From an uncultured Clostridia bacterium (lineage in GTDB: Bacteria; Bacillota; Clostridia; Christensenellales; Aristaeellaceae), in the NCBI GenBank assembly GCA_946414315.1, contig CAMKNZ010000021.1, positions 1 to 33,698 on the forward strand: 33,698 bases of DNA. Direction: 5' to 3'. How positions within the stretch are numbered: the first letter of the stretch is position 1; every line of letters begins with the position of its first letter. Position numbers and translations under genes: made by a program. The notes under the pieces are model-generated. The model searched no databases and had not been told where the DNA came from. It was given only the letters and a program-made list of their open reading frames with translations. Shown one piece after another: positions 1-33,698 of the stretch.

Positions 1-7
1 ATGGGTT

Positions 8-76
8 GAGCCTCGATCACAAATTCAATGTGTCCAGAAATCTGGGTACACATCAGTCGGGCCGGAGGCTCTTTTT
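8..76 (+). terminator. Structured RNA end / terminator at left edge
   Basis: GAGCCTC (8-14) pairs with GAGGCTC (65-71) and is followed at once by TTTTT (72-76). Inside the large loop is a second stem: ATGTGT plus CCAG (28-37) pairs with CTGG and ACACAT (42-53). The plus-strand T-tract suggests it ends a transcript entering from the left, outside the window. It sits just past the stop of the minus-strand yitT-like gene. The large enclosed loop is unusual for a plain terminator, so a structured leader or 3' element is possible. Confidence 0.5.
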
Positions 77-79
77 CTG

Positions 80-940
80 TTAGTTAACGCCGCGGAATCC
101 TTTGCCGATGATCTCCGTGCTGGAGGTAATGATCAGAAACGCGGCAGGGTCATGGCTGCGGATGAAGTTCCGGAGCTGCACCGCCTCATGCCGGGAAACC
201 ACGGCCATCAGCACGCTCTTGCCTTCGTGCGTATAGACGCCTTCGCCCTGCAGGCGGGTCGCGCCCCGGTGAAGCGTTCCGGTGATAAATGCTGCGATGG
301 GTTCCGGATCGGAAGTGATGATCTGGAAGCATTTCTTGGTCATCAGGTTGTCCAGTACCAGGTCCATAAACAGGGACTTGATGATCAGGCCCAGGATGGA
401 GAACAGTCCTGTTTCCATGCCGAAGGCAAAACAGGCGGACACCGTGATGATGATATCGCTGCACAAAAGCGCGACGCCGATATTCAGCGCGGTATATTTC
501 CGCAGGATCATCGCCAGGATATCCGTGCCGCCGGAGGAAGCGTCCAGGTTAAACAGGATCGCGGAGCCCACCGCCGGCAGTCCCACAGCGAACATCAGTT
601 CAACCAGCGGCTGGGAAGTCAGGGGCGCGTCCAGCGGGCAGATTACCTCCAGCAGCTGCAGCGTGCCGGACATCAGCAGGGACGCATAGACCGTGCGGAT
701 CCCGAAGGATTTGCCGATCACCGCAAAGCCCAGGATCAGCAGTGCGACGTTGATGATCGTCACCAGCGTACCGGGCGTAACGGAGGGGATGTAGTGTCCC
801 AGCACGATCGCGATACCCGTAACGCCGCCGGTGGAAAAATGATTCGGGAATTTGAAGAAATAGATTCCGGCCGACATGATCAGGATGCCGGCTGTGATAT
901 ACAACCAATCCCGGGCCGTCTTCCGTTGTTCTTTGGTCAT
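80..940 (-). CDS. YitT family membrane protein
   Basis: This is a 286-residue integral membrane protein of the YitT family. It has about five or six hydrophobic segments in residues 1-200, then a soluble C-terminal DUF2179-type domain from about residue 203 (FQIITSDPEPIAAFI to the end). Proteins of this family are widespread in Bacillota; their transport substrate is not established. The GGTDILAMIL segment near residue 137 is typical of the family. The start is supported by AAGGGAAG upstream. An extended -10 promoter lies about 40 bp upstream. The gene diverges from the histidine kinase at 1078. Length is normal and no damage is seen. Confidence 0.85.
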   Translation of the reverse strand: MTKEQRKTARDWLYITAGILIMSAGIYFFKFPNHFSTGGVTGIAIVLGHYIPSVTPGTLVTIINVALLILGFAVIGKSFGIRTVYASLLMSGTLQLLEVICPLDAPLTSQPLVELMFAVGLPAVGSAILFNLDASSGGTDILAMILRKYTALNIGVALLCSDIIITVSACFAFGMETGLFSILGLIIKSLFMDLVLDNLMTKKCFQIITSDPEPIAAFITGTLHRGATRLQGEGVYTHEGKSVLMAVVSRHEAVQLRNFIRSHDPAAFLIITSSTEIIGKGFRGVN

Positions 941-978
941 GGCATTCGCTTCCCTTTCGCTGATCCGTTTGCAGGAGC

Positions 979-987
979 ATTATAGCA
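979..987 (-). promoter_or_regulatory. Extended -10 promoter of yitT-like gene
   Basis: Read on the minus strand this is TGCTATAAT, a perfect TATAAT (984-979) with the TGn extension. No good -35 hexamer is seen at 16-18 bp, as expected for an extended -10 promoter. The start codon at 940 is about 32 nt past the predicted start of transcription. Confidence 0.55.
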
Positions 988-1008
988 TATATTTCCGGTC
1001 GCCATGCA

Positions 1009-1037
1009 TTGTTTTTTCAGCCTTTTCTGCGTATAAT
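1009..1037 (+). promoter_or_regulatory. Promoter of hybrid histidine kinase
   Basis: TTGTTT (1009-1014), 17-bp spacer, TATAAT (1032-1037). Transcription would start near 1044, which rules out the upstream in-frame ATGs at 1009 and 1036 as translation starts and supports GTG at 1078. Confidence 0.75.
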
Positions 1038-1077
1038 GAAACCGGAATCGGGAAAACAGAAAAAGGAGAACAGGCAC

Positions 1078-3678
1078 GTGGATCTTGCTGAGAACATCGT
1101 CCAGCTGGTGGCAATTCTGACCGCGCTTTTGCTGTGCCTGTTCCGCTATATCAGCAACAAGCGCCGCGGATGGCTTTACATCATCATCTTTTTCCTCTGT
1201 TCCCTGCTCAGCTGTTATTTCTGGACCACCCACCTGATCATCATGGGAGACGAGCCGAACGGCCTGGACTGGCTGACCTATTCCGGCTGGAACGTGTCGT
1301 TCTTTGTCCTGTTTCTCCTGCTGATGTATATGAAGTCCCCGGAGGAGCGGCGCTTTTTCCATCCCGTCATGCTCCTTCCGGTCCCGCTGAACGTCTGGCA
1401 GCTGACGCTCTACCTCCCCTATGGCAATCTGATCAACAACATCTACCAGGTCCTGATCGGCACGATGCTTTCCGTCTTCAGCCTGCAGGGCATCATCTGG
1501 TACGCTAAAAACTGGCAGAAAGGCGCCGCACGGCCTTACGGCTGCCTGGTCATCCTGGTCTTCATCACCGCCGAGTTCGGTATGTGGACCTCTACCTGCC
1601 TGGATGAGCCTTTTGCCAGCTTCTATTATTTCTTTTCCTTCCTGTGCAGCGCGGACTACCTGTTCCTGGTCTGGGCGATCGCCCGGACCTTTGCCGATGA
1701 GGGAAAGGCTTCCTCCACCACCTTTGACCTGAAATATCAGCGCATCCTGAAGCTGTCCTATCTCGGGATCATGCTGGGCGGCTCCGTCGGCGGCATCATG
1801 CTCGGCATCTGGATGCGGAATATCATGACGGAGCACATTGATCCCGCTTCCGGCGCCAACGCTTACGACGTCATTCCTGTTGTACTCTATGTGATCTCCC
1901 TGATCCTCGTCGTCTTCACGGTCGCAGTCATCCTGATCGTTTATTTCGGCCAGAAAGCGGCCGAAAACAATGTGCTGCGCGAAGCCCGCCGGGTCGCAGA
2001 GCGTTCCAGCGCCGCCAAGAGCGAGTTCCTGGCAAACATGAGCCATGAGATCCGCACGCCGATCAACGCGGTCATGGGGATGAACGAGATCATCCTTCGG
2101 GAAAGCCTGCAGGCGCAGGAGATACCGCCCAAAGATGAGAAGCAGATCCGTGAAGTCTTTTCAGACATCAGCGGATACGCCGGGGTCATCAGCAACGCCG
2201 GAAAGAACCTGCTGGCCATCATCAACGACATCCTCGATATCTCCCGGATCGAGGCAGGCAAAATGGAGATCCGGGAAAGTGAATACCACCTCAGTTCCGT
2301 GCTGAACGACGTCTGCAGCCTGGTACGCTTCCGGGCCCAGTCCCGGAACCTGACCTTCCTGGTGGATGTGTCCGAAGATCTTCCGGACCATCTCTACGGC
2401 GACGGAATCCGGGTCCGCCAGATCTTGCTCAACCTCCTGAACAACGCCGTCAAATATACCGTACGCGGCTCCGTCACGCTCTCTGTGACCGGCGAAGCAA
2501 AGACCGGAGATGTCATGGACCTGGCCTTCTCCGTCCGGGATACCGGCATCGGCATCCGGGAGGAAGACCTGGGCCGGCTCTTTGATAAATTTGAACGGTT
2601 CGGGCAGGTGGAAAACGGTGCCGTGGAGGGCACCGGCCTCGGCCTGGCCATTGTGAAAAACCTGCTGGATATGATGGGCGGCACGATTGAGGTGGACAGC
2701 GTCTACGGCGACGGCTCCGTATTCACAGCCGTCATTCCCCAGAAGATTGTCGGTACCGAAGCGATCGGTAATTTCCGGGAACGGTTCGAAAGCAGCGCGG
2801 TGGAAACAAACCTGTCCCGGGAGTACTTCTATGCGCCCGATGCGCATATCCTGATTGTGGATGACACCCGTATGAACCTGACCGTGGCGGAAGGACTGCT
2901 GAAAAGCACACAGATCCGGATCGATACTGCCCTGTCCGGCAAGGAAGCGCTGCTGCTGACGCTTTCAAACGCCTACGATCTGATCCTGATGGATCAGCGT
3001 ATGCCTGAAATGGACGGTTCCGAAGCCCTGCACCTTATCCGGGAACAGGAAGGCGGCCTCAACCGGCAGACGCCTGTGATCTGCCTGACCGCCGACGCCA
3101 TCGCCGGCGCCCGGGAAAGGTACCTTGCGGAAGGATTTACCGATTACCTTTCCAAGCCGATCAACAGCCGGGCGCTGAGAAAAACAATCCTTGAATACCT
3201 GCCCCGGGAAAAGATCATCCCGGCCGCAGAGAATGTCCCGGAAAAAGCAGCCCCGGGCACTGAAGACCGATTCGCGCCGCTCCGGAATGCAGGGATCGAC
3301 GTCTCCCAGGGACTGTCCTTCTGCCAGCATGACGATACCCTCTACCGCTCCGTGCTCTGGGAGTATGGCTGCAGCGCCGGGGCAAAGGCGGAATGCCTGC
3401 AAAAGGATTATGACGCTGCCGACTGGAAGAATTACGCAATCCGGATTCATGCCCTCAAGAGCACGTCCGGCACCATCGGCGCGACCCGCCTGTCTCACCT
3501 GGCCGCCCATCTGGAACAGGCCGCAAAGCTGGAAGACGCCGAAGCCGTTCACCAGGATCATGCGGAGATGCTCTCGCTCTACGCCCGCACCGCGGACGCG
3601 ATCCTTTCCTGCTGTACGGAAGACAGCATCCAGTCCGCAGAGGACAACGGCATTTTCGAATTCATGCCGGATGAATAA
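1078..3678 (+). CDS. Hybrid sensor histidine kinase (HK-REC-HPt)
   Basis: A membrane-bound hybrid sensor kinase of 866 residues using a GTG start. GGAG (1065-1068) lies 9 nt before the GTG, and the promoter -10 overlaps the alternative ATG. The N-terminal ~300 residues hold about eight hydrophobic segments, a multi-pass sensor region I cannot assign to a ligand. Then follow the dimerisation domain with phospho-acceptor H323 (NMSHEIRTP), the ATPase domain (N-box LLNNAVKYT, G1 DTGIGI, G2 GTGLGLAIV), a receiver with predicted phospho-Asp D639 (LILMDQRMPEMDG), and a C-terminal HPt with H791 (HALKSTSGTIGA). This is a full phosphorelay in one chain. The expected final response regulator is not in the window, so the output is unknown. 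A terminator overlaps the stop codon. Confidence 0.92.
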   Translation: MDLAENIVQLVAILTALLLCLFRYISNKRRGWLYIIIFFLCSLLSCYFWTTHLIIMGDEPNGLDWLTYSGWNVSFFVLFLLLMYMKSPEERRFFHPVMLLPVPLNVWQLTLYLPYGNLINNIYQVLIGTMLSVFSLQGIIWYAKNWQKGAARPYGCLVILVFITAEFGMWTSTCLDEPFASFYYFFSFLCSADYLFLVWAIARTFADEGKASSTTFDLKYQRILKLSYLGIMLGGSVGGIMLGIWMRNIMTEHIDPASGANAYDVIPVVLYVISLILVVFTVAVILIVYFGQKAAENNVLREARRVAERSSAAKSEFLANMSHEIRTPINAVMGMNEIILRESLQAQEIPPKDEKQIREVFSDISGYAGVISNAGKNLLAIINDILDISRIEAGKMEIRESEYHLSSVLNDVCSLVRFRAQSRNLTFLVDVSEDLPDHLYGDGIRVRQILLNLLNNAVKYTVRGSVTLSVTGEAKTGDVMDLAFSVRDTGIGIREEDLGRLFDKFERFGQVENGAVEGTGLGLAIVKNLLDMMGGTIEVDSVYGDGSVFTAVIPQKIVGTEAIGNFRERFESSAVETNLSREYFYAPDAHILIVDDTRMNLTVAEGLLKSTQIRIDTALSGKEALLLTLSNAYDLILMDQRMPEMDGSEALHLIREQEGGLNRQTPVICLTADAIAGARERYLAEGFTDYLSKPINSRALRKTILEYLPREKIIPAAENVPEKAAPGTEDRFAPLRNAGIDVSQGLSFCQHDDTLYRSVLWEYGCSAGAKAECLQKDYDAADWKNYAIRIHALKSTSGTIGATRLSHLAAHLEQAAKLEDAEAVHQDHAEMLSLYARTADAILSCCTEDSIQSAEDNGIFEFMPDE

Positions 3679-3696
3679 TCCGGCATATTCCTTTTT
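3664..3696 (+). terminator. Terminator overlapping kinase stop codon
   Basis: ATGCCGGAT (3664-3672) and ATCCGGCAT (3678-3686) form a 9-bp stem with a 5-nt loop. The stop codon (3676-3678) lies in the hairpin, and TTTTT follows at 3692-3696. Confidence 0.7.
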
Positions 3697-3716
3697 CGGA
3701 AACTTTTAGCAACCCA

Positions 3717-3747
3717 TTGACTTAGAGTAAACTGTAAGGTTTAGTAT
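3717..3747 (+). promoter_or_regulatory. MerR-type promoter/operator of aldo/keto reductase
   Basis: The -35 TTGACT (3717-3722) and -10 TAGTAT (3742-3747) are separated by 19 bp, the over-long spacer typical of MerR-family activated promoters. The spacer begins with the near-perfect palindrome CTTAGAGTAAACTGTAAG (3721-3738; arms CTTAGAGT/ACTGTAAG, 7 of 8 matching). No MerR-family gene is present in this window, so the regulator must be encoded elsewhere. Confidence 0.7.
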
Positions 3748-3788
3748 CTATATACATCAATGAAAGAAAATATCCGGGGAGGGTCATC

Positions 3789-4925
3789 ATGAAATATAGA
3801 ACGATGGGCAAACTTGGCATCCAGTCCTCCGCATTCGGCCTTGGCTGCATGCGCTTTAACGGCAAAGCCTCCGGCGACAGCACCATTGACGAACAGAAAG
3901 CCATCTCCCTGATCCGCAAAGCGATCGACGGCGGCGTCAACTATATCGACACCGCCTATGTCTATCTGGACAAGACCTCCGAAATCGTCCTGGGCAAAGC
4001 CCTCCTGGACGGATACCGGGACAGGGTAACCATCGCTACCAAAGTCCCGCCGGATCTGGTCAACAGCCGCGCCGACCTGGAGCGGGTCCTGGACGAAGAG
4101 CTGAAAAAGCTGCAGACAGACCATATCGACTTTTATCTCATGCACGCCATGAACAAACAGAAGTGGGAACACATGAAGTCCATCGGCGCCTGTGAGTTTT
4201 TCGACGATATGAAGAAAGCAGGCAAAATCCGCTACAAGTGTTTCTCCTTCCACAGCTCCTATGAGGAATTCGAGTATATCCTCAACGACTGGGACTGGGA
4301 TATGTGCCAGATTCAGTACAACTTCATGGACATCAACAACCAGGCCGGTACCAAAGGCCTTGAGCTGGCCGGCAGCAAAGGTATTCCGGTCGTCATCATG
4401 GAAGGCCTGCTGGGCGGACGGCTGGCCAAGGCGCCGGATAACGTCCAGGCCCTCTATGACGCCTTCCCGGTAAAACGTTCCGCAGTGGAATGGGCCTTCC
4501 GCTGGCTGTGCAACCATCCGGAAGTCGGCGTAGTGCTGTCCGGCTGCAACGAGCCGGAACAGATCGAGGAAAACCTCCGCATCTTCGACACCGTGGAAGC
4601 AGGCATCATGAGCGAAGAAGAACTGAAGCTCATGGACGACGTCCGCGAAGCCTATATCAGCCGTACAAAGATCGGCTGCACCGGCTGCCGCTACTGCATG
4701 CCCTGCCCCAACGGCGTGAACATTCCCGGCATTTTCTCCGCCTGGAACAACTGGTCCCTGTATAACGCCGATCCGAAATCCGACTGGATGTTCCGCATGA
4801 TCCTGGATAAAAACAACGGCGCGGACAACTGTGTGTCCTGCGCCGCCTGTGAGGCTGCCTGCCCCCAGCATCTGAATATCATCGAAAGCCTGCAGTCCGC
4901 CTGGACCGATCTGACCAACGCCTGA
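3789..4925 (+). CDS. Aldo/keto reductase with C-terminal 4Fe-4S domain
   Basis: A 378-residue fusion of an aldo/keto reductase barrel with a ferredoxin-like tail. The AKR catalytic tetrad is recognisable as D54, Y58, K85 and H119. The C-terminal part carries two cysteine clusters: CTGCRYCMPCP near residue 298 and CVSCAACEAACP near 351. Each suits a 4Fe-4S cluster. Members of this family are common in anaerobic Clostridia; the substrate is not known from sequence. GGGGAGGG precedes the ATG at good spacing. It is a single-gene unit behind a MerR-type promoter, which suggests induction by a reactive electrophile or redox signal (inference). Its stop is 2 bp from the stop of the convergent SH3-type gene. 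Confidence 0.92.
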   Translation: MKYRTMGKLGIQSSAFGLGCMRFNGKASGDSTIDEQKAISLIRKAIDGGVNYIDTAYVYLDKTSEIVLGKALLDGYRDRVTIATKVPPDLVNSRADLERVLDEELKKLQTDHIDFYLMHAMNKQKWEHMKSIGACEFFDDMKKAGKIRYKCFSFHSSYEEFEYILNDWDWDMCQIQYNFMDINNQAGTKGLELAGSKGIPVVIMEGLLGGRLAKAPDNVQALYDAFPVKRSAVEWAFRWLCNHPEVGVVLSGCNEPEQIEENLRIFDTVEAGIMSEEELKLMDDVREAYISRTKIGCTGCRYCMPCPNGVNIPGIFSAWNNWSLYNADPKSDWMFRMILDKNNGADNCVSCAACEAACPQHLNIIESLQSAWTDLTNA

Positions 4926-4927
4926 TC

Positions 4928-5959
4928 CTACCAGGTTTCTTCCGGCAGATCTTCCAGGTTGAACGAGGAATGATCAAACCGCTTGTATCCCGTCCACAGC
5001 ACCCTGATTTCCTTCCTGTAAGGGATCTCACACTTGATCCACCAGATCCCGTTCCGCTTGTCCCACGCCCTGGCCAGCAGCTTGATCTGCTGGCCTTTTA
5101 CGTTATAGGTACCGCCGCCGTCATATTGGGTCCCCGGGCCCTTGCGGGTCGCAAGCTTGTCGATCGTCAGGCCGTAGATCTCCCCGTTCCCGCTCTGCGG
5201 CTGCGGCACCTGGGTCGCTCCGGCCGTTCCGCCGAGCACGGCAACCGCGGTCTCATAGGAATATTCAAACCCGTAGCTCATCCCGTTTTCCGCAAAGTAA
5301 TCGGAGATCACCTCGCTGCCCGCCTCAAACCAGCTGCTGTCCGCGCTGTAAAACGCCTCGGAAGAGATTTCCTGCCCGTTGCGGAAGAACCGGTCTTCTC
5401 CCTCGCCGGAACCGTCCGGCATATGCTTCAGCCAGTCAAACAGATCATATGGACCTGTTTTGTTTACATAGAACTGCAGCAGGTATTCTTCCTCATACCT
5501 GTAGTGCCTGATCGACAGGAGGTTTTTGCCCGTCATGTGGATCTGAAAACCAAGCATTTCGTCGTAATCCAGGCGGGTGAGCCCCGGCACATACAGCACG
5601 CACTGGCAGGTGTCCGCGTTGCCGCTGTAGATCCACAGATCGCCCCGGTCGCCGTTGGCTTCCAGGAAATACAGTTCCGGAACCCCGTCATCGTTCAGGT
5701 CACGCATCCCCACCGGAAAGCAGGAAAGATTACGGCCGAATTCGCCGTCCCATTCGATCTGCCTGCTCTGATAGGAGTGGATCTTATAGGAATGCTCGTC
5801 CAGGATCTGAAGATAGAGGTTCTGCCAGTATCCCTGATAGACCGTCTGGTCCGAGCGGAATCCGTTCAGGTCAATATAGGTTTCCGCTCCGCAGCACGCC
5901 CCGGCCAGCAGTACGCACAGGCACAGCAGCAGCGTCGTCGCCATCCTGATCTTTTTCAT
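4928..5959 (-). CDS. Secreted protein with C-terminal SH3-like domain
   Basis: A 343-residue exported protein of unknown function. A signal peptide is clear (KK, then a hydrophobic run to about residue 20, then AGACCGA). No proper lipobox is present, because the position three before the first Cys is Ala, so cleavage by signal peptidase I is more likely. The middle region (about 50-230) is rich in aromatic and acidic residues and includes a DLNDDGVPELYF stretch. The C-terminal part (about 255-330) looks like a bacterial SH3 module (LATRKGPGTQYDGGGTY, then WWIKCEIPY), which often binds cell wall. AAGGAGGG lies 8 nt before the ATG. Confidence 0.75.
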   Translation of the reverse strand: MKKIRMATTLLLCLCVLLAGACCGAETYIDLNGFRSDQTVYQGYWQNLYLQILDEHSYKIHSYQSRQIEWDGEFGRNLSCFPVGMRDLNDDGVPELYFLEANGDRGDLWIYSGNADTCQCVLYVPGLTRLDYDEMLGFQIHMTGKNLLSIRHYRYEEEYLLQFYVNKTGPYDLFDWLKHMPDGSGEGEDRFFRNGQEISSEAFYSADSSWFEAGSEVISDYFAENGMSYGFEYSYETAVAVLGGTAGATQVPQPQSGNGEIYGLTIDKLATRKGPGTQYDGGGTYNVKGQQIKLLARAWDKRNGIWWIKCEIPYRKEIRVLWTGYKRFDHSSFNLEDLPEETW

Positions 5960-6010
5960 GGGCTTACCCTCCTTACGGTCTGTTCGGTTTTACGTCCACT
6001 ATCATAACGT

Positions 6011-6039
6011 ATCATACCGGACAAACCTTTCCGGTGCAA
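6011..6039 (-). promoter_or_regulatory. Promoter of SH3-type secreted protein
   Basis: On the minus strand: TTGCAC (6039-6034), 17-bp spacer, TATGAT (6016-6011). It lies between the ABC permease stop and the SH3-type gene, so the latter can be transcribed on its own. A second TATGAT follows 4 bp downstream. Confidence 0.65.
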
Positions 6040-6044
6040 GTTTT

Positions 6045-6695
6045 TTACAAACTCAGATCCACCTCTTCAAACTTCTTCGCGCTGCGCTGAATGCTCAGTG
6101 CCGTCCCGCCCAGGAACAGCGCCAGCCCGCCCAAGGTGAACAGCATCTTGTCACCCATATACTGCGGATCCGGCTGATCCAGGATATCCCGCAGGAAAGA
6201 GATCGTATAGGTACCGACAACCTCCAGGATGATCCACAGGAATACCGCAACCGCCGCGATCCCGAACGCTTTCCCCGGCTTGTTGATATCCCGGTAATAC
6301 AGCGGAAAAAAGATCATATTGAAGATTGCGAAAAGGATCATCGCCTCGCCGACCAGTGCCACGCCCGCGTCCAGCCCGGCCGGATTCGGCATATTGCCGA
6401 TCAGCTGCTTGATCAGGATAAACAGCGCGATCAGCAGAAGATCGATCACTTCCAGCGCCGCGCAGAAAAGGATCCGCGCCCTGACCGCGTCGCCGCGGGA
6501 GACCGGCAGGGTCAGCGTATAGGTTGCGTCGTGATTCTCCCGCGCCGTCAGGCAGATGAAATAGATTGCCAGTCCCATATAGAAGCAGCTCACGCCGTAG
6601 GGATAGCCCGGCACCAGAATCAGCGCCGTGCAGAGAAGCATGATATATCCCGTGGGATGCATGCACAGCTTCCATTCCTTCATCAGCATCTTCAT
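6045..6695 (-). CDS. ABC-2-type transporter permease
   Basis: A 216-residue polytopic membrane protein with about six hydrophobic segments, the expected partner of the ATPase encoded just upstream. The start at 6695 is chosen because its ATG overlaps the ATPase stop as ATGA and AGGAGG lies 10 nt upstream, indicating translational coupling. A longer reading from 6863 would run in another frame over the ATPase gene and has no ribosome binding site. The substrate is unknown. No terminator is evident after the stop; the weak CCGGA/TCCGG pairing there has no T-tract. Confidence 0.82.
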   Translation of the reverse strand: MKMLMKEWKLCMHPTGYIMLLCTALILVPGYPYGVSCFYMGLAIYFICLTARENHDATYTLTLPVSRGDAVRARILFCAALEVIDLLLIALFILIKQLIGNMPNPAGLDAGVALVGEAMILFAIFNMIFFPLYYRDINKPGKAFGIAAVAVFLWIILEVVGTYTISFLRDILDQPDPQYMGDKMLFTLGGLALFLGGTALSIQRSAKKFEEVDLSL

Positions 6696-7546
6696 TCCTT
6701 CTCCGCCTCCTTTTCCAGGTGGATCATGATCTCTTCCAGACTGGCTTCCCGGGTCTCGGTTCCAGCCGCGTCCTCTTTCCGGATCAGCACGGTATAACCG
6801 TCCCTGGTCCGGCAGATTCCCCTGGCCGCTGTTCTGACCGTCTCCGGGATCTCCCCCGCGCATTCGGCGATCCGCCAGGTGTTCCGGAAACTGTCCAGGT
6901 CATCGTCCGCTTTCAGCACGCCCTGCTGCAGGAACAGGATCCGGTCCGCGCATTTCTCCAGGTCAGAAGTGATGTGCGTGGAAAAGAACACCGTCTTCCC
7001 CTCGTCCCGGAGCTTCAGGAATACTTCCACCAGTTCCTCCCGGCTTACGGGATCCAGGCCGCTGGTCGGTTCGTCCAGGATCAGCAGCTCCGCGCCGTGG
7101 CTCAGGGCCAGAGCCAGAGCGTATTTGATCTTCATGCCGTTGGACAGTTCCGCAGGCGTCTTCTCCTCATCCAGGCCGAAGGCACTCATATATTGCCGGT
7201 AAGCTTCGTCGTCCCATGCCGGATAGAAGGTTTTCGTCACCGCGGTGATCGCTTTCAGCTTCTTCCGGGTGTAATAGGTCATCCCGGCGGACACGAAACC
7301 GATCTTCTCCTTGATTTCCCGGTCATGATCCTCCCATGGCATCCCGAAGAAGGTAATTTCCCCGGCGTCCGGATGAACAAACGACAGAACGGAATTGATC
7401 GTCGTGGTCTTGCCGGCGCCGTTCCGGCCGATAAAACCGGTAATCGTGCCCGGCACCAGGCTGAAAGATACGTCCTGCAGCTTAAACGCCGGATATTCCT
7501 TGCACAGTCCCTGAACTGTCAGGGGGCTTTTCATCTCAGAACCCAT
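6692..7546 (-). CDS. ABC transporter ATP-binding protein
   Basis: A 284-residue ABC ATPase of the exporter type that pairs with separate permeases. Walker A is GRNGAGKT (40-47), the signature loop is the variant LSNGMKIK, Walker B is LLILDEPTSGLD, and an STH switch follows. The C-terminal ~70 residues are an accessory extension seen in drug or bacitracin-type exporters. GGAGGG lies 8 nt before the ATG. The start lies inside the end of the XRE gene (11-bp overlap), so the operon order is regulator, ATPase, permease. Export of a toxic compound or a cell-envelope role is plausible but not shown. Confidence 0.9.
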   Translation of the reverse strand: MGSEMKSPLTVQGLCKEYPAFKLQDVSFSLVPGTITGFIGRNGAGKTTTINSVLSFVHPDAGEITFFGMPWEDHDREIKEKIGFVSAGMTYYTRKKLKAITAVTKTFYPAWDDEAYRQYMSAFGLDEEKTPAELSNGMKIKYALALALSHGAELLILDEPTSGLDPVSREELVEVFLKLRDEGKTVFFSTHITSDLEKCADRILFLQQGVLKADDDLDSFRNTWRIAECAGEIPETVRTAARGICRTRDGYTVLIRKEDAAGTETREASLEEIMIHLEKEAEKE

Positions 7547-7952
7547 TTTTGATTCCCTCCGCTACACTCATAAAGAAACCCGCGTTCACCAGAGCCAGCC
7601 CGCTGTTCTCATCCCCGAGCACCATCAGCTGGTCTCCGGGATTGATATTGAACACCCGCCGTGCCCTGACCGGGATCACGATCTGTCCCTTGTCGCCTAC
7701 GGTGACCACGCCGAACATATGCTTGCCGCGCATACCCGGCTTTCCGTCCAGTTCATACTCCGGGGCGTTGACCAGGTCGTCCAGCGAAACGTTCAGCACG
7801 GACGCCAGCCTGCCGGACGTTTCCAGGTCCGGCGTACTTTCTTCCGTTTCCCATTTTGCGATCGTCTGGCGTGCCACGCCTACCGCCTCCGCCAACGCTT
7901 CCTGGGTCATGCTCCGTTGTTTCCGAAGTTTCTGAAGATTCTTCCCGATCAT
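7536..7952 (-). CDS. XRE-family regulator with AbrB-like domain
   Basis: A 138-residue DNA-binding protein. The N-terminal ~65 residues form a Cro/C1-type helix-turn-helix (LRKQRSMTQEALAEAVGVARQTIAKWE). The C-terminal half (about 75-130) resembles a SpoVT/AbrB swapped-hairpin domain (VVTVGDKGQIVIPVRARRVFNINPGD). The start at 7952 has AAGGTGG 7 nt upstream; an upstream in-frame ATG at 8003 falls within the -35 region and is rejected. It heads the operon with the ABC exporter and probably regulates it. A 28-bp inverted repeat upstream is a candidate operator. Confidence 0.88.
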   Translation of the reverse strand: MIGKNLQKLRKQRSMTQEALAEAVGVARQTIAKWETEESTPDLETSGRLASVLNVSLDDLVNAPEYELDGKPGMRGKHMFGVVTVGDKGQIVIPVRARRVFNINPGDQLMVLGDENSGLALVNAGFFMSVAEGIKNGF

Positions 7953-7974
7953 ACATTTCCCACCTTTCGGAAAT

Positions 7975-8003
7975 ATGATACGTCCGGAATCCTTACCAGT
8001 CAA
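7975..8003 (-). promoter_or_regulatory. Promoter of XRE-ABC operon
   Basis: On the minus strand: TTGACT (8003-7998), 17-bp spacer, TATCAT (7980-7975). The predicted 5' UTR is only about 15-20 nt, which supports the start at 7952. Confidence 0.75.
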
Positions 8004-8028
8004 TCAATACATGCTGACATCCCGGAAC

Positions 8029-8056
8029 GGAAATGTTAATCTTCGTTGACATTTCC
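8029..8056. promoter_or_regulatory. Inverted repeat, candidate XRE operator
   Basis: GGAAATGT (8029-8036) and ACATTTCC (8049-8056) are perfect 8-bp arms 12 bp apart. The centre-to-centre distance of 20 bp (two helical turns) suits a dimeric regulator. It lies 26 bp upstream of the -35 of the XRE operon and upstream of the divergent aminotransferase promoter. Confidence 0.5.
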
Positions 8057-8108
8057 AGTCTTCTTTTTCCCATCTTTTAATCCATTCACCAAAAGAACAT
8101 TCCCCTGC

Positions 8109-8135
8109 TTGAAAACAAAGGACCGTTGTGATAAT
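8109..8135 (+). promoter_or_regulatory. Promoter of aminotransferase gene
   Basis: TTGAAA (8109-8114), 15-bp spacer and GATAAT (8130-8135) with a TG extension (TGTGATAAT). The short spacer is offset by the extended -10. This is the best candidate in the intergenic region. Confidence 0.5.
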
Positions 8136-8173
8136 TTAGAATGTGATCATTTTCCGAAGGAAGGATGTTCCTC

Positions 8174-9475
8174 ATGAAGTCTTATCTTGAGATGACCGCC
8201 GAAGAACTGAGCCTGGAACTGGAAACCCTGAAAAAGGAATACAAAAAGGTTCAGGCCATGGACATGCAGCTGAACATGAGCCGGGGAATCCCCTGCATCG
8301 ATCAGCTGGATCTTTCCATGCACATGATGGACGTTCTGGATTCTTCCTCCGATCTGACCTGCGAAGACGGCACCGACTGCCGGAACTACGGCCAGCTGAC
8401 CGGCATCGAGGAAGCGCGCGAACTGCTGGGCGACATGATGGAGAACAATCCCAAAGATATCATCATCTACGGAAACTCCTCCCTGAACGTCATGTTCGAT
8501 ACCATCTCCCGTGTCTGGACCCACGGCGTCATGGGCAACACCCCCTGGTGCAGGCAGCCCGAGGTGAAATTCCTCTGCCCGGTGCCCGGCTATGACCGCC
8601 ATTTCGCGATCACCCAGTATTTCGGCATCAAGATGATCCCCGTCCCCATGACCCCCACCGGTCCCGATATGGACATCGTGGAAAAACTGGTCAGTGAAGA
8701 CGCGACGATCAAGGGCATCTGGTGCGTTCCGAAATACTCCAATCCCCAGGGCATTTCCTATTCGGACGAGACGGTCCGCCGCTTCGCCCGGCTGAAACCT
8801 GCCGCACCGGACTTCCGGATTTTCTGGGACAACGCCTACGGCATGCACCACCTCTATGACGACCATCAGGACTACCTGATCGAGATTCTGGCGGAATGCA
8901 AGCGTGCCGGCAATCCGGACCTGGTCTACAAGTTTGCCTCCACCTCCAAGATTACCTTCCCCGGCAGCGGCATCGCCGCCGTGGCCACCAGCCCGAACAA
9001 CATGGTCGATTTCGTGAACACCCTGAAGTTCCAGACCATCGGCCATGACAAGGTGAACCAGCTGCGCCATGTGCGCTTCTTCGGCGACATTCACGGCATG
9101 GTGGAGCATATGCGTAAGCACGCCGCCATCATCCGGCCGAAATTCGAGATGGTCGAGGATACCTTGGAGAAACACCTGGGCGGCCTGAATATCGGCACCT
9201 GGACCAAACCCCGCGGCGGATACTTCATCCTGTTCGACTCCATGCCCGGCTGTGCGAAGGAGATCGTCGCCCTGATGAAGAAAGCCGGCGTCATTATGAC
9301 CCCCGCCGGCGCCACCTGGCCCTACGGAAAGGATCCCAACGACTCCAACATCCGCATCGCGCCCACCTATCCGACTCTGGCGGAACTGCAGACCGCAATG
9401 GAAACCTTCACCCTCTGCGTCCGCATCGCCAGCGCCAAAAAGCTCCTCGCGGAAATGGAAGGCGCAAGGAAATAA
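8174..9475 (+). CDS. PLP-dependent aminotransferase (aspartate aminotransferase-like)
   Basis: A 433-residue fold-type I aminotransferase resembling the family often called MocR-like or subgroup Ic aspartate aminotransferases. The Schiff-base lysine is K259 in FASTSKITFPGSG. WDNAYGMHHL and NPQGISYSDE hold the usual cofactor and loop residues. It probably moves amino groups between aspartate, or a similar amino acid, and 2-oxoglutarate in the cytoplasm; the exact substrate is not proven. The start at 8174 is preferred because GGAAGG lies 9 nt upstream. The ATG at 8165 has no space for a ribosome binding site. A terminator follows directly. Confidence 0.88.
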   Translation: MKSYLEMTAEELSLELETLKKEYKKVQAMDMQLNMSRGIPCIDQLDLSMHMMDVLDSSSDLTCEDGTDCRNYGQLTGIEEARELLGDMMENNPKDIIIYGNSSLNVMFDTISRVWTHGVMGNTPWCRQPEVKFLCPVPGYDRHFAITQYFGIKMIPVPMTPTGPDMDIVEKLVSEDATIKGIWCVPKYSNPQGISYSDETVRRFARLKPAAPDFRIFWDNAYGMHHLYDDHQDYLIEILAECKRAGNPDLVYKFASTSKITFPGSGIAAVATSPNNMVDFVNTLKFQTIGHDKVNQLRHVRFFGDIHGMVEHMRKHAAIIRPKFEMVEDTLEKHLGGLNIGTWTKPRGGYFILFDSMPGCAKEIVALMKKAGVIMTPAGATWPYGKDPNDSNIRIAPTYPTLAELQTAMETFTLCVRIASAKKLLAEMEGARK

Positions 9476-9481
9476 TCATTG

Positions 9482-9510
9482 GAGCCATCCGGGATCCCGG
9501 ATGGCTCTTT
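9482..9510 (+). terminator. Terminator after aminotransferase gene
   Basis: GAGCCATCCGGG (9482-9493) and CCCGGATGGCTC (9496-9507) form a very stable hairpin, followed by TTTCTGT. The short T-tract may let some transcripts continue into the phosphorylase gene 26 bp downstream, since no promoter is visible between them. Confidence 0.75.
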
Positions 9511-9535
9511 CTGTATCTGTAAAAGGAGAATCACC

Positions 9536-10291
9536 ATGATCACCGATACCTTTGACAACCAGTCTCCGGCCATCATCAATCCCGCTCCCAAAGAAGACGC
9601 GCCGCAGGTTGACGCCTGTATCGTCACTTTCTCCCATGAGATCGAGAAGTTCGTCGCGGAAAACTACGCCGACGGCGAACTTGCCTCCCTCTGGTGCGCC
9701 TCCGGCCGGACGCCTGTCTACCTGATCAACCATAACGGCAAGCGTTTTGCCTTCTACAAAACCTATGTCGGCGCACCGGTCACCACGGCCCTCATCGAGG
9801 ACACCCTCACGGAGCTGAAATGCTCCAGATACATCCTCTTCGGCGGTGCCGGCTGCCTGAACAGGGAAATCGCCCACGGCAAAGTCATGGTCCCCACCGC
9901 CGCCTACCGGGACGAGGGCACTTCCTACCACTACATGCCCGCCTCGGACTATGTCGACATCCCGAACCATACCGCCGTGGCGGAGTGCATGAAAGCCAAC
10001 GGCATCCCCTATGTGCTCGGGAAAACCTGGACCACCGACTCCTTCTACCGGGAAACCCGGAACAATTTTGAAAAACGCAAGGCGGACGGATGTATCTCCG
10101 TGGAGATGGAGTGTGCCGGCGTTCAGGCCATGTGCCGGTTCCGCGGACTGGACCTCTACCCCTTCTTCACCAGCGGCGACCTGCTGGATGCCCCGGAATG
10201 GGACGACCGCGGAAAACAGTATTCAAGCGGCGGCCAGCATGACGTCGGCCATTTCCGCATTGCCCTGGCCCTGGCTGATTTCGTGTCGTAA
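9536..10291 (+). CDS. Nucleoside phosphorylase (PNP/UDP family)
   Basis: A 251-residue enzyme of the PNP/uridine phosphorylase family, which splits nucleosides with phosphate into a base and ribose-1-phosphate. Seen features are FGGAGCLNREI (the Gly-rich part of the phosphate site) and SVEMECAGVQAMC, the conserved Met-Glu-containing ribose-binding segment. The substrate base cannot be decided by eye. The start at 9536 is fixed by AAAAGGAGA 7 nt upstream; the longer reading from 9479 passes through the terminator hairpin. It may depend on read-through from the aminotransferase promoter. A strong terminator follows. Confidence 0.87.
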   Translation: MITDTFDNQSPAIINPAPKEDAPQVDACIVTFSHEIEKFVAENYADGELASLWCASGRTPVYLINHNGKRFAFYKTYVGAPVTTALIEDTLTELKCSRYILFGGAGCLNREIAHGKVMVPTAAYRDEGTSYHYMPASDYVDIPNHTAVAECMKANGIPYVLGKTWTTDSFYRETRNNFEKRKADGCISVEMECAGVQAMCRFRGLDLYPFFTSGDLLDAPEWDDRGKQYSSGGQHDVGHFRIALALADFVS

Positions 10292-10305
10292 TTCAGGAAC
10301 TAAAT

Positions 10306-10350
10306 AAGCAGGCTTCCCGGATTATACCGTACCGGGAAGCCTGCTTGTTT
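10306..10350 (+). terminator. Terminator after nucleoside phosphorylase
   Basis: AAGCAGGCTTCCCGG (10306-10320) and CCGGGAAGCCTGCTT (10332-10346) are a perfect 15-bp stem with an 11-nt loop, followed by GTTT. It lies between convergent genes and may also stop the sortase transcript, though the minus-strand T-tract is poor. Confidence 0.8.
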
Positions 10351-10371
10351 CTGCCCGGGACATTTTCCTGG

Positions 10372-11370
10372 TCATTGTTCGAGCCGGAGCGTAAGTTTGT
10401 CCGCCGTTTCGTCGTTCCGCAGCCTGCGGGCGGCGACCACCAGCCGTTCCGTTTCACCGTCCAGGCAGGTAGTCAGCAGCAGAAGCTGGTCGTCCGCCTG
10501 CACATCCAGCATGCTGCGGATCGCAGACCGGCCTTCCAGTGTCCGGATCGCTTTTTCCCGGTCCGCGCTGCTGTCCGTATTCAGTGACCAGAGATCATAC
10601 CACTGACCGGTGCCGGGCACCGTGTTCATCTCCATCACGGCAAAAACAGCATACTGCCCTTCTTCATACATCGTATCGAACGTAATGATCCGGTGCTGGT
10701 AGAAATAGGTGTTTTCTTTATATTTTTTCAGCCGCCCGAACATATTCCCGCTCTTCATGTTGTGCCCGTAGAGAAAAAGCGTGTATGGCCTGGTAGAGAG
10801 CAGGCGGACATCCTCGTCCAGGAAGATCGCGCCGTTGCTGTTTCGTTTCCCCAGCGCGTCATGGTTCATGAAATACGTGTTATCCTTCTGCGCGACCGCT
10901 TCGTCCACCTGGTCAAAGCTGATCCAGCCGACGATATATTCGCCTTTCCTCCGCAGGCTGAGGAACCGTTCGGATATAACCAGCTTCGGATTGTCCGGAT
11001 ACGGAACGGGCCGGAGAACGCCGTCGTCTGCTTCGATGACCGGCGGCAGGGTCTCTGTGTCCTGAAGTTCCTGTCCTGCAGCAGCCGGCGCGGAAGGCAG
11101 AACGGGCGGCGGAGAAACGGTTTCCGCCGGCAAGGGAAAATCTGTTCCGGATTCAGCCAGGTCGTTGATCTTCTGCAATTCCCGGCTGGTCTGCCTGGAA
11201 GCGGCCAGTTCCGAAATGTACACGATCAGCCGTATACCGCCGTATGCGATCAGCAGGCAGGAAACAACAGCAAGGGACACGCGGAGAAGCTTCCTCCGCT
11301 TCTCCGTCGTCCTGGCCTCCTGCTTTGTTTCTTCCGGAATGTCCGGCTTTTTCTCCGGATAATACGGCAT
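10372..11370 (-). CDS. Class B sortase
   Basis: A 332-residue membrane-anchored transpeptidase. A short cytoplasmic N-terminus rich in charged residues is followed by one membrane segment (about 29-51), a Pro/Ser-rich linker (about 75-125), and the sortase domain. The catalytic triad is readable: H203 in LYGHNMKSG, C302 in LLTTCLDG and R309 in TERLVVAARR. The extended helix-containing insert between the first strands fits class B. GGAG lies 13 nt before the ATG, rather far. No protein with a sorting signal is in the window, so the substrate is elsewhere. No convincing promoter was found in the AT-rich upstream region (11371-11581). Confidence 0.88.
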   Translation of the reverse strand: MPYYPEKKPDIPEETKQEARTTEKRRKLLRVSLAVVSCLLIAYGGIRLIVYISELAASRQTSRELQKINDLAESGTDFPLPAETVSPPPVLPSAPAAAGQELQDTETLPPVIEADDGVLRPVPYPDNPKLVISERFLSLRRKGEYIVGWISFDQVDEAVAQKDNTYFMNHDALGKRNSNGAIFLDEDVRLLSTRPYTLFLYGHNMKSGNMFGRLKKYKENTYFYQHRIITFDTMYEEGQYAVFAVMEMNTVPGTGQWYDLWSLNTDSSADREKAIRTLEGRSAIRSMLDVQADDQLLLLTTCLDGETERLVVAARRLRNDETADKLTLRLEQ

Positions 11371-11581
11371 AATTTATATTTTTCTCCTTGCAGTGCGTGA
11401 AAGCGTGCCCGGCGGAATAAGACCTGTTGTTCCTGGCTTTCCGTGCGTTTTTGCAGTCTGCTTATGTCAAATCCGAATACCGGTGTATGTTTCTGATCCG
11501 ACTGCTCATTGTATATAATATCATATATTGACTGATCAGCCCATTTTCTTTTTTGAGTTGGACAATCTTTAATCCAGATAA

Positions 11582-11608
11582 AAAAGCCATTCGTTATGAA
11601 TGGCTTTT
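11582..11608 (-). terminator. Terminator at end of ABC permease gene
   Basis: AAAAGCCATTC (11582-11592) and GAATGGCTTTT (11598-11608) form an 11-bp stem around the permease stop codon (11596-11594). Read on the minus strand it runs into a T-tract. It shows that no ATPase gene follows in the operon. Confidence 0.8.
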
Positions 11609-12364
11609 GGTGTATGCTTTTCCGATCCATTTGGGCACTTCGCTCACCAGTACCGCCAGCAGGATCATGATCAGTGCGTAGGCGTAGATCTCCGCGTACT
11701 CATTGAAATAGGCGCTGCTGTACACGGCCTTGCCCAGGGAATCCCGGGCCTGGACCAGGTATTCCGTGGTTACCGCCAGCTTGATGCCCATGCCCACCGC
11801 GTTCACGTAAGCCTGTTTCAGGTATCCGGCCATCAGGGGCAGGTAGACCTGAAAGAGCACCCGGGGCGTGAATCCGCTGTTCATCCGGTAGACGTCGATC
11901 ATCTCCGGCTCGATCCGCAGGAATCCCTCGCAGGTCGCTTCGCTGATCAGCGGGATCAGCATCAGGGACGTTGCGATCAGCGGTACCTTTTCATACTTCG
12001 CCAGCACCATGATGATCACCGTCATCACGATCATCGGAATCGAACGAAGCAGGATCATCAGGGGCCTGAGCAGCGTACGCACAAACGGGTTCCGGCCCTG
12101 GATCAGGCCCAGCGCCGTACCGATCACCGAGGATAACGCCAGCGCCTCCAGCAGGTGCAGCAGCGTCGTGCCGATCTGTTTCCAGACCTTTCCCGTACCC
12201 AGTAAACGGACGAACGCCGCCAGGATCTCCCCCACGTCGGGGAAGACCAGGCGGTCGTTCTTCAGCCAGCCGGCTGTCTGGATCAGCACTCCCACCAGGA
12301 GAATCCCCAGGCAGAAGGCCAGCGTATCAGTCTTTTTCTTATTCCGCTCCATAGTAGAAGTCAT
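11594..12364 (-). CDS. ABC importer permease (SsuC/TauC-like)
   Basis: A 256-residue inner-membrane permease of the binding-protein-dependent type, with about six hydrophobic segments and the ATPase-contact loop near residues 150-175 (LIPLISEATCEGFL then VYRMNSG). It resembles permeases of the nitrate/sulfonate/taurine or pyrimidine-precursor class. The start at 12364 overlaps the end of the binding-protein gene by 26 bp; an internal ATG at 12352 is the alternative. It ends at a terminator, and no ATPase gene lies beside it. The transporter must therefore borrow an ATPase encoded elsewhere, or be incomplete. Confidence 0.82.
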   Translation of the reverse strand: MTSTMERNKKKTDTLAFCLGILLVGVLIQTAGWLKNDRLVFPDVGEILAAFVRLLGTGKVWKQIGTTLLHLLEALALSSVIGTALGLIQGRNPFVRTLLRPLMILLRSIPMIVMTVIIMVLAKYEKVPLIATSLMLIPLISEATCEGFLRIEPEMIDVYRMNSGFTPRVLFQVYLPLMAGYLKQAYVNAVGMGIKLAVTTEYLVQARDSLGKAVYSSAYFNEYAEIYAYALIMILLAVLVSEVPKWIGKAYTKSHS

Positions 12365-13265
12365 CTGCGGGCGCCTCTCCGCCGAACTGGGCCGGATCGA
12401 TCGCCACGGTCTTTTCGACCTGCTCCTTCGCGTCCTTTGCCGCCGCAAAGCGGATCGCGCAGCCGGGGATCGCCGCAGCCGCCACCTTGGCGTTGGGCAG
12501 GATCTCCATCGTTACGGCTGCCTCGGCAACCGCCTCCACATCCGTGGTGCACTTGCCGCAGGCTTCCTCCGCCAGGGCCAGGAAAGCCGCCACCGCTTTC
12601 GGCTGCACTTCCAGCGTTTCCGCTTTCACAAACAGGCCGGCCTGGGCATATCCGTCCTCGCCGCTCGCCTGTTTGAACAGTTCGTTCACCGCGATCGCGC
12701 TGATCTTGTCATTCTTCATCTTTGCCGCGGTCAAGGCCGGTTCCGCCGTCACCACGATCGCTTCCGCGTCGCTCAGCAGCAGGGCCTGGGTATCCGCCGC
12801 GCCGGCCAGGTATTCCACGCTGGCGGGCTCGATGCCGTTTTCCTTCAGGGCGTACAGCACAACGGAAGCGTTGATGCTGTTCTCGCCGAACAGCGTCACC
12901 TTTGCGCCGTTCAGGTCTTCGGTCTTCAGGTCCTCTTTCTGCGCGGCAATGAACAGGTTGCCCCAGCTCACCACAGCCGCCAGCTTATAAGTGGACTTTC
13001 CGGCTTTGTACAGCTTCGCGCCGGCGTTCACCGGGGCGATGATGAAATCGGCTTCCTGGCCGGCAAACGCCGCGGCGATCGTATCGGCCGCAATGTAGGT
13101 ATAGTTGTCCTTGTTTTCCACCGCCATCGTGGCCAGCGCCAGCGCCGGCGCCCCGCTGGGAGATGTCACCGTCAGCGCGGAAATGTCCGTTCCTTCCGCA
13201 TTCGCAAATGCGCACAGTCCAAGGGCCAGGACCAGCGCCGTCATCATTGAAATGAATCTTTTCAT
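12339..13265 (-). CDS. ABC transporter substrate-binding protein
   Basis: A 308-residue exported solute-binding protein. The signal peptide covers residues 1-23 (KRF, hydrophobic core, AFANA then EGTD), with no lipobox. The mature part starts with ALTVTSPSGAPALALATM, a pattern of the SsuA/ThiY-like class (periplasmic binding protein fold II). The ligand is unknown. AGGAGG lies 9 nt before the ATG at 13265; longer readings run back through the promoter. It is co-transcribed with the permease. The promoter region carries a palindrome over the -35 and a long 5' hairpin, so the gene seems regulated, most simply by the Crp/Fnr protein encoded upstream (inference). Confidence 0.85.
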   Translation of the reverse strand: MKRFISMMTALVLALGLCAFANAEGTDISALTVTSPSGAPALALATMAVENKDNYTYIAADTIAAAFAGQEADFIIAPVNAGAKLYKAGKSTYKLAAVVSWGNLFIAAQKEDLKTEDLNGAKVTLFGENSINASVVLYALKENGIEPASVEYLAGAADTQALLLSDAEAIVVTAEPALTAAKMKNDKISAIAVNELFKQASGEDGYAQAGLFVKAETLEVQPKAVAAFLALAEEACGKCTTDVEAVAEAAVTMEILPNAKVAAAAIPGCAIRFAAAKDAKEQVEKTVAIDPAQFGGEAPADDFYYGAE

Positions 13266-13278
13266 GGTTATCAGCCTC

Positions 13279-13320
13279 CTGTTATGATCCGGCATCCTGC
13301 CGGTGCCGCCATCATAACAG
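13279..13320 (-). promoter_or_regulatory. 5' UTR hairpin before binding-protein gene
   Basis: CTGTTATGAT (13279-13288) and ATCATAACAG (13311-13320) are perfect 10-bp arms, with an inner CCGGC/GCCGG stem. Transcription should start near 13316, so the hairpin forms the 5' end of the mRNA. Its 3' arm runs into the AGGAGG site. It could stabilise the mRNA or control access to the ribosome binding site. Confidence 0.6.
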
Positions 13321-13322
13321 AT

Positions 13323-13351
13323 AGCATAACAAAAATCCGTTGCGGTTGCAA
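13323..13351 (-). promoter_or_regulatory. Promoter of binding-protein/permease operon
   Basis: On the minus strand: TTGCAA (13351-13346), 17-bp spacer, TATGCT (13328-13323). The -35 lies inside the TCCGTTGC/GCAACGGA palindrome. Confidence 0.65.
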
Positions 13352-13355
13352 CGGA
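13336..13355 (-). terminator. Palindrome: terminator of crp-like gene and candidate operator
   Basis: TCCGTTGC (13336-13343) and GCAACGGA (13348-13355) with a 4-bp centre. On the minus strand it is followed by TTTTTG, so it can terminate the Crp-like gene that ends at 13364. It also covers the -35 of the next promoter. Its GTTGC-N4-GCAAC core has the 5-4-5 geometry of Fnr-type sites. Confidence 0.65.
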
Positions 13356-13363
13356 ATTGTTTT

Positions 13364-14032
13364 TCATCTGAGGATCCGGATCTCGTTCTTCCGGTAGTCA
13401 ATCAGCCCTTCTTCCTTCATCTTCATGAGTTCCCTTGAAAGGGCGCTTCGGTTGGCGCCGATATACGCCGCCGTGTCCTCCCGGTTCATCGGCAGCCGGA
13501 TCATGCTGCTTCCCTGGGCAGCTGCCAGTTCCGTAAAATAGGCGGTCAGTTTCCCCCGCAGGCTGAGCTTGGAAAGGACCTGGATCCGGTTGTTCATCGT
13601 CAGCGCTTTCATGGCCAGCGTGGCGGTAAAACGCTGCTGGATCTCCCGGTAGAATGCGTCGGATCCGGCATAGAGGTCTTCCGTGGACAGCCAGAGCAGT
13701 TCCGAATCCTCGGAAGCAAAGATATAGACCGGTGATTCCTTCGTCTGCAGGAAACAGAGGGATTCGGCAAACGAATTCCCGGCCGTGACTTCCGCCATGA
13801 TCATCCGGTTGCCCTCGATGTCATCCACACATACCTGAACGGCGCCGCTGAGCACAATGCCGAAATGCCGGATCGGTTTGCCGGGAGCCTGAAGGGTTTC
13901 TCCCCGCTCAACCTGCGCTTTTTCCGCCTTCATGACCGCCAGCTGACGGTCAAGCCGTTCCCGGTCCAGGCCCCTGAAAAGCGGATTGGACCGCAGTACT
14001 GCCAGCTCCCGTTCATTCAGCGTCTGTTTCAT
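13364..14032 (-). CDS. Crp/Fnr family transcriptional regulator
   Basis: A 222-residue regulator with an N-terminal cyclic-nucleotide-binding-like beta-barrel (about 15-140; GIVLSGAVQV, AGNSFAESLCF) and a C-terminal winged helix (about 150-220; NREDTAAYIGANRSALSRELMKMKEEG). The N-terminus lacks the Cys cluster of a true Fnr, so it probably binds a small effector rather than an Fe-S cluster. Its ATG overlaps the stop of the CDF gene (ATGA), so the two are translationally coupled. Next downstream is an ABC importer with its own promoter carrying a palindrome, a natural target. Confidence 0.88.
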   Translation of the reverse strand: MKQTLNERELAVLRSNPLFRGLDRERLDRQLAVMKAEKAQVERGETLQAPGKPIRHFGIVLSGAVQVCVDDIEGNRMIMAEVTAGNSFAESLCFLQTKESPVYIFASEDSELLWLSTEDLYAGSDAFYREIQQRFTATLAMKALTMNNRIQVLSKLSLRGKLTAYFTELAAAQGSSMIRLPMNREDTAAYIGANRSALSRELMKMKEEGLIDYRKNEIRILR

Positions 14033-14943
14033 TTTCCCTGTTCCTTTGCCGGATTCACATGCACCATGATGTGTTTCACATCGGGATAAGTCTGCTCGAT
14101 CGCGTCGTGCACCCGTTCGGCAATCTCATGGGCCGCAGCCAGCGACAGTCCGGGATCGGCCGCGATTTCCAGATCGACGTACACCCGGTTGCCGAACATC
14201 CGCGTCCGCAGCAGCTCCACGCCCTGGACTCCGGGTTGTTCCATCGCTGTTTCGCGGAAGGCCGCTTCCGTTTCCTCGCTGGCGGAATGATCCACCATCT
14301 GGTCGATGGCGTCCCGGAAAATCCGCACCGCCACCCGGAGGATGAACAGCGCGATGATCAGGCTCGCAATCGGTTCCATCACCGGTACGCCCATCCGCGC
14401 TCCGGCGATACCGATCAGGGCGCCGATGGAAGACAGCGCGTCGCTCCGCTGATGCCACGCTTCCGCATGCAATGCCGTGGAGCGGTATTTCTTCGCGTAT
14501 CCTCTCGTATACCAGAACAGCGTTTCCTTGGTCACGATGGACACCACCGCTGCGACCAGGGCCAGGATACCCGGCACTTCCTGCACGCGTCCGCCGATGA
14601 TGTCCTTCACGGCATTCACGCCGATGGTTCCGCCCACCAGGGCCAGGATGCCGGACAGCAGCAGCGCCGCGACGCATTCGAACCGTTCATGGCCGTAGGG
14701 ATGCTTGTCATCCGGTGCCTTGGAGGAGATCCGCACACCGATCAGAACAATCAGCCCGCTGAAGATATCCGAAGCGGAATGCACCGCGTCGCTGATCATG
14801 GCGCCGGAATGTGCAAACACGCCGGCAGCGAACTTCGCAACAGTCAGGATCACGTTTGTGGCCATGCTGATCACAGAGACCTTCGTCGCCGCGGCCTGGA
14901 AGTCTTGCTGATTCTGTTGTGTGTTTATCGGTTCGTTTGTCAT
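14029..14943 (-). CDS. Cation diffusion facilitator (CDF) transporter
   Basis: A 304-residue metal efflux protein with about six membrane segments and a C-terminal cytoplasmic domain (about 215-300). Two HxxxD metal sites are visible: H55/D59 in DAVHSASD (TM2) and H164/D168 in WHQRSD (TM5). CDF proteins export Zn, Fe, Mn or Co in exchange for protons; the ion is not determined here. A cytosolic HPYGHERFE motif follows TM2. The ribosome binding site is weak (AAGAAG). A perfect TATAAT (14975-14970) overlapping the upstream GGDEF stop gives it a possible own promoter, but the -35 is poor. Confidence 0.9.
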   Translation of the reverse strand: MTNEPINTQQNQQDFQAAATKVSVISMATNVILTVAKFAAGVFAHSGAMISDAVHSASDIFSGLIVLIGVRISSKAPDDKHPYGHERFECVAALLLSGILALVGGTIGVNAVKDIIGGRVQEVPGILALVAAVVSIVTKETLFWYTRGYAKKYRSTALHAEAWHQRSDALSSIGALIGIAGARMGVPVMEPIASLIIALFILRVAVRIFRDAIDQMVDHSASEETEAAFRETAMEQPGVQGVELLRTRMFGNRVYVDLEIAADPGLSLAAAHEIAERVHDAIEQTYPDVKHIMVHVNPAKEQGK

Positions 14944-14969
14944 GCGATCATCTTCTTAATGTATTCCGA

Positions 14970-14975
14970 ATTATA
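14970..14975 (-). promoter_or_regulatory. Candidate -10 of CDF-crp operon
   Basis: A perfect minus-strand TATAAT (14975-14970) overlaps the stop codon of the diguanylate cyclase gene. The -35 position at 17 bp is AGCAGG, a poor match, so an activator or read-through from the GGDEF promoter may be needed. Confidence 0.4.
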
Positions 14976-16047
14976 CAACCACCCGGTTGCGTCCTGCTTT
15001 CTTACCCATATACAGCTTCTCGTCCGCCGAGTCCATTAGATCTTCCAGCGGCGAAGCAAAATCATATTCCTCCACGCCGATGGTGATCGTAATGGAGAGC
15101 TGATGATCCTCATACTCCAGCGGCATTTTTTCCACCGCAAAACACAGGTCGTTCATCATCGTACCGGCGTCATCCAGATTTGTTTCCGGGATAAAGAAGC
15201 AGAACTCCTCCCCGCCCCAGCGGCAGACAGTATACCTGCCCATGGCATGCTCCACGAACAGTTCCGTCAGCTTGACCAGCGTATAGTCGCCGCAGTTATG
15301 TCCGTAGGTATCGTTCACTTTCTTGAAAAAGTCGATATCGGCGATTGCCACACTGAAGGGTTTGTCTCCGTTCTCCTTATAATACTTTTCGATCGTCTCG
15401 ATCATTGCCCGGCGGTTCGGCAGGCCGGTCAGCGGGTCGGTGCCGGCTTCCTTGTACAGCGTCTGGTTCTTCAGCCGCAGCTGCCGTTCCGTATCCTGGA
15501 TGCTCGTGCTGAAGATCACGCACATGCAGGCCAGCATCAGGAAGAAAGCCACGGTGTTGACTGTCTGGTAGATCGTATTGGCTTCCGTGTCCATCTTATA
15601 CATGGCGGGAACCCGCTGGGATATGGAGAACAGCAGAATACGGAACGCCAGGATCAGGATCAGCCAGAAGCATTTGGTCAGCGGTTTATCGTATACGTTG
15701 AAAAACACAAGCACGACCATCAGCGTCAGGAAATGCTGCACGCCGCTGCTCCAGCCGAAATGCTGGACGTTCCAGAAGACCCACCCGCAGCAGATAACGG
15801 CATACAGGATCAGGTTTATCCGCACGTTTGCGTGCTTCACGGCCCAGAGGCACAGGCCCGTAGCCACTATGAAAATCATCGGGATCCATTCCCAGCGGCT
15901 GTTGATCAGCGGATACAGGAAAAAGCACACCAGAAAATAGACCGCCTGCAGGATCTCGCCGGCCGTCAGTGCCCTGCTGTAATATGCAGGGATTTCTCCC
16001 CTGTCCCGGGGTACTTTCTGATGCAGAAAGTCCAGAAAAAACTTCAT
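14971..16047 (-). CDS. Membrane diguanylate cyclase (GGDEF)
   Basis: A 358-residue protein with about six hydrophobic segments (residues 30-182), then a GGDEF domain from about 195. DPLTGLPNRR (204-213) and the active site GGEEF (278-282) are intact, so synthesis of cyclic di-GMP from two GTP is expected. The inhibitory RxxD I-site is missing: the residues at that place are MGRY. Product inhibition through the usual site is therefore not expected. AAGGCGG lies 8 nt before the ATG. No c-di-GMP effector or phosphodiesterase is in the window. Confidence 0.92.
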   Translation of the reverse strand: MKFFLDFLHQKVPRDRGEIPAYYSRALTAGEILQAVYFLVCFFLYPLINSRWEWIPMIFIVATGLCLWAVKHANVRINLILYAVICCGWVFWNVQHFGWSSGVQHFLTLMVVLVFFNVYDKPLTKCFWLILILAFRILLFSISQRVPAMYKMDTEANTIYQTVNTVAFFLMLACMCVIFSTSIQDTERQLRLKNQTLYKEAGTDPLTGLPNRRAMIETIEKYYKENGDKPFSVAIADIDFFKKVNDTYGHNCGDYTLVKLTELFVEHAMGRYTVCRWGGEEFCFFIPETNLDDAGTMMNDLCFAVEKMPLEYEDHQLSITITIGVEEYDFASPLEDLMDSADEKLYMGKKAGRNRVVV

Positions 16048-16090
16048 TCCGTGTTCCGCCTTGTTGATATGGTTTTTCTGCTTTCAAATT

Positions 16091-16119
16091 ATTATGCATC
16101 ATTTCACGGATAAATTCAA
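16091..16119 (-). promoter_or_regulatory. Promoter of diguanylate cyclase gene
   Basis: On the minus strand: TTGAAT (16119-16114), 17-bp spacer, CATAAT (16096-16091). The rest of the 282-bp gap between this gene and pyrG holds the pyrG terminator and AT-rich sequence with no convincing gene. Confidence 0.7.
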
Positions 16120-16285
16120 CCTCGTTTTTCTTCTTTCCGGCAGCAGCAGGAAATGCTTGCCGCCTATCGTTTCCATTTCCCATATAATGGTTATAAAGAA
16201 CTGCAAAACCATATGACAGACACTGAACACGGGAAGGGACGATTTCTATCGAAGATCATTACAAAATAAACAAAAACAAAAATAC

Positions 16286-16316
16286 AAAAGGGATTGCCGG
16301 ATGGCAGTCCCCTTTT
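16286..16316 (-). terminator. Terminator of pyrG
   Basis: AAAAGGG (16286-16292) pairs with CCCTTTT (16310-16316), with an inner TGCC/GGCA stem. On the minus strand it is followed by ATTTTTGTTTTTG. Confidence 0.75.
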
Positions 16317-16329
16317 CATGCGGCAGCTG

Positions 16330-17934
16330 TTACTGATTATATTTTGCCGCCGCCCCGATAAAGCCCATAAACAGCGGGTGCGGTTTGTTCGGCCGGCTCT
16401 TAAATTCCGGATGGAACTGTACGCCCACGAAGAATTCTTCTCCCGGGATCTCGACGGTTTCCACCAGCCGTTCATCCGGCGAAAGGCCGGAGAGACACAG
16501 GCCCGCTTTCTGCAGTTCCTCGCGGTATTCGTTCGCAAACTCGTAGCGGTGGCGGTGGCGTTCGCCGATCCGGGTTTCGCCGTAGCACTTCGCAATCACG
16601 GTACCTTCCTGCAGGATGCAGGGATAACGGCCCAGCCGCAGCGTACCGCCCTTGTCGATCTCGTCGTTCTGGCCCGGCATGAAGTTGATCACCTTGCAGG
16701 GGGCGTTCTCGTCAAACTCCCTGGAGTTCGCGCCTTCCATACCGGCTTTGTTCCGGGCATATTCGATGACTGCGATCTGCATACCCAGGCAGATGCCGAA
16801 ATACGGAACATGATGCTCCCGGGCGTATTTTGCCGCCAGGATCATACCTTCGATGCCGCGGCTGCCGAAACCGCCGGGCACGATAATCCCCTGCAGGGGG
16901 CTCAGGATCTCTTCCGCCGTATCCGCAGTCAGCCGTTCGGAGTCGATCCATTCGATCTCCACCTTCACGTCCTGAGCATAACCCGCATGCCGCAGGGCTT
17001 CCGCCACGGACAGGTAAGCGTCGTGCAGCTGTACATATTTGCCCACCAGGCCGATCGTCACTTTCTTCGTCTGGTGGCCGATCCGCTCCACCAGGTTCTC
17101 CCAGTCCTTCAGTTCCGGTGCCGGGCTCTTCAGTCCCAGCTCCCGGCAGACCACCGCCGCGAAACCGGCCTTTTCCAGCATCAGGGGCGCGGCGTACAGC
17201 GTCGGCAGCGTGGTGTTCTCGATGACGCAGTCTTCTTTCACATTGCAGAAATGGGCAATCTTGGCAAAGATGGTCTCGTCCGTAATCTTCTCATCCGCCC
17301 GCAGCACGATGATGTTCGGGTTGACGCCCATACCCTGCAGTTCCTTCACGCTGTGCTGGGTGGGTTTGGACTTGTGTTCACCGCTGGCTTTCAGATAAGG
17401 CACCAGCGTCACATGGACATAGCAGGCGTTCTCCCGGCCGACCTCCAGGCCGACCTGGCGGATCGCTTCGATAAAGGGCTGGCTCTCGATATCGCCGATG
17501 GTGCCGCCGATTTCAGTAATGACCACGTCCGCGTCGCTCTTCTCGCCGACCCGGTAGATGAACCGTTTGATCTCGTCCGTAATATGCGGAATGGTCTGCA
17601 CCGTAGATCCGAGGTATCCGCCCTGGCGTTCCTTTTGAAGCACATTGGAGTAGACCTTGCCGGTAGTCAGGTTGGAATACTTGTTCAGGTCCTCGTCGAT
17701 AAAGCGTTCATAATGTCCCAGATCCAGGTCCGTTTCCGCACCGTCTTCGGTCACGTAGACCTCACCGTGCTGGTAGGGGCTCATGGTGCCCGGGTCCGTA
17801 TTGATATACGGATCCAGTTTCTGTGCCGCGACCTTGATGCCGCGCGCCTTCAGCAGCCGCCCCAGGGACGCCGCCGTAATGCCCTTGCCCAGGCCTGAAA
17901 CCACACCACCGGTCACAAAAATGTACTTTGTCAT
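16330..17934 (-). CDS. pyrG: CTP synthase
   Basis: A full-length CTP synthase of 534 residues, which makes CTP from UTP, ATP and glutamine in the cytoplasm. The N-terminal amidoligase domain starts with [17 protein letters not shown] (the nucleotide-binding loop) and carries [11 protein letters not shown]. The C-terminal class I glutaminase domain has the nucleophile Cys in [10 protein letters not shown] and the conserved [12 protein letters not shown] His/Glu pair. GGAG lies 9 nt before the ATG. It follows glmS on the same strand after an 89-bp gap with a weak hairpin and no clear promoter. Both enzymes consume glutamine, and co-transcription is possible. No pyrG attenuator with a G-run at the transcript start was recognised. 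Confidence 0.97.
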
Positions 17935-18005
17935 AGCGCTCTACTCCTCATCCCACACACTGCTCTCCGCTGTCATTCCGGCCGCAGAGAAAAAACTTGT
18001 CATTC

Positions 18006-18020
18006 CCGATTCTGAATCGG
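18006..18020 (-). terminator. Weak hairpin between glmS and pyrG
   Basis: CCGATTC (18006-18012) and GAATCGG (18014-18020) are perfect arms around one base. A minus-strand T6 tract (17995-17990) begins 10 nt later. The distance is long for an efficient terminator, so partial termination or simply an inverted repeat is possible. Confidence 0.35.
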
Positions 18021-18023
18021 TTC

Positions 18024-19892
18024 TCATTCCACCGTTACGCTTTTCGCCAGGTTCCTCGGTTTATCCACATCCAATCCCCTGTTCACACTGGTGTAATAGG
18101 CCAGCAGCTGCAGCGGCACGATGGCCAGTGACGCGATGAAATGCTCATCCGTCTTCGGCACATACACGGTGAAGTTCACCGAATCCTCCACGGAGAAATT
18201 CCCGTTCGTAGTCAGGCCCATCAGGTAAGCGCCGCGGCTCTTGCACTCCAGCATGTTGGACAGCGTTTTCTCAAACAGGGCACTCTGGGTCAGCACGCCG
18301 ACAACCAGCGTATTCTGCTCGATCAGGCTGATCGTTCCGTGTTTCAGTTCGCCCGCCGCATAAGCCTCGGAATGAATATAGCTGATTTCCTTCATCTTCA
18401 GGCTGCCTTCCAGGCTGATCGCGTAGTCCAGTCCGCGGCCGATGAAGAAGATATCATGCGTATTGGCGATCTTGGAGGAGAACCACTGCAGGCGCTGTTT
18501 TTCCTCCAGCACCCGGCCGATCTGATCCGGAATCACGGCCAGCGCCTCCAGGTATCCGGCAACCTGTTCCTCCGTAACCATTCCCCGCACGGCGGCAAGC
18601 TGCACCGCCAGCACGTCCATGGCGATCAGCTGGGCGCTGTACGCCTTGGTGGTCGCCACGGCGATCTCCGGTCCGGCCAGCGTATACAGCGTATGCTCGG
18701 CTTCCCGGGCAATCGTGGAACCGATCACGTTCACCACTGCCAGCGTCATCGCACCCCGTTCCTTTGCCACCCGAAGGGCTGCCAGGCTGTCTGCGGTTTC
18801 GCCGCTCTGGCTGATGATGATCACCAGCGTATCCTGCGAAACGGGAATGCTGCGGTAACGGTATTCACTCGCCAGTTCCACCCGGACCGGCAGCTTTGTC
18901 AGGTCTTCGATCACATACTGCGCCGCCATCCCCACATGCCAGGCGGAACCGCAGGCTACGATATCGACCCGGCTGACGCTCCTGAGCATCTCGTCCGTCA
19001 GGCCGGTACTCTCCAGGTCGATCTTTCCGTCTTTCACCAGGCTGTTCAGCGTATCCCGTACTGCCTTCGGCTGCTCATGGATTTCCTTGAGCATGAAGTG
19101 CTCATAGCCGTCCTTTTCTGCTGCCGCGGCATCCCAGGTGATCTCTGTCAGCGGCAGGGTAACCTCGTCGCCGTTCAGGTCGTAGAACTTCACCTCACCG
19201 GCGCTGATCCGGCCCACCTGCAGGTTATCGATATAATACACATTCCGCGTATATTTCAGGATCGCCGGCACGTCCGATGCCAGGTAGGAAGCGCCGTCCG
19301 CCGTACCGATGACCAGCGGGGAATCCTTCCGGGCCACAAAAATCTCGTCCGGATAATCCTTGAACATCAGAGCCAGGGCGTAGCTGCCCCGCACGCGCAC
19401 CATGGTCCGGGTAATCGCGTCCACCGGCCCGATCTTGTATTTCTTGTAGTAGTAATCCACCAGCTTGACTACGACCTCGGTATCCGTATCGCTGTAGAAG
19501 GCATAGTCGTGCCGCAGGAGCTTTTCTTTCAGTTCCGTAAAGTTCTCAATGATGCCGTTGTGTACGCCCACCACGTCGCTCTCCACCGGACCGCTGCCGG
19601 AGCCGGAGCAGTTGCCGCTTACATGCGGATGCGCGTTCACCATGCTCGGATCCCCGTGGGTAGCCCACCGGGTGTGGCCGATGCCGCAGGTGCCGGGAAG
19701 GGCGCGGCCCTGGTCCGTCTTGTCCGCCAGGTGATAAAGCTTGCCGGTCGCCTTTACAACCTCTGCCGGATCTGTGCCGTTGCGGACCGCCAGTCCGGCC
19801 GAATCATAACCGCGGTATTCCAGTCTGGCCAGCCCGTCCAGCAGGATCGGCGCCGCCTGTACATGGCCCGTATACCCCACGATTCCGCACAT
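18024..19892 (-). CDS. glmS: Glutamine--fructose-6-phosphate aminotransferase
   Basis: A 622-residue enzyme that makes glucosamine-6-phosphate from fructose-6-phosphate and glutamine, the first step to UDP-GlcNAc for peptidoglycan. The N-terminal nucleophile is C2 (MCGIVGYTG), and GHTRWATHG and the HNGIIENF loop complete the glutaminase domain. Two SIS sugar-binding domains follow (about 290-430 and 465-610), ending in KPRNLAKSVTVE as is usual. AAAGGAG lies 9 nt before the ATG. The leader has a promoter and a strong 5' hairpin, but the conserved core of a glmS ribozyme is not seen. It diverges from purC. Confidence 0.97.
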   Translation of the reverse strand: MCGIVGYTGHVQAAPILLDGLARLEYRGYDSAGLAVRNGTDPAEVVKATGKLYHLADKTDQGRALPGTCGIGHTRWATHGDPSMVNAHPHVSGNCSGSGSGPVESDVVGVHNGIIENFTELKEKLLRHDYAFYSDTDTEVVVKLVDYYYKKYKIGPVDAITRTMVRVRGSYALALMFKDYPDEIFVARKDSPLVIGTADGASYLASDVPAILKYTRNVYYIDNLQVGRISAGEVKFYDLNGDEVTLPLTEITWDAAAAEKDGYEHFMLKEIHEQPKAVRDTLNSLVKDGKIDLESTGLTDEMLRSVSRVDIVACGSAWHVGMAAQYVIEDLTKLPVRVELASEYRYRSIPVSQDTLVIIISQSGETADSLAALRVAKERGAMTLAVVNVIGSTIAREAEHTLYTLAGPEIAVATTKAYSAQLIAMDVLAVQLAAVRGMVTEEQVAGYLEALAVIPDQIGRVLEEKQRLQWFSSKIANTHDIFFIGRGLDYAISLEGSLKMKEISYIHSEAYAAGELKHGTISLIEQNTLVVGVLTQSALFEKTLSNMLECKSRGAYLMGLTTNGNFSVEDSVNFTVYVPKTDEHFIASLAIVPLQLLAYYTSVNRGLDVDKPRNLAKSVTVE

Positions 19893-19946
19893 ATCGAATA
19901 ACTCCTTTGTTTATTCTTTTATTCCTGTTTCTTTCTTATCTTTACC

Positions 19947-19994
19947 AAAAAGAGAGCGCAGGGCAGAGCGTTCCACATGACGCCCTTGCCCTGC
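19947..19994 (-). promoter_or_regulatory. glmS leader hairpin with T-tract
   Basis: GCAGGGC/GCCCTGC (19958-19964 and 19988-19994) and AGAGCGT/ACGCCCT (19965-19971 and 19980-19986) stack into a 14-bp stem with one bulge and an 8-nt loop. On the minus strand GCTCTC and then TTTTT (19951-19947) follow. The predicted transcription start is near 19995, so the hairpin is at the very 5' end of the glmS mRNA. It may be a premature terminator or a stabilising cap. Confidence 0.55.
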
Positions 19995-20001
19995 TGCCCG
20001 T

Positions 20002-20030
20002 ATGCTATCACTGAACAGAACGTCTGTCAA
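20002..20030 (-). promoter_or_regulatory. glmS promoter
   Basis: On the minus strand: a perfect TTGACA (20030-20025), 17-bp spacer, TAGCAT (20007-20002). A CCCGGT/ACCGGG inverted repeat lies just upstream, between this promoter and that of purC. Confidence 0.8.
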
Positions 20031-20072
20031 TCTCCCGGTTGGTTTTTCCTTGTACCGGGATCTCTGTTTCGC

Positions 20073-20100
20073 TTGACTTTCTACCTCCCTGCGTTATAAT
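20073..20100 (+). promoter_or_regulatory. purC promoter
   Basis: TTGACT (20073-20078), 16-bp spacer, TATAAT (20095-20100). The 5' UTR would be about 27 nt, too short for a purine riboswitch. Confidence 0.8.
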
Positions 20101-20133
20101 TTCTCCCGTAAAAAATCACAGGAGGACACTGGC

Positions 20134-20844
20134 ATGATTAAGGGTGAGCAGCTTTACGAAGGAAAGGCCAAAAAGGTATTCAGCACGGATGATCCCGAAC
20201 TGCTGATCGTCGACTACAAGGACGACGCCACCGCTTTCAACGGTCTGAAAAAAGGGACCATTCAGGGCAAAGGCGTCATCAACAACCGGATGAGCAATCT
20301 GCTGATGCAGCGGCTCGAGAAGAAAGGCATCCCCACCCATTTCGTGCAGGAGCTCAGCGAGCGCGAGACCCTCGTGAAGAAGGTTTCCATCGTTCCGCTG
20401 GAAGTCATTATCCGGAACATTTCCGCCGGTTCCTTCTCCAAGCGCTACGGTGTGGAGGAAGGCATCCGTTTCGACGCTCCGACCATTGAGTTCTCCTATA
20501 AGAACGACGATCTGGGCGATCCCCTGATCAACGAATATCACGCCCTGGCGCTGAAGCTCGCCACGAAGGAAGAGATCGAGACCATCAAGAAATATGCCTT
20601 CGCGGTCAACGAAGAACTGAAAGAAGTCTGGAAGCACGTGGGCGTAACCCTGGTCGACTTTAAACTGGAGTTTGGCCGCCTGTCCGACGGAACCATCGTC
20701 CTGGCGGACGAGATCAGCCCCGACACCTGCCGTCTCTGGGACAGCGAGACCAACGAGAAACTGGACAAGGACCGTTTCCGCCGGGATATGGGCGGCGTTG
20801 AGGAAGCCTACCGGGAAATCATGCGCCGTCTGACCGAAGCTTAA
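20134..20844 (+). CDS. purC: SAICAR synthetase
   Basis: A 236-residue phosphoribosylaminoimidazole-succinocarboxamide synthase. It joins aspartate to CAIR using ATP in de novo purine synthesis. The N-terminus [14 protein letters not shown] is the family signature, and [11 protein letters not shown] and [10 protein letters not shown] are further conserved segments. AGGAGG lies 8 nt before the ATG. The gene is monocistronic here, with its own promoter and terminator, unlike the large pur operons of many Bacillota. Its neighbours (glmS, Rrf2) are unrelated in pathway. Confidence 0.97.
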
Positions 20845-20860
20845 TTGAACAGCAAACAAA

Positions 20861-20893
20861 ACTGACCGATCAAAGCAGATCGGTCAGTTTTTT
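20861..20893 (+). terminator. Bidirectional terminator between purC and rrf2
   Basis: ACTGACCGATC (20861-20871) and GATCGGTCAGT (20878-20888) form an 11-bp stem, followed by TTTTTT on plus and TTTTGTTTG on minus. It overlaps the last codons of the convergent rrf2 gene. Confidence 0.88.
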
Positions 20894-21265
20894 CTGATAC
20901 AGGAAATCGTGAACCAGCTGGTCCAGTTCCTGCCACAGCGGCAGCGTCGCGCAGCTGGCGTAACGGGGACATTCCTCCGCGTCCTTCTGCAGGCAGGCGA
21001 CCGGTGCAAGAGTTCCCTCCATCAGTTCCACAATCTCGCCGACGGAGTATTCCTCCGGCTTCCGCAGCAGCACATAGCCGCCGCCCTTGCCGCTGGCGCC
21101 TCTGATGAGCTTGCCTTCCACCAGGTCTTTTACGATGATCTCCAGATACTTCTTGGAGATACCCTGCCGCTCCGCGATATCCTTCAGCGGCATGGGCTGT
21201 CCGTTTTCATTCTTCGCCAGGTCGATCATGACCCGCAGTGCGTAACGTCCTTTTGTGGAGATCAT
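20870..21265 (-). CDS. Rrf2 family regulator (IscR-like)
   Basis: A 131-residue winged-helix regulator. The recognition helix region is IAERQGISKKYLEIIVKDL (about 31-49), and GASGKGGGYVL is the Rrf2 wing. Three cysteines, C91, C99 and C105, lie in the loop where IscR binds a 2Fe-2S cluster (C-x7-C-x5-C here), so Fe-S or cysteine sensing is likely; CymR-type cysteine regulators lack this triad. GGAGG lies 8 nt before the ATG. It is divergent from nifS-nifU, and its own promoter has an operator-like palindrome in the spacer, suggesting autorepression. Related sequences occur at nifS, at the ABC transporter at 32.1 kb and near metY. Confidence 0.92.
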   Translation of the reverse strand: MISTKGRYALRVMIDLAKNENGQPMPLKDIAERQGISKKYLEIIVKDLVEGKLIRGASGKGGGYVLLRKPEEYSVGEIVELMEGTLAPVACLQKDAEECPRYASCATLPLWQELDQLVHDFLYQKKLTDLL

Positions 21266-21299
21266 CCTGATATCCTCCGAACAAATTCATTCTCTTATT

Positions 21300-21332
21300 G
21301 CCTATTTTACCGCAGGGTGAATAGGCAGTCAA
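21300..21332 (-). promoter_or_regulatory. rrf2 promoter with palindromic operator
   Basis: On the minus strand: TTGACT (21332-21327), 17-bp spacer, TAAAAT (21309-21304). The arms GCCTATT and AATAGGC (21300-21306 and 21320-21326) flank the spacer. Minus-strand CCTATT...GGTAAAA here matches the nifS operator allowing one gap. Repressor bound here would cover the whole core promoter. Confidence 0.75.
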
Positions 21333-21340
21333 GTTTTTTT

Positions 21341-21374
21341 ACCTATTGACATGGTGGGTAAAAGGATTTATACT
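21341..21374 (+). promoter_or_regulatory. nifS promoter and Rrf2-type operator
   Basis: TTGACA (21346-21351), 17-bp spacer, TATACT (21369-21374). The -35 is embedded in ACCTATTGACATGGTGGGT (21341-21359). The same sequence recurs with two changes at 32091-32109. TTTACC/GGTAAA half-sites give it dyad symmetry. Confidence 0.8.
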
Positions 21375-21407
21375 CTCTGTGCACTAAACGTAAAGGAGTC
21401 TGTCCGA

Positions 21408-22595
21408 ATGAGTATTTACGCGGACCACGCCGCGACCACCGCCATGAGTGAGGCGGCCATTGAGGCCATGACCCGATGTATGCGGGAGGAATACGGCAAT
21501 CCTTCCAGTCTTTACAGAATCGGCCAGCGGGCCAGGGAAGTCCTGGAGCAGGCCCGGGAGGACGTCGCTTCCGTGATCAACGCCGAAGCCCGGGAAGTAT
21601 ATTTCACCTCCGGCGGATCCGAAGCGGACAACCAGGCGATCCGTTCCGCCGCCCTCGCCGGAAAGAAAAAGGGAAAGAACCATATTATCTCCACCTCCTT
21701 TGAGCACCACGCGGTGCTTCATACCCTGGAACAACTGAAGTCCGAAGGTTTTGACGTCACCCTGCTTCCCGTGCATGAGAACGGCGTTGTCCTCCCGGAA
21801 GAGGTAGAGGGCGCCATCCGGCCGGAGACTGCCCTGGTGACTGTCATGTACGCCAACAACGAGATCGGCACGATCCAGCCCATCCGGGAGATCGGCACCA
21901 TCTGCAAAACGCACGGGGTGCTGTTCCACACCGATGCGGTTCAGGCCGTCGGTCCCCTGGCCATTGACGTGAAAGCGGAGAATATCGACTATCTTTCCGC
22001 CTCCGCCCATAAGTTCCACGGCCCCAAAGGCACCGGTTTCCTGTATGCCCGCAAGGGTGTGCCGCTTCTGCCGCTGATCAACGGCGGCGCTCAGGAGAAA
22101 GGCAAGCGTGCCGGCACGGAAAACCTGCCCGGCATCGTCGGCATGGCTGCCGCACTGAAGGAGACCGTTGCGGAAAGGGATGCGGAAGCCGCCCGGCTCA
22201 CCGTTCTCCGGGACCGCCTGATTGCGGGCCTGAATGAAATCCCTCATTCCGCTCTGAACGGCGACGCGGAAAAGCGGCTCCCCGGAAACGTCAGCTTCTG
22301 CTTTGAAGGCATCGAAGGCGAATCTCTCCTGCTCCTGCTGGACGAGAAGGGGGTCAGCGCTTCCTCCGGCAGCGCCTGTACCTCCGGTTCCCTGGATCCC
22401 AGCCATGTACTGCTGGCCATCGGCCGGGTGCATGACGTGGCCCATGGCTCCCTGCGGCTGACGCTGGGCAGGGAGAATACCCCGGAGGATGTGGAATACA
22501 TCATCTCCGCCGTCAAAGATGTCGTTTCATACCTTCGCGGATTCTCGCCGGTCTGGCGGGATCTGCAGAGCGGTAAAACACCCTTCATTCTGTAA
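21408..22595 (+). CDS. nifS: Cysteine desulfurase (NifS/IscS type)
   Basis: A 395-residue PLP enzyme that takes sulfur from cysteine for Fe-S cluster assembly. The PLP lysine is K202 in SASAHKFHGPKG. The persulfide-carrying cysteine is C324 in SSGSACTSGSLDPSH, the long loop of group I (IscS/NifS) enzymes. The start at 21408 is set by GGAG 9 nt upstream; an upstream ATG at 21351 lies within the promoter. It is followed after 17 bp by its scaffold gene, and the pair diverges from the Rrf2 regulator, the standard Clostridial arrangement. The C-terminus extends about 10 residues past the usual core. Confidence 0.95.
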   Translation: MSIYADHAATTAMSEAAIEAMTRCMREEYGNPSSLYRIGQRAREVLEQAREDVASVINAEAREVYFTSGGSEADNQAIRSAALAGKKKGKNHIISTSFEHHAVLHTLEQLKSEGFDVTLLPVHENGVVLPEEVEGAIRPETALVTVMYANNEIGTIQPIREIGTICKTHGVLFHTDAVQAVGPLAIDVKAENIDYLSASAHKFHGPKGTGFLYARKGVPLLPLINGGAQEKGKRAGTENLPGIVGMAAALKETVAERDAEAARLTVLRDRLIAGLNEIPHSALNGDAEKRLPGNVSFCFEGIEGESLLLLLDEKGVSASSGSACTSGSLDPSHVLLAIGRVHDVAHGSLRLTLGRENTPEDVEYIISAVKDVVSYLRGFSPVWRDLQSGKTPFIL

Positions 22596-22612
22596 TTCGG
22601 GAGGATATCAAT

Positions 22613-22999
22613 ATGGCACTGTACAGTGAAAAAGTCATGGATCACTTCCTGCATCCCCGGAACGTCGGCGTCATCGAGGACGCCAACGCCATCGGTGAAG
22701 TCGGCAACGCCAAGTGCGGGGACATCATGAAGATGTACCTGAAGATCAAGGACGATATCGTCGAAGACGTCAAGTTTGAAACCTTCGGCTGCGGCAGCGC
22801 GATCGCCTCCAGTTCCATGGCCACGGAGATGATCAAGGGCAAACCACTGTCTGAAGTCAGGAACCTGACCAACAAGGCGGTCACAGAGGCGCTGGACGGT
22901 CTTCCTGCCCACAAGATCCACTGCTCCGTCCTTGCCGAGGAAGCAATCCATTCCGCCCTGGAAGACTATGAGCGCCGGCAGAACGCATCTGACAATTGA
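22613..22999 (+). CDS. nifU: Fe-S cluster scaffold protein (NifU N-terminal/IscU)
   Basis: A 128-residue scaffold that receives sulfur from the desulfurase and assembles a 2Fe-2S cluster. The three ligand cysteines are present: C35 (NAKCGD, with D37 beside it), C60 (FGCGSAIASSS) and C104 (IHCSVLAEEAI). It begins MALYSEKVMDHFLHPRNVG, as is typical. Only the N-terminal (IscU) domain is present; the NifU ferredoxin and C-terminal domains are absent, as is normal for Clostridia. GGGAGG lies 8 nt before the ATG. A strong terminator follows, and no further isc genes (hscA, fdx) are nearby. Confidence 0.95.
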   Translation: MALYSEKVMDHFLHPRNVGVIEDANAIGEVGNAKCGDIMKMYLKIKDDIVEDVKFETFGCGSAIASSSMATEMIKGKPLSEVRNLTNKAVTEALDGLPAHKIHCSVLAEEAIHSALEDYERRQNASDN

Positions 23000-23021
23000 A
23001 TATGAATCATGTTTCATTTTC

Positions 23022-23055
23022 CGGAACTGCTTGAAATAAGCAGTTCCGATTTTTT
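23022..23055 (+). terminator. Terminator of nifS-nifU operon
   Basis: CGGAACTGCTT (23022-23032) and AAGCAGTTCCG (23038-23048) form an 11-bp stem with a 5-nt loop, followed by ATTTTTT. Confidence 0.9.
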
Positions 23056-23075
23056 ATAATACCGGTATAACCGGT
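23031..23075 (+). promoter_or_regulatory. pepT promoter nested in the terminator
   Basis: TTGAAA (23031-23036) lies in the terminator loop region and TATAAT (23055-23060) at the end of its T-tract, with an 18-bp spacer. Right after the -10 is ACCGGT-ATA-ACCGGT (23061-23075), an inverted repeat spanning the likely start of transcription and a candidate operator. Confidence 0.65.
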
Positions 23076-23129
23076 CATTCATATTGTCAGTTTTCCGTGG
23101 ACAACCCGTGGAACAGGAAGGAGATCATG

Positions 23130-24335
23130 ATGAGCAGTGTCAAAGAACGGTTCCTGAGATACGTACAGGTGGAGACTACCTCCTGCGAGGATAACGAAAG
23201 CTGCCCCTCCACGCCCGGCCAGAAGGTGCTGGGAAAAATGCTGGTCAGTGAAATGCAGGCCCTGGGGATGCAGGACGCCTTCATGGATGAACACGGTTAT
23301 GTCTACGGTTTCATTCCCGCAAAGGGAACCGCAGACAGACCCGCCATCGGACTGATCGCCCATATGGACACCTCCGGCGCGGTGCCCGGAGCGACGAAGC
23401 CGCAGGTCATTCCCGCCTATGACGGCGGTGTGATTCGTCTGAAGAACGGCGTGGAGATCAGCGGTTTCAGCTTCCTGCCGGACCTGAAGGGCCAGGAACT
23501 GATTGTCACCTCCGGAGATTCAGTCCTTGGCGCAGACGACAAGGCAGGCGTGGCGGAGATCATGACCCTGTGCGAGCGGATGCTGGCGCCGGACGCGCCG
23601 GACCACGGAAAGATCTGCGTCGCCTTTACGCCGGACGAAGAGATCGGCCGCGGGGCGGATCGGTTTGATGTCCCGGGCTTCGGAGCGGACTTTGCCTACA
23701 CGGTGGACGGCGGCGCCCTGGGCGAGCTGGAATACGAGTGTTTCAACGCCGCTTCCTGCATTGTACGGGTGAAGGGCGTCAACATCCATCCCGGCAGCGC
23801 GAAAAACCAGATGATCAACGCTTCGCTGGTGGCCATGGAGTTCGCCGGAATGCTCCCGCCCTGGGAACGGCCGGAGCATACAGAAGGCTATGAGGGCTTC
23901 TTCCATCTGACCGGCATGAACGGAAATGAGGAATCCGCGGAACTGCGGTATATTCTTCGGGACCACGACAGATCAAAGCTGGAAACAAAAAAGGCGCTCA
24001 TGAATACCGCCTGCGAAGTCCTGAACAAGCGCTACGGCACCGGTACGGTATCCATAGAACTGAAGGATTCCTACCGGAACATGAGAGAAATCGTGGAGCA
24101 GCATCCGGAAATCCTTGACCGGGCAAAGAAAGCTTTCGAGGCAAACGGCGTCGAGCCGATTATACAGCCGATCCGCGGCGGGACTGACGGTGCCCGGCTC
24201 TCTTTCTGCGGACTTCCCTGCCCCAATCTGTCCACCGGCGGATACAACTTCCATGGACGGAAGGAACTGATCCCCGTGCCTGCGATGGAGAAAATGGTGG
24301 ATGTGCTGGTTTCGCTGATCAAAGGATCAATTTGA
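23130..24335 (+). CDS. pepT: Peptidase T (tripeptide aminopeptidase)
   Basis: A 401-residue M20 zinc peptidase that removes the N-terminal residue from tripeptides. Metal-site residues are visible: H78 and D80 in AHMDTSG, the GADDKAG bridging Asp, the PDEEIG catalytic and metal-binding Glu pair, and the C-terminal His in YNFHGRKE. The start at 23130 has AAGGAG 6 nt upstream; the adjacent ATG at 23127 would leave only 3 nt. The promoter is interwoven with the preceding terminator. The PfkB kinase gene follows 13 bp later and is probably co-transcribed. Confidence 0.94.
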   Translation: MSSVKERFLRYVQVETTSCEDNESCPSTPGQKVLGKMLVSEMQALGMQDAFMDEHGYVYGFIPAKGTADRPAIGLIAHMDTSGAVPGATKPQVIPAYDGGVIRLKNGVEISGFSFLPDLKGQELIVTSGDSVLGADDKAGVAEIMTLCERMLAPDAPDHGKICVAFTPDEEIGRGADRFDVPGFGADFAYTVDGGALGELEYECFNAASCIVRVKGVNIHPGSAKNQMINASLVAMEFAGMLPPWERPEHTEGYEGFFHLTGMNGNEESAELRYILRDHDRSKLETKKALMNTACEVLNKRYGTGTVSIELKDSYRNMREIVEQHPEILDRAKKAFEANGVEPIIQPIRGGTDGARLSFCGLPCPNLSTGGYNFHGRKELIPVPAMEKMVDVLVSLIKGSI

Positions 24336-24348
24336 AAGGGATCGACAG

Positions 24349-25278
24349 ATGAAATACGATCTGATCTGCATCGGTACAGCCCTGGTTGATTCGATCATCC
24401 GGGGCTTCCGTCCTGAGCCGGTGTCCGCATCAGGCTATACAGCGGAATCCTGCTCCCTGAACGCCGGCGGTGAGGCTGTCAACGTTTCCGTCGCGGCAGC
24501 AAAGCTTAGCCTGAAGGTAGCCATCCTGTGCGCCCTCGGCCATGATGTGGCCGGAAGCCTGGTCAGAAGCACCCTGGAACAGCACGGGGTTGATACCGGG
24601 CTGGTCGTTGATTCTCCCCGGACGCCTGTCACAACGATGTTTGTAAGCGGGGACGGATCACGCAAATCCATTACAAACAAAGCCCACAGGTATAATTTCC
24701 ATCCGGAAACCGTTACCCTTCCGGAAACGAAAGCTGTGCTTCTGGGCTCGCTGTTCCGCGCGCCTTTCGATGACCCCGGGATTGTTCACAGTATCCTGAC
24801 GTCCGCAAAGCAGGCAGGACAGATCACCTTCGTGGACACAAAACTGCCGAATTTCAGGGTCATCACGCCGGATGACCTGAAAGATTCCTTCTCTCTGATG
24901 GACTACATCACTCCAAACGAGGATGAGGCCGGGTTCTTTACCGGAAAAGATGACCCTGAAGCAATGGCGGATGTATTTCTGAAATACGGTGTGAAGAATG
25001 TCATCATCAAAATGGGAAGCCACGGATGCCTCCTGAAGAGTTCAGAAGGAAGCGCCCGCGTTTTGCCGGCTTATGACATTGATGCCGTGGATGCCACCGG
25101 TGCCGGGGATAACTTTGCGGCAGGTTTTGTTTCGGAGATTCTGTGCGGGAATACAAAAGAAGAAGCGCTGCGGTTTGCCAATGCCTGCGGAGCCATCTGC
25201 ACAACAGCCGTCGGCGCTGCCGCTGCTCTGAAGAGCAGACGGCAGGTGCTGGATTGGATGAGTGCCGGTACCAGATAA
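24349..25278 (+). CDS. PfkB family carbohydrate/nucleoside kinase
   Basis: A 309-residue sugar or nucleoside kinase of the ribokinase/PfkB family. The N-terminal LNAGGEAVNVSVAAAKL (substrate-site GG) and the C-terminal DATGAGDNFAAGF (anion hole and catalytic Asp) are both intact. The substrate cannot be told by eye; ribokinase-like or fructokinase-like activity is possible. The ribosome binding site is weak (AAAGGG). It lies 13 bp after pepT, with a strong terminator downstream, so the two share a transcript although their functions seem unrelated. Confidence 0.88.
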   Translation: MKYDLICIGTALVDSIIRGFRPEPVSASGYTAESCSLNAGGEAVNVSVAAAKLSLKVAILCALGHDVAGSLVRSTLEQHGVDTGLVVDSPRTPVTTMFVSGDGSRKSITNKAHRYNFHPETVTLPETKAVLLGSLFRAPFDDPGIVHSILTSAKQAGQITFVDTKLPNFRVITPDDLKDSFSLMDYITPNEDEAGFFTGKDDPEAMADVFLKYGVKNVIIKMGSHGCLLKSSEGSARVLPAYDIDAVDATGAGDNFAAGFVSEILCGNTKEEALRFANACGAICTTAVGAAAALKSRRQVLDWMSAGTR

Positions 25279-25297
25279 CCCGCCTCGATTCACAAAG

Positions 25298-25331
25298 CGA
25301 TCCGGTCTGTTTCCACAGACCGGATCGTTTT
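25298..25331 (+). terminator. Terminator after PfkB kinase gene
   Basis: CGATCCGGTCTGT (25298-25310) and ACAGACCGGATCG (25315-25327) form a perfect 13-bp stem with a TTCC loop and TTTT. It also lies directly after the stop of the convergent 72-residue gene and could act weakly on that strand. Confidence 0.88.
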
Positions 25332-25548
25332 ATCCTCTCACAAAAGGCGCCCGATATTCAGCGTTAATCTCCCTGATTTCCTTTTTCCCGTCAATATAAT
25401 CCTGATAGATTTCCTCAATCCTGCCACCGCCGCGATTATCGCAGCCGGAACAGAATTCACAGTCTGTCCCGCAGTTTCCCCACAGGGCCTGATGAACAAT
25501 CCGTTCTCTTTCCTCTTTTGTGGTATCTTTGATTAAAAGAGATCTCAT
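25330..25548 (-). CDS. Small Cys-rich protein, possible metal binder
   Basis: A 72-residue cytoplasmic protein starting MRSLLIKDTTKEERERIV. Four cysteines, C26, C30, C33 and C36, sit in one cluster (C-x3-C-x2-C-x2-C), followed by a Gly-rich turn and a charged C-terminal half (YIDGKKEIREINAEYR). This spacing could hold a zinc ion or Fe-S cluster. I recall similar short proteins in Clostridial genomes but no established function. It starts 6 bp after the RidA stop and is surely co-transcribed with it. The upstream GAGGA is about 12 nt from the ATG, so it may rely on coupling. Confidence 0.8.
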   Translation of the reverse strand: MRSLLIKDTTKEERERIVHQALWGNCGTDCEFCSGCDNRGGGRIEEIYQDYIDGKKEIREINAEYRAPFVRG

Positions 25549-25554
25549 AATTGA

Positions 25555-25935
25555 TCACTGTCCTCGCTGCGCAATCACTTCAATCTCGATCAGGCCGCCC
25601 TTCGGCAACTGCGAAACCTCTACGCAGGACCTGGCCGGTTTGTAATCTCCGAAAAAATCGGCATAGATTCCGTTAACCGCGGCAAAATCAGACATGTTTT
25701 TCAGGAATACCGTCGTTTTCATGACGTCTTCCTTCTGAAAGCCGGCTTCTTCCAGGATTGCCCGGATGTTCTTCAGCGACTGCTTCGCCTGATCCTCAAC
25801 CGTTTCCGGCAAGACGTTTGTTGCGGGATCCAGCCCCAGCTGGCCGGAAGTAAACAGCAAGTCGCCGCTGATCCGGGCCTGGGAATATGGACCGATCGCG
25901 GCAGGGGCATCCGGGGTCTGTACGCTCTTCTTCAT
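25555..25935 (-). CDS. RidA family enamine/imine deaminase
   Basis: A 126-residue RidA (YjgF/YER057c/UK114) protein. These trimers hydrolyse reactive enamine/imine intermediates made by PLP enzymes. The key arginine is R102 in PARSCVEVSQLPKGG, with E118 in IEIEVIA, so the active deaminase residues are kept. GPYSQA near the N-terminus is also typical. AAAGGAG lies 7 nt before the ATG. It sits just downstream of the PLP enzyme MetY on the same strand, separated by a hairpin, a sensible place for a protein that protects against PLP-enzyme by-products. Confidence 0.93.
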   Translation of the reverse strand: MKKSVQTPDAPAAIGPYSQARISGDLLFTSGQLGLDPATNVLPETVEDQAKQSLKNIRAILEEAGFQKEDVMKTTVFLKNMSDFAAVNGIYADFFGDYKPARSCVEVSQLPKGGLIEIEVIAQRGQ

Positions 25936-25996
25936 CGTTCTTCTCCTTTTTGAATGATTTTCTGCATGATGGCAGACTATTCCGGATTCACATAAG

Positions 25997-26024
25997 GAAG
26001 GGATGCGCTTTCCCGCATCCCTTC
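25997..26024 (-). terminator. Hairpin after metY
   Basis: GAAGGGATGCG (25997-26007) and CGCATCCCTTC (26014-26024) form an 11-bp stem with a 6-nt loop. On the minus strand only CTTATG follows, so termination may be partial and RidA may be reached by read-through. Confidence 0.6.
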
Positions 26025-26044
26025 ATCTGATGTATTCCGTATGA

Positions 26045-27349
26045 TTACTTCACCGCTTCGAACGCGGCGTCCAGTGCAGCGATCAGATCCTTTACATTCT
26101 CCGTGCCGATGGACAGGCGGATCGTGTTGGGTTTGATACCCTGGTCCAGCAGTTCTTCTTCCGTCAGCTGGCTGTGGGTGGTAGTAAAGGGATGGATCAC
26201 CAGGCTCTTTACGTCCGCCACATTGGCCAGCAGGGAGAAGATGGCCAGGTTGTCAATAAATGTCTTTGCGGTCTCGCTGTCGCCCTTCACTTCAAAAGTA
26301 AAGATGCTGCCGCCGCCGTTCGGGAAGTATTTCTGATACAACGTGTGGCTGGGTTCGCTGGGCAGGGACGGATGATGAACCGCCTCCACCTGCGGATGCC
26401 TGCTGAGGTAATCCACGATCTTCAGGGCATTTTCAACATGGCGTTCCACACGCAGGGACAGGGTTTCCAGACCCTGCAGGAACAGGAAGGCGTGGAAGGG
26501 AGAGAGGGTGGAGCCGGTATCCCGCAGCAGGATTGCCCGGATGTACGTCGCAAAAGCCGTGGGACCGACAGCATCATAGAAACTGACGCCGTGATAGCTC
26601 GGATTCGGATCGCTGATCCACGGATATTTGCCGCTGGCTTTCCAGTTGAACTTGCCGCCTTCCACGATTACACCGCCGATGGCTGTGCCGTGGCCGCCGA
26701 TGAACTTGGTCGCGCTGTGGACCACGATGTCCGCACCCCAGTCCAGCGGACGGACCAGGTAGGGCGTCGCGAAAGTGGAGTCCACCACCAGCGGAATGCC
26801 ATGGGCGTGGGCAATCTTGGCAACCGCTTCAATATCCACAATGTTGCTGTTCGGGTTGCCCAGGGTCTCGATGAATATTGCCTTGGTATTGTCCTGAATG
26901 GCAGCATCAAAAGCGCCTTCTTCATCCGGATCCACAAAGGTGGTCGTAATGCCTGTGGTCAGGGGCAGTGTGTGTTCCAGCAGGTTGAACGTTCCGCCGT
27001 AGATGGTCTTGGAGGCCACAATGTGCTCACCGGCTTTTGCCAGAGCCTGGAAAGTATAGGTGATGGCCGCCGCGCCGGAAGCCACCGCCAGGGCAGCACT
27101 GCCGTTCTCCAGGGCAGCGATGCGTTCCTCGAACACGCTCTGGGTCGGATTGGTCAGCCGGCCGTAAATGTTGCCGGCGTCTCGCAGACCGAAACGGTCA
27201 GCGGCATGCTGGGCATTATGGAAAACATAAGATGCGGTGGCATAAATCGGCACCGCACGGGCGTCGGTTGCCGGATCGGCCTGTTCCTGACCGATGTGAA
27301 GCTGTTTTGTTTCAAAGGACCAGTTTGCGGAATTCTGAATATCTGACAT
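26045..27349 (-). CDS. metY: O-acetylhomoserine sulfhydrylase-type enzyme
   Basis: A 434-residue enzyme of the Cys/Met metabolism PLP family, best matching O-acetylhomoserine aminocarboxypropyltransferase (homocysteine synthase). The PLP lysine is K215 in HSATKFIGGHG. IYGRLTNPT near residue 61 and the length (cystathionine lyases and synthases are about 380-400) favour MetY over MetB/MetC. It would make homocysteine from O-acetylhomoserine and sulfide. The start at 27349 has AAAGGAG about 11 nt upstream. The 378-bp region upstream is a long leader with a candidate Rrf2-type site, consistent with control by sulfur or cysteine supply. Confidence 0.9.
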   Translation of the reverse strand: MSDIQNSANWSFETKQLHIGQEQADPATDARAVPIYATASYVFHNAQHAADRFGLRDAGNIYGRLTNPTQSVFEERIAALENGSAALAVASGAAAITYTFQALAKAGEHIVASKTIYGGTFNLLEHTLPLTTGITTTFVDPDEEGAFDAAIQDNTKAIFIETLGNPNSNIVDIEAVAKIAHAHGIPLVVDSTFATPYLVRPLDWGADIVVHSATKFIGGHGTAIGGVIVEGGKFNWKASGKYPWISDPNPSYHGVSFYDAVGPTAFATYIRAILLRDTGSTLSPFHAFLFLQGLETLSLRVERHVENALKIVDYLSRHPQVEAVHHPSLPSEPSHTLYQKYFPNGGGSIFTFEVKGDSETAKTFIDNLAIFSLLANVADVKSLVIHPFTTTHSQLTEEELLDQGIKPNTIRLSIGTENVKDLIAALDAAFEAVK

Positions 27350-27475
27350 AGGATTTTTCTCTCCTTTTCTCACTGTGATTTATTGATTGTTTTCCCGAAG
27401 ATCCCGGACACTCGGAAAGCCTTGGTCTTGACGTGCGCGGTGCGCGCGTTCCCTTTCGGCAGTATGAAATCTTTA

Positions 27476-27526
27476 TCACATTCGGTTGCGGCTTAGCAGG
27501 ACCGCTTTCATCGTACATCGGCTCAT
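27476..27526 (-). CDS. Possible 16-codon leader ORF upstream of metY
   Basis: ATG at 27526, stop TGA at 27478-27476, encoding MSRCTMKAVLLSRNRM. AAAGGGGG lies 8 nt before the ATG. It contains one Cys and three Met codons and lies about 126 nt before the metY start. No T-tract follows, so it would not work through a classic terminator. It may be chance. Confidence 0.3.
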   Translation of the reverse strand: MSRCTMKAVLLSRNRM

Positions 27527-27560
27527 CACAGCCGCCCCCTTTCAGTTCGATGGCATTAAA

Positions 27561-27577
27561 CTACCAGATTGATAGGT
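27561..27577 (-). promoter_or_regulatory. Candidate Rrf2-type operator upstream of metY
   Basis: Minus-strand ACCTATCAATCTGGTAG continues to TTTAATG and matches the 32.1-kb operator at 17 of 24 positions, including ACCTAT and GTAG at the same spacing. The match is weaker than that between the nifS and ABC transporter sites. Confidence 0.4.
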
Positions 27578-27668
27578 ATTTGTCCAATACTGCAAATTGA
27601 TACGCAGTTATAGATTCAGTCTATAACGTCACTCCTCCGGATACGTCTTCTTGTTCGTACTTTTTTCA

Positions 27669-27697
27669 TTGCTATCCTGTAACCGGCATGATAAGAT
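27669..27697 (+). promoter_or_regulatory. Promoter of MBL-fold hydrolase gene
   Basis: TTGCTA (27669-27674), 17-bp spacer, TAAGAT (27692-27697), giving a 5' UTR of about 24 nt. Confidence 0.6.
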
Positions 27698-27727
27698 AAG
27701 TACAGCATCTCACAGGCGGTGAAATAA

Positions 27728-28414
27728 ATGAAACTGGAAAAGCTGACCGAACGGGTATGGGTGTACCCGTATGAAGAGGAACGGGACCGCCCGAACCTCA
27801 GTTATATCAAAGGAGACCACTGGAGCCTGGCGGTGGACGCGGGGCATTCCGACGACCATGTCCGGGAATTCTACCGGGCACTGGAGGAAGAAGGCCTTCC
27901 CCTGCCGGAGCTCACCGTGCTGACCCACTGGCACTGGGACCATACCTTCGGTATGCACGCGATCCACGGTCTCAGTCTGGCCAATGAGCGGACAAATCAA
28001 TATCTGATGGATTTCCGCGCAAGGCTGGAAAAGGAAGGAACCGGTTACTTCCTCGCGATGCACGAAAGCATCCGACGGGAATATGAGGGCGGCAAGCCGG
28101 TCATCGTCACACCCGCCGATCTGCTCTTCCGGGGAGAAATGCAGCTGGACGCAGGGAACTGCCCGATCCGTATCTTCCAGGCGGAAGCGCCCCACACGGA
28201 CGACTCCACCCTGATCTTTCTTCCGGAAGAAAAGCTCCTGATCCTGGGCGACTGCACCGGCGGAACTTTCCCGGACTGGACGGTGGACCAGTCCCTGGCT
28301 GATCAACTGGCGGAAACCATCCGGCGTATCAGCCCTGCGACCTGCCTCCCCGGCCACTGGACGCCCCTCGATCCGGAGATCATCATCCAGGACCTTCTGA
28401 ATGGAGAGGGATGA
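27728..28414 (+). CDS. MBL-fold metallo-hydrolase
   Basis: A 228-residue metallo-beta-lactamase fold hydrolase. The metal motif HxHxDH is H67-W-H69-W-D71-H72 in LTHWHWDHTFG. Later metal ligands are in AEAPHTDDS and the GDCTGG strand, and LPGHWTPL carries the last His. The substrate is unknown; glyoxalase II-like thioesterase or lactonase functions occur in this fold. GGCGGTG precedes the ATG. It is probably transcribed alone. The 148-bp gap to the next gene holds a TGGGTT/AACCCA inverted repeat without a T-tract and no clear terminator. Confidence 0.88.
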   Translation: MKLEKLTERVWVYPYEEERDRPNLSYIKGDHWSLAVDAGHSDDHVREFYRALEEEGLPLPELTVLTHWHWDHTFGMHAIHGLSLANERTNQYLMDFRARLEKEGTGYFLAMHESIRREYEGGKPVIVTPADLLFRGEMQLDAGNCPIRIFQAEAPHTDDSTLIFLPEEKLLILGDCTGGTFPDWTVDQSLADQLAETIRRISPATCLPGHWTPLDPEIIIQDLLNGEG

Positions 28415-28562
28415 GCCTCTTTTGACTGCCAGTGGGTTCGGAAAGAAAAATACTCCCTCTTATTCTGCCAAACCCATCCTGTATTCCGTGTTGTTTCGGG
28501 ATTATGATCTATACTGAAGAAATGAAACTGACAACCGTCCGTCATCAAAGGAGGATTCAGAA

Positions 28563-29120
28563 ATGAGTATGTACTGTGAAAACTGCTACCGGCTGGTGGA
28601 ATCGGATCCGTGCCCGCACTGCGGCAGCGCGGTCCGGGAGGCGGAACCCAGGGATTCCTGCTTCCTGACAGAGCAGGGATATGTCCAGGCCACGATCCTG
28701 GCGGACATCCTGACCCAGAACAGGATCCCCTATATGACCAAGATGCGGTCCATCAAGGGCTGCGGCCCCATCATGATGGGCAACCGCCTGTTCTATGTTC
28801 CGTATCAGCTGCTGAAGGACGCGCAGAATGTGGTGGAAGAACTGTTCTACACCCATGAGGAAGAGGGCGGAAACGATCAGCCGGTGGAGGGAATGCTGAA
28901 GAGCGACGGCGCCGAGGTATTCGAACCGGATGAGATCGATGAACTGCCGGATTCCTTCGTGCCGGAAAAGATGGACCTGGATGAACTGAACCGGTTCAAG
29001 AAAAAACTGGCGGCCACCCTGAAGGCACTGAAGGTGCAGGAGCGGGTAAACCGGGAGCGGATGGACCTGCTGCGCGACCTGATCGACGAAACCGATTTTG
29101 CGATCGATGATATGTCGTAA
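28563..29120 (+). CDS. Zinc-ribbon protein with DUF2007-like domain
   Basis: A 185-residue cytoplasmic protein. An N-terminal zinc ribbon has C5, C8, C17 and C20 (CENC and CPHC). Residues about 38-95 (GYVQATILADILTQNRIPY to FYVPYQLLKDAQNVVEELF) resemble the small DUF2007/signal-transducing fold by pattern only. The C-terminal ~50 residues are charged and heptad-like, a probable coiled coil. Function unknown. AAAGGAGG lies 7 nt before the ATG, and M3 is an alternative start. It heads a run of five closely spaced genes. Confidence 0.75.
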   Translation: MSMYCENCYRLVESDPCPHCGSAVREAEPRDSCFLTEQGYVQATILADILTQNRIPYMTKMRSIKGCGPIMMGNRLFYVPYQLLKDAQNVVEELFYTHEEEGGNDQPVEGMLKSDGAEVFEPDEIDELPDSFVPEKMDLDELNRFKKKLAATLKALKVQERVNRERMDLLRDLIDETDFAIDDMS

Positions 29121-29135
29121 CAAACGGACAGAAGT

Positions 29136-29597
29136 ATGTTTGAGATCAAGAAGTTTGAAAAAGAAGATATCCGGAAAGTCATCGCGTTTGAACAGGAACT
29201 GAGAAAGCAGGAGCCGGATACCTATTACTGGGAGCCGGACGAGACATATGCCCGGCAGCTGGAACAGAGTTTTGATGATCCGAGATTCAATACGGCGCTG
29301 TCCTTTATCGCGCTGAAAGACGACTGCGTCATCGGGAGAATCGACGCTTCCCTGATCGCCAGCCGGAGTGACGCTTCCTGCTTCAGCGCCTACCTTGACT
29401 GGATCAGCGTGCTGAAAAGCGAAAGGCATCATCAGGTGGCGCAGGCATTGCTGAGAGCGCTGAAAGCCGAATGCAGGGCTCGGGGCGCCGGACTGCTCAT
29501 CGCACTGATGGCGAACAACGAAGAAGCCCAGCGCTTCTACAGGAACGTGGAAGATGCCTCCATTCACGACACCGGCATCTGGATCGATATCAAATAA
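29136..29597 (+). CDS. GNAT family N-acetyltransferase
   Basis: A 153-residue acetyl-CoA-dependent acetyltransferase. The order of elements fits GNAT: CVIGRIDASL (beta-4), DWISVLKSERHHQVAQALLRALK in the acetyl-CoA-binding region (in place of the usual R/Q-x2-G-x-G/A), then LIALMANNEEAQRFYRNV (the NxxAxxFY element). The pyrophosphate loop is poor (SERHHQVAQAL), so cofactor binding may be altered. The acceptor substrate is unknown. The gene starts 15 bp after the zinc-ribbon gene with a weak ribosome binding site (AGAAG). Confidence 0.82.
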   Translation: MFEIKKFEKEDIRKVIAFEQELRKQEPDTYYWEPDETYARQLEQSFDDPRFNTALSFIALKDDCVIGRIDASLIASRSDASCFSAYLDWISVLKSERHHQVAQALLRALKAECRARGAGLLIALMANNEEAQRFYRNVEDASIHDTGIWIDIK

Positions 29598-29612
29598 CGG
29601 CAGGAAAAGGAT

Positions 29613-30401
29613 ATGAGCACCCGAACGGAAATTGTCAGCAGTTTCTATAACCAGGCGGATGAGGACAGCAGGCTTCAGCGCAGCAGGCACGGACAGCTGG
29701 AATATGCCGTGACCATGCACTATATCCACCGTTACGCTGCCCCGGGAGCCAAAGTGCTGGAAGTCGGCGCCGGGACAGGCCGGTATTCCATCGCGCTGGC
29801 GAAGGAAGGCATGGATGTCACTGCCCTGGAACTGGTGGAAAGCAATCTCGTCGTCCTGCAGAAAAACAGTGAAAATGTTGCCAATATCCGGTCTTTCCAG
29901 GGCGACGCGACCGATCTGGGAAGGTTTGAAGACCGGACTTTCGACGTAACGCTTGTGCTGGGACCACTGTATCATCTGTATGAAGCGGAAGACGTTCACA
30001 AAGCGATCGACGAAGCCATCCGGGTCACAAAAAAGGACGGCGTGATCCTGTTCGCGTTCCTTTCTGTCTTCGGAATCATGTATGCCAATTACCTCAAAGG
30101 CAACTGGGCCGCGGGACAGGAAGAAAACTTCACAGAAGATTACAGGACCCGCCATTTTAAGGAGCAGTTGTTTACCGGGTATGACATCGTTGAATTTGAA
30201 CAGCTGTTCAAAGAAAAGCCGGTTCAGTGGATCACCACAACCGGAACGGACGGTATCATCGAGTCAATTGAAGACTGGGCTGATTTCAGCATTACAGATA
30301 AGGATTTCCCGGCTTTTGTCAACTGGTATCTCGCCTTCTCGGAAAAGCGGGAACTGCTGGGCAATACCAATCACCTCCTTTATATCTGCAGGAAAGTGTA
30401 A
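29613..30401 (+). CDS. Class I SAM-dependent methyltransferase
   Basis: A 262-residue Rossmann-fold methyltransferase. Motif I is VLEVGAGTGRYS (about 48-59), the acidic ribose-binding residue follows in VTALELVESN, GDATDL is motif II-like, and VTLVLGPLYHLYE is the post-II segment. The target is not identifiable; the fold serves small molecules, rRNA and proteins. AAAAGGAT precedes the ATG. The 15-bp gap from the GNAT gene indicates co-transcription. Confidence 0.88.
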   Translation: MSTRTEIVSSFYNQADEDSRLQRSRHGQLEYAVTMHYIHRYAAPGAKVLEVGAGTGRYSIALAKEGMDVTALELVESNLVVLQKNSENVANIRSFQGDATDLGRFEDRTFDVTLVLGPLYHLYEAEDVHKAIDEAIRVTKKDGVILFAFLSVFGIMYANYLKGNWAAGQEENFTEDYRTRHFKEQLFTGYDIVEFEQLFKEKPVQWITTTGTDGIIESIEDWADFSITDKDFPAFVNWYLAFSEKRELLGNTNHLLYICRKV

Positions 30402-30422
30402 TTCTGTGAACAGAGGATTCGT

Positions 30423-30746
30423 ATGATCTTTGGATTTATCATCTGGACGCTGATCAGTCTCCTGCTTCTGGGGATCGGGATATGGGCGTGGAGATCGGAC
30501 AAACCAGTCGGTTTTTTTACCGGGACAAAACCGCCGGCTGTCAGCGACGTCCGGAAATACAATCATTCAGTTGCGGTTCTGTGGTTTGCCTACGCCGCTT
30601 TGTTTGAACTGCTGGGGCTTCCCTTTCTGTTCCTGAAGCACAATGCCGCAGGCTTCCTCTTGTGCATAGCGGGCGTTCCCGTGATCTCGATCGCGCTGAT
30701 GCTCGTCTATACCCGGATTCTGCGCAGGTATGAACAAAAACCGTAA
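30423..30746 (+). CDS. Small membrane protein of unknown function
   Basis: A 107-residue protein with three hydrophobic segments (about 1-23, 50-70 and 76-97). Between the first two is a conserved-looking hydrophilic loop, SDKPVGFFTGTKPPAVSDVRKYNHSVA. I have seen similar short membrane proteins in Clostridia without a known role. The start has no strong ribosome binding site (AGAGG about 10 nt upstream). It is in the middle of the run of small-molecule-modifying enzymes. Confidence 0.75.
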   Translation: MIFGFIIWTLISLLLLGIGIWAWRSDKPVGFFTGTKPPAVSDVRKYNHSVAVLWFAYAALFELLGLPFLFLKHNAAGFLLCIAGVPVISIALMLVYTRILRRYEQKP

Positions 30747-30760
30747 GGAGTTCAAAAAAA

Positions 30761-31276
30761 ATGAGGATTGAAACAGAAAGGCTGACCATCCGGGACTTCA
30801 CGCCGGATATAGCGCAGGACGTCTATGAAAACTCGCTGGATGAAGACAACCGGCGGTTCGTTCCGGACGAAGTCTTTGAAACCGTGGAGGAAGCGGCGGA
30901 AACCATCGCCTTCCTGATCTCGCAGTACGGCCGGACCGAAGGTCCGCTGGCCTATCCCGTTTTCACGAGAAGCGGCGGCACAAACATCGGATATGTCCAG
31001 ATGGTCCCGCTGGACGGCGGTGTCTGGGAGATCGGTTACCATATCGCGAAAAAGCACACCGGTAACGGCTATGCGACGGAAGCGGTCAGAGCCTTCCTGC
31101 CGGTCATGGCAAACACCGTCGGAACCGATGAGGTACACGGAATCTGCCTCAGTGAAAACATTGCCTCGAAGCACGTCCTGCTCAAATGCGGATTTGAGCC
31201 CGTCTTCGAAGGCACCGGAGACTACCAGGGGGAAAAACGGGAAATCTTCAGAAGCGTCTGGAAACCATCGGAATGA
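30761..31276 (+). CDS. GNAT N-acetyltransferase (RimJ/RimL-like)
   Basis: A 171-residue acetyltransferase of the RimJ/RimL type. It starts MRIETERLTIRDF, typical of the group, with WEIGYHIAKKHTGNGYATEAVRAF as the acetyl-CoA-binding motif (H-T-G-N-G-Y-A) and ENIASKHVLLKCGFEPV as the late helix. These enzymes acetylate protein N-termini or small amines; the substrate here is unknown. AAGGAG lies 9 nt before the ATG. It is the last gene of the run and ends at a strong terminator. Confidence 0.9.
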   Translation: MRIETERLTIRDFTPDIAQDVYENSLDEDNRRFVPDEVFETVEEAAETIAFLISQYGRTEGPLAYPVFTRSGGTNIGYVQMVPLDGGVWEIGYHIAKKHTGNGYATEAVRAFLPVMANTVGTDEVHGICLSENIASKHVLLKCGFEPVFEGTGDYQGEKREIFRSVWKPSE

Positions 31277-31286
31277 TATAACAGCA

Positions 31287-31318
31287 AAACGCCGGATCGT
31301 TCAGCCGATCCGGCGTTT
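31287..31318 (+). terminator. Bidirectional terminator
   Basis: AAACGCCGGATCG (31287-31299) and CGATCCGGCGTTT (31306-31318) form a 13-bp stem with A-rich and T-rich ends, between the convergent GNAT and flavodoxin genes. Confidence 0.88.
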
Positions 31319-31332
31319 CTTATATTGCTTCA

Positions 31333-31968
31333 TTATTCTTCCGGGTTCAGGATTTCCTGCGCCTGTCCGATGATGTCGTCCGCGGTGGCGCCTTTGGTGA
31401 TCCGCGTGCCTTTCTTCCAGGTCACGGAATCCCCCGCCAGCTTTTTCATATCGGCGTCGCTGCTGCCAAAGGGAGAGGAGTTGGATGTGCAGAACGGAAC
31501 AACCGTTTTTCCGGAAAGATCCACGTTTTCGATGAACGTCAGCATGATCTTCGCCGCTTTTCCGCCCCAGATCGGGTAACCCAGGAGAATTGTATCATAT
31601 TTTCCGAGACTTTCCGGCAGCGCTGCAATCGCCGGCCGGGCTTTCGGGTCTCTCGTCTCCTGCATGGACCGGGAAAAAGCGTTCATGTAATCCATATCAT
31701 CTTCCGAATAAGGCTCTTCCGCTGTGATCTCAAACAGTTCGGCGTTCAGACCCGCCGCAATGGCATAAGCCGCGGCGCGCGTCGTATCGTCCGGGGAGAA
31801 AAAAACAACCAGGATGCCGTTATCCTGCGCTTCCACCTCAGGCAGCTGCGTAATGTTCAGCGTGGCGGAGGTGATTGCGTCTGCTGTTTCCTCCACTGCC
31901 GCTTCCTCCGCAAGAACGCCGCAGCATACCAGCATCAGGCTCAGCAGCACAAGCAGAAACTTTTTCAT
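31333..31968 (-). CDS. Exported flavodoxin-like protein
   Basis: A 211-residue protein with a signal peptide (MKKFLLVLLSLMLVCCGVLA, then EEAAVEE) and a flavodoxin fold. The FMN phosphate loop is FFSPDDTTRAAA near residue 61. LGYPIWGGKAAK and PFCTSNSSPFGSS are the later isoalloxazine-contact loops. It resembles the Flavodoxin_4 type. Two cysteines in the signal region do not form a proper lipobox. An exported flavodoxin suggests electron transfer at the cell surface (inference). The start at 31968 follows AAAGGGG; the longer reading from 32037 crosses the promoter. No redox partner is nearby. Confidence 0.85.
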   Translation of the reverse strand: MKKFLLVLLSLMLVCCGVLAEEAAVEETADAITSATLNITQLPEVEAQDNGILVVFFSPDDTTRAAAYAIAAGLNAELFEITAEEPYSEDDMDYMNAFSRSMQETRDPKARPAIAALPESLGKYDTILLGYPIWGGKAAKIMLTFIENVDLSGKTVVPFCTSNSSPFGSSDADMKKLAGDSVTWKKGTRITKGATADDIIGQAQEILNPEE

Positions 31969-32018
31969 ATCCGGATCCCCTTTCGTTTTCGGTTTTCTGA
32001 TCTTCCTCATACAGCTGA

Positions 32019-32047
32019 ATCGTATCATTGTTCGCACGCTCAGTCAA
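32019..32047 (-). promoter_or_regulatory. Promoter of exported flavodoxin
   Basis: On the minus strand: TTGACT (32047-32042), 17-bp spacer, TACGAT (32024-32019). It is back to back with the ABC transporter promoter. Confidence 0.7.
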
Positions 32048-32090
32048 TATTACAAAGGGCTGATCCGAAAAACAATCGGAAAACAATTTT

Positions 32091-32124
32091 ACCTATTGAC
32101 ATAGTAGGTTATTGGTGTTAATAT
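32091..32124 (+). promoter_or_regulatory. ABC transporter promoter with Rrf2-type operator
   Basis: TTGACA (32096-32101), 17-bp spacer, TAATAT (32119-32124). The -35 is embedded in ACCTATTGACATAGTAGGT (32091-32109), which differs from the nifS site at two positions only. A further TTTT just upstream is also shared. Confidence 0.8.
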
Positions 32125-32131
32125 GCCTCCA

Positions 32132-32147
32132 GGCTTCTCAGGAAGCC
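32132..32147 (+). promoter_or_regulatory. 5'-terminal hairpin of ABC transporter leader
   Basis: GGCTTC (32132-32137), loop TCAG, GAAGCC (32142-32147). The predicted transcription start is near 32131, so the mRNA begins with this hairpin. Confidence 0.55.
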
Positions 32148-32172
32148 GAACGAGAAGAAAGGAGGCGCGGAC

Positions 32173-32271
32173 ATGTTTACACAGACCCTTCACTCCTGTT
32201 GTCGAATGCTGATCTCCCGGGCATGGAATATGGCTGGGGCGTCGGCATGTATGTGTCTACGCCCTGAATAA
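32173..32271 (+). CDS. Putative Cys-containing leader peptide
   Basis: A 32-codon ORF (ATG 32173, TAA 32269-32271), too short for the usual gene callers. AAAGGAGG lies 7 nt before the ATG, one of the best ribosome binding sites in the window. Four codons are Cys: adjacent TGT codons 9 and 10 (32197-32202), and codons 26 and 28 (32248 and 32254). Its interior (32214-32223) is perfectly complementary to the 5' arm of the terminator that follows the ORF. It lies between the Rrf2-type promoter and the ABC permease genes. I interpret it as a regulatory leader peptide; a functional small protein is possible. Confidence 0.6.
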   Translation: MFTQTLHSCCRMLISRAWNMAGASACMCLRPE

Positions 32272-32311
32272 TCCGCAAAAGGATCACGCGGAAGTCATTA
32301 CTGCCCGGGAG
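32214..32311 (+). promoter_or_regulatory. Candidate antiterminator helix
   Basis: CTCCCGGGCA (32214-32223) is the exact reverse complement of TGCCCGGGAG (32302-32311). The latter contains the 5' arm of the terminator, so the two pairings exclude each other. Between them are two hairpins, GGGCGT/ACGCCC (32237-32242 and 32259-32264) and TCCGC/GCGGA (32272-32276 and 32288-32292), which would bring the strands together. Confidence 0.6.
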
Positions 32312-32336
32312 CTCGTAGACGGCTGCCGGGATTTTT
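32304..32336 (+). terminator. Leader terminator before ABC permease genes
   Basis: CCCGG (32304-32308) and AGC (32310-32312) pair with GCT (32322-32324) and CCGGG (32326-32330), with one G-G mismatch and a 9-nt loop, then ATTTTT (32331-32336). It lies between the leader ORF and the first permease gene, where an intrinsic terminator makes sense only as a regulated one. Confidence 0.7.
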
Positions 32337-32381
32337 CATGAAACCGGCGCCGCCGGATCGGAAGGAAAGGAAGACAGCGCA

Positions 32382-33041
32382 GTGGATTGGGCGTATATCG
32401 AAAGCGTGCTGCCGCTCTATGGGAAAGCCGCCTGGCTGACCCTGCGGACAGGCACAGCGGGCATCCTCCTCGCCACGCTGGTCGGTCTGCTCTGCGCAGC
32501 CGCGCTCCACTGGAAGGTGCCGGTGCTCCGGCAGATTACCGCAGCTTATGTGGAACTGAGCCGGAACACACCTCTGCTGGTGCAGCTGTTCTTCATTTAC
32601 TACGGCCTGCCGAAGATCGGTATCAAGACCGATCCGGAAGCCTGCGGCATCATCGGGCTCGCCTTTCTCGGCGGCGGCTACATGACCGAGGCATTCCGCA
32701 GCGGCGTAGAGGCAGTGGACAGGATTCAGGAAGAAAGCGCCCTGAGCCTCGGTCTCACCCGCTTCCAGGCCTTCCGCCACGTGATCCTCCCTCAGGCCGC
32801 TGCCGTCAGCGCGCCGGCCTTCATGGCAAACGTGATCTTTCTGATGAAAGAGACCAGCGTATTCTCCGCCGTAAGCCTCATGGACCTGATGTTCACTGCC
32901 AAGGACCAGATCGGGCTGTATTACAGGACAACGGAAAGCCTCTTCCTGCTGGTGAGCGCTTACCTGCTGATCCTCCTGCCGCTCTCGCTCCTGGGAACCT
33001 TCTGGGAAAGGAGGCTGCGCCATGCCGGATTTGGGACTTGA
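32382..33041 (+). CDS. Polar amino acid ABC transporter permease
   Basis: A 219-residue inner-membrane permease of the histidine/glutamine/arginine/cystine class. It uses a GTG start (32382); no in-frame ATG lies close upstream, and AAAGGAAG precedes it. Five hydrophobic segments are visible, with LSRNTPLLVQLFFIYYGLP, a family hallmark. The EAA loop that contacts the ATPase is ALSLGLTRFQAFRHVILPQA. It overlaps the second permease by 20 bp, so the two form a heterodimer. The solute is not visible from the permease alone; the Rrf2-type operator and Cys leader point to cysteine or cystine (inference). Confidence 0.9.
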   Translation: MDWAYIESVLPLYGKAAWLTLRTGTAGILLATLVGLLCAAALHWKVPVLRQITAAYVELSRNTPLLVQLFFIYYGLPKIGIKTDPEACGIIGLAFLGGGYMTEAFRSGVEAVDRIQEESALSLGLTRFQAFRHVILPQAAAVSAPAFMANVIFLMKETSVFSAVSLMDLMFTAKDQIGLYYRTTESLFLLVSAYLLILLPLSLLGTFWERRLRHAGFGT

Positions 33042-33696
33042 GGTCCTTTGGAAGGGGAAAAACTTCATCCGGCTGCTGGGCGGCCTGTGGGTCGCGCTCC
33101 GCATCAGCCTGATCGCGGCCGGCATCAGCATCGTGCTCGGCATTCTGCTGGGTGTCGCAGCCAGCCGGAAGCGCTCCGTCGCCTCCGTGATCCTGCGGGT
33201 CTGGCTGGGCGTCATCCACATCATGCCGCAGATGGTTCTGCTGTTCCTGATGTATTTCGGAACGACCCGGGCCTTCGGCTGGAATCTCTCGGGCGAAGTC
33301 GCCGCCGTCATTGTCTTTTCCCTCTGGGGAACGGCGGAGATGGGCGACCTGGTCCGCGGCGCAGTCAGCAGCATCCCCGTTATCCAGCGGGAAAGCGCGG
33401 AAGCGCTGGGACTGAAACCGGCGCAGGTGTATCGATGGATTATCCTGCCCCAGGCAGTCCGGCAGCTGATCCCCCAGTCCATCAACCTGATCACCCGGAT
33501 GATCAAAACCACCAGTCTGGTCACCCTGATCGGCGTAGTGGAGATCCTGAAGGTTGCCCAGCAGATCATCGAGGCAAACCGGAAGGCAAGCCCGAACGCG
33601 GCGTTCGGCGTATACCTTGCCATCTTTATATTGTATTACCTGGCCTGCCGGCCACTGAGCCTGGCAGCGAAGAAACTGGAAAAGCACTGGAGGTGA
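33022..33696 (+). CDS. Polar amino acid ABC transporter permease
   Basis: A 224-residue permease, the partner of the preceding one. It has about five hydrophobic segments, IHIMPQMVLLFLMYFGTTRAF in place of the usual R-x-T-P-x-L-x-Q element, and the EAA loop AEALGLKPAQVYRWIILPQA. AAAGGAGG lies inside the end of the previous gene, 7 nt before the ATG. The stop is 2 bp before the window end. The ATPase and binding-protein genes expected for the system are not seen and probably follow outside the window. Confidence 0.9.
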   Translation: MPDLGLEVLWKGKNFIRLLGGLWVALRISLIAAGISIVLGILLGVAASRKRSVASVILRVWLGVIHIMPQMVLLFLMYFGTTRAFGWNLSGEVAAVIVFSLWGTAEMGDLVRGAVSSIPVIQRESAEALGLKPAQVYRWIILPQAVRQLIPQSINLITRMIKTTSLVTLIGVVEILKVAQQIIEANRKASPNAAFGVYLAIFILYYLACRPLSLAAKKLEKHWR

Positions 33697-33698
33697 GC

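Follow-up and report, generated by a model that had tools for sequence, protein, structure and literature searches.

The locus studied here, two amino acid ABC permease genes at the end of a 33,698-nucleotide stretch of DNA from an uncultured Clostridia bacterium (hereafter, the window), poses a question: is the permease operon switched by translation of a short, Cys-rich leader ORF? The original prediction had read the leader as an attenuator in which a ribosome stalled at two adjacent Cys codons would free an antiterminator strand, with a metabolite riboswitch as the alternative, and had proposed aligning related leaders for conserved Cys codons and helix covariation and comparing the leader with Rfam. 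The codons, the covariation and the Rfam comparison all support its favored reading. From these comparisons, we put at about 85% the probability that the leader controls a probable cyst(e)ine ABC importer by ribosome-mediated transcription attenuation in response to cysteine. We also describe an Rrf2-like repeat, a wider gene set and a possible methionine input, which that prediction did not include.

Architecture and folding of the leader

The promoter, 5' hairpin, Shine-Dalgarno (SD) sequence, 32-codon ORF with four Cys codons, terminator and permease start that had been described for this region are all in place (Table 1). The 5' hairpin is possibly a pause site. As had been claimed, CTCCCGGGCA (32214-32223) is a perfect 10-bp complement of TGCCCGGGAG (32302-32311); 6 of 2,000 dinucleotide shuffles produced a perfect complement of at least 10 linking ORF and downstream sequence. 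The terminator and the antiterminator helix formed by this pairing (P1) compete for the same 3' strand. The predicted fold of 32214-32336 (-54.8 kcal/mol; z, -3.63; as stable in 0 of 200 shuffles) gives the expected junction of two hairpins closed by P1 and carries the antiterminator pairing beyond 10 bp, with AUGGC (32230-32234) pairing with GUCAU (32294-32298) as P1b. Folding of 32131-32336 is likewise more stable than its shuffles (z, -2.84; 0 of 200), and the terminator stretch 32283-32336 alone is less striking (z, -1.49; 15 of 200). Hairpins resembling P2 were noticed by eye, uncounted, in relatives. The source genome, which is about 60% complete, holds one copy of the element (next match, E 3.9). 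Divergent from the leader, on the minus strand at 31333-31971, lies a gene for a flavodoxin-like protein that seems, by eye, to have a signal sequence.

TABLE 1 Features of the leader and associated genes, in window coordinates
Feature	Position	Strand	Basis or remark
-35 region ACCTATTGACATAGTAGGT with inverted repeat ACCTA-N9-TAGGT	32091-32109	+	Probable operator of an Rrf2 (CymR/IscR-like) regulator; putative binding site
Promoter TTGACA-17-TAATAT	32096-32124	+	Direct reading; TTGACA 32096-32101, 17-nt spacer, TAATAT 32119-32124
5' hairpin GGCTTC (32132-32137)/GAAGCC (32142-32147)	32132-32147	+	Direct reading and folding
SD sequence AAAGGAGG of leader ORF	32158-32165	+	Direct reading
Leader ORF, peptide MFTQTLHSCCRMLISRAWNMAGASACMCLRPE	32173-32271	+	ATG 32173, TAA 32269-32271, 32 codons; Cys at codons 9, 10, 26, 28
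TGT TGT CGA ATG (Cys-Cys-Arg-Met)	32197-32208	+	Proposed stall site; conserved
P1 5' strand (antiterminator helix)	32214-32223	+	Within leader ORF
P1b 5' strand AUGGC	32230-32234	+	
P2 hairpin GGGCGU/ACGCCC	32237-32264	+	Folding
P3 hairpin UCCGC/GCGGA	32272-32292	+	Folding
P1b 3' strand GUCAU	32294-32298	+	Folding
P1 3' strand	32302-32311	+	Common to terminator 5' arm
Intrinsic terminator CCCGG-g-AGC...GCU-g-CCGGG + T5	32304-32336	+	Stem 32304-32330, T5 32332-32336
Polar amino acid ABC permease	32382-33041	+	First controlled gene; start GTG 32382
Second permease subunit	33022-33696	+	
Rrf2 family regulator	20870-21265	-	Candidate for the operator; TIGR00738 122.3 bits, above cut-off; below IscR and CymR cut-offs

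Cys-rich leaders upstream of related permeases

The permease was found in 51 of 150 genomes of the family at E ≤ 1e-30, from which 30 loci were used, and a scan of named genomes contributed at least 80 further loci. Among 110 upstream regions (106 distinct), leaders were filtered as SD-led ORFs of 10 to 60 codons before an intrinsic terminator within 350 nt upstream, chosen by SD strength with Cys ignored. A terminator within this distance was present in 66 of the 106 regions, and only 27 of those also had an SD-led ORF. Every one of the 27 ORFs carries at least two Cys codons, adjacent in 18, and Cys makes up 13.1% of their residues versus 1.5% in 21 window genes. Nine of these leaders are the window and its close relatives, and five (L083, L090, L102, L105, and L117) belong to the same RNA family. 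One (L124) matches the covariance model R1, described below, only at E 0.23, and 12 stand in loci where R1 finds nothing at E ≤ 1 (L040, L042, L044, L046, L048, L054, L058, L060, L100, L135, L136, and L140).

In the other 79 upstream regions, no leader passes the SD-ORF and terminator filter; a looser reading shows one in L035, L047, L061, L073, L108, L112, and L139. Three loci from the same genus as the window (L039, L052, and L053) have no such leader upstream of the permease, which in L039 lies directly behind an OAH sulfhydrylase gene instead. When the leader peptide was used as a query against 200 genomes of the order, 59 gave matches at E ≤ 10, significant only for its own copy (6.4e-19) and G097 (1.1e-9); tblastn against plasmids gave a single match (E 6).

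A second leader type (L042, L044, L046, L048, and L135) carries ...AACC(C)... and a separate terminator and resembles a classical three-part attenuator, with an antiterminator that is indistinct in fold models. A GGCGGCGU/ACGCCGCC hairpin surrounds the Cys codons in L042, L044, and L046. We considered a classical 1:2 hairpin mechanism for this type and do not claim it: a masking stalled ribosome left the terminator folded in three of the four leaders modeled (L042, L044, L046, and L048). Separately, leader and promoter are nearly identical between L139 and L140, one from Lacrimispora xylanisolvens and the other from a bin named, possibly wrongly, Paenibacillaceae.

A patchily distributed RNA family with a covarying helix

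Alignment A3 holds 20 window-type leaders, aligned by MAFFT without fitting to the structure; the covariance model R1 was built from 20 sequences. In sampled genomes, R1 had matches at E ≤ 0.01 in 13 of 391 genomes of the class and 79 of 115 of one family, and at E ≤ 0.001 in 5 of 398 genomes of the phylum and, for two other families, in 9 of 189 and in 1 of 9; these counts include the own or center genome, derive from overlapping samples and were filtered more strictly for sets of more than 40 genomes. The matches are scattered overall, though frequent in one family. To reach other genes, 20 extra regions, picked with a leaning to weaker second matches, were added to 30 loci retained from the R1 matches in that one family and to the named loci. 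The family analyzed comprises 88 elements, 66 of them distinct at <85% identity; 68 of the 88 and 50 of the 66 lie outside the R1 training set.

P1, the helix for which a covariation check had been proposed, does covary. From A3, RNAalifold recovered 7 of 10 P1 pairs unprompted. In this alignment 94% of P1 cells are paired, and over 15 pairs there are 11 double-changed cells versus 4.4 in shuffled alignments, none of 500 of which reached the observed value. Two measures are weak: pairs with double changes number 5 versus 3.1 (reached by 48 of 500 shuffles) and further pair types 13 versus 12.9. A second alignment (A5), fitted to R1 and so leaning towards the model, holds 64 of the 66 distinct sequences (L075 and L126 were left out). 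Here 91.8% of cells are paired, double changes occur in 12 of 15 pairs, and the 56 double-changed cells compare with 12.5 (SD, 3.3) in shuffles, 0 of 500 of which reach that number; sliding the partner strand by 1 to 3 columns lowers pairing to 26 to 48%. The stretch between the P1 strands appears, by eye, poorly conserved.

Reading frame and sensing codons

The ORF start falls outside R1, which makes the reading frame a test independent of the model. In 63 of 66 cases, an SD-led start leads into the element in the Cys frame; for the other two frames the counts are 1 and 4. Conservation of the Cys codons, also proposed as a check, is thus borne out by this frame and by the ORFs selected blind to Cys. 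Within the element, the first Cys codon encodes Cys in 76 of 88 cases, the second in 84 (65 of 68 outside the training set), and one or the other in 87. Codon 2 is TGT in 82 of 88, codon 3 CGA in 79 and codon 4 ATG in 83, counts that are biased upward because the Cys-Arg-Met region belongs to R1, unlike the frame test and the Cys-blind scan, which are free of this bias. In window genes, 21 of the 114 Cys codons are TGT, and 8 of the 363 Arg codons are CGA.

Could P1 instead close a metabolite riboswitch, with the ORF incidental? The antiterminator fold does have that shape, with two hairpins at a junction that P1 closes, and UGUCGAAUG upstream of P1 is near-invariant (a figure inflated by the model). 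We consider this reading very unlikely. It is disfavored because 63 of 66 elements preserve the Cys frame and all 27 of the 27 Cys-blind ORFs have at least two Cys codons, including the 12 whose loci R1 does not match at E ≤ 1. Moreover, the L146 ORF stops just before P1, where a terminating ribosome would mask the helix; the interior between the P1 strands is seemingly poorly conserved, by eye; and no Rfam family reaches its gathering score in the window and 20 other loci. The riboswitch alternative of the original prediction therefore loses ground.

Several deviating leaders bear on whether P1 is conserved as RNA or as peptide. In L194, L196, and L198, P1 persists although its register is shifted relative to the usual SRA (Ser-Arg-Ala), and the ORF ends after CCRMR, just before P1, in L146 and after CCCCRMC in L096. 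Retention of P1 despite the register shift and the early stop in L146 indicates that it is kept as RNA, not as peptide. The same leaders count against a small functional protein with its own terminator, as do N- and C-terminal parts that differ in length and sequence among leaders; nine leader peptides had no NCBIfam match, and five had no Pfam match above cut-off. The good SD, start and stop and the conserved C-C-R-M would suit such a protein, which we nonetheless regard as extremely improbable. Counting against the attenuator reading, the close relatives L062 to L067 have one Cys only before P1, and L153 reads Cys-Met-Phe-Arg-Met.

The CGA AUG behind the Cys codons is near-fixed in the window (32197-32208) and its relatives, and CGA makes up 2% of Arg codons in window genes. 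We found no helix that accounts for it; the TGT/CGA preference would suit either a sensing site built from rare codons or a signal in the RNA. A helix between UGUCGAAUG and the P2 loop, proposed by eye, suits some members and not others, and covariation cannot decide it because an almost invariant strand cannot covary.

Spacing, fold models and a proposed mechanism

P1 begins 11 nt after the second Cys codon in 35 of 66 elements and 8 to 12 nt after it in 56. The footprint of a stalled ribosome reaches about 11 nt past its codon. In fold models with a ribosome stalled at this position, P1 has a probability of >0.5 in 48 of 66 elements; against the attenuator reading, P1 does not exceed 0.5 in 18 of the 66 and the terminator is kept in 15, with L112, L108, L073, L153, and L194 among these. 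With the ribosome at the stop codon, the terminator exceeds 0.5 in 54 of 64. The helix finder used for these models picked a wrong G-U helix in L063. In ribosome-free folds, P1 exceeds 0.5 in 44 of 66, so an untranslated leader is predicted to read through.

We propose that transcription begins from a promoter probably also subject to Rrf2-type repression and that a ribosome immediately enters the leader ORF at its strong SD. With ample Cys-tRNA, this ribosome would clear the Cys-Cys codons and cover the P1 5' strand inside the ORF; with P1 open, the terminator would fold and transcription would end before the permease. Under Cys-tRNA shortage, the ribosome would instead wait at the Cys codons with its leading edge just before P1. 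P1, together with P1b, P2, and P3, could then form and capture the terminator 5' arm, and the operon would be transcribed. A ribosome at the window stop codon stands about 30 nt beyond the P1 5' strand, and simple masking therefore cannot account for termination, which must depend on speed or on the ribosomes that follow. It is likely that P1 is held open after ribosome passage by further ribosomes loading on the strong SD or by the folding speed of the terminator.

An Rrf2-like repeat on the promoter

CCTATTGACATAGTAGG has a single perfect match in the source genome, at 32092-32108. The next-best operator-like copy, CCTATTGACATGGTGGG, has two mismatches and lies at 21342-21358, on a TTGACA before iscS and divergent from the Rrf2 gene (Table 1), an arrangement that suggests autoregulation. 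Across the family, ACCTA-N9-TAGGT with at most 1 mismatch in its 10 arm positions sits on the -35 region in 53 of 66 elements versus 7 of 1,320 shuffled regions, and it is probably the operator of an Rrf2-type repressor.

Such a repressor might be the sole control, with the terminator a fixed damper and the ORF a decoy. The frequency of the repeat on the -35 region and its recurrence before iscS beside the Rrf2 gene agree with this idea, which nevertheless leaves the covarying P1, the Cys frame and the spacing unexplained; in addition, the operator-like box is absent from the 150 nt scanned in L073, L105, and L146. We give repression alone very little credence and favor attenuation combined with a probable repressor.

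Genes behind the elements and the substrate of the importer

Judged by sequence, the family sits mostly before sulfur amino acid genes. The 88 elements precede 34 substrate-binding proteins, 25 Cys/Met PLP enzymes, 18 permeases of the window's family (L064 and L065 placed by hand), 3 LysR-type regulators, 2 cysK-type genes, 1 MetN-like ATPase and 3 iron alcohol dehydrogenases; one gene was unresolved and one element had no gene in reach. No tRNA synthetase cluster occurs among the genes that were assigned. The 34 substrate-binding proteins, one BLAST cluster of which four members were scanned, are described as mainly NlpA/MetQ-type lipoproteins: L147 is of this type, L098 is a family-3 binding protein alone, and in L126 (485-2266) and L075 (794-2467) a family-3 amino acid binding domain is fused to an NlpA/MetQ-type domain. 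Three of the 25 PLP enzymes and one of the three LysR-type regulators (L194) were scanned, and the cysK-type L145 gave a fold fragment only.

Placement of the element before a LysR-type regulator (L194, L196, and L198) would put a transcription factor under cysteine attenuation. In L160, L168, and L204, the first long ORF, 53 to 286 nt off, is an iron-containing alcohol dehydrogenase, and a shorter intervening gene is possible.

The window permease scores above cut-off for HEQRo_perm_3TM only; its best equivalog models (ectoine EhuD, EhuC, and cystine permease) all fall below theirs. The corresponding operon of a relative goes on to encode an ATPase and a binding protein. This binding protein is below the cut-off of every specific NCBIfam model, with the lysine/arginine/ornithine model scoring above the cystine model, and its nearest solved structures are 2yjp and 1xt8. 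We take 1xt8 to be CjaA of Campylobacter jejuni and 2yjp to be also a cysteine binder. CjaA is reported to bind cysteine (PMC4178425). The window operon is a probable cyst(e)ine ABC importer, and the family supports naming a transporter family cyst(e)ine importers. More generally, R1 can serve as a pointer to sulfur amino acid genes, and the family is a candidate cysteine sensor for anaerobes, including gut and rumen bacteria.

Possible methionine co-sensing

Met codons often adjoin the Cys pair in the leaders of binding-protein and PLP-enzyme genes, as in M-M-C-C-R-M. These preceding Met codons lie outside R1. Met stands just before the Cys pair in 19 of 23 binding-protein/MetN leaders and 17 of 22 PLP-enzyme leaders versus 2 of 11 permease leaders, and it makes up 18.6%, 11.9%, and 5.8%, respectively, of the N-terminal part of the leader. 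The binding-protein/MetN group is mostly one family, so ancestry may explain its Met codons. Tentatively, one RNA element might sense both Cys and Met, a shortage of either charged tRNA freeing P1, and with the Rrf2-type operator form a two-layer control of a sulfur amino acid regulon in parts of Clostridia; we think this broader scheme somewhat unlikely.

Comparison with known systems

No Rfam 15 model, S-box included, reached its gathering score in the window or in 20 other loci, in agreement with the original prediction, which had recognized no known riboswitch or T-box. At E ≤ 1, the leader region matches only M23 sRNA, with 18.4 bits against a gathering score of 41.2. The leaders instead combine a translatable, SD-led ORF, clustered Cys codons and a conserved antiterminator that excludes an intrinsic terminator.

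Leader-peptide attenuators of trp, his, leu and ilv operons have end-product codons in the ORF, mutually exclusive antiterminator and terminator, and pathway genes behind them. The window family shares all three features and differs in placing the antiterminator 5' strand inside the ORF, usually 11 nt after the sensing codons; no protector hairpin was seen in window-type leaders. A trp leader that is not translated terminates, whereas the untranslated leader here is predicted to read through (44 of 66 ribosome-free folds), a clean contrast to the trp attenuator. T-boxes sense tRNA through a specifier and need no translated ORF, unlike the mechanism proposed here.

Polycysteine uORFs of mycobacteria were reportedly described by Canestrari in 2020. 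The mycobacterial uORF is leaderless, while the window ORF is SD-led, about 50 nt behind the -10 element, and separated from the gene by a terminator. Translational attenuation has been cited for the mycobacterial uORFs (PMC13236596), and Cys leader peptides are known from Actinobacteria, those of Mycobacterium reportedly lacking conserved terminator hairpins (PMC1262725). Cys-codon runs before cysteine genes are common to these leaders and the window family; as far as those sources describe them, the intrinsic terminator and covarying antiterminator set the window family apart.

Cysteine control in Firmicutes has so far involved T-boxes, CymR, and LysR-type regulators. One study describes cysteine T-box and CymR control, with premature termination in Clostridium, and states gaps in clostridia, where further cysteine mechanisms may exist (PMC2940859). 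The window family shares with these systems the probable signal and the kind of genes; the T-box motif AATTAGAGTGGAACC given there (PMC2940859) is missing from the window at ≤3 mismatches. His leader peptides before hisS/hisZ in bacilli exemplify leader-peptide attenuation in Firmicutes, the same kind of attenuation but for histidine and other genes (PMC2965389). For a cysteine leader attenuator in Clostridia, we found no precedent in the literature searched, whose coverage left out most subscription journals; the cysteine leader attenuators it yielded come only from Actinobacteria and, as the candidate uORFC-8-2, from Rhodobacterales.

A further counterpart is uORFC-8-2 before cysS in Rhodobacterales, for which tandem Cys codons, a U-run terminator and proposed Cys-tRNA attenuation are reported (PMC8632094). 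Tandem Cys codons in a uORF, a terminator and proposed Cys-tRNA sensing are shared with our family. As reported, uORFC-8-2 belongs to Alphaproteobacteria and precedes only cysS, with its Cys codons within the first stem (PMC8632094), whereas the elements described here precede transport and biosynthesis genes and have their Cys codons before and outside P1. Together, these comparisons place the proposed mechanism within a known kind, whereas what looks new is the family itself, together with its range of hosts, its geometry and its combination with an Rrf2-like repeat.
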